Shown: positions 1 through 52,234, counted from the stretch's first letter. The stretch is 52,234 bases of DNA from Candidatus Saccharimonadota bacterium (GCA_030529385.1 JAUMWY010000005.1:1-52234), one strand, 5' to 3'. Translations and numbers: made by a program. Notes: generated by a model from the letters alone, not told the origin.

Positions 1-68
1 TAGTTGTTGTTACAAACCTAATTCTACAGGCTGTTCCGTTTTAGTTTAATGAATCGCGATTCGCAGCC

Positions 69-97
69 TTGCAAATCAGGCGTAAATTTGCTATAAT
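69..97 (+). promoter_or_regulatory. Promoter of rpsJ
   Basis: A -35 box TTGCAA (69-74) lies 17 bases before a consensus -10 TATAAT (92-97). Transcription would start near 104, leaving a leader of about 75 bases before rpsJ. The leader holds a small hairpin (CCGA-GAAC-TCGG, 120-131) and ends in a strong ribosome binding site. Bases 1-68 show no gene that can be supported. Confidence 0.8.
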
Positions 98-178
98 AAG
101 AAGGTTAGTACTAATTGCTCCGAGAACTCGGCGTTGCAAAACACGCAGGAGGTTACGGAGTCGCACAAAGGAGGAGCG

Positions 179-496
179 ATGGCTCAAGATACAGGGATTA
201 AGATCCGTATTCGCCTCAAGGCGTATGACCACAAGGTGTTGGATCAGTCAGCAAAGCAAATTATTGACACGGCAATTCGCACCGGCGCATCAGTTGCTGG
301 TCCAGTGCCGCTGCCAACTCGCCGCAGCACCTATACGGTGGTGAAAAGCCCGCACGTGTATAAGATGGGCGGTGAATCATACGAAATGCGTACCCACAAG
401 CGCCTGATTGACATCACTAGCGCAACGCCAAAGACTATCGACAGCTTGCAGAACCTGTCATTGCCAGCCGGTGTTGACGCGGAAATTCGTATGTAA
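179..496 (+). CDS. rpsJ: 30S ribosomal protein S10
   Basis: Ribosomal protein uS10 of the small-subunit head; in many bacteria it also pairs with NusB in antitermination. The 105-residue product has the usual length and recognisable S10 blocks: [15 protein letters not shown] near the N terminus, then GPVPLPT and the [10 protein letters not shown] stretch. The start at 179 follows AAAGGAGG by a normal distance; the frame extends upstream but without family similarity. In most bacteria rpsJ heads the S10 operon directly before rplC. Here it is a single-gene unit with its own promoter and terminator, and rplC is about 33 kb downstream. Confidence 0.97.
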
Positions 497-517
497 TTGA
501 TTACGATACCATAAAAG

Positions 518-543
518 CAGCCTCGCTCGGGGCTGTTTTTATT
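518..543 (+). terminator. Rho-independent terminator after rpsJ
   Basis: A GC-rich stem (AGCCTCG paired with CGGGGCT) is followed by a run of five T and an AT-rich tail. It closes rpsJ as a separate transcription unit. Confidence 0.8.
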
Positions 544-571
544 TGCGAAAACGCCAATTCGCTGCTATACT
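543..571 (+). promoter_or_regulatory. Promoter of the 585-917 gene
   Basis: TTGCGA (543-548), a 17-base spacer and TATACT (566-571). The -10 box ends 13 bases before the ATG at 585, so the leader would be only about 7 bases with no ribosome binding site. Confidence 0.65.
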
Positions 572-584
572 AATCACAAGCAAT

Positions 585-917
585 ATGACAACACAAAAAT
601 CCCGCACTTATGCCCGTCATCGCTCTCGGTCCAGTGAGTTTTTTAGCCGTAAAGGTCGTGAGCGATTATACGAAAAAGATGGCGCGTTTTTCGCCAAGCT
701 GGTGTTATTTGTAGTGTTGAGTGCGCTGTGGATTCGCTTGCAACACCCATTGGCGGTCGGGCCGCTGCTGATTGAAGCGATGCCGGTTGGACTGGTGATA
801 GGGCTGCTGATTATGCTAAAAATTGAAAAGTATCAATTCAATCGCAAGATTTGGTACGTGACGATGCTACTGATGGCGATTTTGACCTCATTTACTCCGG
901 TGGCTATCATTCTCTAA
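585..917 (+). CDS. Small membrane protein of unknown function
   Basis: A 110-residue protein that I do not recognise. The first 33 residues are basic and hydrophilic (many Arg, Lys, Ser), followed by three hydrophobic stretches: about residues 37-49, 60-77 and 88-109, ending at the C terminus. This looks like a small polytopic inner-membrane protein with a cytoplasmic basic tail. The ATG at 585 was chosen because a good promoter sits immediately before it; the upstream ATG at 543 would overlap the -35 box. No partner is indicated by context beyond the rpiB unit that follows with its own promoter. Confidence 0.6.
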   Translation: MTTQKSRTYARHRSRSSEFFSRKGRERLYEKDGAFFAKLVLFVVLSALWIRLQHPLAVGPLLIEAMPVGLVIGLLIMLKIEKYQFNRKIWYVTMLLMAILTSFTPVAIIL

Positions 918-930
918 AGCGGGCCATGGA

Positions 931-959
931 TTGCAAAAACCGCTCAAACCGCTTATACT
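931..959 (+). promoter_or_regulatory. Promoter of the rpiB-rpe-transketolase operon
   Basis: TTGCAA (931-936), 17-base spacer, TATACT (954-959), then exactly six bases before the rpiB ATG at 966. Transcription is expected to start at or next to the A of the ATG, so the mRNA is probably leaderless. Confidence 0.8.
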
Positions 960-965
960 AAACCT

Positions 966-1421
966 ATGAAGATTTACTTGGGATCAGATCACCGCGGCTT
1001 CCATTTGAAGGAGCAGGTGTTCGCGTATTTGGCAAAAAATGGCTACACGGTTGAAGATGTGGGCGGTCGGGAATTAAATCCGGACGATGATTTTCCGCAG
1101 TTCGCCCAAGCCGCGGCATTACGGGTGATTGGTGATGATACTAGCCAGGATCCGCGCGCTATTTTGATTTGCGGCGGCGGGCAAGGTATGTGTATGGCGG
1201 CCAATCGCTTTAAAGGGATTCGCGCCAGTGTGATTTGGGACGCGTTTGAGGCAAAAATGACCCGCAATGACAATAATTCCAATGTGCTGTGTCTGCCGGC
1301 CCGGGTGCTGGAGGATGATGCGGCGGCCTGGAAGGGGATTATTGAAACTTGGCTTAATACGCCGTACGCTGATGCGGCGCGGTATAATCGGCGCAATGCG
1401 CAGTTGGATGAATTGGCATGA
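966..1421 (+). CDS. rpiB: Ribose-5-phosphate isomerase B (RpiB/LacAB family)
   Basis: Interconverts ribose 5-phosphate and ribulose 5-phosphate in the non-oxidative pentose phosphate pathway. The 151-residue product starts with the family signature GSDHRG (D8, H9), carries the catalytic cysteine C69 in the loop CGGGQGM, and continues with AANRFKGIRA and the RNDNNSNVLCLPAR block that corresponds to the usual RxHNDANVL. It has normal family length. There is no Shine-Dalgarno sequence; the start follows a promoter with no leader. It overlaps rpe by four bases (ATGA), so the two are translationally coupled. LacA/LacB-type isomerases share the fold, but the pentose-phosphate neighbours favour RpiB. 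Confidence 0.9.
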   Translation: MKIYLGSDHRGFHLKEQVFAYLAKNGYTVEDVGGRELNPDDDFPQFAQAAALRVIGDDTSQDPRAILICGGGQGMCMAANRFKGIRASVIWDAFEAKMTRNDNNSNVLCLPARVLEDDAAAWKGIIETWLNTPYADAARYNRRNAQLDELA

Positions 1422-2068
1422 GCGCAGTGATTACTCCGGCGCTGCTGGCGGAAAATGCCGAGCAGTACAAAGAACAGGTTGAGCGGATTACCGGCTTTGC
1501 TGAACGTGTGCATATTGATATTACTGATGGCGAGTTTGCACCATCGTTTACGGTTGGACTGAATGAGTTGTGGGCGCCAGAGGGCTGGACTATTGATATT
1601 CACGCTATGGTGAATGATGTGGCCAGCGTCGTGCCGCAGATGATTGCCCTCAGGCCGCATATGATTATTCTGCATGCCGAGGCGACGGGCGATGTAGGGG
1701 CGGCGATGACGCAGATCCAGCGGGCGGGTATTAAAGCCGGCTTGGCGCTGCTAAAGCCAACGGTGCCGCGCACGGTTGAGGCGCTGATTAAGCAGGCTGA
1801 TCATGTGCTGATTTTTAGCGGTAATTTGGGGCATTTTGGCGGTTCAGCCAGCATGATGCAGTTAGAAAAAGTGCGCTTAGTAAAAGCGATTAATCCAGCA
1901 GCGGAAATCGGCTGGGACGGTGGCGTGACGGTAGATAATGCTTATAGTCTGGTGCAGAGTGGCGTGCAGGTGCTCAACGTCGGCGGGGCGATTCATAAGT
2001 CGTCCGACCCAAAAGCGGTATTTGCCAAACTGCAGCAGGAAATTGCCAAAACAGGAGTCTTGGCGTGA
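1418..2068 (+). CDS. rpe: Ribulose-phosphate 3-epimerase family protein
   Basis: Predicted to epimerise ribulose 5-phosphate to xylulose 5-phosphate, feeding transketolase. The 216-residue TIM-barrel protein has the expected metal ligands H32 and D34 (HIDITDGEF), H62 (DIHAMV) and D167 (WDGGV), and a C-terminal phosphate-binding stretch around NVGGAIH. It departs from textbook Rpe at the phosphate loop, where GFGGQ is replaced by GNLGHFGG, and at the first motif, where MDG is replaced by TDG. It may be a divergent epimerase, though the operon position between rpiB and transketolase fits Rpe well. It overlaps both neighbours by four bases. Confidence 0.82.
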   Translation: MSAVITPALLAENAEQYKEQVERITGFAERVHIDITDGEFAPSFTVGLNELWAPEGWTIDIHAMVNDVASVVPQMIALRPHMIILHAEATGDVGAAMTQIQRAGIKAGLALLKPTVPRTVEALIKQADHVLIFSGNLGHFGGSASMMQLEKVRLVKAINPAAEIGWDGGVTVDNAYSLVQSGVQVLNVGGAIHKSSDPKAVFAKLQQEIAKTGVLA

Positions 2069-2916
2069 GTCAGACTAGGCTAACGGTGCCGCAGTTGCAG
2101 GCGATGGCGGCGACGGTGCGGGCGGATATTATTCGCATGCTGACAGCGGCCGGCTCAGGGCATACCGCTGGAGCGCTGGGGCTGAGTGATATTATGACGG
2201 CGCTATATTTTCACGAACTGCGAATTGATCCGGAGCGGCCTGATTGGGATGAGCGTGATATCTTCGTGATGAGTAATGGGCACTGCGCACCGGTGTTGTA
2301 TGCCGTACTGGCGGAGCGAGGCTTTTTCCCGACAGAAGAACTAATGACGCTGCGGCAGTTTGGCTCGCGCCTGCAGGGCCATCCTGAACGCCACGCGTTA
2401 CCAGGGGTGGAAACCACCAGTGGGCCGCTTGGCTCTGGACTGAGCCAGGCCTGCGGTATGGCGTATGATCTGCAGTATCTGCGGCCAAATACACAGCGCT
2501 TTGTCTACTGCATGATGGGCGACGGTGAAATTAATGAGGGCAATGTCTGGGAAGCGGCGATGTGCGCGGCGAAGTATAAGCTGGGCAACCTGACGGCTAT
2601 TATTGACCGCAATAATATCCAAATTGGCGGCAGTACCGAAGACGTGATGCCGCTGGAGGATCTGCGTGGTAAATGGGAGAGTTTTGGCTGGCATGTGCAG
2701 GAAATTGATGGCCATAATATGGAAAGTATCATTGAAGCGATGAGTATGGCGCGGGCAATTACTAATCGGCCGAGCGTGATTATTGCTCACACGGTGCCGG
2801 GCAAGGGTGTGGATTTTATGGAATATGATTATCATTGGCATGGCAAAGCGCCGACGCCCGAGGAAGCGGAGCGGGCGCTGGCGCAGCTGACATATGACGG
2901 AAAGGTGGGTGTGTAA
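2065..2916 (+). CDS. Transketolase, N-terminal (thiamine-diphosphate-binding) subunit
   Basis: First half of a split transketolase, which moves two-carbon units between sugar phosphates. The 283-residue protein shows AGSGHTAGALG near the N terminus, a GHPE block and the thiamine-diphosphate signature GDG-x(9)-W with the following NN (GDGEINEGNVW ... DRNNIQIGG). The start is GTG at 2065, overlapping the rpe stop (GTGA). The C-terminal half is encoded at 3614-4570, separated by an unrelated gene that shares the operon. Split transketolases are common in archaea, Firmicutes and CPR bacteria. The two chains should assemble into one enzyme. Confidence 0.92.
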   Translation: MSQTRLTVPQLQAMAATVRADIIRMLTAAGSGHTAGALGLSDIMTALYFHELRIDPERPDWDERDIFVMSNGHCAPVLYAVLAERGFFPTEELMTLRQFGSRLQGHPERHALPGVETTSGPLGSGLSQACGMAYDLQYLRPNTQRFVYCMMGDGEINEGNVWEAAMCAAKYKLGNLTAIIDRNNIQIGGSTEDVMPLEDLRGKWESFGWHVQEIDGHNMESIIEAMSMARAITNRPSVIIAHTVPGKGVDFMEYDYHWHGKAPTPEEAERALAQLTYDGKVGV

Positions 2917-3624
2917 ATGAAGAAATTTGGCATGGTAGCTGGCCTTATGGCAGTGATGCTTGTTGCTGGAGGGGCGACAGTGTGGGGGTTAATGTCATTC
3001 TATCCAAAGCAAGAGCAGGCTGCGTCAGTGCAGACTCAAAACGATAACACCGCGCCTTCAGCCGAGCGCGACAGTGAGGAGCGGTCGCCCGCAGTCGCCC
3101 AAAAAACAACGCTGCCGCTGACAAGTGAAGCAAAATTCACACCGCAAACTTTCGCGACGATTGAGTTGCCAGTCGTCAGTAGTTCCTGGAGCGCGAGCGT
3201 CAATGGCCAGTGGAATAGACTACAGTCGGCTGATGGTGCGCTGAAAATTGCCATTGGTAATACGGACGGCGCGGTGATCGCGAAAAATAACAGTAAAAGT
3301 GAGTCGCGGACTCGTGAGGCTGCTTTGTCAATGGGGCGAGTAATCCTCGGGCAGTATAAGGACATGAATCCTCAAGGTATTGATGTTAGTATAAAAGAGG
3401 CAGTGTCGGTGCTGGTGCGAGGCACTGGGCGGGCGCTTGAGTTCCAGGAGGTGCATTATACGTATACGGCGGCGGATGGCAAGCGGTACCGTGATATTAC
3501 CTTGGTGCGACACGGTGCGGCGCGTAATTTGTTTGTGATTGCCACGAAGCAAGCGGACAGCTGGACGGATGATGAGCGAACGGCGTTTATTCGCTCGGTA
3601 AGGGTGGTGAATTATGCTGAGTGA
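2917..3624 (+). CDS. Membrane-anchored or secreted protein of unknown function
   Basis: A 235-residue protein that I do not recognise. Residues 1-28 form a signal anchor (MKKFGM followed by a hydrophobic stretch rich in Val, Ala, Gly and Leu); there is no lipobox cysteine. A Ser/Thr/Glu-rich linker follows to about residue 75, then a compact domain with the stretch FQEVHYTYTAADGKRYRD and a FVIATKQADSW segment that recalls extracytoplasmic photosystem-II-repair or lipoprotein-type folds, but I cannot assign a family. The ATG directly follows the stop of the transketolase N subunit, and its end overlaps the C subunit by 11 bases. The link to a cytoplasmic enzyme is unexplained. Confidence 0.75.
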   Translation: MKKFGMVAGLMAVMLVAGGATVWGLMSFYPKQEQAASVQTQNDNTAPSAERDSEERSPAVAQKTTLPLTSEAKFTPQTFATIELPVVSSSWSASVNGQWNRLQSADGALKIAIGNTDGAVIAKNNSKSESRTREAALSMGRVILGQYKDMNPQGIDVSIKEAVSVLVRGTGRALEFQEVHYTYTAADGKRYRDITLVRHGAARNLFVIATKQADSWTDDERTAFIRSVRVVNYAE

Positions 3625-4570
3625 AACCTGGCAAAGTGGTGAAACAGAGGCGATGCGACTGGGGTTTGGGCGCGGGCTGGTTGCGGCGGGGCGGAGGGAC
3701 GAGCGCGTGGTGGTGCTGGCGGCGGATTTGATGGAGAGTGTTGGCTTTGGTGCTTTTGCGGCCGAATTTGGTCATCCGCGAACCATTGAAACCGGAGTCA
3801 TGGAGCAGCATTTGGTGACTATGGCGTCAGGTATGGCGGCCATGGGTGCAGTGCCGTTTGCGGCCAGCTACGCGGCGTTTAGTCCGGGGCGGAACTGGGA
3901 GCAGATTCGCACCACGATTTGTCTGAATAATCAGCCGGTGAAGTTGGTGGGGTCGCACGCCGGGCTGAATGTTGGGCCAGACGGCGCGACACATCAGATG
4001 CTGGAGGATATTGCCCTGATGCGAGCCCTGCCGAATGTGGTAGTGTTGGCGCCGGGTGATGCACACGAGGCAGAGTTGATGGCGCAGGCAATGGCGCGTG
4101 ACGAGCGACCAAATTATGTCCGCCTGCCGCGCGAAGCCACGCCGCTGTTTTTGCGGCACGATGAGTTTACGATCGGCAAGGGCTATGTGCTGCGCGAGGG
4201 TGATGATGTGGCGTTGATTGGCACGGGTACGATGTCGTATCAGTTGTTGGCTGCGGCCGAGGAATTGGCGCGTGACGGTGTGCAGGCGACGGTGGTGCAT
4301 ATGCCGACGGTCAAGCCGTTGGATGAGGCATTAATATTGGCAGTGGCCAAGCGCTGTGGGCAAGTGGTGACGGCCGAAGAGGCGCAGGTGGCTGGCGGCC
4401 TTGGCGGTGCGGTGGCGGAACTACTGAGTGAACAATTGCCGATAAAATTACTGCGTATCGGCGTGCAGGATGTATTCGGTGAAACCGGCATCATGCTCGA
4501 GTTGTGGCAAAAACACGGCCTGGACGCGGCGTCAATAGCGCAGCGAATTCGCGCCTTTGTGAAAAAATAA
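3614..4570 (+). CDS. Transketolase, C-terminal subunit
   Basis: Second half of the split transketolase (pyrimidine-binding and C-terminal domains; 318 residues). Visible blocks: ADLMESVGF, the catalytic glutamate stretch RTIETGVMEQH, a FAASYAAF segment, the GSHAGLNVGPDGATHQ histidine loop and the TAEEAQVAGGLGG C-terminal motif. The same fold occurs in DXS and pyruvate dehydrogenase E1 beta, but the paired N subunit in the same operon supports transketolase. The start ATG overlaps the upstream gene by 11 bases. A strong hairpin follows the stop. Confidence 0.92.
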   Translation: MLSETWQSGETEAMRLGFGRGLVAAGRRDERVVVLAADLMESVGFGAFAAEFGHPRTIETGVMEQHLVTMASGMAAMGAVPFAASYAAFSPGRNWEQIRTTICLNNQPVKLVGSHAGLNVGPDGATHQMLEDIALMRALPNVVVLAPGDAHEAELMAQAMARDERPNYVRLPREATPLFLRHDEFTIGKGYVLREGDDVALIGTGTMSYQLLAAAEELARDGVQATVVHMPTVKPLDEALILAVAKRCGQVVTAEEAQVAGGLGGAVAELLSEQLPIKLLRIGVQDVFGETGIMLELWQKHGLDAASIAQRIRAFVKK

Positions 4571-4581
4571 TAGCAAACTAT

Positions 4582-4646
4582 GAAAACAGCCCACCGAAAG
4601 AGCCTCGCGCCGAGAGCGTGATATGCTCAATCGGCGGGCTGTTTTC
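4582..4646. terminator. Long bidirectional terminator hairpin
   Basis: Near-perfect inverted arms GAAAACAGCCCACCG (4582-4596) and CGGCGGGCTGTTTTC (4632-4646). The A-rich outer left edge and T-rich right arm let it work from both sides. It ends the rpiB-transketolase operon and the convergent minus-strand gene at 4653-4853. The 35-base apical region can form a further small stem (GCTC/GAGC). Confidence 0.75.
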
Positions 4647-4652
4647 GGTGGG

Positions 4653-4853
4653 CTAGCGAGATCTCCTCTCCTCTAGGAATTCTTCTAGAAGATTATAGGC
4701 CTTTATATAAAGACCACTCATTATGAAGACGACGAGACTGTGTCTCATCTCTCCAGTGGAGAAGAGGTATATGGATCTAGCGAGCTCATAAAATGCGAGC
4801 ATAAGAAATACTGCCATTGTCACGGCTATCGTTGCGTTTGACGAGCGCTTCAT
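4653..4853 (-). CDS. Small membrane protein of unknown function
   Basis: A 66-residue protein that I do not recognise, with two hydrophobic segments (about residues 8-27 and 36-52) around a short polar loop, and a charged C terminus rich in Glu and Arg. Although short, it looks real: the ATG at 4853 is preceded by an AGGAG ribosome binding site at normal spacing, by a hairpin in the leader, and by a consensus promoter (4928-4956). It stops just before a shared terminator. The frame is open 21 codons further upstream, but that part overlaps the hairpin. It lies alone on the minus strand between two carbon-metabolism operons. Confidence 0.65.
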   Translation of the reverse strand: MKRSSNATIAVTMAVFLMLAFYELARSIYLFSTGEMRHSLVVFIMSGLYIKAYNLLEEFLEERRSR

Positions 4854-4875
4854 TAAGACTCCTGAGCTTCTCAGA

Positions 4876-4902
4876 TCTAAAGGGCGACTTTCGCCCTTTA
4901 GA
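4876..4902 (-). promoter_or_regulatory. Perfect hairpin in the leader of the minus-strand membrane-protein gene
   Basis: Twelve-base perfect arms TCTAAAGGGCGA (4876-4887) and TCGCCCTTTAGA (4891-4902) around a 3-base loop. It lies between the promoter at 4928-4956 and the ribosome binding site of the 4653-4853 gene. No T-run follows on the minus strand, so it is not an obvious terminator; it may be an mRNA-stabilising or regulatory element, or a protein-binding dyad. Confidence 0.6.
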
Positions 4903-4927
4903 TGCACTGTGGACAAAAGTTAATATA

Positions 4928-4956
4928 TGTATAGCATACTTGACCAAAAAAGTCAA
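4928..4956 (-). promoter_or_regulatory. Minus-strand promoter of the small membrane-protein gene
   Basis: Read on the minus strand: TTGACT (4956-4951), 17-base spacer, TATACA (4933-4928). The -35 element is part of an inverted repeat, TTGAC-x7-GTCAA (4940-4956), which could serve as an operator. Confidence 0.7.
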
Positions 4957-4991
4957 GCATTCCGCGCCACGACACCGCCCCTCGCCCCATA

Positions 4992-5020
4992 TTCCACCCA
5001 CTGGAAAACTATGCTACAAT
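4992..5020 (+). promoter_or_regulatory. Promoter of the aldolase operon
   Basis: A -10 box TACAAT (5015-5020) with a weak -35 (TTCCAC, 4992-4997) at 17 bases. The leader of about 27 bases carries AGGGGG (5045-5050) just before the ATG at 5054. Confidence 0.55.
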
Positions 5021-5053
5021 AAACCAAAAGCACGATAACTTCATAGGGGGCAT

Positions 5054-5965
5054 ATGGGACTGACGATTTCGGAGATTCGGCGCAATACGACGCGGGCGCG
5101 CCATCTGATGCAGCGCACACGGGCGCAACATTTTGCGGTCGGGGCGTTTAATATTGATAATCAGGAAACATTGATTGCGGTGGCGCGGGCTGCCCAGAAA
5201 TTGCAAGCGCCGGTGTTGGTGGAAGTGTCAGATGGTGAGGTGCGGGCGCTGGGTCTGGAAAATGTGCGCGATTTGGTGGATAACTACAAGGCCGAATATG
5301 GCGTGGAAATGTACCTCAACCTTGACCATGCGCCAACAGTTGAGGCCTGCAAGCGCGCCATTGATGCTGGTTATGAGTTTATTCACATTGATATTTCTCA
5401 GGCTAATCATGACGCCAGCGACGAAGAGATCATTGCCAAAACCCGCGAAGTGGTGGAATATGCCAAATTCACCGGCGCGCTGGTGGAGTCAGAGCCGCAT
5501 TATTTTGGCGGCAGTTCCAATGTGCATACCGAAGCGATTGACTATGAGGAAATTAAGAAAACCTTCTCCACTCCAGAGGGCGCGGCGGCCTTTGTGGCGG
5601 CCACCGGTATTGATACCTTTGCGGCGGCGGTCGGTAATTTGCACGGCAAATATCCCGTGCCAAAGGAGTTGGATTTGACATTGCTCCAGTCAATCCGCGA
5701 GGCGATTCATTGCCAGATTTCGCTGCACGGCGGGTCGGGTACGCCACTGCATTATTTTGAGGAGGCGGCTAAAATTGGTGTATCAAAAATTAATATCAAC
5801 TCTGATATGCGCTACGCTTTTCGCACAACCTTGGAGAAGGTATTGGCGGAAAATCCGAACGAATATGCCATTGTTAAACTGATGCCGCCAGTTTACGAAG
5901 CGGTGCAGGCGGTGGTGGAAGAAAAAATCATGGCCTTTGGTTCAAGCAGAAGGATGGTGGTGTAA
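5054..5965 (+). CDS. fba: Class II fructose-bisphosphate aldolase
   Basis: Zinc-dependent aldolase linking fructose 1,6-bisphosphate with glyceraldehyde 3-phosphate and dihydroxyacetone phosphate. The 303-residue product has the class II motifs in order: LDHAP with catalytic D91 and zinc ligand H92, E147 in VESEPHYFGG, H198 in GNLHGKY, H225 in SLHGGSG, and the KININSD phosphate-binding loop near 245-251. Length and motif order match the FbaA/GatY/KbaY family; tagatose-bisphosphate aldolase is the main alternative. The next gene, a PfkB kinase, overlaps by one base (TAATG), suggesting that phosphorylation and cleavage of the sugar are coupled. Confidence 0.9.
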   Translation: MGLTISEIRRNTTRARHLMQRTRAQHFAVGAFNIDNQETLIAVARAAQKLQAPVLVEVSDGEVRALGLENVRDLVDNYKAEYGVEMYLNLDHAPTVEACKRAIDAGYEFIHIDISQANHDASDEEIIAKTREVVEYAKFTGALVESEPHYFGGSSNVHTEAIDYEEIKKTFSTPEGAAAFVAATGIDTFAAAVGNLHGKYPVPKELDLTLLQSIREAIHCQISLHGGSGTPLHYFEEAAKIGVSKININSDMRYAFRTTLEKVLAENPNEYAIVKLMPPVYEAVQAVVEEKIMAFGSSRRMVV

Positions 5966-6927
5966 TGGCGCGGATTATTACGGTTGGCGCCGCGGTCCAA
6001 GATGTATTTTTGAGTCAGTCATCAGCCCTCAAAGCAGTCTGTGAAAGTCCGGAACATTGTTTTCAGAAGCTGGAATTAGGCGCCAAGGCCGATGTTAATC
6101 AAATTCACTTTGCTACTGGCGGCGGCGCGACCAATGCGGCGGTGACTTTTGCGCGGCAAGGTCACGAAGTGGCGTTTATGGGCGTGGTTGGTGATGATCC
6201 GGCCGGCCAGGCGGTGCTAAGTGATTTGGACGCTGAAAATGTCGATACGCGGTTCGTCAAACTGTCGCAGCAGTATAATACGGGCTATTCGGTGCTGCTA
6301 CTGGCGCCAAACGGCGAGCGGACAATTTTAACCTATCGCGGTGCCTCGACACATTATCATCCGAATGATTTTTCATTGGAGGGCCATGAGGCGGATTGGC
6401 TGTATGTGTCAACACTAGCGGGGCAGATGACGGTGCTGGATAGACTGTTTCATGAAGCCAAAGCCCGCGGCATGAAAATTTGCTTTAATCCTGGCAAAAA
6501 GGAATTGGCGCAGCGGGAGTTATTGCTGGGGCTACTAGAAGATGTTGATGTGCTGACGGTGAATAAAGAGGAAATGCAGCAGTTGGTGAGTGGTGATGAT
6601 TTGGAAACACTGGTGCGGCGCGGGTCTCGGCTAGTGCCGGTAGTGCTGGTGACCGACGGCGTGAATGGGTCAATTGCTAGCGACGGCAAGACCATCGTGC
6701 GGGCTGGTATGTACGAAGATGCGCCGGCTAAAGACCGCACTGGCGCTGGCGACGCCTTTGCCTCAGGGTTCTTGAGTCAATGGGCCAAGGGTGCGTCGCT
6801 CAAAGATGCGGTGCTATTCGCCAGCGCCAATTCCAGCGCCGTGGTGATGTTCGTTGGCGCAAAGCAAGGTATTTTGCGGCAGGGTGCGCGGCTGCATGCA
6901 ATGCCACTGCATGAAAAGGAGGTGTAA
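5965..6927 (+). CDS. PfkB-family carbohydrate kinase
   Basis: ATP-dependent sugar kinase of the ribokinase fold (320 residues). It shows the N-terminal GGGATNAAVTFARQG motif (about 52-66) and the C-terminal signature DRTGAGDAFASGF, with D263 as the predicted catalytic base. The substrate cannot be read from sequence. Next to aldolase, 6-phosphofructokinase or 1-phosphofructokinase activity is attractive, but ribokinase or nucleoside kinase activity is possible. The ATG overlaps the aldolase stop by one base. It ends two bases short of a clear AAGGAGG that serves the next gene. Confidence 0.87.
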   Translation: MARIITVGAAVQDVFLSQSSALKAVCESPEHCFQKLELGAKADVNQIHFATGGGATNAAVTFARQGHEVAFMGVVGDDPAGQAVLSDLDAENVDTRFVKLSQQYNTGYSVLLLAPNGERTILTYRGASTHYHPNDFSLEGHEADWLYVSTLAGQMTVLDRLFHEAKARGMKICFNPGKKELAQRELLLGLLEDVDVLTVNKEEMQQLVSGDDLETLVRRGSRLVPVVLVTDGVNGSIASDGKTIVRAGMYEDAPAKDRTGAGDAFASGFLSQWAKGASLKDAVLFASANSSAVVMFVGAKQGILRQGARLHAMPLHEKEV

Positions 6928-7413
6928 ATGGCGCGAAATCTAGCGAAATTATTGGGTGATGGTGTCGGTACGCGGATGGCGCTGTCGGAGCTGCGGCGAA
7001 TGACTAGCGACGATGCTGATGTGCGGCTGATTGCTGAAGTGCTGGCGCGGGCGCATAGTATTGTTCGGGCGCTGGGGCTGGATCCAAAAGATACCACTGC
7101 GGCTGAGGTTTACCAGGCCTTAATGGCGGCGGCACCTCAATTGCAGCAAACGGCCTGCTTTACCTGTTCGGATTGGGTAATGGCAGAGTTTGACGGCCAA
7201 ATTATTTCCTTCCATCCAGTGGATATTATTGAAAATTATCATCATCAACTACCACTAGGGCAGCAGCGCACCGAGGCGGGTAAGGTGGCCCTAGGGCAGG
7301 AGATTTATCGCCGTTACCGCACCCACCCACAAACACATAACCCGACGGTTAGTCGGGTGGTCTGTGATGGCGGTATTTGCCGCCGGATTGATGATATCTC
7401 CCTTGATGATTAG
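6928..7413 (+). CDS. Protein of unknown function in the aldolase operon
   Basis: A 161-residue soluble protein that I do not recognise. It is acidic to neutral and mostly helical at the N terminus (residues 1-70), with a CFTCSDW motif near 139 bases into the second half, a histidine-rich stretch (ENYHHQLP) and a C-terminal VVCDGGICRRID segment. The four cysteines in two pairs could bind a metal, but spacing is not that of a standard zinc finger. The ATG directly abuts the stop of the PfkB gene and is served by AAGGAGG. It converges with the LOG gene, overlapping its 3' end by four bases. Confidence 0.7.
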   Translation: MARNLAKLLGDGVGTRMALSELRRMTSDDADVRLIAEVLARAHSIVRALGLDPKDTTAAEVYQALMAAAPQLQQTACFTCSDWVMAEFDGQIISFHPVDIIENYHHQLPLGQQRTEAGKVALGQEIYRRYRTHPQTHNPTVSRVVCDGGICRRIDDISLDD

Positions 7414-8081
7414 TGGTTGCAATAGGTGGTATTGCCCTGGACGGCGGCTATAATCTCGTCAAGATCTTCAGTGATAGTATAGAGATGCTCGTCGCCTTCA
7501 GAAATCAGGTGTTCGGCCGCCAGCATATTGTGGCGTACAAACTCATCCCATACTCCCCAGAACTTTTTATCAAACAATACGATTGGCGCGTGGCTGATCT
7601 TGCTGGTTTGCGTTAAGGTGAGGATTTCTGAAAGCTCATCCATTGTCCCGAAGCCGCCCGGGAAATAGATATAGGCGTCAGCCATCATGGTCATAACGAT
7701 TTTACGCGGTGCAAAATGCGCAAAAGCGTATGAATCAGTGGTGTAATCATTGAGCGACTGCTCATGCGGCAGGACAATATTAAAGCCAATAGAATCACCG
7801 CTGGCTTCTTTGGCGCCGCGGTTGGCTGCCTCCATAATGCCAGGGCCGCCGCCGGTCACCACAGCATAGCCCGCCTGCGCTAGCATAGCGCCCAGTTCGC
7901 GCGCCTTCTGATAATACGGGCTGTTTTCTGGCGTACGGGCCGAGCCAAAAATCGTCACTGTTTTATGGTATTTGCGCAAGATTTCATAGCCACCCTGGAT
8001 TTCATTATCAACATCACCGAGGCGGAACATGGCGGCTTGGAGCTGCAGCTCACGGGGGATGCAGGCAGGAGTTGTGTTCAT
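7410..8081 (-). CDS. LOG-family nucleotide 5'-monophosphate nucleosidase-like protein
   Basis: Member of the LOG family, once annotated as lysine decarboxylase-like. Such enzymes cleave the N-glycosidic bond of nucleoside monophosphates. The 223-residue protein has the Rossmann motif TGGGPGIMEAANRGA (about 76-90) and the second signature PGGFGTMDEL (141-150), both diagnostic. Bacterial relatives act on purine or pyrimidine monophosphates or cytokinin precursors; the actual substrate here is unknown. It is transcribed alone on the minus strand from a consensus promoter, with AAAGGA before its ATG, and converges on the aldolase operon with no separate terminator visible. Confidence 0.88.
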   Translation of the reverse strand: MNTTPACIPRELQLQAAMFRLGDVDNEIQGGYEILRKYHKTVTIFGSARTPENSPYYQKARELGAMLAQAGYAVVTGGGPGIMEAANRGAKEASGDSIGFNIVLPHEQSLNDYTTDSYAFAHFAPRKIVMTMMADAYIYFPGGFGTMDELSEILTLTQTSKISHAPIVLFDKKFWGVWDEFVRHNMLAAEHLISEGDEHLYTITEDLDEIIAAVQGNTTYCNH

Positions 8082-8119
8082 GATTGTTTCCTTTTTATTT
8101 AAACTACCGTTATCCTTTC

Positions 8120-8148
8120 ATTATAGCATAAAGCGCTTATGATTGCAA
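8120..8148 (-). promoter_or_regulatory. Minus-strand promoter of the LOG-family gene
   Basis: On the minus strand: TTGCAA (8148-8143), 17-base spacer, TATAAT (8125-8120). It gives a leader of about 30 bases containing the ribosome binding site. It lies back to back with the promoter of the 8218 gene. Confidence 0.8.
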
Positions 8149-8151
8149 TGA

Positions 8152-8179
8152 TTGTCGGGGGGGTGGGATGGTGTATACT
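8152..8179 (+). promoter_or_regulatory. Promoter of the 8218-8853 gene
   Basis: TATACT (8174-8179) with a possible TTGTCG -35 (8152-8157) at 16 bases. A strong ribosome binding site AGAAGGAGGGG precedes the ATG at 8218. Confidence 0.6.
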
Positions 8180-8217
8180 GAAATCATAATTACATTGTGT
8201 AGTAGAAGGAGGGGATA

Positions 8218-8853
8218 ATGACCCGTAAACAATCAGCAGAAGCTCGTCAGTCAGAACAGCCTGCCGCACCGGCAAAATCAAGGCGACCGATTGGCTTGAT
8301 TGTTGCTGTCGCGGTGTTGTCGTTGGCTGTCATTGGTCTATTGGCATATGTGGTGGTTGACAAAGTGGTAGTGCAACAAGACGCTAGGTCACGGGTTGTA
8401 GAGTCGGCGCCACCGAAGCCAGATGAGGCGCCTGATGCAGAGCGCGGGCCGGATCATCGGCGGAAATCAGTGCCGTCGGATGCCGGGTATGTTGATTATC
8501 GGAAGAATGGCAACGGCACAGGGAAGATGCTGGACGAGGCGGATGATGTTGATGAGATTACTGGATTTGCTGAGCTAAAGACGTTTTTGCGCAGTAAAGT
8601 CGGCGAAGAGGTTATGGGAGTGAAGATTGCGCCAGTCGTTGATCGAGTAGCCGGTCCATATGCGGTAGTACAGGGCTTGACTAATGCATATGTAATTGTC
8701 GGACCAAAGGACGGTACGGGCCCAATCGGTATTGTGGCCGGTACGCAGCAGGATGGCATGAAATGTGATGATTTGCGAAAAGCGAAAGTGCCGGGAGTGC
8801 TGGTTGATAATAAGTGCTTTGATGGTTCCGGCATGGTTCCTTACAGCTCGTAG
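8218..8853 (+). CDS. Single-pass membrane-anchored protein of unknown function
   Basis: A 211-residue protein that I do not recognise. A basic cytoplasmic head (residues 1-24, ending KSRRP) leads into one transmembrane segment (about 25-49), then a charged Pro/Glu/Asp-rich linker to about residue 110, then a globular extracytoplasmic domain of about 95 residues. That domain contains two cysteines (in MKCDDL and NKCFDG) that could form a disulfide, and a VIVGPKDG segment. The architecture suggests an exported domain tethered to the membrane. It is a single-gene unit between two promoters. Confidence 0.7.
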
Positions 8854-8876
8854 TGAGGCGGTGGCGTAAAATAGGG

Positions 8877-8882
8877 TACAAT
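8877..8882 (+). promoter_or_regulatory. -10 box of a leaderless uvrB promoter
   Basis: TACAAT ends exactly six bases before the GTG start of uvrB at 8889. No good -35 is visible at 17 bases. The geometry matches the other leaderless starts in this window. Confidence 0.55.
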
Positions 8883-8888
8883 AGAGAG

Positions 8889-11800
8889 GTGAACCAGTTT
8901 CGCCTCTCTGCTTCGTATCAGCCCACCGGTGATCAGCCGCGGGCGATTGCTCAGTTGGTGGCGGGGTTGGAGCAGGGTAAGCGTGAGCAGACGCTATTGG
9001 GAGTGACAGGGTCGGGGAAAAGTGTTATTGGCGAGTCGCCCGTGCTAGTGTGCCGTAATGGCGGGGCGGAGAGCATGGCGATTGGTGTATGTGTTGATGG
9101 GCTGATGGAGCAGTATCAGGCGGATGTTGAGCATATTGGCGACAGTGAGGTGCTGAATCTTGCGGCCAATGAGGCGCTGGAAACGATGTCGTTTAATCCT
9201 CAGACTGGGCAGGCAGTATGGCGAAGGGTTCGGCAGCTGTCTCGGCACTGGACGCCGCAAACGATGACGATTGCGACGGCATGCGGTCGATCAGTGACTG
9301 CGACGATGGACCATAATTTTTACACGATACGCAATGGTCAGCTGCAGTGTGTGGCGGGCAACGCTTTGCAAGAGGGTGATTATGTGCCGCTGCCGCGGAT
9401 GCCTCAGGTGGGCGATGAGGAGCTGACGGCCATTGATATAATGCCCACGCTCCTGGCGTCACGTCATGAGTATTACGCCCAGGTGACTCTGAGTGATGAG
9501 CAAAAGACGAAACTTGAGGCGGCTGGTGTCGGTCGTCAGAAGATATGGCGCGTCGTTCATGAAGGTGAGCGACTGAGCCTGGCTGATGTGGCGCGTGCAG
9601 GTCTGGCGACGGACGGTATGACGGTGGCGGGCTACAACGGAAAGGCAACGCTGCCACTGTGTCTCCCGGTGACGGACGATTTATTGCGGCTGATCGGTTA
9701 CTATATTGCCGAAGGGCGTCATACCGACAGGTACATCACGATATCAACTGGTAGCGCCGAAGTCGCTCAGGCGCTGGCGGCGGCAGTAAAGAGTTTGGGG
9801 TTGTCGCTGCAGCGACGTCCAAGTTCGTACGACTATCAAGTGACCCATGTCGGATTAAGCGATCTATTACTGGCGTGGTGTGGCCGCTTGTCGACCGGAA
9901 AATGCTTTCCTGCGTGGTGGCCACAATTGTCGCGGCGGCAGCTCGGGGTGTTGCTTGGGGCTTATTTCGACGGCGATGGGAGCGTTGAGCGGCGAGCGCT
10001 CACGATGACGACGGTCAGTGACTGCCTAGCATCTGATTTGCAATATATTGGCGACTGGCTCGGTGTGTCGCTTCAGCGGCGCACAAGGACTGTGAAGTAT
10101 GGTGCCGAGCGGCGAACTGCTTATGTGGTGTCGGCGAGTGGGACTGAGCGCCTGAAATTGGCGGCTATTCTGGAGCTAAAAGTGACGCATAAGCGGCGCG
10201 CCGCGGAGCAGGTACGAAACATGGCGGCATCTTTGCATACGAATGTTGATATTGTGCCGCTATATGGTGCTGATTTTCTCACCTTTCGACAGAGCCATCA
10301 ACTCAGCCAGCAGAGCATTGCCGACATGGCGGGAGTGGATCGGTCACTGATTTCAATGATTGAAAGAGGAGTGCGGCGGCCGTCGCAGGATGTGATGCGT
10401 CGACTGCTGCGGGCAATGGACGAGCAAGGCTATGATGTGGCAGAGTGGCAGTATTTGACGGAGCTGCGATGGGGAAAAATCGCCTCAATTACTGTTGAGC
10501 GTCAGCGGCGGCGCGTTTATGACTTTTCGGTGGCGGGCAATGAAACATTCTTAGCAGGCAGTGGCGGCATATTCGTGCATAATACCTTTACCATGGCAAA
10601 TATCATCGCCCAGAGGAATGTGCCGACTTTGGTATTGGCGCACAACAAGACGCTGGCGGCGCAGTTATTCGCTGAGTTCAAGGAGTTTTTTCCCGATAAC
10701 GAAGTGCACTATTTCGTCAGCTATTTTGATTATTATCAGCCGGAAGCGTATATTGCCAGTAGTGATACCTACATTGAGAAAGATTCCAAGATTAATGACG
10801 AGATTGATCGGTTGCGGCATGCAGCGACGTCGGCGCTGTTGACCCGGCGCGATGTGATTATTGTCGCCAGTGTCAGTTGTATTTATGGTATTGGTTCGCC
10901 GGACACCTATGCTGACATGGCGCTGACGGTGAGGCGCGGCGAGCGGCGGGTGCAGGACAAGTTCGTGCGGCTGCTGACCGACATTCAGTACAAGCGTAAT
11001 GACATTGATTTTGCGCGCGGTACCTTTCGGGTGCGTGGCGATGTGGTGGATATTTATCCGGCGGGGCAGGACGCAGCGGTGCGGGTGGAGTTTTTCGGCG
11101 ATGAGGTAGATCGGATTACGAAAATTGACGCGCTGACGGGCGAGATTTTAGACGAGCCTGAGAGTGTGACAATTTTCCCATCCAGTCACTACGCCACGCC
11201 GCGCGAGCGGATTGAGCGGGCAATTGTCGGCATTGAAAAGGAGTTTACTGAGCGGCTGGCGTGGTTTGAAGCGCATGATAAGCATCTGGAGGCGCAGCGA
11301 CTGAGTCAGCGCACCAAATATGATCTGGAAATGCTGCGCGAAACGGGATTCGTGAAGGGTATTGAAAATTATTCGCGCTACCTGACTGACCGCGAGCCGG
11401 GTGAGCAGCCAGCGACCCTCATTGACTATTTTCCGGACGACTGGCTGCTGCTGGTTGACGAGTCGCATATGACGCTGCCGCAGGTGCGCGGTATGTATAA
11501 TGGCGATCGGGCGCGCAAAGAAGTGTTGGTGGAGCACGGTTTTCGTTTGCCGAGTGCGCTGGATAACCGCCCGCTGAGGTTTGATGAATTTGAAAAACAC
11601 ATCAATCAAGCGATTTATGTGTCGGCCACGCCGGGCGAGTATGAATTGGCGCACAGCCCAGCGCCCGCCGAGCAGCTGATCCGCCCGACAGGCCTGCTCG
11701 ATCCGCCGATTGAGGTGCGACCGACCGAGGGCCAGGTGGATGATTTGATGGAGGAAATTCGTCAGACGATTGCCAAAGGTCACCGCGTACTTGTGACGAC

Positions 11801-12422
11801 GCTGACGAAGCGCATGGCGGAAGATCTCAGTAGCTACCTCAGCGACAACGGTGTCAAAACAGCCTATCTGCACAGCGAAATTGACACCCTGGAGCGCGGC
11901 GACATCCTCAAAGAGCTGCGCCTGGGCACTTATGACGTGCTGGTCGGCATCAATTTGCTGCGCGAGGGGTTGGACCTGCCAGAAGTCAGCCTGGTGGCCA
12001 TCATGGACGCTGACAAAGAAGGCTTCTTGCGTTCCGAGAGTGCCTTGATCCAGACTATTGGCCGCGCCGCCCGCCATGTTGAAGGTCGGGTATTGATGTA
12101 TGGCGACACAATCACTGACAGCATGCGCCGCGCCATTGATGAAACCAATCGCCGCCGTGAGATCCAGCAAAAATATAACGCAGAACACGGCATCACCCCG
12201 CAATCCATCCAGAAAAAGATTGATGACGGCCTACGCGCCATCATCCCGCAAAAAGCATCCGACAACAAGCCAACACTTGATCTGAAAAAGATTCCGAAGG
12301 ATGAATACAGTACGCTGATAAAAGAGCTGACTGGGCAGATGGAACTGCACAGCGCCAACTTAGAGTTTGAAAAAGCCGCGGAACTGCGCGATATGATTGC
12401 CGAAATTCGCCAAGCGATGTAA
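8889..12422 (+). CDS. uvrB: UvrABC system protein B, interrupted in frame by an intein
   Basis: UvrB is the DNA-damage-verifying helicase of nucleotide excision repair; it is loaded by UvrA and recruits UvrC. The 1177-residue precursor consists of residues 1-44, an intein (45-565) and the rest. Removing the intein gives a 656-residue UvrB of normal length with an exact Walker A motif, GVTGSGK joined to TFTMAN. Later motifs: the damage-probing beta-hairpin YYQPEAY, the DESH Walker B, the ALDNRPL and SATPGEYE stretches, the QTIGRAAR helicase motif VI and a C-terminal UVR domain ([11 protein letters not shown]). GTG at 8889 was chosen because [15 protein letters not shown] matches the usual UvrB N terminus; the frame upstream does not. 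Confidence 0.95.
9021..10583 (+). mobile_element. Class 1 intein with LAGLIDADG homing endonuclease and an XRE-type HTH
   Basis: A 521-residue protein-splicing element between the Lys and Thr of the UvrB P-loop. Splicing residues look complete: Ser1 (after GSGK), block B T95-x-x-H98, block [16 protein letters not shown], penultimate His520, terminal Asn521, and Thr as the first C-extein residue. A two-motif LAGLIDADG endonuclease lies in the middle: [12 protein letters not shown] (acidic E231) and [13 protein letters not shown] (D317/D319), so both catalytic acids are present and the enzyme may be active. Between endonuclease and C-terminal splicing block sits a helix-turn-helix of XRE/Cro type (intein residues about 419-470; [18 protein letters not shown]). 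That extra domain is not part of the minimal intein. Splicing is required to restore ATP binding by UvrB. Confidence 0.93.
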
Positions 12423-12452
12423 GATAAAAGTAGTAATAGAGGAGGAATTGCT

Positions 12453-13262
12453 ATGACAAAAAAGCAAGCAGCAACCCAGGCAGCTCCGCAGCAGCCGGTA
12501 GCACCACAGTCAGCACCGGCGATGCCGCAGGGCTACGATCAGGCGCAGTACGCGGCGTATCAGCAGCCGGTTGACCCAAATAAGGGTAAGGCGAAATGGC
12601 TGACGCTCGAATATGCTGGCGCGATGGCCTCGGCGGTGGCGGCAGCGTTGTTGACGACCTTTGTAGTCACGACGGTATTTAATATGTGGGCCGGGACGCT
12701 CACCCCAAGTGCTGGCGTAAGTGGGTTTTTGGCGGCTGTTCTGTCGGTTGATATGGTAACCATGGGGACTGATTTGGTGGCGGCGGGTGTGCTAGCGGTG
12801 CTGCTGTCGGTACTGTCATTCGTGTTGTTTGGCCGGGTGTCACGGGCTATTCCTGATCGCGAGGGCTATACCGGGCGGACTGCCTATAAAGTAGTGACCT
12901 ACGGAGCGATGGCGATTGTGGCGGCGGCTGCTATTGTGCTGCTGGCTAAGATAGCCACGGTATTGATTGCGTCACTGCTGTTTATTGGCTTACCAGGGGC
13001 TGACAAGGTATATTTGTCGCTATATGTCGGCGAATTTTTGCCGTACAGTGTCGGCTTGGCGCTGCTGATTGCTGTGGCGTGGATGGTTAAGTGCATTATC
13101 GGCGGCCGCAATACTTCGCGTGCGCTAACGATGATCGTGCTTGGCGCGTCGTCTGCGGTGCTACTGGCAAGCGCAATTACCATTGCTGTGAAAGTGCATA
13201 ATCCGGACACTAAACAGTATCGTAGCGCGACACCTGAAAGAATGGAACGCTACACGCATTAA
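12453..13262 (+). CDS. Polytopic membrane protein of unknown function
   Basis: A 269-residue protein that I do not recognise. Residues 1-48 are a low-complexity cytoplasmic head rich in Gln, Pro and Ala. Hydrophobic segments follow at about 54-78, 86-130 (two), 148-178 and 187-210, with a last one near 223-246, giving five or six transmembrane helices, and a short polar tail. The ATG is preceded by AGAGGAGG. It starts 30 bases after uvrB and probably is cotranscribed with it, and a strong terminator follows. The Gln/Pro-rich head may bind a partner, but nothing identifies one. Confidence 0.7.
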   Translation: MTKKQAATQAAPQQPVAPQSAPAMPQGYDQAQYAAYQQPVDPNKGKAKWLTLEYAGAMASAVAAALLTTFVVTTVFNMWAGTLTPSAGVSGFLAAVLSVDMVTMGTDLVAAGVLAVLLSVLSFVLFGRVSRAIPDREGYTGRTAYKVVTYGAMAIVAAAAIVLLAKIATVLIASLLFIGLPGADKVYLSLYVGEFLPYSVGLALLIAVAWMVKCIIGGRNTSRALTMIVLGASSAVLLASAITIAVKVHNPDTKQYRSATPERMERYTH

Positions 13263-13281
13263 ATTCGCATATGTATCAACA

Positions 13282-13314
13282 GAGTGCGGCCGCGGTACTG
13301 CCGCACTCTTTTTA
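13282..13314 (+). terminator. Rho-independent terminator
   Basis: Perfect 9-base arms GAGTGCGGC (13282-13290) and GCCGCACTC (13300-13308) followed directly by TTTTT. Ends the uvrB unit. Confidence 0.9.
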
Positions 13315-13329
13315 TTCGTGTCGCGCTTA

Positions 13330-13338
13330 TGGTATGAT
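13330..13338 (+). promoter_or_regulatory. Extended -10 promoter, leaderless start
   Basis: TGG followed by TATGAT (13333-13338) forms an extended -10 element, which often works without a -35 box. It ends exactly six bases before the ATG at 13345. Confidence 0.65.
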
Positions 13339-13344
13339 GGTGGC

Positions 13345-15279
13345 ATGAGAAAGAGTGGGGGATTTGTATTGCCAACCGTTGTGGTAGCAAGTGTTGTGTT
13401 ACTGCTTGTACTGTTGGCGGCGCTGCAGTTAGCCTCGTCATCCGCTGCGGCGCTACGTGATCAGTACTACAATATGCTGGCGCGCGAGGCGGCGGAAGCT
13501 GGAGCGGCGTTTATGGGCGAGTGTATGAAGCAGCGGCATTTTGATACGACGAAGGTAGTGCGTCCGGGGAATGATTGTTTGGGTGGCGGCAGCGCGTCGG
13601 TTGTGCATAAATCAGGCAACTTGCAGACGACGTTTGAGGGGCGCTACGTAATGGTTGGGCAGAACCAAGCAGCAACCATTATTGGTAAATCAGAGCTGCG
13701 GCGCACTGACGGGCGGTTGTATAAGGAGTATAGGTATACGGCGCGGCAGCATTCGAGTTACGAAGAGGATAGGTCATCAACTCGCGCCAGCCATCGGTGG
13801 TGGTATGTAGGGCAGAAGACGCGCATTGACTTTGGTCCAGATAATTCTCACACCCCTCGGGCTGAGCGCATTCCTAATGGACACAGGATTGACGAGGGTA
13901 TCACGACGATATCCAATCGTAAGGGGGAGGTGCTTTTCTATACAAATGGCAAGACTCTATGGAATCGGGATAATAATGTGCTACAGAATAGTCATGATCT
14001 AAAGGGGTCAACTACGGCAACGCAAGCTGTTGCGGCCTTTCCGATAGACAAGGAAGAGCGGTACTATGTTGTCATTTCTAACAGTGCAAATGACAGCAGA
14101 AAAGAATACCGAAATGGTCAATGGATAGATGTGTATCTCACTCCAAGTGGTCAAGGCTTCTTATATTACAGCGTTGTTGACATGCAGGGTGACCATGGTC
14201 GCGGCTCTGTATTGCCGAATGCTAAGAATATTCATATGGCTGGAACCTGGGAGTACTCATCAGAAGCCTTAAACGCCGTACCAATGCATAATGGAAATGG
14301 GTATTGGGTGTATACCTATACGCCCACCCCGACCAATAATATTATATGGGGATTTCGCTTCACTGAAAAGAGTAAGGCTAATTTGACCGAATATCGGAGA
14401 AATCCTGCGCAGCACGGCGAAGCGGGATCGGTTATTGTTGCCTATGATGTAACAAAATCCGATTTTGATCTTAGGGCCAGGATTTGTGAAGGAAACCCGC
14501 CGGCTATTCGGACGAATGTGAATAATAAGGCGTCAACTGCTACCGCGTTTGGTACAATCAACTTTAATAGTGACTATTCAAAGATGGCTGTTATGATGGG
14601 GGGTGGAGGTTGTAAGTGGAATTATACGTATTCTAATTACGGCACGGTTCATGTACTTGACATTAATCGCGATACTGGATATCTTACGAAATACACCAGC
14701 TTCTATGCGGGCCCCGTCTCTCGCGGCAAGAACACGGAAAAGGAGCTTTACGTTGGTTACTCCGCTGACTTTTCTCCAAGCGGCCAGTATATATACACAT
14801 CCACCATCTACCCGGCACGAGTGAGGCGTTTTGATATTAGTAATCCCGATCGGAGCGCAGTTCAGCGTAGCGAGAGGTTTATCGGAAGTAGCGGCTGCAG
14901 TGATTATACCGGACCGTACCAAAGGGGCACGGAGTGCAGGATAACTAGCTACACGCTTCAAGATGGAGTAGGTGAAGGTGGAGGTCAAATCCTTCGCGGT
15001 CCTAATGGTAAGATGTATGTAGCCGATAATCGAGCCCCATGGCTTAGTGTAATTAACAATCCTGATGCGCCCACTCCCGCCGGAACGCACCAAGGTAGCA
15101 CAATTGCCACTACAGTTGGATGGCAGTATGGAAAATATGGCGGCATTAGATTCCCTAGTCACCCTGACCCGTCGCCCCGTAATATTAATAACCCTGCGCT
15201 ATATGAAAACCATGCGCTCAGCTTTTATGGCCTTCCGCAAATGGTCACTCTGTATTCGCCGCGTTTGGTGCAATATTAG
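13345..15279 (+). CDS. Prepilin-like protein with a large C-terminal beta-propeller-type domain
   Basis: A 644-residue exported protein. The N terminus MRKSGG-FVLP plus a 22-residue hydrophobic helix looks like a type IV prepilin (cleavage after G6), although residue 5 of the mature protein is Thr rather than Glu, as in some minor pilins. The helix continues as an amphipathic pilin-like stretch (AREAAEAGAAF). From about residue 155 the sequence resembles the propeller-like repeats of large Bacteroidetes surface proteins: ITTISNRKGEVLFYTNGKTLWNR, FSPSGQYIYTS and LSVINNPDAP. It may be a pilus-tip or surface adhesin exported by the type IV pilus machinery. No other pilus genes lie in the window. 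The upstream frame was excluded because the promoter sits just before 13345. Confidence 0.75.
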   Translation: MRKSGGFVLPTVVVASVVLLLVLLAALQLASSSAAALRDQYYNMLAREAAEAGAAFMGECMKQRHFDTTKVVRPGNDCLGGGSASVVHKSGNLQTTFEGRYVMVGQNQAATIIGKSELRRTDGRLYKEYRYTARQHSSYEEDRSSTRASHRWWYVGQKTRIDFGPDNSHTPRAERIPNGHRIDEGITTISNRKGEVLFYTNGKTLWNRDNNVLQNSHDLKGSTTATQAVAAFPIDKEERYYVVISNSANDSRKEYRNGQWIDVYLTPSGQGFLYYSVVDMQGDHGRGSVLPNAKNIHMAGTWEYSSEALNAVPMHNGNGYWVYTYTPTPTNNIIWGFRFTEKSKANLTEYRRNPAQHGEAGSVIVAYDVTKSDFDLRARICEGNPPAIRTNVNNKASTATAFGTINFNSDYSKMAVMMGGGGCKWNYTYSNYGTVHVLDINRDTGYLTKYTSFYAGPVSRGKNTEKELYVGYSADFSPSGQYIYTSTIYPARVRRFDISNPDRSAVQRSERFIGSSGCSDYTGPYQRGTECRITSYTLQDGVGEGGGQILRGPNGKMYVADNRAPWLSVINNPDAPTPAGTHQGSTIATTVGWQYGKYGGIRFPSHPDPSPRNINNPALYENHALSFYGLPQMVTLYSPRLVQY

Positions 15280-15288
15280 TGGTATAAT
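15280..15288 (+). promoter_or_regulatory. Extended -10 promoter of the gatC operon
   Basis: TGG plus TATAAT (15283-15288) is an extended -10. It ends six bases before the gatC ATG at 15295; no Shine-Dalgarno is possible, so translation is predicted to be leaderless. Confidence 0.7.
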
Positions 15289-15294
15289 GGGCCT

Positions 15295-15582
15295 ATGACA
15301 ACAATTTCCAATGATGATGTCCAGCGGCTGGCCGTTTTGAGCGGGTTGCAGCTGGCGGATGATGAGGCGGCGGGTCTGCGTCAAGACCTGGAAAATATCG
15401 TCGGCTATATTAATCAGCTGGCGGAATTAGATACCACCGGTGTGGAGCCGACCTATCAAGTGACGGGGCTGCAGAATGTGTGGCGTGATGATGTGGTGCA
15501 GGCTGGGGTTGACCGTGAGGCCCTGTTGGCATTGGCGCCGGAGCAGCGAGAAAATCAAGTGAAAGTGCCGCAGGTATTGTGA
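15295..15582 (+). CDS. gatC: Aspartyl/glutamyl-tRNA amidotransferase subunit C
   Basis: Small scaffold subunit of GatCAB, which wraps around GatA and GatB so that mischarged Glu-tRNA(Gln) or Asp-tRNA(Asn) is amidated. The 95-residue length is typical. Family features include the opening DVQRLAVLSGLQLADDEAA, a middle NIVGYINQLAELDT helix and the Pro-containing YQVTGLQNVWRDD stretch. It is the first gene of gatC-gatA-x-gatB-galU and overlaps gatA. Presence of GatCAB suggests that glutaminyl- or asparaginyl-tRNA is made by the indirect route. Confidence 0.93.
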   Translation: MTTISNDDVQRLAVLSGLQLADDEAAGLRQDLENIVGYINQLAELDTTGVEPTYQVTGLQNVWRDDVVQAGVDREALLALAPEQRENQVKVPQVL

Positions 15583-16952
15583 TGAGTCGGATTAGTGATT
15601 TTACGGGAAAAAGTGCGGTTGCTAATGTGCAGGCGGCGCTTAAGCGTGCGCGTGACGTGGCAGACTATCATGCGTTGTTGAGTTTGACTGAGGAGCGGGC
15701 GCTGGAGCGAGCAGCTAAGGTTGACGCTGGTGAGATTACCGGGCGGCTGGCCGGCGTGCCGTTTGTGGTGAAGGATAATTTCTTGGCGTTTGGTGCGCCA
15801 TCAACTGCCGCGTCAAAGATGTTGGCGCAGTTTGACGCGCCGCTGCAGGCGACGGCGGTTGAAAAGCTGGAAGCGGAGGGCGCGATTTGTATTGGTAAGG
15901 CGAACTTGGATGCGTTTGCGCACGGCGGTTCAACGGAGAATTCGGCGTTTGGCGCGACGAAGAACGCGGTTGATCAGGCGCGTGTGGCCGGTGGTTCGTC
16001 AGGCGGTTCGGCAGTGGTGACGGCGCTAGATGTGGTGCCATTTGCCTTGGGGACTGATACTGGCGGGTCAATTCGTCAGCCGGCCAGTTTCAACGGCATG
16101 GTCGGCGTCAAACCAACTTATGGCGCGGTCAGTCGCTACGGCGTGGTGGCCATGGCGTCCAGTACTGATACCATCGGCTGTTTTGCCACGAATGCGGACG
16201 ACGCGAACTTGGTGATGGAAATTATGGCGGGGCGTGATGAAAAAGATATGACAACGCTGCCTGACTTTTGGCAGGACACGCCGACCTTTGCTAAAAAGAA
16301 GATTGGTCTGGTGCGGCAGTGTCTCACTGATGAGGTTCATGCTGAGGTGCGAGCGCGCACTCTGGAGTATGCTGACAAGTTGAAGGGCTTGGGCTATGAA
16401 GTTGAGGAAGTTGAGTTGCCGATGGTGAAATACGCTTTGGCGATGTACTATATCATTGTGCCGGCCGAAGTGTCGTCAAATTTGGCGCGCTATGACGGCG
16501 TGCGTTATGGCCATCGCGCGGAGGGTGCGGCGACCTTGGCGGAGCTGTATGGTCGTAGCCGTGATGAGGGCTTTGTGACGGAGAATAAGCGGCGTATTAT
16601 GATCGGTAGTTTTGTGCTGTCGTCCGGCTTCTTTGACGCCTATTATCAGCAGGCGCAAAAAGCCCGCACGCTGTTAATTCAGGAATTTCAGCAGTTGTTT
16701 GCCAAGTATGACGCATTGCTGATGCCGACGGCGCCAACGCCAGCCTTTAAATTGGGCGAGCATACGGCCGATCCAGTGCAAATGTACCTGGCGGATATTA
16801 TGACCGTGCCGGCGTCGCTAGCGGGCCTGCCGGCTATTTCGGTGCCGGCCGGGACAAATGCCGACGGTTTGCCGATTGGCGTGCAGTTGGTCGGTGATTA
16901 TCGGACGGATAGAGCGCTGCTTAAGTTGGCGGCGCAAGCGGAGGTGGCGTAA
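15582..16952 (+). CDS. gatA: Aspartyl/glutamyl-tRNA amidotransferase subunit A
   Basis: Glutaminase subunit that releases ammonia for transamidation. The 456-residue protein carries the amidase-signature triad: K64 (VVKDNF), the cis-Ser S139 in AGGSSGGSA and the nucleophile S163 in DTGGSIRQP. The spacings of 75 and 24 residues are those of known GatA. ATG 15582 was preferred, overlapping the gatC stop by one base (TGATG); a GTG one codon earlier is also possible. C-terminal PAGTNADGLPIGVQLVG is typical of the family. It ends with a one-base overlap into the next gene. Confidence 0.95.
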   Translation: MSRISDFTGKSAVANVQAALKRARDVADYHALLSLTEERALERAAKVDAGEITGRLAGVPFVVKDNFLAFGAPSTAASKMLAQFDAPLQATAVEKLEAEGAICIGKANLDAFAHGGSTENSAFGATKNAVDQARVAGGSSGGSAVVTALDVVPFALGTDTGGSIRQPASFNGMVGVKPTYGAVSRYGVVAMASSTDTIGCFATNADDANLVMEIMAGRDEKDMTTLPDFWQDTPTFAKKKIGLVRQCLTDEVHAEVRARTLEYADKLKGLGYEVEEVELPMVKYALAMYYIIVPAEVSSNLARYDGVRYGHRAEGAATLAELYGRSRDEGFVTENKRRIMIGSFVLSSGFFDAYYQQAQKARTLLIQEFQQLFAKYDALLMPTAPTPAFKLGEHTADPVQMYLADIMTVPASLAGLPAISVPAGTNADGLPIGVQLVGDYRTDRALLKLAAQAEVA

Positions 16953-17371
16953 TGGATTGGTTGTTGATTGCATTGGTCGTGGCCGCCCTATTAATTGGCG
17001 CTAGCCTGATGATCGCTATCCAAATCACCAGCCGTCGCCACGGCGGCCTGGATCGTGAACTATATCAAAAAGTCTGGCGGGCCATCCAGCACGGTGCGGC
17101 CGGCGGGCAAACGGACAGCGTGCAAATGGCCATCATGAAGGCTGATAAATTAGTTGACAAGGCGATGCGCGACAGCGGCGTGAAGGGCGCGACGATGGGT
17201 GAGCGACTGAAAGCACGGCGTGGTCAGTGGTCAAATGAACAGGCCTTGTGGGCGGCGCATAAATTGCGTAATCAAATTGCCCATGAGCCGCAGGTGAATA
17301 TTACCGCTCAGACGTTTAAGCGAGCCATGGCTGGCTTTGAGTCGGGGCTGAAAGATTTGGGGGCGCTATAA
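16952..17371 (+). CDS. Membrane-anchored protein with an RN-x3-H motif, inside the gat operon
   Basis: A 139-residue protein of unknown function. One N-terminal transmembrane segment (about 3-25) is followed by a basic stretch and a helical cytoplasmic domain. That domain ends in KLRNQIAHEP (R106-N107-x3-H111), which matches the R-x4-6-H motif of HEPN RNases; short all-helical length and the motif's place near the C terminus also fit, but the similarity is limited to these features. It overlaps gatA by one base and precedes gatB by one base, so it is produced together with the amidotransferase. It may act on, or near, tRNA, but this is inference. Confidence 0.65.
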   Translation: MDWLLIALVVAALLIGASLMIAIQITSRRHGGLDRELYQKVWRAIQHGAAGGQTDSVQMAIMKADKLVDKAMRDSGVKGATMGERLKARRGQWSNEQALWAAHKLRNQIAHEPQVNITAQTFKRAMAGFESGLKDLGAL

Positions 17372-17372
17372 A

Positions 17373-18812
17373 ATGAGTGTGTATGATGAATATGAAATGA
17401 CGATTGGTATTGAGTGCCATGTCCAGCTGGCGACCAAGACCAAGCTGTTTAGCTCGGCGGATAATGATGCGCGTCATGCTGAACCGAATAGCAAGGTGCA
17501 TCACATTGATTTTGGCCTACCGGGCATGTTGCCGGTGTTAAATCGTCAGGCGGTGGAACTAGCGGTGCGGGCTGGTAAAGCGCTGAATGCACCGATTGCG
17601 CGCGTTAGCCGCTTTGATCGCAAGCACTATTTTTACCCAGATCTACCAAAGGGCTATCAGACATCACAGATGTATCAGCCGATTATTCAGGCAGGGCATG
17701 TTGATGCGCCGCTGGAAGACGGCAGTGTCAAGCGAGTGCGGATTCATCATGCGCACATGGAGGAGGACGCCGGCAAATTGACGCACCATGACGGCTATTC
17801 TCTGGTGGATCTTAACCGCGCCGGTACGCCGCTGATTGAAATTGTTTCAGAACCTGATATTCATTCGGCCGAAGAAGCCAAAGCCTATGCGTCTGAGCTG
17901 CATAAATTAATGGTCTATGCTGGCGTGACGCACGGTGATTTGTATCATGGCAATATGCGCTTTGATGTCAATATTTCGGTGGCGAAAAAAGGTGCGACGG
18001 AGCTAGGTAAGCGCACTGAGGTGAAGAACCTCAACTCTTTCCGCAGTGTTGAACGTGCAGCGGAGTACGAATTTAAGCGGCAGGTTGATGTGATTGAGGC
18101 CGGCGGTGAGGTGGTGCAAGAAACGCGCGGCTGGAATGACGCGAAGCAAATTACCACTTCGCAGCGCTCCAAAGAGGACGCCCAGGATTACCGCTATATG
18201 CCTGATGCTGATATTCCGCCGATTGTGTTGAGTGATGAGGAGATTGCGGCTATTCAGGCCGAGGTACCGATGTTGCCGGGTGAATATCGTGATGCCTGGG
18301 CAGGATTGAATTTGGATAAGTCAGTAGTTAATTCGCTGCTGGCCGTTCCGGCGCATGCTACGGCGGTATACGCAGTGCAGCAGGCGGCGGGCGAGGCGGC
18401 CGCTAAGCGTGTGGCGCACTGGTTTGCCAGCGCTGTCGGCGAGGCTGAAGAAGGCCAGGCGGTGCAGGCTGTGACAGTAGCAACTGATGATTTGATTGAA
18501 CTCGCAGTGATGACCGACAACGCCGAGGTGTCGAGCACCAACGCTAAGGAATTGTTTAACGAATTGCTGGCCGGTGCAGCCAATCCACGGCAACTGGCCG
18601 AGGCGAAAAACCTCCTACAAGTCTCAGACGAGGGCGCGATTGCGGCTATTGTTGATGAGGTGATGGCGGATCCAGCGTCGGCGGCGTCAATTGCTGACAT
18701 CAAAGCCGGCAAAGAAAAGGCAATCGGCTACCTTGTTGGGCAAATTATGAAAAAATCCAAAGGTCAGGCCAATCCGGCACTGGCGCAGAAGCTGATTCGT
18801 GAGAGGTTGTAA
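17373..18812 (+). CDS. gatB: Aspartyl/glutamyl-tRNA amidotransferase subunit B
   Basis: Kinase/transamidase subunit that activates the Glu or Asp on the tRNA and adds ammonia received through a tunnel from GatA. The 479-residue protein begins with the GatB block MTIGIECHVQLATKTKLF and includes GLPGMLPVLN, FDRKHYFYPDLPKGYQ, the ligand-binding HMEEDAGKL stretch, VDLNRAGTPLIEIVSEPD and the C-terminal YqeY-like tRNA-binding domain ending GQIMKKSKGQANP. Length and motifs are complete. It shares one base with galU downstream. Confidence 0.96.
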   Translation: MSVYDEYEMTIGIECHVQLATKTKLFSSADNDARHAEPNSKVHHIDFGLPGMLPVLNRQAVELAVRAGKALNAPIARVSRFDRKHYFYPDLPKGYQTSQMYQPIIQAGHVDAPLEDGSVKRVRIHHAHMEEDAGKLTHHDGYSLVDLNRAGTPLIEIVSEPDIHSAEEAKAYASELHKLMVYAGVTHGDLYHGNMRFDVNISVAKKGATELGKRTEVKNLNSFRSVERAAEYEFKRQVDVIEAGGEVVQETRGWNDAKQITTSQRSKEDAQDYRYMPDADIPPIVLSDEEIAAIQAEVPMLPGEYRDAWAGLNLDKSVVNSLLAVPAHATAVYAVQQAAGEAAAKRVAHWFASAVGEAEEGQAVQAVTVATDDLIELAVMTDNAEVSSTNAKELFNELLAGAANPRQLAEAKNLLQVSDEGAIAAIVDEVMADPASAASIADIKAGKEKAIGYLVGQIMKKSKGQANPALAQKLIRERL

Positions 18813-19711
18813 TGATGACGCAACGAAAACGACCAACCAAAGCAATCATCCCGGCAGCCGGCTTTGGCACGCGCTTTCTGCCGCAAACCAAGGCCATGCC
18901 GAAGGAAATGTTGCCACTGATTGATAAACCTATCATTCAGTATGTCGTTGAGGAATTGGTGGCGGCCGGCATTAAGGACATTATCATTGTCGGTAATGCC
19001 AATAAGCGCGCCATTGAGGATCATTTTGATGTGCCAAGCGCTGAATTGATTGCCAACTTGACGGCTGGTGGACCGAAAAAGCAGCCGTACATTGATATGG
19101 TTGAGGCGGTGTCAAATATGGCGAATTTTGTCTATGTACGCCAAAAGGGTCCATACGGCAATGCCACGCCACTACTGAGCGCAGCTCACCTGATTGGCGA
19201 TGAGCCGTTCATTTACACCTGGGCGGACGATTTCTTTACGCCTGAGGCTAACGCCACGCAGCAGATGATAGATGTCTATGTGCAGCATGGTGGCGGTGTG
19301 TTTTCCTGTAAGCGGGCGGTAGATGACGCTGAGTATGATGCCTATGGTTTTGCTGATGGTGAAGCGGTTGAGCCGGGGCTGATACAGATGTCGCAGATTA
19401 TTGAAAAGCCGGGCAAAGCGGCTGCGCCATCAAATCTGGCCAGTGTGTCGGGCTATTTGTTACCAGCCGACATCATGCGCTATATTGAACATGCTGAGCA
19501 TAACGAGGCGGACGGCGAATTCACCTTTCAGCCCTTTGTTCAGCAGATGATTGATGACGGGCATGCCTTTTATGCTAAAGAAATTGCTAATGCAGAGTAT
19601 TATGACACCGGCAATCCGTTGGCTTATATGAAAACCGCTATTGATTTTGGCTTAAAAGATCCGACGATCAGCCAGCAACTGCGTGATTACATGACAGCAC
19701 GCCTGCGATAA
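18812..19711 (+). CDS. galU: UTP-glucose-1-phosphate uridylyltransferase
   Basis: Makes UDP-glucose from UTP and glucose 1-phosphate. The 299-residue protein has the nucleotidyltransferase signature AAGFGTRFLPQTKAMPKEM (residues about 14-32), the LIDKPIIQYVVEE block, TWADDFF as the metal-binding acidic site, IIEKPGK and the C-terminal EYYDTGNPLAYMKT stretch. These favour GalU over RmlA- or CTP-type relatives. It is translated at the end of the gat operon (one-base overlap) and lies about 4.4 kb before the polysaccharide cluster, for which it is a plausible supplier of activated sugar. Confidence 0.92.
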   Translation: MMTQRKRPTKAIIPAAGFGTRFLPQTKAMPKEMLPLIDKPIIQYVVEELVAAGIKDIIIVGNANKRAIEDHFDVPSAELIANLTAGGPKKQPYIDMVEAVSNMANFVYVRQKGPYGNATPLLSAAHLIGDEPFIYTWADDFFTPEANATQQMIDVYVQHGGGVFSCKRAVDDAEYDAYGFADGEAVEPGLIQMSQIIEKPGKAAAPSNLASVSGYLLPADIMRYIEHAEHNEADGEFTFQPFVQQMIDDGHAFYAKEIANAEYYDTGNPLAYMKTAIDFGLKDPTISQQLRDYMTARLR

Positions 19712-19719
19712 GGTATACT
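19691..19719 (+). promoter_or_regulatory. Promoter inside the end of galU, leaderless start
   Basis: ATGACA (19691-19696), 17-base spacer, TATACT (19714-19719), and again six bases to the ATG at 19726. Confidence 0.65.
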
Positions 19720-19725
19720 GAAGGT

Positions 19726-19965
19726 ATGAACACAGCACTAACAATTATTATGGTAATCGCTATCATTGCGGTGATTATCCTTATTGTGGCAATTATTTTA
19801 GCACTGATTGTGGCGTGGCTGGCCAAGCGTTCGGCGCGTCACGTCCAGGAAACGACCAATAGTGTGCAAGAGTTGATGGGAACCGTGCAGGGCATAGCGT
19901 CGGCAGTAGGGCTAGCGGGCGCTGCTAAGCGATTTATCCAGCGACGCTCACACAAGGAGAAATAA
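19726..19965 (+). CDS. Small single-pass membrane protein
   Basis: A 79-residue protein: one long hydrophobic N-terminal helix (about 4-35, mostly Ile, Val, Ala), then a basic turn (AKRSARH) and an amphipathic helical region with VQETTNSVQELMGTVQGIAS, ending in a basic tail. This recalls DUF948-like or phage-holin-like small membrane proteins, but I cannot assign a family. It is translated from a predicted leaderless mRNA and sits one base before the next gene, so the two are likely made together. Confidence 0.65.
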   Translation: MNTALTIIMVIAIIAVIILIVAIILALIVAWLAKRSARHVQETTNSVQELMGTVQGIASAVGLAGAAKRFIQRRSHKEK

Positions 19966-19966
19966 T

Positions 19967-20260
19967 ATGACCGCCAAAAAGCCAATCACTAAAAAAGTTG
20001 CTGAGCGCGTAAAGCGTGATAATGAAGTCGGGGCTCGACAGGCGCTGCTAGAAGAGTTATTTAACGATTTTCATCGTACGCGTCGTCAGGTGTATATGAT
20101 GAATTTTTGGCGCGGCGTCTTCTTTGGTTTTGGCTCAGTGCTGGGTGCGACGGTGCTGATTGCGATATTGATTTGGTTGCTTGGGCAAGTGGTTGACCTT
20201 TTCCCGGCGCTGGCCGACTTTATCAACAATCTGATTGACACCATGCAACGCCGCCGCTAA
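19967..20260 (+). CDS. Small membrane protein, DUF5665-like
   Basis: A 97-residue protein with a basic N-terminal half (residues 1-45, including NDFHRTRRQVYMMN) and a hydrophobic C-terminal half with a glycine-containing segment (WRGVFFGFGSVLGATVLIAI) continuing into LIWLLGQVVD. The pattern of an arginine-rich helix before a Gly-containing membrane segment resembles the uncharacterised DUF5665 family, common in CPR bacteria. It follows AAGGAGAAATAAT and is paired with the upstream membrane protein. Function unknown. Confidence 0.65.
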   Translation: MTAKKPITKKVAERVKRDNEVGARQALLEELFNDFHRTRRQVYMMNFWRGVFFGFGSVLGATVLIAILIWLLGQVVDLFPALADFINNLIDTMQRRR

Positions 20261-20266
20261 GCGTGC

Positions 20267-20272
20267 TATACT
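20267..20272 (+). promoter_or_regulatory. -10 box of dnaE, leaderless start
   Basis: TATACT ends eight bases before the dnaE ATG at 20281. A weak -35 (ATGCAA, 20243-20248) lies 18 bases upstream. The expected transcription start is within two bases of the ATG. Confidence 0.6.
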
Positions 20273-20280
20273 AGGGAGTA

Positions 20281-23200
20281 ATGAGTACAGTGGGGAAGAG
20301 CGACGAGCAGGCCTCGGCGGTGTTAAAACCGTCTGATTATGTGCATTTGCACAATCACACGCATCATTCACTGCTGGATGGATTGACCAAAATTCCTGAT
20401 ATGGTGGCCAGGGTGAAGGAAATGGGTATGGAGGCCTGTGCCATCACTGATCACGGCACTATGTCAGGCGCCATTGAGTTTTATAAGGCCGCCAAAGACG
20501 CCGGCATTAAGCCGATTGTCGGCATTGAAACCTATGTGGCGGCACGCACTCGACACGACCGCGATCCGGCTAAGGATAAAATGCGCTATCACCTGACGCT
20601 ACTGGCGATGAATCACAAGGGTTATCAGAACCTGATGAAGCTTTCAACCGTGGCGAACCTTGAGGGCGTGTATTACAAGCCGCGCATTGATCATGATTTA
20701 CTGGAGCAGTACAACGAAGGTATTATTTGTATGTCGGGCTGCGCTGGTGGTGAGCTGGGCGAGAATCTGCGCAACGATGATTATGATAAGGCGAAAGAAA
20801 TTGCTCGGTGGTATAAGTCAATTTTTGGTGATCGCTATTACCTGGAGCTACAAGATCACGGCCATCCTGACGCGCGCAGTCACTGGGATGTGCAGAAAAA
20901 GATTAATGATTATCTCGAGCGGCTGAGTGAAGAATTGGATATTCCCTGCGTAGTGTCAAGTGATGGCCACTACTTAAGCCACGAAGATCAGGATGCGCAT
21001 GAGATTTTGCTGTGTGTCGGTACTGGCGCGTATTTGAGTGATGAAAAACGCATGAGCCTGAAAGATTTTGAGCTGCATTTGACTGAGCCTGAAGATATCA
21101 TTTCTCGCTGGTCAAAAACCAACCCTAGCGCCATTGCCAACACCAAAGTCATTGCTGACCGCTGTAATTTGGAGATTAAGCTGGGTGATATCCTCATTCC
21201 GAAATTCCCGACGCCCAACGGTGAGAGCGAGAAGGAATATTTGGATCATTTGGTGTATAGCGGCATGGCGGCGCGTTATGCTGGCATGGCACTGGAGGAC
21301 GCCAAGAAGCTGCCAAATGATGAGTTGCGGGCCATGCTCAGCGAGGCGCAGCTGGAGCGCCTGGATATGGAATTTGGCGTGCTGGATAAAATGGGCTATA
21401 ACGGCTATTTTTTGATCGTCCAGGACTTTATCAACTGGGGCAAGTCCCAGGGTATTATTTTTGGGCCGGGGCGCGGATCGGCGGCCGGGTCAATCATTGC
21501 CTATGCGCTGAATATTACTGATTTAGACCCACTACATTATGATTTGCTGTTTGAGCGCTTCCTTAACCCTGACCGTATCTCCATGCCCGATATTGATATT
21601 GACATTCAAGATACGCGGCGCGGTGAGGTGATTGAATATTGTGCTAATAAGTACGGCACGGAGCGAGTGGCTAATATTTGTACCTTTGGCACCATGGCAG
21701 CGCGCGCCTCGGTTCGTGATGTGGCGCGGGTGCTGCAGGTGTCGTATGGTGAGTCGGATCGCTTGGCGAAGTTAATTCCAGCGCCGGTACAGGGCCGTCA
21801 CGTGCCAATCAAAAAGTCGCTGGAGGAAGATCCTGATCTAAAAAAGGAATACGAGACGAATCCAACGGCCAAAACGGTGTATGACTTTGCGTCGCGCCTG
21901 GAAGGAACCATTCGCTCGCACGGCGTGCACGCTGCTGGCGTGGTGATTGCGCCGGATGATTTAGTGAAGTATGTGCCGCTGGAAATGGCGCAAAAAGGCG
22001 TGGTGGCGACGCAATATCCGATGGGGCCGGTGGAAGAACTTGGCCTCCTGAAGATGGACTTTTTGGGTCTTTCTAATCTGTCGATTATTAATAACGCTCT
22101 GCGCATTATCCGCAAGGTGTATAAAACCGAAATTGATTTGTCCAGCTTGCCGCTTGACGATGAAGAAACCTACAAGCTGTTCCAGCGCGGCGACACCACT
22201 GGTGTATTCCAGCTTGAATCGGCCGGCATGAAGCGGTATTTGCGTGAACTCAAGCCAAGCGTCTTTGAAGATATCATCGCTATGGTGGCTCTGTATCGCC
22301 CGGGCCCGATGCAGTTTATCGATTCTTTCATTAAGCGAAAACACGGCGAAGAAGAAATTACCTACCTGCACCCTGGCATGGAAAACTCGCTGAAAAACAC
22401 CTACGGCATTTTGGTCTACCAGGAACAATTTATGCAGATCTCCAAAGAGTGGTGTGGCTTTACCGGTGGCCAGGCCGATACGCTGCGTAAGGCGGTTGGC
22501 AAAAAGAAGATTGACCTGATGCAGAAGGTGAAGCCAGAGTTCGTCGAGGGTGCGGTGAAAGTCGGCGGGGCAACGCGTGAAATTGCCGAGCAGTTCTGGG
22601 CGGCGCTAGAAGAGTTTGCTAATTACTGTTTTAACAAGAGTCACGCGGCGTGTTATGGTCTGATTGCCTATTGGACGGCATATCTTAAGGCGCACTACCC
22701 TGATGCCTTTATGGCGGCACTAATGACCAGCGACCAAGACGACACCGAGCGCCTGGCCATTGAAATGACCGAATGTAAGCATATGGGAATTTCGGTGCTC
22801 AGTCCAGATGTGAATGAATCCTTCGTTGAATTCGCGGTGGTGCCAGGCGAAAATAAAATTCGCTTCGGTATGGCGGCAGTGAAGGGTGTAGGTGTTGGTG
22901 CGGTTGAGGAGTTGCTGCGCGCGCGGGAAGAGGGTAAATTCGCCAGCGTCGAGGATTTTGCCAAGCGCGTTTCAACCAGCAAATTTAACCGCAAGGCGTG
23001 GGAGTCGCTCATCAAATGTGGCGCGTTTGATAGCTTTGGTGACCGCTCGGATTTGCTATTTAACCTTGATACGATCACGGCATTCGCCCAAAAAACCCAA
23101 AAAGAGGCCGCTAGCGGGCAGACTGATTTGTTCGGGCTGCTAGGTGATGAAGCTGCCGGTGTTCAACCAACTATGCAGCTCATGCCCGCGCCGACCAAGC

Positions 23201-24009
23201 ACACTGACAAAGAACGTTTGATGTGGGAACGTGAATTGATGGGGCTCTATATCTCGGCGCACCCGCTGGATAGCTATGCCACTTACTTAGAGGAGCAGGC
23301 ACAGCCACTGACGCAGTTGGTGCCAGAATACGATAGCCGGATGATGACTATTGGCGGCATTATTACCACGGTGCGCACCATCCTGACGAAGTCTGGCAGT
23401 AAAATGGCCTTCGTCGGGCTGGAGGATAAATTTGGCGAAGGCGAAGTGATCGTCTTTCCGAATCTATACGAGCAAATCGGTGCGCAGCTGGTTCAGGACG
23501 CCGTCGTCCGCGTGACTGGTAAAAATTCGGCGCGCGATCGTGATGGTAATCTGGGGTCAGAGAGCAAAATGATTGCCGATCAGATTGAAGTGATTTCGGA
23601 TGATGATATCAAAAGCTATGAGCCAACCGGCCATAAAATGGAGGCGCCAAAAGTCAGCAGTGCTGTCAAAAAAGAGCGCCGCGCGGCGTTTCGGGCGCAG
23701 AAACAGGGTGGCGGGTCGGCCACGAAATCAGCAGCCAGCACAAAACCAAGTAGCACGTCGCGTCCCGCTCCACAGCCTGACATCCCGGCCAGCCGACTTT
23801 TCCTCCAGGTCAAAAACCCGTCCGATCATGATAAATTAGTTCAACTCAAGGCGCTATGCAATGAAAAAGTCGGCACGACTGACGTAGTGCTGGTGCTGGG
23901 CGACACTGACAAAACCGCCATGCGACTGCCGTTTAAAGTGGAGGCTGACGACGGATTATTGGATGAGCTGCGGGCGGTATTGGGCGATGAGTGTGTGGTG
24001 TTGAAATAG
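20281..24009 (+). CDS. dnaE: DNA polymerase III subunit alpha
   Basis: Replicative polymerase (1242 residues, normal for DnaE). The N-terminal PHP domain opens with YVHLHNHTHHSLLDG and TDHGTMSG. The catalytic aspartates appear in MPDIDIDIQD (near 437-443) and LLKMDFLG (near 592). The finger region PGRGSAAGS and the RSHGVHAAGVVI stretch are typical. An OB-fold (MTIGGIITTVRTI, near 1020) and a C-terminal basic linker plus small domain follow. Compared with the usual HSEYSLLDG the PHP motif has Thr-His-His, so its phosphodiesterase site may be altered. No intein is present. A leaderless promoter precedes it and the polysaccharide cluster starts 76 bases after it. Confidence 0.97.
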   Translation: MSTVGKSDEQASAVLKPSDYVHLHNHTHHSLLDGLTKIPDMVARVKEMGMEACAITDHGTMSGAIEFYKAAKDAGIKPIVGIETYVAARTRHDRDPAKDKMRYHLTLLAMNHKGYQNLMKLSTVANLEGVYYKPRIDHDLLEQYNEGIICMSGCAGGELGENLRNDDYDKAKEIARWYKSIFGDRYYLELQDHGHPDARSHWDVQKKINDYLERLSEELDIPCVVSSDGHYLSHEDQDAHEILLCVGTGAYLSDEKRMSLKDFELHLTEPEDIISRWSKTNPSAIANTKVIADRCNLEIKLGDILIPKFPTPNGESEKEYLDHLVYSGMAARYAGMALEDAKKLPNDELRAMLSEAQLERLDMEFGVLDKMGYNGYFLIVQDFINWGKSQGIIFGPGRGSAAGSIIAYALNITDLDPLHYDLLFERFLNPDRISMPDIDIDIQDTRRGEVIEYCANKYGTERVANICTFGTMAARASVRDVARVLQVSYGESDRLAKLIPAPVQGRHVPIKKSLEEDPDLKKEYETNPTAKTVYDFASRLEGTIRSHGVHAAGVVIAPDDLVKYVPLEMAQKGVVATQYPMGPVEELGLLKMDFLGLSNLSIINNALRIIRKVYKTEIDLSSLPLDDEETYKLFQRGDTTGVFQLESAGMKRYLRELKPSVFEDIIAMVALYRPGPMQFIDSFIKRKHGEEEITYLHPGMENSLKNTYGILVYQEQFMQISKEWCGFTGGQADTLRKAVGKKKIDLMQKVKPEFVEGAVKVGGATREIAEQFWAALEEFANYCFNKSHAACYGLIAYWTAYLKAHYPDAFMAALMTSDQDDTERLAIEMTECKHMGISVLSPDVNESFVEFAVVPGENKIRFGMAAVKGVGVGAVEELLRAREEGKFASVEDFAKRVSTSKFNRKAWESLIKCGAFDSFGDRSDLLFNLDTITAFAQKTQKEAASGQTDLFGLLGDEAAGVQPTMQLMPAPTKHTDKERLMWERELMGLYISAHPLDSYATYLEEQAQPLTQLVPEYDSRMMTIGGIITTVRTILTKSGSKMAFVGLEDKFGEGEVIVFPNLYEQIGAQLVQDAVVRVTGKNSARDRDGNLGSESKMIADQIEVISDDDIKSYEPTGHKMEAPKVSSAVKKERRAAFRAQKQGGGSATKSAASTKPSSTSRPAPQPDIPASRLFLQVKNPSDHDKLVQLKALCNEKVGTTDVVLVLGDTDKTAMRLPFKVEADDGLLDELRAVLGDECVVLK

Positions 24010-24036
24010 CAAACTTACACACATGGTATGTCCTCC

Positions 24037-24045
24037 TGGTATAAT
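24037..24045 (+). promoter_or_regulatory. Promoter of the polysaccharide cluster
   Basis: Extended -10 TGG-TATAAT (TATAAT at 24040-24045). The upstream CTCCTGG (24033-24039) and downstream CCAGGAG (24068-24074) form a 7-base inverted repeat around the start site; the second arm is also the only Shine-Dalgarno-like sequence before the ATG at 24086, so an operator role is possible. Confidence 0.6.
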
Positions 24046-24085
24046 TAAAGATAATATATAAGATCAGCCAGGAGTTGTACGCCAG

Positions 24086-25015
24086 ATGAACACACCGCAA
24101 TTCAGTATTATCGTACCCGTATATGGTACAGAAAAATATATCACAAAATGCCTTGATAGTATTCGCAATCAGTCGTTTGATGATTTTGAGGTGATTATAG
24201 TGAATGATAGTAGCCCGGATAATTCGCAGCAGATTATTGATAGCTTCGTCAAGAAAGATAGTCGCTTTAAGGGCTTTCACAAAAAGAATGGTGGATTGAG
24301 TGATGCAAGGAATTTCGGGGTGACTAAAGCATCGGGTGAGTATATTGTGTTTGTTGATTCTGATGACTATATTTCTCAGGACTTATTGGCACGTGTTCAT
24401 GAGGTGCAGGATAGCGTTGATGTGGTGCGTTTTTTCCATCAAGATGTTTCTGAAGAGGGGCGTGTTCTTGGTGCGCCTGAGACATGTAAAGGGGGGGTAT
24501 CGTTGCCCAATCGGTTTCAATTTGAACTTGTTGAGGCGGCTTGGCTGTACGCATATCGTCGAACTTTTTGGATTGAAAATAACTTCCAATATGCAGTCGG
24601 TCGACTACACGAGGATTTTGGGCTGACTCCACTGGTGCTGGCGAAAGCAGATACGGTAGTGGCGATAGATTACATCGGATATAACTATGTTCATAGACAA
24701 GAAAGTATTACGACTGATGATAGTAAATATCAAAAGCGCATTGATGATGTGATATGGTTTGTTGATGCGATAGAATCGACAGGAAGCATCCTTGACCAAC
24801 AGCAATTTCATTATTATGCCAATTTTATGGCAAATGGTTTTATATCACTGGCTAGGCGAGCAAAGAATTCAAGTGATGTCGTGAGGCTCGCAAAAGAGTT
24901 GAGAGAGCGAAAGCTGCATAAGTATCTTGCAACGGATAATTTAAAGCGGCGCATAAAATATATAGGTGTGCGGTTCTTGCCGCGTCTTTATATGACACTG
25001 CTGGCCTCAAAGTAG
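24086..25015 (+). CDS. Family 2 (GT-A) glycosyltransferase
   Basis: Transfers a sugar from a nucleotide donor during cell-surface polysaccharide assembly; it would act at the cytoplasmic membrane face. The 309-residue protein begins with the GT2 fold: FSIIVPVYGTEKYITKCLDS, VIIVNDSSPDNS, GGLSDARNFG and the metal-binding acidic motif VDSDD (D91-D94). The rest (GRLHEDFGLTP, YNYVHRQESIT) follows the pattern of capsule and O-antigen enzymes. Donor and acceptor cannot be read from sequence. It is the first gene of a nine-gene cluster with visibly more A and T than the surrounding genes. Confidence 0.87.
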   Translation: MNTPQFSIIVPVYGTEKYITKCLDSIRNQSFDDFEVIIVNDSSPDNSQQIIDSFVKKDSRFKGFHKKNGGLSDARNFGVTKASGEYIVFVDSDDYISQDLLARVHEVQDSVDVVRFFHQDVSEEGRVLGAPETCKGGVSLPNRFQFELVEAAWLYAYRRTFWIENNFQYAVGRLHEDFGLTPLVLAKADTVVAIDYIGYNYVHRQESITTDDSKYQKRIDDVIWFVDAIESTGSILDQQQFHYYANFMANGFISLARRAKNSSDVVRLAKELRERKLHKYLATDNLKRRIKYIGVRFLPRLYMTLLASK

Positions 25016-25074
25016 TAATTGACGTAATATTGGACTGTGAGAACAAGTATTTTTTTGATAAAATGGAGGATAGT

Positions 25075-25644
25075 ATGAAGGAAAAAAAGCAGACACATAA
25101 GCACTCATTAATTGGATTTATAGTAAAAAAATGGTATATCGTTGTAGTATTTGCAGTGATTGGCGTGGCTGCCGGATTTGCTGTATCCAAGGTATTACCA
25201 GGCAGTACTCCAAATGGGTCTATGCAGATCTTTACACTGTATCAGGCTAATAAAGACATGGCTCGTAGCGATATATTCCCATTTGGGGAGTTTCTTGAGT
25301 CTGATGCGATAAAACAAGAAATTTCTTCGAGGGTTGGGAAGGAAGCAAGTGAGCGAATTGGCAGGGGAGAGCTACAGGCAAATAATACTGTAGCTGTTGA
25401 TATTCGTGATGATCGCCACCAAGCAGAAAAGACGATTGAGGCTATTGTTGATGTGATAAACCAACAAGTAAGCGAATTATATAGCAAGGATACGAGGTAT
25501 ATTGTCGTAGGGGTAGAAGAAAAACCAGCTCCGAGCACGGGAATAAGCCGCAAAAAAGCCATGATTGCATCAACGCTATTTTGCGTGATAGTGGGTGTGT
25601 GTGTTGTGTTGGTGATGCACGATATGCAAAAAAGGAGTGTATAA
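25075..25644 (+). CDS. Chain-length determinant-like (Wzz/YveK-type) membrane protein
   Basis: A 189-residue protein with a transmembrane segment near the N terminus (about 17-38, after a basic KKKQTHKH head), an extracytoplasmic helical region with DDRHQAEKTIEAIVDVINQQ, a proline-containing turn (KPAPSTG) and a second transmembrane segment near the C terminus (about 163-182). This is the layout of polysaccharide copolymerases, which set polymer length; it lacks the fused tyrosine kinase of BY-kinases. ATG 25075 is served by GGAGGA at 25065-25070; an in-frame ATG at 25063 is possible but has no ribosome binding site. Confidence 0.72.
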   Translation: MKEKKQTHKHSLIGFIVKKWYIVVVFAVIGVAAGFAVSKVLPGSTPNGSMQIFTLYQANKDMARSDIFPFGEFLESDAIKQEISSRVGKEASERIGRGELQANNTVAVDIRDDRHQAEKTIEAIVDVINQQVSELYSKDTRYIVVGVEEKPAPSTGISRKKAMIASTLFCVIVGVCVVLVMHDMQKRSV

Positions 25645-26750
25645 TGCCCAACAAGGTACTTTTTGTTTCTCATCTGGCAAATTTCCAAAAGTTTAATCGA
25701 TCGTTGATTGATCGTTTTAAGAAAGATGGATGGCGTGTTGATTATGCGTCATCAGGCGAAGAAGAGATTCAAGGGTGCGATACTGCATATCAAGTGCGTA
25801 TTGCACGTTCACCATTGCACCCAGGCAGCATAAAGGCGATTTTTGCTCTGCGCAAGATATTGCGAGATAATAAGTATGATTTAATTCATTGCCACACGCC
25901 AATGGGGAGTGTGGTAGCACGATTAGCGAATCTTTTTGCGGGGAAATCGCGCACAAAAATCATATATACCGCACATGGTTTTCATTTTTACAAGGGCGCG
26001 CCACTACTCAACTGGATGCTGTTTTATCCGATTGAAAAATTATTGGCTCGCGTGACGGATGCTATTATTACAATTAACCAAGAAGATTACGACCTGGCAA
26101 TAAAGAAATTTCGTACAAAGGTCTATGTAATTGATGGTGTCGGTGTGAATTTAAAACGCTTTGTCCCTGTTTCACATGATGAAAAAATCGCGCTACGGAA
26201 GAAGTATAATTATGGCCCAGATGAGTTTATTGTTATTTATGTCGCCGAAGTTATTAAGCGAAAAAATCATCACATGATTGTACGTAACATGGACAAGATG
26301 ACCTCTCGAATTCCGCGTCTGAAGTTTATATTTGCTGGTGAAGCGACTGACTCAAAGATTGCGCGCCACTTTGCAGATTATCCAAATATTGATTTTGTCG
26401 GTTATAGGCGAGATGTTGATGTGCTATTTCAGGTTGCCGACGTGTCGATAACCACTAGTCGTCAAGAAGGATTGGCGATTAACGTTGTTGAGGCGATGGT
26501 AAGCGGCCTACCTGTTGTTTGTAGTGATGTACGGGGAAATAGTGATGCCGTAGAAGACGGTGTGAATGGCCATGTGTTTAACTTGTTGGATGATGAGGAA
26601 ATGATTGAAAAGCTAGAGCTGGTATACAAAGACAAGAAGTCTCGTCGGAGGTTTTCTGAAAATAATTTAGAGAAAGTGAAGCGGTACAGTCAAGATATTG
26701 CGGTTGCAAATACATTCAAGATATATCACGAGGTGCTCAATGAAAAGTAG
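25644..26750 (+). CDS. Family 4 (GT-B) glycosyltransferase
   Basis: A 368-residue retaining glycosyltransferase. N-terminal acceptor domain: KVLFVSHLANFQKFNRS, HCHTPMGSVVARL, YTAHGFHFYKGAP. C-terminal nucleotide-sugar domain: FIVIYVAEVIKRKNH and the E-x7-E motif in RQEGLAINVVEAMVSGLPV. HGFHFYKG is typical of EpsD/CapM-like exopolysaccharide enzymes. The ATG overlaps the stop of the chain-length protein by one base and is preceded by AAAGGAG. The end overlaps the next gene by 11 bases. Confidence 0.87.
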   Translation: MPNKVLFVSHLANFQKFNRSLIDRFKKDGWRVDYASSGEEEIQGCDTAYQVRIARSPLHPGSIKAIFALRKILRDNKYDLIHCHTPMGSVVARLANLFAGKSRTKIIYTAHGFHFYKGAPLLNWMLFYPIEKLLARVTDAIITINQEDYDLAIKKFRTKVYVIDGVGVNLKRFVPVSHDEKIALRKKYNYGPDEFIVIYVAEVIKRKNHHMIVRNMDKMTSRIPRLKFIFAGEATDSKIARHFADYPNIDFVGYRRDVDVLFQVADVSITTSRQEGLAINVVEAMVSGLPVVCSDVRGNSDAVEDGVNGHVFNLLDDEEMIEKLELVYKDKKSRRRFSENNLEKVKRYSQDIAVANTFKIYHEVLNEK

Positions 26751-27552
26751 TAGTAAGCCAAAAGTTAGTATTATAACAGGTGCATTTAATGTACGAAAGG
26801 ATGAGGCTGATTTAGCAATCCAGTCAATTCTAGATCAGACATTTGAAGATTTTGAGTTTCTCATCTGTAATGATGGGTCGACAAATGATACGGGTGAAAT
26901 ATTACAGCGATGGGCTAAAAAAGACAAGCGCATTGTTGTACTAGAGAATAGCGTCAATGCAGGGCTTATGGTAAGTTTGAATAAATGCTTAGAGAAAGCC
27001 AAGGGTGAATATATTGCTCGGATGGATCTGGATGATTATTGCACTCCTGATCGCCTAGAGAAGCAAGTAAGTTTTTTGGATGGAAATTCTGACTATGATA
27101 TCGTGACATCAAATAGTAGATTGTTTGACGATGACCATAAGAAGCCGTATGGGACGAGGCGTATTCCTGAATATCCTGTTGCTAGGGATATGTTATTTAA
27201 TTCACCATTTTTGCATGGTGGAGCTATGGTGCGAAAGTCTGCGTTTGACAAGGTGAATGGATATCGGGTAGCCAAAGAGACATGGCGCGCTGAGGATTAT
27301 GATTTATGGATGCGGATGTATGCCGCTGGCTCTAAGGGCTATAACATCCAGGATGCGCTGTACTATATCCGAGAAGACAAGAACGCGTATTCTCGGCGCA
27401 AATATAAATATAGAATTCAAGAGGCAGTTGTGCGCTACAAGGGATTTAAGTCACTCGGATTATTACCTGGTGGACTGCCGTATGTCATAAAGCCGCTAAT
27501 TGTTGGGCTAATACCTGCTATTGTAATGAAAAAGATGCGGAGTAACGGGTAA
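26740..27552 (+). CDS. Family 2 (GT-A) glycosyltransferase
   Basis: A 270-residue enzyme with GT2 blocks: VSIITGAFNVRKDEADLAIQ, FLICNDGSTNDTGEIL, VNAGLMVSLNKCLEKAKGEY and the DxDD-like RMDLDDYCTPDR. A FLHGGAMVRKSAF segment and RAEDYDLWMRMYA (ED acceptor-site motif) match EpsE/WaaE-like transferases. The start inside the previous gene (11-base overlap) was chosen because KPKVSIITG begins the fold. Specific sugar unknown. Confidence 0.86.
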   Translation: MKSSSKPKVSIITGAFNVRKDEADLAIQSILDQTFEDFEFLICNDGSTNDTGEILQRWAKKDKRIVVLENSVNAGLMVSLNKCLEKAKGEYIARMDLDDYCTPDRLEKQVSFLDGNSDYDIVTSNSRLFDDDHKKPYGTRRIPEYPVARDMLFNSPFLHGGAMVRKSAFDKVNGYRVAKETWRAEDYDLWMRMYAAGSKGYNIQDALYYIREDKNAYSRRKYKYRIQEAVVRYKGFKSLGLLPGGLPYVIKPLIVGLIPAIVMKKMRSNG

Positions 27553-27554
27553 GT

Positions 27555-28649
27555 ATGTCACTGGGGCAACTCAAGGCTGTATTTTCGTTGCGCAAAACAC
27601 ATTTGCTGATGGCTTTTGTACTGGCGTTTTGTATGGCGTATTTCTTCATATACTGGCATCCACATCCAAAGGATGACTTGTTTCGCTACTTTGCATGGCT
27701 TGATGTTCTGCGATTGGACAATATGGCAACGGTGATTCATTTTGTTTTGTCTCGCGGTGAGTTTATTACCATGGGATATTACTGGCTCATTGCGCAGACG
27801 GGGTTATATGGTCTGTTGCAATTTTTCCCGACGCTGATATCTCTGTTTATTATTCAATACATCGCAATTGATTATGCCTTTCGTAAAAAGAGGCCTATGT
27901 GGCATGCTTGGATTGGTATTGCATTTTTCCTGGCATCATATGAGATATTTATGATTCCCTCCGGGCTGAGATCTACGCTTGCATTTAGTATTTTTACATT
28001 GGCGTTATATAAGGATATTATATTGCAACGACGGAGCATATTACTGTATCTCATAACGCCATTTATTCATCTTGGATCGTTTATTCCGCTTGCTGTCCGA
28101 CTGCTTATTACAATTAAATCGGTGAGTGTGTACATAGCTCTAGGGTTGGTCGCGGCATATTTTATGTTGTATCCTGGAGGGCAAGTTATTCATTGGCTGG
28201 TGGGCGGTGAACCTACGGGGTTTGTTGCAGTGAATTTATATAAGCTGGGCAATTATTTAACTCCGCTATTTCCTGTAAGTTTGCCGTACTTATATAAGAT
28301 AGGTAAGCTGGTGGCTTTGTTGGCGATTGGTTTAATTGTCTACAGAAGTAAAAAAGTACAGACAGAATATGTAAAGCTATATATTGTACTAGCCGGCCTG
28401 TCACTGCTTTGTCTTGGTAACTATCTTTTGTGGTATAGGTTATTAGAGATTATTTTGATAGGGTCACCTGTGTTGATTATTGGTTTGATGGCGACTGACT
28501 TTTTCCGAAGGTTCTCGACAGTAGTGCTCTTTGTGGTACTGATGATTGGTGCTGTCGGCGTGCGAGTGCAGTCAACGTATTATTTTTTGGAAGAGTTTTA
28601 TTGGCGTGATACAATACCAACACATAATCAGGGATGGAGGTTGAACTGA
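27555..28649 (+). CDS. EpsG-like polysaccharide polymerase
   Basis: A 364-residue polytopic membrane protein with about nine or ten transmembrane segments. A periplasmic-type KDDLFRYFAW motif after the first helix and the pattern IPSGLRSTLAFSIFTLALY resemble EpsG/Wzy-type polymerases, in which (D/S)xxRY and RxxLA motifs are common. It most likely joins repeat units outside the membrane after the flippase has moved them. It starts three bases after the previous stop, and its stop shares one base with the next start (TGATG). Confidence 0.75.
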   Translation: MSLGQLKAVFSLRKTHLLMAFVLAFCMAYFFIYWHPHPKDDLFRYFAWLDVLRLDNMATVIHFVLSRGEFITMGYYWLIAQTGLYGLLQFFPTLISLFIIQYIAIDYAFRKKRPMWHAWIGIAFFLASYEIFMIPSGLRSTLAFSIFTLALYKDIILQRRSILLYLITPFIHLGSFIPLAVRLLITIKSVSVYIALGLVAAYFMLYPGGQVIHWLVGGEPTGFVAVNLYKLGNYLTPLFPVSLPYLYKIGKLVALLAIGLIVYRSKKVQTEYVKLYIVLAGLSLLCLGNYLLWYRLLEIILIGSPVLIIGLMATDFFRRFSTVVLFVVLMIGAVGVRVQSTYYFLEEFYWRDTIPTHNQGWRLN

Positions 28650-29740
28650 TGAAAGTGATTTTGTATGTCGTCGACACAATGAACAGGGGCGGTGCTGAGA
28701 CATTTCTTATGAATGTGCTGCGCAATATCGACAAAAAGCGATACGCAGTGCATTTTTTATGCTTTGGTGATAAGACGTTTGACTATCAAGATGAAATTGA
28801 ACAACTGGGTGGGAATATTATCAGGATACAGCGCCGCGCAAATCCCTTGCGGCTCATTGGTGTGATCCGTAACGTGATTAGACAATATAATATTGATATT
28901 GTCCATAGCCATATACAGCTTGCATCTATGTACTCAATGATTGCTGCTAAGCTGGAGCGAGTACCAGTCCGCATTACGCATAGCCACTGTACGTCTGCTG
29001 GTAAAGATGGTGGCGTTGTCTATAAAATCTATGAGAAGCTGGCCAAAAAAGGTATTGCGTGGTGTAGTACTCATCGGCTGGCGTGTGGTGAAGAGGCTGG
29101 TCGGTATTTGTTTGGCGGGCGTTCATTTGAGATTATTACCAATGGCATACAATTGTTGGATTTTGCATTTAGCCCAGAAAATCGCCGACTATTTCGCCGC
29201 CAACATCATTTGGGAGAAAATGACTTTCTTGTTGGTATGGTAGCGAGGTTGGTAGAGGTGAAAAATCATCAATTCGCTATAAAGATGTTTCGTCACTATC
29301 AAAAGAAGAATCCACGCGCAAAGCTTGTATTGGCGGGTCAAGGGAGTCTTCGTGGGCAGCTAGAACAGCTAGTCGAGCAAGAAGGAGTGTCTGAAAACGT
29401 TAGATTCCTGGGGTTGGTGGAAGATACGGCTGGTCTTTATTCGGCGCTTGATGTGCTAATTATGCCGTCGCTGTACGAGGGACTGCCGGTGTCCTTAATA
29501 GAAGCGCAGGCTAGTAGTCTGCCATGTCTGTGCAGTGATCAAGTGGATCGGGATAGTGATGCAGGGGGACTGGTTGAGTTTTTGTCGATTGCTAATGAAA
29601 ACTACGATATATGGATTAACGCAATTGCTGTACATGAAGGGCGAAAACGAAAACATAATAATGATGTCGTCAATAATCTTACACGAAACGGCTATAATAT
29701 TCACAAGACTGTGAAGCGACTTGAGGAGTTGTATCAATGA
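28649..29740 (+). CDS. Family 4 (GT-B) glycosyltransferase
   Basis: A 363-residue enzyme. N-terminal motif DTMNRGGAETFLMNVLRN is the hallmark of EpsF/CapJ-type family 4 transferases (NRGGAE). C-terminal domain: VGMVARLVEVKNHQFAIKMF, LAGQGSLRGQLEQL and the E-x7-E motif EGLPVSLIEAQASSLPCLCS. GGAGG at 28636-28640 serves ATG 28649. It overlaps the next gene by four bases (ATGA). Confidence 0.88.
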   Translation: MKVILYVVDTMNRGGAETFLMNVLRNIDKKRYAVHFLCFGDKTFDYQDEIEQLGGNIIRIQRRANPLRLIGVIRNVIRQYNIDIVHSHIQLASMYSMIAAKLERVPVRITHSHCTSAGKDGGVVYKIYEKLAKKGIAWCSTHRLACGEEAGRYLFGGRSFEIITNGIQLLDFAFSPENRRLFRRQHHLGENDFLVGMVARLVEVKNHQFAIKMFRHYQKKNPRAKLVLAGQGSLRGQLEQLVEQEGVSENVRFLGLVEDTAGLYSALDVLIMPSLYEGLPVSLIEAQASSLPCLCSDQVDRDSDAGGLVEFLSIANENYDIWINAIAVHEGRKRKHNNDVVNNLTRNGYNIHKTVKRLEELYQ

Positions 29741-30594
29741 AACTAACCATTATTACACCAGTATATAATCGGGCAAATCTTCTGGGGCGATTGTTTGGTT
29801 CCCTTAAAGCACAAACAAATCATTCATTCGAGTGGATTATTGTTAATGATGGATCGACGGATGATACGGAGACGGTAGCGAAGGAAATAGCACGTCAGGA
29901 TGTGCGATTTGCTGTGCGCTACTACTATCGAAATAACGGAGGTAAGCATCGTGCGATAAATATGGCAGTCGCAAAGGCAAAGGGCGAGTTCTGCCTTATT
30001 GTTGATTCGGATGACTACCTGGATGAAAAAGCAGTGGAGGTTGTGCTGCAATGGCTAGGCGACATTCCTGACGATTATGCTGGAGTCGCTGGTGTTAAAG
30101 CATACGAGAATGGTGATGTCATTGGCGGTGATGGAAACGGTGAGGGGTATATTGACGCAACTAATTTGGAGCGTAAAAAATACAATCTGTTGGGAGATAA
30201 GGCGGAGGTGTACTGTACGGATTTGTTGCGGGCATATCCATTTCCGGAATTTGATGGTGAAAAATTTCTGTCCGAGGGCGTGGTATGGAATCGTATTGCG
30301 AGGGATGGCTATAAGGTGCGCTGGTATAGTCGGGTGATTTATTATGCTGAATACCTTGAAGGCGGACTAACGAGCCATATCAATGAGCATCATCGTCGTA
30401 GTCCAAAAGGATTTGCGGTGTATATAAAAGAGATGGCCGGGGATGAAGGGTTTGTGAAGCGTGTCATTTTGTATGGATTGTATGCGCGAGATGTGTATCA
30501 ATATGCGCACTTATCATCAGCGGCTGCAGATCTGGGAGTTCCTTATTGGCAGGTTGTGCTAGGATGTGTAATACGGAGGATGATTGGCAAATGA
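29737..30594 (+). CDS. Family 2 (GT-A) glycosyltransferase
   Basis: A 285-residue enzyme with LTIITPVYNRANLLGRLFGS, WIIVNDGSTDDTE, NNGGKHRAINMAVAKAKGEF and the acidic metal motif IVDSDDYLDE. The GGKHRAIN stretch is found in a subset of exopolysaccharide GT2 enzymes. A later EGVVWNRIARDGYK block probably includes the acceptor-site residues. Overlaps of four bases on both sides (ATGA) mark tight coupling in the cluster. Donor sugar unknown. Confidence 0.87.
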   Translation: MKLTIITPVYNRANLLGRLFGSLKAQTNHSFEWIIVNDGSTDDTETVAKEIARQDVRFAVRYYYRNNGGKHRAINMAVAKAKGEFCLIVDSDDYLDEKAVEVVLQWLGDIPDDYAGVAGVKAYENGDVIGGDGNGEGYIDATNLERKKYNLLGDKAEVYCTDLLRAYPFPEFDGEKFLSEGVVWNRIARDGYKVRWYSRVIYYAEYLEGGLTSHINEHHRRSPKGFAVYIKEMAGDEGFVKRVILYGLYARDVYQYAHLSSAAADLGVPYWQVVLGCVIRRMIGK

Positions 30595-31661
30595 CAAAAA
30601 CTCGCGTGCTTATTGTAACTGATTCGCTTGATGTTGGCGGGATTGAGACGTATATATATGGTGTATGCAAAACAATTGATAAAAAGACTTTTCATGTAAC
30701 GGTTTTCGTATTAGACAAGGAACGGAATGCCCTAGTAAAAGATATAGAAGCCTTTGGTTGTCGTGTAGTGTTTGCAACTGCTCGTGGCAAGTTGCGTCAG
30801 ATGCAAGAAATGATGGCGGTGGTGAGACGGTATTCTATTGATATAGTTCATTTTCAGGTGCGTCATTCACATTTGATGTTGGCAGCGAAAGTTTGCGGTA
30901 AGAAAGTTATTTTGCACTCTCACTTTGGATCTTGGCAAAAGTCGAAGAACCCTATAAAAGCAGTCTTGATGAAGGCTTTTCTGTGGCTTTTCTGTGACGC
31001 GAGGCTTGCCTGTAGTGAGGGGGCGGGAGAAAATGCTTTTTATGGCCATGACTTTATGATTGCAAAAAACGGCATTGATATGAAAAAATTTGCGTTCAAT
31101 GAGTCTAGGCGACTAGCATTACGCAAAAAGCATGGGCTGGTAAATAAAAAAATATTATTACAAGTTGGACGATGTAACTCAAATAAGAATCAGTCATTTT
31201 CTATAAAAGTATTACATGAGTTGCGTCAGCATGATGATGACTATGTGCTAGTCTTGGCGGGTGACGACGGTGGTCGCGACTATATTGATCCGACAATTCA
31301 GAGTTTGGGTCTTGAGGAACATATTGTGATGCTGGGTAATGTCGATAATATATATGATTATTATAGTTTTGCGGATGTATTTTTGTTGCCGTCGTTTAGT
31401 GAGGGGTTTCCAATGACGGTCATAGAAGCACAAGTTTCTGGGGTGGATTGTATCGTGAGCGATACGGTAACAAAAAAAGTTGGAATATCTGATACTGTAA
31501 CTTTTGCGAGTATTCATAAATCACCGAGCATATGGGTGGATATAATTATGAATCGCACGTCGTACGACAGAAAAGTTCGCAGAGTGAATGATGCAAGCTA
31601 TGATCTTTCTGCGACTGTGCCAGCGCTTGAGGATGTATATAAGGAGCTTGCCCGTTCATGA
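30591..31661 (+). CDS. Family 4 (GT-B) glycosyltransferase
   Basis: A 356-residue enzyme related to the 28649-29740 transferase: TDSLDVGGIETYIYGVCKT replaces NRGGAE, and the E-x7-E motif is EGFPMTVIEAQVSGVDCIVSD. VKVCGKKVILHSHFGSW and LACSEGAGENAFYG match EpsF-like enzymes. ATG 30591 overlaps the previous gene by four bases with GGAGGA upstream; an in-frame upstream ATG is less likely because the fold begins at KTRVLIVTDSL. The final stretch overlaps the flippase by four bases. Confidence 0.86.
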   Translation: MTKTRVLIVTDSLDVGGIETYIYGVCKTIDKKTFHVTVFVLDKERNALVKDIEAFGCRVVFATARGKLRQMQEMMAVVRRYSIDIVHFQVRHSHLMLAAKVCGKKVILHSHFGSWQKSKNPIKAVLMKAFLWLFCDARLACSEGAGENAFYGHDFMIAKNGIDMKKFAFNESRRLALRKKHGLVNKKILLQVGRCNSNKNQSFSIKVLHELRQHDDDYVLVLAGDDGGRDYIDPTIQSLGLEEHIVMLGNVDNIYDYYSFADVFLLPSFSEGFPMTVIEAQVSGVDCIVSDTVTKKVGISDTVTFASIHKSPSIWVDIIMNRTSYDRKVRRVNDASYDLSATVPALEDVYKELARS

Positions 31662-33211
31662 CTAGACAGAAGTCGGCACTGTATAACCTATTGAGCGCGT
31701 TTATACTGAATATTGTTACGGTTTTGCTGGGTTTTGTGACGCAGCGGCTTTTTATTATGGAACTAGGGACGGACGCAGCTGGGTTACATAGCTTGTTCTC
31801 TACTATTACGAATATATTTGTTATGGCAGACATGGGTGTTGGTGCGGCAGTAATTTTCCATATGTATAAGCCATTTGCTAAAAAGCAGTATGATGCGATT
31901 GTTGCGCTTGTAAACTTTTACCGCAAGGTGTGCTTTGGAGTATCTGGGTTTATTATTGTTGGTGGTGTGATGCTACTGCCGTTTTTGGGGATGATGACGA
32001 ATAATTCCCAGGTAGGGGTTAATATCTACGCACTATTCTCGCTGTATATTGTTAATTCTGTGTTTGCGTACCTTATGACTTATAAGCGCGCTATCCTGCA
32101 AGCGGATCAAAAAAATTATGTAATTAGCACGATTCATGTGGGATATGTACTGTTGCTGAATAGTATACAAATTGCACTATTGCTGACAACAAAAAATTAC
32201 TACCTATTCATGGCGGTGATGATTGTGATGCGAATAGTTGAAAATATCTTACTGAATCTGTATATTGACAGAAAATATACGTTTTTGCGCAAAAGAGTTA
32301 AAAAAGGATTAAGCCAAAGCACAAAAAAAGGAATCATAAAACTTGTAAAGGGTAGTTTTTTCCATAATAGCGCAGGGCATCTTGTATCTGGTGTCGATAA
32401 TGTAGTGATATCAAGCATATTAGGTCTGACGACACTAGGACTGTACTCTAATTATCAGATGATTTTTATGGCTGCAGGAATTTTGATCTCGCAGGTGTTT
32501 TATTCGATCACTGCAAATATCGGTAATTTACTAATAGAACATAACCTGGAAAAATCGTTCAGCATGGTGAAGCGGCTGCGACTGCTTAATCTGGCGTTTG
32601 GTATTGTGGCTACTTCCGTACTGTGGATGGTCACTAAACCATTCATCACGCTATGGCTGGGTGAGGGATTTTTATTGGGGGATGTGGTGCTATTGGTTTT
32701 GGTGGCAAATTTCTTCCTGCAAACGATGCGAGCGGGTATGATAACTATGCAGAGCGCAGCGGGTATTTTGTACGAGAATCGGTTCATTCCAATATATGAG
32801 ACAATTATAAATCTGGTATTGTCAGTAGCCCTGGCTGTGGTATTTGGTCTGCCTGGGGTCATTGTAGCGACTATTATAAGTGTGCTGTTTTTGCACTTAG
32901 TGGCATATCCGAAGTATGTGTTTGAGGTGATATTGCAGCGCAAGAGAATCGAATATATATATGCCATGGTGAAAGATAGTGTAATGGCGGCAGCTGTACT
33001 TATTATTGAGTATGGTGTCATGAAGTTGTGCGCGGGGGTTGATAATATATTTATGTATGGGGTGATTTGTCTGGCTATGTCGCTTGTGATTCCTGGGGTA
33101 TTGCTGTATGTATTTTACGGAAAGAGTGATGAATTTAGGTATTTTCGGGATTTTGCAGTAGAAAAATGGAGCACACTAAAGGGTTGTCAAAGAGTTAAAT
33201 CTGAGAAATAA
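31658..33211 (+). CDS. Polysaccharide flippase (Wzx/MATE-like)
   Basis: A 517-residue membrane protein with about 12-14 hydrophobic segments, no signal sequence and a basic C terminus. The opening KSALYNLLSAFILNIVTVLLGFVTQRLFI, followed by LGTDAAGLHSLFSTITNIFVMADMG, is typical of the polysaccharide biosynthesis (Wzx/RfbX) branch of the MOP superfamily. It would move lipid-linked repeat units across the membrane for the EpsG-like polymerase. It is the last gene of the cluster. No priming sugar-phosphate transferase is present in the window, so that gene must lie elsewhere. Confidence 0.88.
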   Translation: MTRQKSALYNLLSAFILNIVTVLLGFVTQRLFIMELGTDAAGLHSLFSTITNIFVMADMGVGAAVIFHMYKPFAKKQYDAIVALVNFYRKVCFGVSGFIIVGGVMLLPFLGMMTNNSQVGVNIYALFSLYIVNSVFAYLMTYKRAILQADQKNYVISTIHVGYVLLLNSIQIALLLTTKNYYLFMAVMIVMRIVENILLNLYIDRKYTFLRKRVKKGLSQSTKKGIIKLVKGSFFHNSAGHLVSGVDNVVISSILGLTTLGLYSNYQMIFMAAGILISQVFYSITANIGNLLIEHNLEKSFSMVKRLRLLNLAFGIVATSVLWMVTKPFITLWLGEGFLLGDVVLLVLVANFFLQTMRAGMITMQSAAGILYENRFIPIYETIINLVLSVALAVVFGLPGVIVATIISVLFLHLVAYPKYVFEVILQRKRIEYIYAMVKDSVMAAAVLIIEYGVMKLCAGVDNIFMYGVICLAMSLVIPGVLLYVFYGKSDEFRYFRDFAVEKWSTLKGCQRVKSEK

Positions 33212-33258
33212 AATTGTATAATTTGCGACCCGTGGCGTCGTAATGACGCAAGATCAAT

Positions 33259-33319
33259 AAAAACCGCCAGAGCAAACCTGGCAAAGGCACCTTGCGCAGG
33301 CTCGATTTTGGCGGTTTTT
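33259..33319. terminator. Long imperfect hairpin, probable bidirectional terminator
   Basis: Outer arms AAAAACCGCCA (33259-33269) and TGGCGGTTTTT (33309-33319) enclose further pairings (GAGC/GCTC, CCTG/CAGG, and a bulged GCAAAGG/CCTTGC). It ends the polysaccharide cluster. A second small hairpin GCGTC-GTAAT-GACGC lies just upstream (33235-33249). From 33320 to 33488 I see no supportable gene. Confidence 0.7.
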
Positions 33320-33488
33320 CTGGTAGTATGCCTCGATGCCATGCAGCTATCTAGCTCCTTTGTCTTCTCTATAGGTTCAGGAATGGCTTTGCGCTTGACA
33401 TGGCACCTCCGCACTAGCAGATGGAAGAGTGAGTACTGTATGGTATAGATACTAAGCACTATCATCACTGCGATGATTGATCTAAATC

Positions 33489-33690
33489 TCAGAGCTCCAC
33501 TCTGTATCCTAGCAATACGCGTATGTAGTGGACGGCGTAGCCGTTCACGCTCCGAGGAAACGACGTTTCGAGGAGCAGGTGCTGTTTAAGAAAGTCAAAG
33601 GTGCATTCTACCTTGACGCGTTTTCTCAGCAGAAAAAGCTGCCAGTCGGTGGCAAGCTTAGTGTGCTGTTTAGGGTGCAGTAGCGCAAGT
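33489..33690 (-). pseudogene. Fragment of an IS982-like transposase (C-terminal end)
   Basis: On the minus strand a short open frame contains LFLLRKRVKVECTFDFLKQ and RSVNGYAVHYIRVLLGY. This matches the order and spacing of the IS982-family C terminus (LLRKRxxIExxxDxLK ... HSRHRSxxxxxVNxxxGLxAY). Only about 65 codons are recognisable. The catalytic upstream part and terminal repeats are missing, and the preceding codons run into the rplC promoter. It is therefore a decayed insertion-sequence remnant rather than an active element. It marks the junction between the polysaccharide region and the ribosomal operon. Confidence 0.65.
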
Positions 33691-33695
33691 AGACC

Positions 33696-33725
33696 TTGAC
33701 AGGATCGGTGTGCGTATGCTACAAT
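33696..33725 (+). promoter_or_regulatory. Promoter of the rplC-rpsH ribosomal operon
   Basis: A perfect -35 TTGACA (33696-33701), 18-base spacer and TACAAT (33720-33725). It abuts the transposase fragment and gives a leader of about 108 bases before rplC. A palindrome TATTACGCGTAATA (33742-33755) lies in the early leader. Confidence 0.85.
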
Positions 33726-33799
33726 ACGGCAGTAATTTCTATTACGCGTAATATCAATCTTGTCCTTGATGGTGAGAAGGTCTGTGCAGTTTAGCCAGA

Positions 33800-33823
33800 A
33801 ACCACCCAACATCAGGGGTGTTT
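33800..33823 (+). promoter_or_regulatory. Leader hairpin just upstream of rplC
   Basis: CACCC (33803-33807) pairs with GGGTG (33816-33820), extended by A/T pairs on both sides. An alternative pairing of CCAC with GTGG (33826-33829) reaches towards the ribosome binding site GGGAGTGAGG. The two pairings exclude each other, so a translational control element is possible, as in other S10-operon leaders; this is inference. Confidence 0.4.
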
Positions 33824-33841
33824 AAGTGGGAGTGAGGAAAA

Positions 33842-34456
33842 GTGAAAACACTTCTCGGTACCAAACTTGGTATGACCCAGCTCTTGGCTGACGATGGCAA
33901 AGCCGTTCCGGTGACGCTCATCCAGGCCGGCCCTGTCACCGTGACTCAGGTGAAGACTGTCGAAACCGACGGTTACAATGCGGTACAGGTCGCTTACGGA
34001 GAGGGTAAGAACCTGAGCAAGGCCGTGGCTGGTCATGTGAAATCAGCCCAAGTGACCCCGAAGCACATTCGGGAATTCCGCGTCGCTGAGATCCCTGCGG
34101 ATCTAAAGGTCGGCGACGAAATCAACGTTTCCGCGTTCGCAGTCGGCGATACAGTCGATGCAACCGGAACCAGCAAGGGTAAAGGCTTCGCCGGCACCAT
34201 CAAACGCCACAATTTCAAGCGGCATCGCAAGACGCACGGTGGCAAGGGGAACACTCGCAAGCCAGGCTCAATCGGCTCGATGTACCCGCAAAAAGTCTTT
34301 AAGGGTAAGACAATGGCAGGCCAGATGGGCGCTGAGCGCGTGACGGTCAAGAACCTTGAGGTTGCCTATGTTGACCCAGCAACCAACCTAATTGGCCTGA
34401 AGGGTGCCGTTCCTGGTCCCCGCAAGGGTCTAATTATCTTAGGAGGTGACAAGTAA
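33842..34456 (+). CDS. rplC: 50S ribosomal protein L3
   Basis: Ribosomal protein uL3, an early-assembly protein that reaches the peptidyl-transferase centre. The 204-residue product begins MKTLLGTKLGMTQ and contains GTSKGKGFAGTIKRHNF, THGGKGNTRKPGSIGSMYPQ and the long central extension ending MAGQMGAERVTVKNL. All are typical of bacterial L3. The start codon is GTG at 33842, preceded by GAGGAAAA. It is the first gene of the main ribosomal operon here, since rpsJ is not upstream. It overlaps rplD by one base. Confidence 0.97.
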   Translation: MKTLLGTKLGMTQLLADDGKAVPVTLIQAGPVTVTQVKTVETDGYNAVQVAYGEGKNLSKAVAGHVKSAQVTPKHIREFRVAEIPADLKVGDEINVSAFAVGDTVDATGTSKGKGFAGTIKRHNFKRHRKTHGGKGNTRKPGSIGSMYPQKVFKGKTMAGQMGAERVTVKNLEVAYVDPATNLIGLKGAVPGPRKGLIILGGDK

Positions 34457-35052
34457 TGGCTGAGCACAAACTTCCAAAAGATATTTTTGCAGTTGACGTG
34501 CCAAATCACGAACTGCTGAAGCTGGCGTATGATAGCTATTTGGCGAATGCTCGCCTGGCCAGCGCAACCACCAAGCAGCGCGGTGAAGTGTCTGGTGGTG
34601 GTAAAAAGCCATGGAAGCAGAAGGGCACCGGTCGGGCGCGTTTTGGCTCAACCCGTAACCCGATCTGGCGTGGCGGTGGTGTTGTCTTCGGTCCTCGGGG
34701 CAATGAAAACTACACTAAGAAGCTATCAAAGACCGCAAAGAAGGTGGCTGTTCGCCAGGCATTGACTTTGGCTGAGCAGGCGAAGAAGATTAGCGTTAAA
34801 GACATCAAGACCACCGGCAAAACCGCTGAAATCGCCAAGTTCTTGGCTGACAACAAGCTGGAGCGCCGTGTATTGATAGTCGTTGATGAAAAGACGACAG
34901 AGTTGATGCGTGCAACCAACAACATTCAGAATGTGTTGGTAGTGCGAGCAAACTACCTGAGCGTGTACCACATTCTGAACGCCGATCAGATTGTTATTAC
35001 TCCAAAAGCGCTGCCGGTAATCACTGAGTGGCTCGGTAAGGAGGAAGCGTAA
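34456..35052 (+). CDS. rplD: 50S ribosomal protein L4
   Basis: Ribosomal protein uL4, lining the nascent-peptide exit tunnel; in some bacteria it also represses its own operon. The 198-residue protein has the GEVSGGGKKPWKQKGTGRAR loop and STRNPIWRGGGVVFGP tunnel extension, followed by the conserved globular part (KLSKTAKKVAVRQAL, NNIQNVLVVRANYLSVYHIL). The loop region is complete. AGGAGGTGAC at the end of rplC serves as its ribosome binding site. Confidence 0.97.
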   Translation: MAEHKLPKDIFAVDVPNHELLKLAYDSYLANARLASATTKQRGEVSGGGKKPWKQKGTGRARFGSTRNPIWRGGGVVFGPRGNENYTKKLSKTAKKVAVRQALTLAEQAKKISVKDIKTTGKTAEIAKFLADNKLERRVLIVVDEKTTELMRATNNIQNVLVVRANYLSVYHILNADQIVITPKALPVITEWLGKEEA

Positions 35053-35053
35053 T

Positions 35054-35374
35054 ATGAAGTCTATGACGATTATTCCAGTAGTGAGCGAGAAGGCGTATGC
35101 ACAGAGCATGGGCAATGTCTACACCTTCCGCGTACCGCTGAACCTCAATAAAAACGAAATCCAGGCCGCAGTTGAAGCGCAGTATGGCGTCAGCGTCGTT
35201 AGCGTGAAGACTTTGGTGCAGGACGGTAAAAGCGTGCGTTTCTCACGCGGCAAGAACCGCTATCCTGGCACGACTAAGCGCAAGGATTTCAAGAAGGCCT
35301 ACGTGACTCTAAAAGACGGCGACAAGCTCAATGTCTTTGACGCAGTAGAGCAGCAGATGGAGGAGACCAAGTAA
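35054..35374 (+). CDS. rplW: 50S ribosomal protein L23
   Basis: Ribosomal protein uL23, at the exit of the nascent-peptide tunnel and the docking site for trigger factor and SRP. The 106-residue protein shows IIPVVSEKAYAQS, FRVPLNLNKNEIQAAVEAQYGVSVVSVKTL and a basic RYPGTTKRKDFKKAYVTL loop. It starts one base after rplD with GGAGG upstream and overlaps rplB by one base. Confidence 0.96.
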   Translation: MKSMTIIPVVSEKAYAQSMGNVYTFRVPLNLNKNEIQAAVEAQYGVSVVSVKTLVQDGKSVRFSRGKNRYPGTTKRKDFKKAYVTLKDGDKLNVFDAVEQQMEETK

Positions 35375-36213
35375 TGCCAGTGAAAGCTTACAATCCAACC
35401 ACCCCTGCTCGTCGCGGTATGACGAGTCAGGACCTATCAGACATTACGACCAAAAAGCCGCTCAAAAGCCTGATCAAGGCCAAGAAGCAACAGGCTGGTC
35501 GCAATAACCAAGGTCGCATTACGGTGCGCCACCGTGGCGGTGGTGTTCGCCGCCACTACCGCTTGGTGAGTCACAACTTGCCAGCTGGTCTGACCTTGAC
35601 GATTGAAGAAATCGAATACGATCCAAACCGCTCAGCGCGCATCGCTCGAGTGAAGGATCAGCACGGTCTGTACCACTACATTTTGGCCGACACCTCAATG
35701 GTGAAGGGCAAGACGATTCAGACGGGCGATGAGGCGCCAATTGAGGCTTCAAACCGCCTGCCACTGTCAGTGATTCCAGTTGGTACGATGATTTACGCTA
35801 TTGAGCTGACCGCTGGTAAGGGCGCCCAGATGGTGCGCGCTGCTGGCGCCAAGGCGCAGTTGATGGCAAAGGAAGGCGATTACGCCACAATTAAGCTGCC
35901 ATCAGGCGAAGTCCGCAAGGTGCGTCTTGAGGCAACCGCCTCAATTGGTACCGTTGGTAATGTCCAGCACCAGAATGTGAAGATCGGTTCAGCCGGACGT
36001 AAGCGCCGCAAGGGTATCCGTCCAACCGTTCGTGGTGTTGTGATGAACGCCGCAGACCACCCACACGGTGGTGGTGACGGTGGTCGCCACGGTTCTGGTA
36101 AGGCGCCTCGTACGCCATGGGGTCAGTTGACCTTGGGCTACCGCACGCGCCGCCGCAAGGGCTCAAACAAGCTAATTGTACGAACTCGCCATGATGCGAA
36201 GAGGAAGAGGTAA
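35374..36213 (+). CDS. rplB: 50S ribosomal protein L2
   Basis: Ribosomal protein uL2, needed for subunit joining and peptidyl-transferase activity. The 279-residue protein contains NNQGRITVRHRGGGVRRHYR and the C-terminal signature RGVVMNAADHPHGGGDGG with the functionally important histidine in DHPHGG. Normal length. Internal segments YDPNRSARIARV and GNVQHQNVKIGSAGRKR are standard. Confidence 0.98.
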   Translation: MPVKAYNPTTPARRGMTSQDLSDITTKKPLKSLIKAKKQQAGRNNQGRITVRHRGGGVRRHYRLVSHNLPAGLTLTIEEIEYDPNRSARIARVKDQHGLYHYILADTSMVKGKTIQTGDEAPIEASNRLPLSVIPVGTMIYAIELTAGKGAQMVRAAGAKAQLMAKEGDYATIKLPSGEVRKVRLEATASIGTVGNVQHQNVKIGSAGRKRRKGIRPTVRGVVMNAADHPHGGGDGGRHGSGKAPRTPWGQLTLGYRTRRRKGSNKLIVRTRHDAKRKR

Positions 36214-36219
36214 ATCACG

Positions 36220-36486
36220 ATGAGTCGTTCTCTGAAGAAAGGTCCATTCATCGATGCGAAGTTGGCGAAGAAAGTCGCTGCACTCAGCCTCGATGATCGG
36301 ACTGTGATCAAGACATGGGCACGCGCATCAACCATCACGCCAGAAATGGTCGGTCGGACGATCGCTGTCTACAACGGAAAGATGCATGTTCCAGTGCTGA
36401 TTTCTGAAAATATGGTTGGCCACAAGCTCGGTGAGTTTAGTCCAACCCGTAAGTTCCGAAAGCACGGCGGAAAGGATAAGAAGTAA
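36220..36486 (+). CDS. rpsS: 30S ribosomal protein S19
   Basis: Ribosomal protein uS19 of the small-subunit head, contacting the A-site tRNA region together with S13. The 88-residue protein has [18 protein letters not shown], the [14 protein letters not shown] block and the C-terminal [21 protein letters not shown]. It lies six bases after rplB with no visible internal promoter. Confidence 0.97.
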
Positions 36487-36488
36487 TC

Positions 36489-36938
36489 ATGAGTGAGACT
36501 ACTTATACCGTTCGCGCCTATGCTAAGGGTATCGACCAGACGCCGCGCAAGGTGTCATTGGTTGCCGCGCTGGTTCGTGGCCGCACTGTGGCTGATGCAC
36601 TGGTTATTCTGGAACATGTGCCAAAGCGTGCTGCATTGCCAGTCAAAAAGGCCATCGACAGCGCCAAGGCAAACGCCATCAACAACCACGGCCTGGACGC
36701 CAAGAGCTTGGTAATTACCACGCTGAGCGTGACGACTGGCACACGGTTGCGCCGCTTCAAACCAGCATCACGTGGCCGGGCTTTGCCATTCCAGAAGAAG
36801 ACATCAAACATTTTAGTTGAAGTCAGCGGCGTCGAGAAGCCAAAGAAGGCTCCGGCCAAGAAAGCTGAGACCAAGGCTGACAGGCAACCTGTAGAGAAAA
36901 AAGCCGCTAAAACCACGGCAAAAAAGGAGGAGAAGTAA
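36489..36938 (+). CDS. rplV: 50S ribosomal protein L22 with a Lys/Ala-rich tail
   Basis: Ribosomal protein uL22, whose loop lines the exit tunnel. The first 112 residues are normal (TPRKVSLVAALVRGR, AINNHGLDAKSLVI, RRFKPASRGRALPFQKKTSNI). A further 37 residues form a Lys/Ala/Glu-rich tail (PKKAPAKKAET and so on) absent from most L22 proteins. Such tails are frequent in CPR ribosomal proteins and may bind rRNA at the surface. GGAGGAG inside this tail's coding sequence is the ribosome binding site for rpsC. Confidence 0.96.
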   Translation: MSETTYTVRAYAKGIDQTPRKVSLVAALVRGRTVADALVILEHVPKRAALPVKKAIDSAKANAINNHGLDAKSLVITTLSVTTGTRLRRFKPASRGRALPFQKKTSNILVEVSGVEKPKKAPAKKAETKADRQPVEKKAAKTTAKKEEK

Positions 36939-37571
36939 ATGGGTCAAAAAGTGAATCCAATCAACTTCCGCCTGCAAGTTCACAAGAACTGGAGCTCTCG
37001 TTGGTTTAGCGCCAATAAGAAAGAGTTTGCCCAGGCGATCAAGCAGGATCACGAGATTCGTGAGTTGACTGAAAAGAAGTTCGCGTCTCGTCCAACCATC
37101 AATCGGATTGAGATTGAGCGCAGTGCCAACCTGATCACTGTAACGATCCACACTGCCAAGGCTGGTGTGGTGATCGGCCGCGGTGGTGCTGGCGTCAACG
37201 AATTGAAGAAGGAAATTGAAAAGATTGTCGGCCAGGCCGTACGCATCAACATTGAAGAGGTGCGCCGCCCAGAGCTGGCTGCCAAGCTGGTGGCTGAGAA
37301 CATCGCTCGTCAGTTGGAGCGCCGCATCAATTTCCGCCGCGCAACCAAGATGACCGCGCAGAACACCATGGCAGCGGGTGCCAAGGGTATCCGTATCGAG
37401 GTGGCTGGTCGTCTGAACGGCGCCGAAATGGCGCGCCGCGAAAAGGTGATTGAGGGCTCAGTGCCGCTCCATACCTTGCGCGCTGATATTGACTTCCACT
37501 GCGCTCGCGCCCAGACGCCTGCTGGCATCATCGGCGTGAAAGTGTGGATTTATAAGGGTGAAAGGAGCTAA
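36939..37571 (+). CDS. rpsC: 30S ribosomal protein S3
   Basis: Ribosomal protein uS3 at the mRNA entry channel, with helicase-assisting function. The 210-residue protein opens [13 protein letters not shown], carries the KH motif [19 protein letters not shown] and the C-terminal domain [19 protein letters not shown] and [20 protein letters not shown]. Length and motifs are complete. It starts directly after the rplV stop. Confidence 0.98.
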
Positions 37572-37576
37572 TCGAT

Positions 37577-37990
37577 ATGTTGTTACCGAAAAAGACCAAA
37601 TATCGCAAAGTTCGCATCGGTAAAAACCGAGGCAATGCCACCCGCGGTAATTACATCGCGTTTGGCGACTATGCCCTGCAATCGCAGTCAAACGAGCGCA
37701 TTAACTCGCGCCAAATCGAGTCCGCCCGCCAGGCGATGACCCGCTACATCAAGCGTGGCGGTAAGATCTGGATCCGCATCTTCCCGCACACTCCAGTCAC
37801 CCGCAAGCCAGTTGGCCTCAAGATGGGTATGGGTAAGGGTAATCCAGAGTTCTTTGTCGCCAAGGTGAAGGCCGGTACGGTGATGTTTGAGATGCAGGGC
37901 GTGTCAGAAGAGGTTGCTCGTGAGGCGATGCGTCTGGCGAGCCACAAGTTGCCAGTAAAGTGTAAGTTTATCAAGCGGGAGGAAGCGTAA
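37577..37990 (+). CDS. rplP: 50S ribosomal protein L16
   Basis: Ribosomal protein uL16, which helps position A-site tRNA. The 137-residue protein has [40 protein letters not shown] and the conserved [22 protein letters not shown]. It overlaps rpmC by one base. Nothing unusual. Confidence 0.97.
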
Positions 37991-38187
37991 TGGCGAAAGA
38001 AGCAACCGTGGTACCAACCGTTGAAGAACTGAAGCAGCAGTTGGCTCAGAAGCGCAATGACTTGATTGAGGCAAAGCGCTCACACGCCGCTGGTGAATTA
38101 GTAAACCCCAAAGCGCTGCGAGCCCTCCGTAAGGATATCGCACGCCTGCTGACACAAATTAACGAAAAGGAGCAAGCAAATGGCTAA
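37990..38187 (+). CDS. rpmC: 50S ribosomal protein L29
   Basis: Ribosomal protein uL29, next to L23 at the tunnel exit. The 65-residue helical protein has TVEELKQQLAQKRNDLIEAK and ALRALRKDIARLLTQINEKE, the two-helix hairpin of the family. It is followed by rpsQ with an 8-base overlap; AAGGAG within its end is the rpsQ ribosome binding site. Confidence 0.94.
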   Translation: MAKEATVVPTVEELKQQLAQKRNDLIEAKRSHAAGELVNPKALRALRKDIARLLTQINEKEQANG

Positions 38188-38488
38188 ACGAACACTGACC
38201 GGTGTCGTCACCAGTGCCAAGCGCGACAAGACCATCACCGTGACGGTCACCAGCCGCGAAACGCACCCGCTCTACGGCAAGCAGTACACCGTGACTCGCA
38301 AGTACACTGCGCATGATGAAACAAATCAGGCAGGGGAAGGCGACACCGTGCTGGTTGAGGAAACTCGTCCAATCTCTAAGACCAAGAGTTTTACCTTGGT
38401 GAAGGTGATTGAGAAGTCGCGCGGTTCGGTGAAGCTGAAAGATGATGTTGTGGCGGTCCAGCCTGAAACCAAGGAGGACGACAAATGA
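38180..38488 (+). CDS. rpsQ: 30S ribosomal protein S17
   Basis: Ribosomal protein uS17, a primary 16S rRNA binder. The 102-residue protein has [39 protein letters not shown] and [20 protein letters not shown] short acidic C-terminal extension ([10 protein letters not shown]) follows the conserved core. It overlaps rpmC by eight bases and rplN by four (ATGA). Confidence 0.95.
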
Positions 38489-38853
38489 TCCAGCAAGAAT
38501 CACGCCTCAAAGTAGCGGATAACTCAGGCGCCAAAGAAGTGCTCTGTATCCGCGTTCTCGGCGGCACCCGTCGCCGCTACGCTCGGGTTGGCGATGTGAT
38601 CGTCTGTACGGTCAAAGAAGCCAGCCCAACCGGCAACGTCAAAAAGAAATCAGTCGTAAAAGCGGTGGTGGTACGCACTCGCGACCAAATCCAGCGCAAA
38701 GACGGCTCAACCATCTGTTTTGATGACAACGCCGTAGTGATCATTAACGATGACAAGCAGCCAAAGGCGACCCGTGTCTTCGGTCCAGTACCACGCGAGC
38801 TGCGTGATATGGGCTACATGAAGATCGTTAGCCTGGCTCCGGAGGTACTCTAA
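38485..38853 (+). CDS. rplN: 50S ribosomal protein L14
   Basis: Ribosomal protein uL14, at the subunit interface and the binding site of RsfS. The 122-residue protein begins [20 protein letters not shown] and contains [19 protein letters not shown] and [11 protein letters not shown] ... [12 protein letters not shown]. Its length and sequence are standard. GGAGG near its end serves rplX. Confidence 0.97.
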
Positions 38854-38855
38854 TT

Positions 38856-39176
38856 ATGGCTCGGATTCATAAAGACGACCTGGTGAAGATTATCGCCGGT
38901 AAAGATAAGGGCACAACTGGCAAGGTGCTGGCTGTCGACACTAAGGCTGGCACGGTGCTGGTTGAGGGTGTTGGTGTTGGTCACCGCCACGTCAAACCAA
39001 ACCAATTCAATCCAAAGGGCGGCAAAAAAGATATTCATGTGCCAACTGATATCAGCAAGGTGGCGTTGGTGATTGATGAAAAAGCCGCAACCACTAGCCG
39101 GGTTGGCTATAAAGTGAATGCTGACGGCAGCAAAGTTCGCGTTGCCCGCCAAGCAAAGAATAAGGAGATTAAGTAG
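38856..39176 (+). CDS. rplX: 50S ribosomal protein L24
   Basis: Ribosomal protein uL24, an assembly-initiator protein. The 106-residue protein has the KOW motif (DLVKIIAGKDKGTTGKVLAV) and NQFNPKGGKKDIHVPTDISK. AAGGAG at 39162-39167, within its last codons, precedes the small ATG at 39178 rather than rplE, which supports the microprotein gene that follows. Confidence 0.95.
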   Translation: MARIHKDDLVKIIAGKDKGTTGKVLAVDTKAGTVLVEGVGVGHRHVKPNQFNPKGGKKDIHVPTDISKVALVIDEKAATTSRVGYKVNADGSKVRVARQAKNKEIK

Positions 39177-39177
39177 C

Positions 39178-39285
39178 ATGGACAATCTTGCAATGTGGTT
39201 GCTTCCTGTTGTCGCGCTTCTTGTAATACTGATCGCCTTATTTGTTATAGGTAGTGATGGTAAGAGTAAAAAGGAGAAGAAGTAG
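39178..39285 (+). CDS. 35-residue single-pass membrane microprotein in the ribosomal operon
   Basis: A tiny gene that fills the 110-base gap between rplX and rplE. The protein begins MDNLAMW, has a hydrophobic helix of about 18-19 residues (LLPVVALLVILIALFVIG) and ends in a Lys-rich tail (SDGKSKKEKK). AAGGAG lies 10 bases before its ATG, and its own last codons supply the AAGGAG ribosome binding site for rplE one base downstream. The layout of a membrane helix with a basic cytoplasmic tail, coupled to ribosomal genes on both sides, supports a real protein. No homologous family is known to me; function unknown. Confidence 0.65.
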   Translation: MDNLAMWLLPVVALLVILIALFVIGSDGKSKKEKK

Positions 39286-39286
39286 T

Positions 39287-39871
39287 ATGGCCAAAGCTAA
39301 TACGAACCCGCCAGCTCCTCGCTTGAAAGCCTTGTATAAGGAAAAATTCCAAAAGGAACTACAAGCCGAATTGAATCTAAAGAATGTACATCAAGTGCCA
39401 GCTTTGGAAAAAATCGTTGTGAGCGTCGGTACGGGCAAGAAAAAAGAGGACAAGCGCCACTTTGAAATCGTCAAGAATACGGTGGAAAAAGTGACTGGTC
39501 AGGCGCCAGTGGCTCGTCAAGCAAAGAAGTCAATCGCTGGCTTTAGCATCCGTAAGGGCATGGGCGCGCCAATTGGCGTCAGCGTTACCTTGCGCGGCGC
39601 TCGTATGTACGAGTTCATGGATCGTTTGATCAATGTGGCCCTGCCACGCGTGCGCGACTTCCACGGTGTGGGCGTGAAGTTTGACAAGGGCGGTAACTAC
39701 AACCTTGGTATTACCGAACAGTCAATCTTCCCAGAACTAACCTTTGAAGAAACGCAAATTTTGCACGGCGTTCAGGTAACCTTTGTTATCAAGAACGGCA
39801 GCAAAGAAACCTCACGCGCGCTGCTGGAGAAGTTCGGTATGCCGTTTGAGAAGAAAGGGGGCGTCAAGTAA
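39287..39871 (+). CDS. rplE: 50S ribosomal protein L5
   Basis: Ribosomal protein uL5 of the central protuberance, binding 5S rRNA and P-site tRNA. The 194-residue protein has [47 protein letters not shown] and the C-terminal [23 protein letters not shown] 39287 follows AAGGAGAAGAAGTAGT; an earlier in-frame ATG would overlap the microprotein gene and lacks family similarity. It overlaps rpsN by one base. Confidence 0.97.
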
Positions 39872-40140
39872 TGGCTAAGAAATCAATGATCGCACGCGAT
39901 AACAAGCGCCTAAAGATGATCGAAAAGTACGCTGCAAAGCGTGCTGAGCTGAAGGAACTGGGTGACTTGGAAGGCTTGCAGAAGCTGCCTCGCAACTCTA
40001 GCCCAACTCGCCACAAGAACCGCGATAGCATTTCTGGTCGCCCACGCGGCTACATGCGCCAGTTTGGCCTGAGCCGTATCAATTTCCGCGAAAAAGCAGC
40101 CAAGGGTGAAATCCCAGGCATTACAAAGAGTAGTTGGTAA
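39871..40140 (+). CDS. rpsN: 30S ribosomal protein S14, zinc-free type
   Basis: Ribosomal protein uS14 of the small-subunit head. The 89-residue protein has [20 protein letters not shown] and the core [20 protein letters not shown] followed by [20 protein letters not shown]. It contains no CxxC pairs, so it is the zinc-independent (C-minus) form. This form does not need zinc for assembly. Confidence 0.96.
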
Positions 40141-40161
40141 AGAAGGAAAGGAGATTTGACG

Positions 40162-40563
40162 ATGTCTATGCAAACTACAGACCCAATCGCTGACCTTCTG
40201 ACCCGCATTCGCAATGCGAAAATGGTTGGCAAAACGGAAATTCGTGTTCCGTCAAGCAAGATGAAAAAAGTGGTTGCTGAGCAGCTGGTAAAGAATGGCT
40301 ATCTGGCCGACGTCACCGTTGAGGCCGCTAAGCCACGCGATATGTTGGTCGTCACCATCAATCGCCCAGGCGAAAACAGCACCATCAATGAAATCACCCG
40401 CGTGTCAAAGCCAGGCCGTCGTGTCTACGTTGGCTCAGCTGAGATACCAAAGGTGAAAAGCGGCCGGGGCTTGGTGCTGATCTCTACCTCAAAAGGTGTG
40501 ATGACCGGCGCCGAGGCTGTGAAAGCTAAACTTGGTGGTGAATTGTTGCTGAAGGTGTACTAA
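40162..40563 (+). CDS. rpsH: 30S ribosomal protein S8
   Basis: Ribosomal protein uS8, a primary 16S rRNA binder and, in E. coli, repressor of the spc operon. The 133-residue protein has TDPIADLLTRIRNAKMVGK, VPSSKMKKVVAEQLVKNGY and the C-terminal ISTSKGVMTGAEAVKAKLGG. ATG 40162 is served by AAGGAG at 40148-40153; a TTG two codons earlier is less likely. The operon ends here with a terminator, although rplF normally follows. Confidence 0.95.
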   Translation: MSMQTTDPIADLLTRIRNAKMVGKTEIRVPSSKMKKVVAEQLVKNGYLADVTVEAAKPRDMLVVTINRPGENSTINEITRVSKPGRRVYVGSAEIPKVKSGRGLVLISTSKGVMTGAEAVKAKLGGELLLKVY

Positions 40564-40578
40564 TCCTTCGGTCCTTGA

Positions 40579-40612
40579 TAAAAACACCCAGGTTATGACC
40601 CGGGTGTTTTTG
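40579..40612. terminator. Terminator after rpsH
   Basis: Inverted arms AAAACACCC (with AGG) and (CC)GGGTGTTTT around a short loop, ending in TTTTT. The A-run on the left makes it usable for the convergent minus-strand genes as well. Confidence 0.85.
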
Positions 40613-40663
40613 ATTTATATATAAGATGTAGATAGGCTATCGTCTTTAGCGGAATACTTCCAT

Positions 40664-41329
40664 TTATCCGTTAGTTGGCGCTATTGTGATGAGGGGGGCT
40701 GACTGGCGCCCGATAAGATCGGCACACTCACTCACTGCAATCTCATGCCCAAGTTGGTATCCGTTCCGCTGCGACTCTGGCAGTTCACGCACCTCATGAA
40801 ACATCATATGAAGCTCCGGCACAAAAAATAATTCTCGAAATGGCATGCCTTTGAGCCGCGACTTCACATTCGGCTTAGTTAAGATAATACCATGATTTTT
40901 TCCGAAAATTATTCTCTCAGGACCACTGGGTAGAATGATTGCAAAACATGTCACATATATAGCCCCTCTATCCGTCTCATCTCTAAGCTTTTTTAAACAG
41001 TAATCGATGATCTCTTGATCGCTCATTTCATGGCCATTCCAGCGCCTCGTAAATACACCCGGTTCACCCCCTAATGCTTCGATTTCTATGCCCGAATCGT
41101 CGGCGACAACTATCAAGTTTTTGTCGTCTTCGTGCAAATGAAGTTTTGCGTGTTGCGCCTTCGATAAGGCATTTTGCGCAAATGTCGTACCAGTTTCTAT
41201 GTGCTCAGGGATTTGATACCCTAAGTCTGCGAGTGAGATAACCGACGCTTGCGGATAAAACTTGCGAAATGTAGTAGCAAACTCTACGTACTTGCCAGTG
41301 TTTTTGGTGGCGAATAGTACCTTCACCAT
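40664..41329 (-). CDS. Ham1/RdgB-family non-canonical purine NTP pyrophosphatase
   Basis: Hydrolyses (d)ITP and (d)XTP to monophosphates, removing deaminated purine nucleotides before they enter DNA or RNA. The 221-residue protein has the family motifs ATKNTGK (residues 7-13), ADDSGIEIEALGGEPGVFTRR (D77/D78 as metal ligands) and RLKGMPFRELFFVPE. In typical RdgB the last motif is GFGYDPxFxP, so the C-terminal specificity part is divergent. It is the last gene of a three-gene minus-strand operon, overlapping the glycosylase gene by seven bases. A relaxed or altered substrate range is possible. Confidence 0.85.
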   Translation of the reverse strand: MVKVLFATKNTGKYVEFATTFRKFYPQASVISLADLGYQIPEHIETGTTFAQNALSKAQHAKLHLHEDDKNLIVVADDSGIEIEALGGEPGVFTRRWNGHEMSDQEIIDYCLKKLRDETDRGAIYVTCFAIILPSGPERIIFGKNHGIILTKPNVKSRLKGMPFRELFFVPELHMMFHEVRELPESQRNGYQLGHEIAVSECADLIGRQSAPLITIAPTNG

Positions 41330-42108
41330 GCTGCCACCTTGTACTTTTCGGCGAGTAGTAGGAAGGTGTGCAGGACCTGGTATAATTTTACGTCTTGCGG
41401 GATGCCGTCTTGAATCAGTTTTTTTACAGAAGCCACGTGCTTCTGCGAAGAAAAACTAGGGATATCCGATGAGCTTCCTGTAATTTCTTCTGGATAGAGT
41501 CTCGCCATTAACTTAAACACATTCGTATCAACGGGAAAGGTGGGCATATCAAGCCCTAGTAACACAAAGCAATCTGCGGCCTTCGGTCCAAATCCTGCTA
41601 GTCTCATAATTTTTTCACGCACCGCAGTAGCGTCCTGGCTACGTAAGCCATCTATTTTATACTCATCATCGGTCTTTATTTTGTTCAGTGCATTACGTAT
41701 CCAGATGGATTTGTTTTTAGCTATCCCAGATGGCTTCAGTATGGCTTCAAGCTCTTCAATAGGCAAATCCTCTAAAGCTCTAACATCACCTTTGGTGATA
41801 TTTAGCAGATCCTCGGTGACTCTTTGCTCTACTTCTAATGTACATCTTAACGACGTTATGACACTAACGAGAGTAAACTCTGGCACAAGTCTCTTTGCGG
41901 CTATAGGGTGTGATGGGCGTGGATAGGTTTGATGGGCAATATAGGAATATTCCTCGGATGCTTTTCGCGCAATTTTAAATAGAGTTTTGCAAATGTCATT
42001 GTGATATTCTGTCCGAAGTAGAATATCCATAGCTTGATCGTCTGTCTCGATGAACATGCTGCTACGCTGAAGTTCTGGATACTGAAGCTTATTTCTCTCT
42101 GTATTCAT
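41323..42108 (-). CDS. HhH-GPD DNA glycosylase, endonuclease III-like
   Basis: Base-excision-repair glycosylase of the helix-hairpin-helix GPD superfamily (261 residues). Catalytic residues are visible: K176 in LAGFGPKAADC and D194 in FPVDTNVFKL, separated by 18 residues as in endonuclease III, so both glycosylase and lyase activity are possible. The C-terminal cysteine cluster that binds the 4Fe-4S centre in endonuclease III is absent, and the N-terminal 70 residues are not recognisable. ATG 42108 was chosen because the frame further upstream overlaps the neighbouring gene almost completely; here the overlap is 20 bases. Which base it removes is unknown. Confidence 0.8.
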   Translation of the reverse strand: MNTERNKLQYPELQRSSMFIETDDQAMDILLRTEYHNDICKTLFKIARKASEEYSYIAHQTYPRPSHPIAAKRLVPEFTLVSVITSLRCTLEVEQRVTEDLLNITKGDVRALEDLPIEELEAILKPSGIAKNKSIWIRNALNKIKTDDEYKIDGLRSQDATAVREKIMRLAGFGPKAADCFVLLGLDMPTFPVDTNVFKLMARLYPEEITGSSSDIPSFSSQKHVASVKKLIQDGIPQDVKLYQVLHTFLLLAEKYKVAAW

Positions 42109-43036
42109 CACGAGTAATGTGCTTAAGTTTATCAATGGGGATGCTCTCAATAAGGACTGCAGTGTCTCTATCGAGGCCATGCGCCAGCCACAATATAGGT
42201 GGGGTTTCTGTTTTCTGTGGATAGATCCCCTTACTCCTTGGGGCATAGAATTGATTCTCGTCATACCAATATTCCATTGGACTGAGTGCATAAGGAGTGT
42301 AACTTGCTCCTGTGAATACTCCACCATCAAATCCCATATACGGGTTAAGCGCCGTGATAATGGCCTTTATATGAGGGTAATCTCGTGAGATTTGTTTATG
42401 AGATTGATGAAAGAGCTTACTCATGCTATTGCGGGGTGCATTATTGAAGGTGAATGCTCTTGTCATTGATAAAATCTGGTCGGGTTGAAGGTCGGTTCCC
42501 GCAACCTCGTTGAGAGACCTTAGCTGATAGTCGCGACTACATCTACTAAAACTAACGCTCGCATATGGGGTTTCAGCCCCATCTATAAATAACCCATAGT
42601 TTGCTATACTGTCATCTCGAGCCGACCTGATATAGTGTAAATGATCATTTATTTCTTTTGCCAAAAAAATAGGCACAGAACCAAATCTTACAGGAATAAT
42701 GTCTGCTTCGTCGTGAATTGATAGGACATTCTTTCCTTTCAGTTTCGCATCGGCGCTCACCATTCCCATTAGGGCAGACTCATACAAGCGATCGTATGTG
42801 TCCTTATAATCTTTGCCTAAAGTTAGGACTTTCCTGTCAATACCAGACAGCACCCTAGGGTCGTCATGTATAATTTCCTCTTCATTATAGTATGGTAAGT
42901 GCAGCAGGGCTTGTATCGTTATATATTTTGCGACAATTCCGAGTTGGCGTGAGCTTTCATTTGACCATTCCGTATTCCTCTCCATAAAATCTTGAATTGA
43001 AGGACCTGGCCGTAATTGCCGTACAATTTCTCTCAT
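42089..43036 (-). CDS. GNAT/Mom-like protein of unknown substrate
   Basis: A 315-residue protein, first gene of the minus-strand operon. I see a possible GNAT-type acyltransferase core: YGLFIDGAETPYASVSFSR (about 147-165), MTRAFTFNNAPRNSMSKLFH (191-210) and ALNPYMGFDGGVFTGASYTPY (229-249). The order, with APRNSxSKL before a NPYxGFxGGVF loop, resembles the Mom-type GNAT proteins of phages, which modify adenine in DNA. The similarity is judged by eye and is weak. The N-terminal 140 residues (with HDDPRVLSGIDRKV) and C-terminal 60 residues match nothing I know. Operon partners act on nucleotides and DNA bases. Confidence 0.5.
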   Translation of the reverse strand: MREIVRQLRPGPSIQDFMERNTEWSNESSRQLGIVAKYITIQALLHLPYYNEEEIIHDDPRVLSGIDRKVLTLGKDYKDTYDRLYESALMGMVSADAKLKGKNVLSIHDEADIIPVRFGSVPIFLAKEINDHLHYIRSARDDSIANYGLFIDGAETPYASVSFSRCSRDYQLRSLNEVAGTDLQPDQILSMTRAFTFNNAPRNSMSKLFHQSHKQISRDYPHIKAIITALNPYMGFDGGVFTGASYTPYALSPMEYWYDENQFYAPRSKGIYPQKTETPPILWLAHGLDRDTAVLIESIPIDKLKHITRDEYREK

Positions 43037-43047
43037 GAACTTAGTCT

Positions 43048-43075
43048 TTGCCTAAAAATACTCCAGTAATATAAT
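43048..43075 (+). promoter_or_regulatory. Promoter of the P-loop kinase gene, leaderless start
   Basis: TTGCCT (43048-43053), 16-base spacer and TATAAT (43070-43075), seven bases before the ATG at 43083. It sits back to back with the start of the minus-strand operon; no strong minus-strand promoter could be singled out in the 46-base gap. Confidence 0.65.
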
Positions 43076-43082
43076 ATCATAC

Positions 43083-43628
43083 ATGAGCCAATACGATATA
43101 ATTGGGATCTCGGGCCTGCAGTGTAGCGGTAAGGATTTTGCCGCAGAATACATAGCACGTGAGTATGGCTATCTACATATTTCAACAGGAGACATCTTGC
43201 GAGCAAGAGCTAAGGAGCTGGGATTAGATATGAGTAGAAGATCACTACAAGCATTAGGCTATCAACTACGTAAAGAAAATGATGGTCGAGATCCACTTCT
43301 TCTTGAGGCGCTCAGCTCCCTAAGCGGCAATACAGTACTCACGGGAATCCGTACACTAGATGCTGCACGCAGCATAATAGACGCGCCCGGTAGGCTTCTA
43401 TATATTGAAGCTCCACTAGAAGTTAGGTTTGAACGCAGTGTATCAAGAGCTCGTGTTGACCATGTTTCGATGGATGAATTCATTATTAATGATCAAATCG
43501 AACATTACGGGGCAGAGGATACTGACATGTCGCTATTCGCCGTCAAGTCTATCGCGAGTAGAGTTATCTGCAACCATGCCAGTGAGGAATCTTATAGGCA
43601 GTTGTTGCGGGACTTCGTTGAGAGCTAG
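43083..43628 (+). CDS. P-loop nucleotide kinase (dNMP kinase or dephospho-CoA kinase-like)
   Basis: A 181-residue kinase with Walker A GLQCSGKD (G11 to D18), a second block HISTGDILRARAKELG typical of NMP-kinase folds, a Walker B-like RLLYIEAPLEVRFERSVSRAR region, where the arginines would form the lid, and a C-terminal helix. The sequence resembles both dephospho-CoA kinases and phage or archaeal deoxynucleoside monophosphate kinases. The STGDILR stretch after the P-loop favours a nucleotide substrate. It is divergent from, and shares a 46-base promoter region with, the Mom-like/glycosylase/Ham1 operon. Confidence 0.72.
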   Translation: MSQYDIIGISGLQCSGKDFAAEYIAREYGYLHISTGDILRARAKELGLDMSRRSLQALGYQLRKENDGRDPLLLEALSSLSGNTVLTGIRTLDAARSIIDAPGRLLYIEAPLEVRFERSVSRARVDHVSMDEFIINDQIEHYGAEDTDMSLFAVKSIASRVICNHASEESYRQLLRDFVES

Positions 43629-43743
43629 CTATACAACGGCATTCTAAAGAAGGTGCTAAAATACGGTTTGTTGATGTTCGGAGAAGGCTCGGGCGCTTCT
43701 ATGATGTAATAGCAAGGTTAGACGAAAGAAGTTATATTAGGTG

Positions 43744-44139
43744 ATGAACGCAGAAAATAGAGCAACAAATGAACTTAGGCGATACACGGCTATTGCCTCA
43801 CTAGCCTCTATTGCGATTGGGTTGAGCGGCTGTAGCGGTGATGTATACGCCAAAACGCCAGCTATCGGTTGTCGCGCAGAGGTTACCGATATCCATCGCA
43901 TACCGGGCGAGATTGAAATGGAGTATACAACAGTACTCGGTACTGATGGCACAGTAAAACCGCGACATACACCAATCCGGCAGCCTGACACTTATGAACT
44001 ATCCCTGAAAACGGTTGATTGTTTTTCTGGCGATGACCCGCAGCAGCTCACCGTAGAGACTGATGAAGCCACCGGCAGAAAGGCGCATACCGGTGTGCTC
44101 GTACAGTACTCGCTGCGAGGCTGGCAATTGGCGGAATAG
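43744..44139 (+). CDS. Predicted lipoprotein of unknown function
   Basis: A 131-residue protein with a signal peptide (RRYTAIASLASIAIG) ending in the lipobox LSGC, so the mature chain would be lipid-anchored at Cys. The remaining 100 residues are hydrophilic with three further cysteines (GCRAE, VDCFSG) and no family I know. ATG 43744 or GTG 43741 are both possible; TATATT (43733-43738) just upstream suggests another short-leader start. It ends 78 bases before rplF. The 112 bases before it contain a small hairpin (AGAAG/CTTCT) and no gene I can support. Confidence 0.65.
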   Translation: MNAENRATNELRRYTAIASLASIAIGLSGCSGDVYAKTPAIGCRAEVTDIHRIPGEIEMEYTTVLGTDGTVKPRHTPIRQPDTYELSLKTVDCFSGDDPQQLTVETDEATGRKAHTGVLVQYSLRGWQLAE

Positions 44140-44152
44140 ACAGTAACTCTAC

Positions 44153-44181
44153 TTGCAATTTTGTCTCATTTTTGCTATAAT
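44153..44181 (+). promoter_or_regulatory. Promoter of the rplF operon
   Basis: TTGCAA (44153-44158), 17-base spacer, TATAAT (44176-44181). The 30-base leader contains GAAAGGTGAGG before ATG 44218. It restarts transcription of the ribosomal genes after the accessory block. Confidence 0.82.
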
Positions 44182-44217
44182 CATCAGGTTATTACTAATT
44201 TTACCGAAAGGTGAGGT

Positions 44218-44757
44218 ATGAGTCTGAGTCGAATCGGAAAACTACCCGTCGCTATTCCGTCAGGTGTGACAATTACGGTTGACTCTGGTGATGTGACCGT
44301 CAAAGGTCCAAAGGGTGAACTCACACAGTTCATCACACCAGCTGTCGACGTAAAAGTCGAAGACGGACAAGTGACCGTTCATCCTAAGGATGAATCAAAA
44401 ACCGCTCGCGCCCAGCATGGTCTGATGCGCGCGCTTATCAACAATATGGTTATCGGCGTCACCCAGGGCTTTGAGAAGAAGCTCGAGGTCAACGGTGTCG
44501 GTTTCCGTGTGGCGTCAAGCAACAACGAGCTTGACATGATGCTGGGCTTTTCACACCCAGTCAAATACAAAGCCCCAGAGGGCGTCACGGTCACCAATGA
44601 CAAGATGACCATCATCGTCAGTGGCATTGACAAGCAAAAGGTTGGCCAGGTGGCTGCCGAAATTCGCGCCCTGAAGAAGCCTGAGCCATACAAGGGCAAG
44701 GGTATTAAATATGCCGACGAGCAGATTTTGCGCAAGGCAGGAAAGACAGGTAAGTAA
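44218..44757 (+). CDS. rplF: 50S ribosomal protein L6
   Basis: Ribosomal protein uL6, near the sarcin-ricin loop and factor-binding site. The 179-residue protein has SRIGKLPVAIPSGVT, TVKGPKGEL, QKVGQVAAEIRALKKPEPYK and the C-terminal KGIKYADEQILRKAGKTGK. Complete. It leads a four-gene unit (rplF-rplR-rpsE-rplO) with its own promoter. Confidence 0.97.
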   Translation: MSLSRIGKLPVAIPSGVTITVDSGDVTVKGPKGELTQFITPAVDVKVEDGQVTVHPKDESKTARAQHGLMRALINNMVIGVTQGFEKKLEVNGVGFRVASSNNELDMMLGFSHPVKYKAPEGVTVTNDKMTIIVSGIDKQKVGQVAAEIRALKKPEPYKGKGIKYADEQILRKAGKTGK

Positions 44758-44759
44758 TC

Positions 44760-45110
44760 ATGGCTGAAAACAAGAAATTACTCAACCGTCAGCTGCGCAA
44801 AAACCGCGTTCGTGCGAAGGTTAGCGGTACTGCTGAGCGTCCACGCCTGAGCGTTACCATTTCGAACACGCACGTATCAGCGCAGTTGATCGACGACGAA
44901 AAGCAGCACACCATCGCTGCGGCAACCACCGTCGGCGCCAAGGCGAAAGGCACCATGACCGAAAAAGCTGCGGCCGTCGGCACGGATATCGCCAAAAAAG
45001 CAAAGAAAGTTAAAGTCAGCGCAGTCGTCTTCGACCGCAATGGCCGCCAGTATGCTGGTCGCCTGAAAGCATTGGCAGACGCTGCACGCAACGAAGGATT
45101 GGAGTTCTAG
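44760..45110 (+). CDS. rplR: 50S ribosomal protein L18
   Basis: Ribosomal protein uL18, which binds 5S rRNA. The 116-residue protein has RQLRKNRVRAKVSGTAERPR and the C-terminal signature VVFDRNGRQYAGRLKALADAAR with the final EGLEF. The core is standard in length. It is separated from its neighbours by two bases and one base. Confidence 0.95.
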   Translation: MAENKKLLNRQLRKNRVRAKVSGTAERPRLSVTISNTHVSAQLIDDEKQHTIAAATTVGAKAKGTMTEKAAAVGTDIAKKAKKVKVSAVVFDRNGRQYAGRLKALADAARNEGLEF

Positions 45111-45111
45111 T

Positions 45112-45714
45112 ATGGCAGAAGCAAAACCTGCAAATACTACCTCACGTGCCGAGGAGCGACGCCCTCGCAGTCCACGTGGTGGTCGCCGCGATGACCGGCG
45201 AAATCGGCGTGATGACGCGCCAGCCGCACCAAAGGAATTTGAAGAATTAGTGGTGAATATTGACCGCGTCAGCCGCGTGGTGAAGGGTGGTCGCCGTTTC
45301 CGCTTTAAGGCGTTGGTGGTAGTCGGCAACCGTAAAGATAAGGTTGGTGTCGGCGTGGCCAAGGGCGCTGATGTGCAGGCGGCGGTTGCTAAGGCAACCT
45401 CAGTTGCCAAGAAGCATTTGATTACCTTGCCGTTGAACGGCGAGACGATTCCGCACGACAGCGAAGTCAAGTTCTCAGGTGCTCGCGTGCTGATTAAGCC
45501 AGCTGCACCCGGTACCGGTATTATCGCTGGTGGTGTGGTGCGTCAGATTATTGGCGTGACCGGTATCCGCAACTTGCTGACGAAGTCGCTCGGTTCAACC
45601 AACAAGGTGAATATCGCCTATGCGACGATTGAGGCTTTGAAGGCGCTGGTGCCACGCGACGAATGGTTGAGTAATCAGGCCAAGCCTACTAAAGCAAAGA
45701 AGGAGACGAAGTAA
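45112..45714 (+). CDS. rpsE: 30S ribosomal protein S5 with an Arg-rich N-terminal extension
   Basis: Ribosomal protein uS5, needed for decoding accuracy and mRNA entry. The 200-residue protein carries about 40 extra N-terminal residues rich in Arg, Gly and Pro (RSPRGGRRDDRRNRRDD), then the normal core ELVVNIDRVSRVVKGGRRF, NRKDKVGVGVAKGADV and GTGIIAGGVVRQII. A lysine-rich C-terminal tail (TKAKKETK) follows. The extension may contact rRNA; such additions are common in CPR ribosomal proteins. It overlaps rplO by one base. Confidence 0.96.
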   Translation: MAEAKPANTTSRAEERRPRSPRGGRRDDRRNRRDDAPAAPKEFEELVVNIDRVSRVVKGGRRFRFKALVVVGNRKDKVGVGVAKGADVQAAVAKATSVAKKHLITLPLNGETIPHDSEVKFSGARVLIKPAAPGTGIIAGGVVRQIIGVTGIRNLLTKSLGSTNKVNIAYATIEALKALVPRDEWLSNQAKPTKAKKETK

Positions 45715-46193
45715 TGAAATACAACGAACTCCAAGTAGTTGCTAACAAGAATAAAAAGCGCGTCGGCCGCGGTATCGCTGCCGGCCAGGGTAAAACCGCT
45801 GGTCGTGGTACTAAGGGTCAGAATGCCCGCACCGGTAAGAAATTGCGCGCCATGTTCCAGGGTGGTCAGCGTCCTTTGGCGCAGGCTGTGCCGAAGGCTC
45901 GTGGCTTTAAGAGCTTGCGCACGCCAGCTCAGGTGGTCTATCTTGATCATTTGAACGCGTTTGATGGCAAGACAGTTGACAACGCGCTGTTGTTTGCCGA
46001 AGGTTACATCGCCACACCATTCCACACCGTGAAGGTGATCGCACGTGGTGAGCTAAAGGCAAAGGTAACCTTGAAGGTACAGGCAGCCTCAAAGTCAGTT
46101 GTTGCGGCAATTGAGAAGGCTGGCGGCTCATTTGAAAAGGTGGTAACACCAATTCGCCAGAGCGCTGAAAAGGTTGAGGCGAGCGACAGGTAG
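45714..46193 (+). CDS. rplO: 50S ribosomal protein L15
   Basis: Ribosomal protein uL15, a late-assembly protein at the centre of the large subunit. The 159-residue protein has KRVGRGIAAGQGKTAGRGTKG and FQGGQRPLAQAVPKARGFK in the flexible N-terminal arm, and VVAAIEKAGGSFEK in the C-terminal domain. It follows rpsE directly; rpmD (uL30), usually located between them, is absent. A terminator follows and secY is not next. Confidence 0.96.
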   Translation: MKYNELQVVANKNKKRVGRGIAAGQGKTAGRGTKGQNARTGKKLRAMFQGGQRPLAQAVPKARGFKSLRTPAQVVYLDHLNAFDGKTVDNALLFAEGYIATPFHTVKVIARGELKAKVTLKVQAASKSVVAAIEKAGGSFEKVVTPIRQSAEKVEASDR

Positions 46194-46212
46194 GTCGGAA
46201 TACGATGGCAAT

Positions 46213-46240
46213 AAACGCCCCGATAATGGGGCGTTTTATT
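46213..46240 (+). terminator. Terminator after rplO
   Basis: Perfect 9-base arms AAACGCCCC (46213-46221) and GGGGCGTTT (46228-46236) with a T-rich tail. It closes the ribosomal unit without secY. Confidence 0.9.
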
Positions 46241-46321
46241 ATGGCGTATAAAGTCACCCCAGCACGCCGAGGTTACTTTGTCCTATATGTCAGTTTACGG
46301 CGTTTTTATACTGTTGTTATG

Positions 46322-46351
46322 TTTACAATTGAATTTATGCTGTGCTACAAT
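46322..46351 (+). promoter_or_regulatory. Promoter of the giant surface-protein gene
   Basis: TTTACA (46322-46327), 18-base spacer and TACAAT (46346-46351). A strong ribosome binding site GGAGGGGAG lies just before ATG 46382. Confidence 0.65.
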
Positions 46352-46381
46352 AACCGTAGCCATTAACGTGGAGGGGAGAAA

Positions 46382-49300
46382 ATGAGGATTACACATCGCG
46401 TACGGGCGCTCTTTATGAGTGTTGTCGCGCTCGCTGGCCTTATGACGGCCGGTACATTGCTATACGTGCAGCATCAGCAGACGCTGGCGCAGTATAATCA
46501 GGACGATAATAGTGGTCAGTGGCAGTTGACCTTTCAAAATCGTGCTGGTATTTTTTCGCAGAAAGATGTCTTAGTTGACGGGCAGAAGGCGCACGTTACC
46601 GTTAACCAGGGTGTGCAGGGCGAGCTCATCACCTCAACAATTACGCCGTCATCATCATATGGCTGGCGGCATATTGCGGTGACTGGTACATGGAGTCATC
46701 ACGACCACGCCAAGATTCAACTCCTTAGCTGTTCTGCTGCGCCAACACCACTCCCGCAACAGGACACTGCTGATATCCGCGGTGGTGATAATGCGGCTGG
46801 GTTCACCTTAGAGGGTGGACAACTTGATATCTCATCACTTGATAGTGAAAAATACCCATGCCTCCAAGTAAAGCTTCTTCTCTCATCAGATCAAACAAAT
46901 CCCGCCCCAATCATCAAGAAAATTAGCGCCAGCTGGAAGCCCAAAACCGTCTTCCTTATTAGCGCTGCCGCTCAAGAAAAAATCACCACTAGCCAAGCAA
47001 TAAGCTACAAGGTTGACTATTCTGTCAGCTATGTTGACGACACTAATATCGTCGTCTATTTGCCGGCGCCAAAGGCTATGAACGGCAGCTTTACACCTGA
47101 TTATAATCAAGACCTGACAGTCTCCTTTAGGTCGGCTACGCAGGGTGGCCAATATACCTCAAAAGAAATTGTCGTGAGTGGCGTGACAGTGCCAGCCAAC
47201 AGTGTGTACTGGAATTTAGGCACGCAAGCCGCCGGTGTGACAGGGTCTTTGCAAGCTATATTCGGCACGCATGATGGTCTCCAGAATGGCGTTACCTATG
47301 CGGCAACGGCAACCATTGTATCGCCAAATACCAGCGCTGTTACAAGCGATGGCAATCCGGCAGCCGATGGCAACCAGCCAACTGTAACCATCGTTGAGTC
47401 AAAGCCACTGCCAAGTCTTACGAAGTCGGCCACTGGTATCGTGCTAAATAATACAACTCGTGTTCATGCTGCGGCACCATATAATAATCACACAACGTAC
47501 TCACTTCAGGCGCGCAATGACGGCGTAAAGAAGGAGACAATTTTTAACGCCACTATAACTGATGATTTGACTGATATTTTTGCTAAGCTTCAGTCGCCAG
47601 TTTGTGGTACAGTGGCTGACCCGGCTGCTCGAATTTCGGCAATTTCTGACGGCGGAGTGCTTGATGTAAATGGAAAAACTATCACGTGGCAGCTTGGGCA
47701 TTTGGCGCCGAACACCGGCAAGCACCGCTCGTTCACGGTGGATTATAGCGGCTGCGCGAAGGACACGGAGATCACCAATACTGCTGCGATGAACGCTAAC
47801 AACATCGCCACGCTTACTAGTGGCAAGTCAATAGCTATGGGTATTGACGCCACACCAGAGGGTACGTTTGACAAGAGGGAGCGAACTGCTACACGCGGCG
47901 GCGAGACACACATGGGCGGCATGACAACCTACTTATTGTCGGCTGCGAACCGTGGTGCTGTCAGGCTCGATGATACGGTGATGATGGATATGATTCCGGT
48001 TGGCCAGGAGTTTGTCGCGGCAACACTGCCATCAAACGTCAAGGGCAAGATTTTCTACTACACCAATGCCGATCACGCCGATCCTGCTGCACCACCGGCT
48101 TTCAATCATAAAGATTTGACGAATCCAGGTAATGGCTGGTCGGATACTGCGCCGGCGCAGGGAAATAGCGTGAAGTGGGTGGCGTTTTACATACCATGCT
48201 TGGCGCCAAACGGCATCGCAGCAGGCGGTAGCTGTGCGGACAGGCCAAACTCCGTCGTCGGCGAGGTTACCGTACAGGTGACGATGCCACAGGATGTCTG
48301 TAAGCCATACACTATCACCAACAAGGGGCTATTTCGCACTTTCTCATCAGCACCTGATATCGCAGATCAGTCAGACGCCGCCGTCAAGCCGTTAGCTGCG
48401 CCGTTGGCATTCAGCGATGATGAGCTGTCGCACATTATCCCAAATGTTGCCAGCTTTAAGGGAAGTGCCACCATCAATGGCCCGTCACAATTGCGACCAG
48501 CCGAATCGGGCGACTACACCATTACCTACACCAATAATGGTGCCGCAACGGCCAAGGACGCAACCATTACCGTCCAGATTCCGACCATCTCAATTGCCGG
48601 CAAAGATACGTTCTTAGATTTTGTCAATTTTTCTGGCGCTGCATACGAGAAGACCATTGACCAGGCGAGTGGTAAGATTTCCGCATTAACCATTAAAGCT
48701 GGTGACATTCCAACTGGCGTCTCACGCCAGTTCAAGCTAACAATAGCCCTGCCGAAAGGGCCGAAGCAAAACGCCACCTTTAAGGTTGTTGCGGTGCTGA
48801 ACTCATCTGACCCTAATAACTGTGCACCGATTACGCAAACCGTCTCGGAAACGACAGCGGTTATTGGTTCGCCGCGATTGCAGGTCGTGAAACGGCGTGA
48901 TGAAGCGTTGATTAAGACCAAGGGCGACATCAACTATCAGATGACTTTCCGCTCAGTGGGCGACATACCGACAACTGATACTTTTGTGGTTGACCGCGTG
49001 CCGACTAAATCAATATTCAAACAGGCGTATACTGGCGGTAAGGATGGTAACGACAACACGTTCAATTGCCCAGGTTGCAAGGTGTATTTTGCAGGCGTCA
49101 ACGCACCGCTACCGGCGAACATTTCACCAACCACACCACTGAAGCCGAGCGATGTTTATGCACATTTCAGCCTCGGGGTGGAGACTGCACCAGGTGTATG
49201 GGCGCCACCTGCCGCTATTCCGGCAAAAGACGTGCTCTATGTCGCTTACCTTACTGACAATGCCACTCTCATGACACCGCAGACTAATAGCGGCACAGCG

Positions 49301-52234
49301 GGCGTTGTTGGCATGACGGTAATTAATGACGACGACGGCAATGGCCCAAGTACCGAGGGGTCAGTTGATGGCGCCATTATCACTAATTACTCGGCCATTA
49401 TTTCCAATGAAACACTTCAGGCTATCGGCAACTCTGTCCATACAACGATATTAGGTGATCCAGGACTGGCTATAGAGAAGACGACGCCGCAATCAACCGT
49501 CACTGCTGGCGCAACGATTGACTGGTTTATTCATTACCGTAACGACTCGCAAACGAAAGATACTGAAGTAGTAATTGAAGACACCTTGCCGTACGGCGTT
49601 ACCCTGGCCGGCCTGACGCATCAGTGGAATGCGCATACACGGGCACAGGGACTATCGGCCGTCGAGCAGGACATTATGAACAGTCCGCACGTGTCGATTG
49701 TCACCAATCCTGACGGCACAACAAAACTTACCGTGAAAGTAGCGCAAGGCCTGCGTGGCGGCGATCTGTTCTTCCAGGAGGGCGGCAAACTTCATATCAA
49801 AGCTACCGTCAAGCCAGATACCGCCAGTGGCGTCGTCATCACCAATGAAGCTCGTGGCTGTTATCAAAATGAGCTAGTCGGTCCATACTGTGTTAATGAC
49901 AGCTCATCAGTAACCGTGAATAACGCCGATCTGTGGCTACGGAAGCAGGTGAATAATACGCAGCCAGTTGCTGGCGATCAATTAACCTACTCACTGGTTA
50001 TTGCCAATAAGGGCAAGCATCCGGCGGAAAACGTCGTTATTAAGGATACGCTGCCGGCCGGTTTGTGCTACCGGGACTTAAACATCGTTACTCCTGCTGG
50101 CTGGAGCGTGAAAGCGCCTCACATTGAGGGCGGCAACTGCCAAAACTCGCCAACCACCCTGACATGGTCACGTGAGCATAATAATGCCATTACGCAGCAG
50201 GGTGATGAGGCTGGCTATATCCCGGGTGATAGCGCCGATATTACGCTGCAGTATATCGTGCGCGTTCACGCCGCAACACAACCGGGAACATCGTTGACCA
50301 ATGGCGCAACCGTGACGACAACCACGCTGGAAGATCCGACATATCCAAATGGCGACAATAAAACAGTCACCACGCCACTGCCAGATCCATACGTTCGTAA
50401 AACCGCCTCACAGGCTACGGTACTGCCGGGCGATGCCGTTGATTACTATGTCGCCTATGGTAATGCCAGTCGCGAGGCATCGCTGGGTTCGTTAGTGGTT
50501 GATGGGCTGCCGGATTATGATGGCGATGGCAGGACTGATGTCACTGTATTGTCAGTAGTGCCGCAAAATGGCGAAACCGTCTACTATTATGACGAGAATA
50601 CTGCGCCAAAGCTCAATACTCTTGGGCTGTCAGCCACCTATAACTTTGCAAGCGATGCTAATTTTAAGCACAGTACGAATGATTTCGTTGCCGGGACATA
50701 CCCAACGCATATTATCATCGTGCCGAGCAACAACGGAAAGCTGTCGGCGCTTGACGGGCCGCATACTGTGTTCATTAAAGTGCAGTTTACTAATCCGTAT
50801 ACCAGTGCCGATACGCCTGCTGGCACTACTGCTGTCAATCATGCTGAAATAAGCAGTACCACTCGTGACGAAAATCCTAACAATAACACTGGCGATAGCA
50901 CGGTAAAGACGCCAAACGCTGACCTGCAGATTACGAAAACCGCCAATCCGTCAGGTTCATTCCCAGGCACTGCGCCAGGCGAACAAATCACCTACACTGT
51001 ACGTTTTGCTAACCGTGGTGCTGCTGCCGTTTGTTCGGTGTTTATCAAAGAGCAGTATCCGGGTAGCATCACTAATATCTCGCAGTCATTTGCCCAGTTG
51101 CATCTTGTAAATGCCGCCGGCATGCCGATGAATCCGGTTAATCCAGCGGGTGCGCAAATTGGTGCGCTGGTTGATGTCAGTTATGATGCAGCCGCCTCTC
51201 GCTGGCAATTAGGCGGTGCTGATTATGCAAATGTTTGTATTCCGTCAGGCGCGGAAGGCTCATTTACCATCACCGCTGCCGTCAAAGACGATACGCCGGA
51301 CAAGCACGCTATAGAAAACACCATTATCATCGGTGAAGATTCTCCAGCTATTGAAGACAGTATGGATAATAATCGCGCTACAGTCTCAACTACGGTATAC
51401 CGCGCTGATGTACGCATCAAGAAAGATGGCTTAAGTGCCGGCAAAGACGGTATATTCGGCACGGCGGATGATTCAACTACCGAAGTGAGGGCTAAAGAGA
51501 GGATTCGCTATAGCCTAGCATATAACAATAGCGGTAATCGTGATGCCAAAGAAACGGTGATTGAGGAAATTATTCCGGATAACACCTGCTTTAGCGTTGG
51601 ATCCGTGAAGAATTATCCGGCAGGCACAAAGCTTACCTACTCAAACGACGGCGGTAATACCTATACGTATGTTCCGCAGGGTGGTGACGGCGAAAAAGAC
51701 TGCAATGTCACGCATTTCCGCGCGAATTTTGGCACGCTGTCGGCACCGGCCAATTTGGCGGCGGGGAGTCAGACCGCTTCGGGTCAAGCCAGGGAGGTAA
51801 TGGGGGATGTCGCCGAGGTGGCGGCTGGCTCTGGCCACACCCTTGCCCGCAAAACTGATGGCACACTGTGGGCATGGGGTAATAACTATAGTGGCCAGCT
51901 AGGTAGTGGCAGCACTACCGACCAGCCCACTCCCGTTAAAGTTCTCGATAACGTGGCTAGTGTGGCGGCTGGCTCTGGCCACACCCTTGCCCGCAAAACT
52001 GACGGTACGCTGTGGGCATGGGGGAAGAATGACGGCGGCCAGGTAGGGTATCCTATCGGCCCAGTCAAAATCCTCGATAATGTTGCTGGAGTGGTGGCTG
52101 GCTCTAGCACTACTTTCGCCCGCAAAACCGATGGCACGTTGTGGGCATGGGGGATGAATAGCAGTGGTCAGGTGGGTAATGGCAGCACTACCGACCAGCC
52201 CACTCCCGTCAAAATCCTCGATGATGTGGCTGAG
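46382..52234 (+). CDS. Giant secreted protein with DUF11-like repeats and RCC1 repeats (3' end beyond the window)
   Basis: An unbroken frame of 1951 codons that is still open at the window edge. A signal peptide (basic RITHRVR, then a hydrophobic stretch ending near residue 37) shows that it is exported. After a unique region (to about residue 330) come about nine DUF11-like beta-sandwich modules of 120-170 residues; typical signatures are VAGDQLTYSLVIANKG, NVVIKDTLPAGL, LQITKTANPSG and ITYTVRFANRG. At 51818 the sequence switches abruptly to RCC1-type repeats (TLWAWGxNxxGQ). Such proteins decorate the cell envelope and may serve attachment to a host cell. A sorting signal cannot be seen because the C terminus is missing. 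Cysteines are few and spread across modules. Confidence 0.88.
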   Translation, partial: MRITHRVRALFMSVVALAGLMTAGTLLYVQHQQTLAQYNQDDNSGQWQLTFQNRAGIFSQKDVLVDGQKAHVTVNQGVQGELITSTITPSSSYGWRHIAVTGTWSHHDHAKIQLLSCSAAPTPLPQQDTADIRGGDNAAGFTLEGGQLDISSLDSEKYPCLQVKLLLSSDQTNPAPIIKKISASWKPKTVFLISAAAQEKITTSQAISYKVDYSVSYVDDTNIVVYLPAPKAMNGSFTPDYNQDLTVSFRSATQGGQYTSKEIVVSGVTVPANSVYWNLGTQAAGVTGSLQAIFGTHDGLQNGVTYAATATIVSPNTSAVTSDGNPAADGNQPTVTIVESKPLPSLTKSATGIVLNNTTRVHAAAPYNNHTTYSLQARNDGVKKETIFNATITDDLTDIFAKLQSPVCGTVADPAARISAISDGGVLDVNGKTITWQLGHLAPNTGKHRSFTVDYSGCAKDTEITNTAAMNANNIATLTSGKSIAMGIDATPEGTFDKRERTATRGGETHMGGMTTYLLSAANRGAVRLDDTVMMDMIPVGQEFVAATLPSNVKGKIFYYTNADHADPAAPPAFNHKDLTNPGNGWSDTAPAQGNSVKWVAFYIPCLAPNGIAAGGSCADRPNSVVGEVTVQVTMPQDVCKPYTITNKGLFRTFSSAPDIADQSDAAVKPLAAPLAFSDDELSHIIPNVASFKGSATINGPSQLRPAESGDYTITYTNNGAATAKDATITVQIPTISIAGKDTFLDFVNFSGAAYEKTIDQASGKISALTIKAGDIPTGVSRQFKLTIALPKGPKQNATFKVVAVLNSSDPNNCAPITQTVSETTAVIGSPRLQVVKRRDEALIKTKGDINYQMTFRSVGDIPTTDTFVVDRVPTKSIFKQAYTGGKDGNDNTFNCPGCKVYFAGVNAPLPANISPTTPLKPSDVYAHFSLGVETAPGVWAPPAAIPAKDVLYVAYLTDNATLMTPQTNSGTAGVVGMTVINDDDGNGPSTEGSVDGAIITNYSAIISNETLQAIGNSVHTTILGDPGLAIEKTTPQSTVTAGATIDWFIHYRNDSQTKDTEVVIEDTLPYGVTLAGLTHQWNAHTRAQGLSAVEQDIMNSPHVSIVTNPDGTTKLTVKVAQGLRGGDLFFQEGGKLHIKATVKPDTASGVVITNEARGCYQNELVGPYCVNDSSSVTVNNADLWLRKQVNNTQPVAGDQLTYSLVIANKGKHPAENVVIKDTLPAGLCYRDLNIVTPAGWSVKAPHIEGGNCQNSPTTLTWSREHNNAITQQGDEAGYIPGDSADITLQYIVRVHAATQPGTSLTNGATVTTTTLEDPTYPNGDNKTVTTPLPDPYVRKTASQATVLPGDAVDYYVAYGNASREASLGSLVVDGLPDYDGDGRTDVTVLSVVPQNGETVYYYDENTAPKLNTLGLSATYNFASDANFKHSTNDFVAGTYPTHIIIVPSNNGKLSALDGPHTVFIKVQFTNPYTSADTPAGTTAVNHAEISSTTRDENPNNNTGDSTVKTPNADLQITKTANPSGSFPGTAPGEQITYTVRFANRGAAAVCSVFIKEQYPGSITNISQSFAQLHLVNAAGMPMNPVNPAGAQIGALVDVSYDAAASRWQLGGADYANVCIPSGAEGSFTITAAVKDDTPDKHAIENTIIIGEDSPAIEDSMDNNRATVSTTVYRADVRIKKDGLSAGKDGIFGTADDSTTEVRAKERIRYSLAYNNSGNRDAKETVIEEIIPDNTCFSVGSVKNYPAGTKLTYSNDGGNTYTYVPQGGDGEKDCNVTHFRANFGTLSAPANLAAGSQTASGQAREVMGDVAEVAAGSGHTLARKTDGTLWAWGNNYSGQLGSGSTTDQPTPVKVLDNVASVAAGSGHTLARKTDGTLWAWGKNDGGQVGYPIGPVKILDNVAGVVAGSSTTFARKTDGTLWAWGMNSSGQVGNGSTTDQPTPVKILDDVAE
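51818..52234 (+). repeat. RCC1-like tandem repeats
   Basis: Three in-frame units of 48, 43 and 48 codons (51818-51961, 51962-52090, 52091-52234). Each has AAG or VAG at the start, HTLARKTDGTLWAWG or a variant, GQ(L/V)G and VK(V/I)LD. DNA is highly alike: units 1 and 2 share the first 41 bases, and units 1 and 3 share 29 bases around the codons for STTDQPTPV. The third unit ends exactly at the window edge, so more units probably follow. Confidence 0.9.

Follow-up and report, generated by a model that had tools for sequence, protein, structure and literature searches.

A rare, mobile four-gene cassette encoding Mom-like, DNA glycosylase, Ham1 and kinase proteins between rpsH and rplF in a Saccharibacterial genome

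Gene content of the rpsH-rplF region

We analyzed a stretch of 52,234 nucleotides (the window) from Candidatus Saccharimonadota bacterium (GCA_030529385.1, JAUMWY010000005.1:1-52234), a tiny episymbiont-type bacterium. Between the rpsH stop (40563) and the rplF start (44218), we found three genes on the minus strand, which overlap, and one on the plus strand (Table 1). An earlier, sequence-only reading of this region had described four genes in this divergent arrangement; all four were found where it had put them and their families were confirmed by Pfam. The minus-strand operon runs in the order Mom-like, HhH-GPD glycosylase and Ham1, and the overlaps that had been noticed between these genes amount to 20 nt (mom/glycosylase) and 7 nt (glycosylase/ham1). 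Alignment with a second copy of the cassette, locus L004, placed the glycosylase start at 42108, giving 262 codons including the stop; a TTG upstream is not the start.

Table 1. Features of the cassette and its surroundings, with positions counted from the first nucleotide of the window
Feature	Position	Strand	Basis
rpsH terminator hairpin, followed by T run	40579..40612	+	-17.1 kcal/mol, z -4.2
Ham1/RdgB-like nucleoside-triphosphate pyrophosphatase, 221 aa	40664..41329	-	PF01725 and PDB RdgB relatives
HhH-GPD DNA glycosylase, 261 aa, catalytic-type Lys176 and Asp194, without Fe-S cysteine cluster	41323..42108	-	PF00730, PDB relatives, L004 alignment
Mom-like GNAT-family protein, 315 aa, extra N-terminal region of ~110 aa	42089..43036	-	PF25680, PDB 8bv8, profile-profile
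Divergent intergenic region between mom-like and kinase genes, 46 bp (41 bp in L004)	43037..43082	.	
P-loop nucleoside-monophosphate-kinase-like protein, 181 aa, divergent from operon, apparently leaderless	43083..43628	+	PF13207, phrog_139
Lipoprotein-like ORF, 132 aa	43741..44139	+	No family match; outside cassette (absent from L004)
Promoter-like site before rplF, TTGCAA-17-TATAAT with TG	44153..44181	+	Consensus match only

The kinase gene had been proposed to be leaderless, and a promoter-like sequence (TTGCCT-16-TATAAT, 43048-43075) ending 7 nt before its ATG agrees with this proposal, with the weight due to a class of sites that is not above chance in the region. The expectation that the block is richer in A/T than the ribosomal genes also held: GC content was 0.42-0.46 in the four cassette genes and 0.50-0.57 in most flanking ribosomal genes.

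Families of the four proteins

Mom of phage Mu modifies adenine at N6 with a carbamoylmethyl/acyl group. Homology of the GNAT-family protein of the cassette to Mom appears solid, as judged by three independent sequence tests: a match to PF25680 (E 1.4e-7, 31.8 bits, cut-off 27.1), a match of a three-sequence Mom-like profile to the Mu Mom structure (PDB 8bv8, E 8.6e-4), and a profile-profile comparison (hhalign) of four Saccharibacterial copies with nine phage Moms (prob 97.9, E 3.6e-13). In addition, the Mom family was matched in PHROGs (E 0.004). The earlier GNAT/Mom-like call was thus borne out at the level of sequence homology. It shares with Mu Mom a homologous core of ~150 aa with HY, R, PxNxxS and GxxG-type motifs. 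Residues kept with respect to the nine phage Moms are H134 and Y135 (HY), R193 (ELxR motif) and S206 (PxNxxS), the last being the second Ser of PRNSxS, which was mutated to alanine in the 8bv8 crystal construct; the E before the kept R is not conserved in the cassette protein. AlphaFold2 modeling of the protein from a two-sequence alignment gave a pLDDT of 32. A second model, likewise from a two-sequence alignment, had a pLDDT of 48, and neither was of usable quality.

The cassette protein differs from Mu Mom in its length of 315 aa with an extra N-terminal region, in being chromosomal, and in having glycosylase, Ham1 and kinase partners but no Com-like gene. Furthermore, within the SxADxxxGHxGxxYxAxN motif both cassette copies depart from the phage Moms at D149 (N231), Y159 (F241) and N163 (S245), where the phage positions follow Mu numbering (241-aa record) and invariance refers to the nine phage Moms of alignment A6. 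Unlike both cassette copies, a Mom-like protein of another class genome, G004, retains D, Y and N. The D and Y replaced by N231 and F241 belong to the residues proposed to form the active site of Mu Mom. Because these two phage-invariant residues are lost, ordinary momylation should not be assumed, and the cassette enzyme may have altered chemistry, another substrate, or none.

The glycosylase matched PF00730 (E 1.5e-6, 28.9 bits, cut-off 26.2), and its nearest solved relatives in PDB are EndoIII, plant ROS1 and OGG1. Its GPK and PVD segments align to EndoIII, such that the catalytic Lys and Asp of bifunctional HhH enzymes are kept. Equivalog assignments in NCBIfam were missed by wide margins (nth, 36 bits versus a cut-off of 211.7; ogg, 41.2 versus 397.9). 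An Fe-S cysteine cluster was looked for at the C-terminus and not found. By sequence the protein is of the HhH-GPD type and fails as a member of the HALFPIPE fold (PabI family).

Ham1 was recognized by PF01725 (E 2e-31, 109.7 bits, cut-off 22.5). It resembles the RdgB/Ham1 house-cleaning pyrophosphatases in fold family and in ADDSG-type catalytic motifs but differs from them in two respects: it falls well under the RdgB equivalog cut-offs (74 versus 145 bits; 119 versus 234), and PFREL replaces the FGYDP-type segment of the base pocket (GMPFRELF opposite the canonical RdgB GFGYDPIF). As this usual motif is lost, dITP cleansing should not be assumed. We considered whether the change is an adaptation specific to the cassette and rejected this idea. 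The same type of change occurs in solo Ham1 proteins of G125, G141 and, partly, G004, whose genes have no adjoining Mom, and it therefore marks a Saccharibacterial clade. Besides the cassette gene, the genome has two Ham1-family genes, both on C16, for a total of three.

The fourth protein matched AAA_17 (PF13207, E 7e-12, 46.2 bits, cut-off 27) and, in PHROGs, a dNMP kinase family (phrog_139, E 9e-8). It missed all equivalog cut-offs; the profiles carry the assignment to the level of a P-loop kinase but not to that of a substrate class. A match to VakA in PADLOC (E 0.02) was rejected as a generic P-loop match. Relatives of this kinase are common (92 of 325 genomes), and in fifteen neighborhoods that were read many of them adjoin rpoD/dnaG and polA-like genes, suggesting that the cassette kinase is a diverged relative of a core enzyme.

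Occurrence of the cassette and variability of its insertion site

A scan of 84,980 species genomes for the Mom-like protein yielded one close relative, in Candidatus Saccharibacteria HKST-UBA53 (locus L004, genome G428), which belongs to another family of the same order. The sequence-only reading had made co-occurrence of the four genes elsewhere its own test, and in L004 they are intact in the same order and orientation: the kinase on one strand, 41 bp, and then Mom-like, glycosylase and Ham1 genes on the other. Protein identity between the two copies is 62% for Mom, 53% for the kinase, 51% for Ham1 and 50% for the glycosylase, the copies share the 20-nt mom/glycosylase overlap, and their differences cluster at third codon positions. 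Recurrence in another family with third-position-biased divergence places this grouping beyond chance. The L004 flanks (a D-Ala-D-Ala carboxypeptidase-like gene and others) are unrelated to ribosomal genes, indicating that the unit moved or was transferred as a block.

The cassette is rare. Mom-like proteins were detected in at most six of 393 class genomes, namely the two cassette genomes, G004, G343, G415 and G165 (a weak match). The G004 gene is solo with no cassette neighbor, and a Ham1 gene located ~5 kb from it is part of a chromosomal context of its own. In G343 the protein has 405 aa and its gene is divergent from that of an NDPK-like protein, near a NUDIX gene. In G415, of the same order, a 197-aa Mom of the classic type lies among replication genes of phage type. 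The glycosylase subfamily was found in two of the 393 class genomes, next to the Mom-like gene in both, and a search of 380 genomes across the phylum revealed no further member except for one weak match. A third match within the class (G250) was rejected as a subfamily member because it is an ordinary EndoIII-like protein with the C-terminal cysteine cluster.

Viral contigs scanned with three Mom queries and with the Mom and glycosylase alignments contained no relative. The phage collection contained only six Mu-like Pseudomonas Moms and no match to the glycosylase or the kinase, and the plasmid collection had no Mom and, for the glycosylase, only EndoIII. No convincing match to any cassette protein was detected in PADLOC-DB 2.0, and no known system with this four-gene combination was found.

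The block had also been described as lying inside the spc operon. Its location between rpsH and rplF stands; in this lineage, however, the two genes meet at a boundary that is delimited by a terminator and has been occupied repeatedly. Because a terminator follows rpsH, no transcript is broken by the insertion, and a terminator hairpin is present at the unoccupied junction of G102 too. Among 26 informative loci of the family, the junction measures 50 bp or less in 12 and 100-755 bp in 7, and no rpsH was present within ~1.4 kb in the other 7 (rpsH was confirmed at 2-4 kb in three of these; the others meet contig ends). Within the genus, five relatives have 2.3-5.9 kb of differing cargo at the same junction and two have ~0.2-0.5 kb. 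As examples of this cargo, G141 carries an IetS-type protease (PADLOC E 1e-63) and an IetA fragment, G063 a type II methyltransferase (E 9e-140), G021 a CdiA_C domain, and G045 Ham1 together with a PRA-PH/MazG-like protein and NUDIX. In addition, two sister species have at this junction a Ham1 69% identical to the cassette Ham1 and none of the other three genes, which may be a cassette remnant or an older resident. Rarity, composition and the variable insertion site support the earlier suggestion of acquired DNA, and we consider with high confidence that the four-gene cassette is a real, rare and mobile unit.

Possible functions of the cassette

Confidence in function is at most moderate, compared to high confidence in the unit. 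The sequence-only reading had offered base hypermodification, proofreading or defense, which is a reasonable suggestion, and the cassette probably marks and polices DNA bases. Our tentative proposal is a mobile module that would mark DNA bases and tell marked from unmarked DNA, with helpers that clean the nucleotide pool. The Mom-like enzyme would acylate a base of the cellular DNA itself, the likely target being an exocyclic amino group, by analogy with adenine N6 in the case of Mu Mom. The co-translated glycosylase/AP-lyase would then excise bases in the wrong mark state, most likely unmarked bases in incoming DNA, which would amount to restriction by base excision, whereas Ham1 and the kinase would bar the modified nucleotide, released by DNA turnover or scavenging, from re-entering DNA via the dNTP pool. 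The glycosylase may, however, cut either unmarked or marked bases. In its most far-reaching form, a new make of restriction-modification in which a Mom-family acyltransferase would self-mark, an HhH-GPD glycosylase/AP-lyase restrict, and the pyrophosphatase and kinase guard the pool, the proposal is doubtful.

Precedents in the literature cover each link of the base-marking reading. In jumbo phages, fusions of Mom domains with restriction-like nucleases have been predicted to act as modification-restriction pairs (PMC7824862). There, as may be the case here, a Mom-family enzyme is coupled to a partner that attacks DNA; the cassette differs in that its HhH-GPD glycosylase is a protein of its own, encoded in an operon with enzymes of the nucleotide pool. 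Restriction by base excision is exemplified by the glycosylase R.PabI, and R.PabI and R.CcoLI (PMC4357717, PMC10273834) resemble the cassette in pairing a base modifier with a glycosylase, which in the cassette could likewise cut by base excision and AP lyase activity. The fold of R.PabI is HALFPIPE and its partner is a methyltransferase, whereas an HhH-GPD protein and a predicted Mom-family acyltransferase are present here. As in base-excision restriction-modification, modifier-like and glycosylase genes are encoded together in the cassette, with translational overlap in two genomes. A glycosylase acts in phage defense in the case of Brig1 (PMC11078745), and the anti-phage enzymes Brig1 and Brig3, which are uracil-DNA-glycosylase-like and excise phage-modified cytosines (PMC11078745, PMC13160076), share with the cassette a glycosylase in a possible defense setting; the cassette differs in its HhH-GPD enzyme with a putative writer in the same operon. 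With regard to the pool, ITPA accepts the triphosphate of HAP, an N6-substituted purine (PMC3288088).

We favor base marking for self-recognition on four grounds: the writer-like gene is co-translated with the cutter-like one, the nucleotide enzymes move together with both, the cassette is mobile and seldom found, and genes of defense type also enter its insertion site. This reading is also supported by the conservation of order, orientation and overlap in another family at an unrelated site, by the restriction of the glycosylase subfamily to the neighborhood of Mom-like genes among 393 class genomes, and by the retention of H, Y, R and Ser in Mom and of Lys and Asp in the glycosylase. It is weakened by the fact that the cassette is known in two copies only, by the D-to-N, Y-to-F and N-to-S changes in both Mom copies, by the Ham1 base-pocket change in Mom-less Ham1 genes, by the widespread core-type relatives of the kinase group and by the lack of a PADLOC family matching the cassette. 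A further point against it is that HhH-GPD enzymes normally excise modified or damaged bases and not normal ones.

The HhH-GPD family includes erasers of enzymatic marks as well as of damage, and the solved structures closest to the cassette enzyme include ROS1 and OGG1. These features suit an alternative, rather unlikely in our assessment, in which the Mom-like protein would mark DNA for regulation or protection, the glycosylase would remove misplaced marks and Ham1 would remove the modified dNTP, with no restriction. Its logic would be that of the GO system (MutT and MutM) applied to an enzymatic mark, and the combination of Ham1 and glycosylase fits a two-tier pattern of pool and DNA cleansing. 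However, a co-translated writer and eraser of the same mark would need tight control, and other copies of the insertion site have a defense-like neighborhood.

Saccharibacteria of this kind scavenge nucleotides, and three of the four proteins belong to families with ordinary roles in nucleotide handling or repair. The kinase might charge scavenged dNMPs, with Ham1 destroying odd dNTPs, the glycosylase excising those that reach DNA, and the Mom-like GNAT acylating a nucleoside or analog and not DNA. We regard such salvage sanitation as likewise rather unlikely. The position of the nearest kinase relatives beside replication genes (rpoD/dnaG, polA) in many genomes and the NDPK-like and NUDIX neighbors of the G343 Mom-like gene are in its favor, but the Mom family is known from DNA modification, and housekeeping predicts wide presence whereas the cassette occurs in 2 of 393 genomes.

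The absence of the D and Y that are invariant in phage Moms could also mean that the Mom-like protein has degenerated into a sensor or decoy and that the glycosylase excises phage-hypermodified bases, such as momylated adenine. The phage-type Mom gene in G415 and the precedent of Brig1 (PMC11078745) are consistent with this possibility, but Ham1 and the kinase would be left unexplained and Brig enzymes belong to the uracil-glycosylase superfamily, not to HhH-GPD, making it improbable. Most improbable is that four accessory genes without a functional link co-travel by chance in a permissive gap, as the gathering of unrelated cargo there in relatives and the solo Ham1 of the two sister species might suggest, since the arrangement of the genes, with their overlaps, has persisted at 50-62% identity in a different family and at a different site.

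Mom is known chiefly as a phage shield. If the base-marking reading is true, DNA modification, base excision and pool sanitation would be joined in one transferable unit, and with four small genes the role of bacterial Mom relatives would become directly testable. In addition, the variable rpsH-rplF junction is a site at which undescribed conflict genes of Saccharibacteria could be sought.

Cargo at the rpsH-rplF junction

Accessory DNA is recurrent at the rpsH-rplF junction in this Saccharibacterial family (window 40564-44217; loci L013-L019 and L056-L093 in relatives). Across the same set, the cargo differs in nearly every species and is bounded by the terminator 3′ of rpsH. Two junctions carry a Ham1 gene similar in sequence to that of the cassette, without Mom, glycosylase or kinase. 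In addition, the window's own genome (G000) has a tandem pair of further Ham1-family genes on contig C16, and a similar pair was present in genomes G038 and G081. Defence-type genes were also detected at the junction, including, in G141, an IetS-type subtilase gene with a truncated IetA-like AAA gene, types that together form a known defence pair.

Features detected in relatives and on contig C16 of G000
Feature	Location	Strand	Setting
Ham1, 69% identical to cassette Ham1	L015:3248-3895	+	rpsH-rplF junction
Ham1, 69% identical to cassette Ham1	L016:3064-3726	+	rpsH-rplF junction
Two adjacent Ham1-family genes	G000:C16:34652-35678		Window's own genome
IetS-type subtilase	L016:4266-6506	-	rpsH-rplF junction, G141
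IetA-like AAA, truncated	L016:6992-7537	-	Same junction, with IetS-type gene
Type II N6-adenine methyltransferase-like	L090:1011-2453	+	Upstream of rplF, G063
Small protein, CdiA_C domain match (E 3e-13)	L091:525-902	-	Upstream of rplF, G021
405-aa Mom-like gene, divergent 476-aa protein, NUDIX gene	L026:7558-10746
Phage-type contig end	L027:1-12000		G415

Other Mom and Mom-like genes of the class

Locus L026 is a second Mom-plus-nucleotide-enzyme arrangement, in which the divergent protein has an NDPK-like C-terminal half and the NUDIX gene comes after it. The G415 contig end encodes a Mom of classic type (197 aa) together with replication genes; a DNA methylase and a dATP/dGTP diphosphohydrolase-like protein are encoded there too.

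Relatives of the cassette kinase

At five loci (L098, L099, L102, L104 and L109), relatives of the cassette kinase have an rpoD-like sigma gene on one side and a polA-like gene on the other, or adjoin one of the two, which suggests that these relatives are a core replication-linked NMP kinase.
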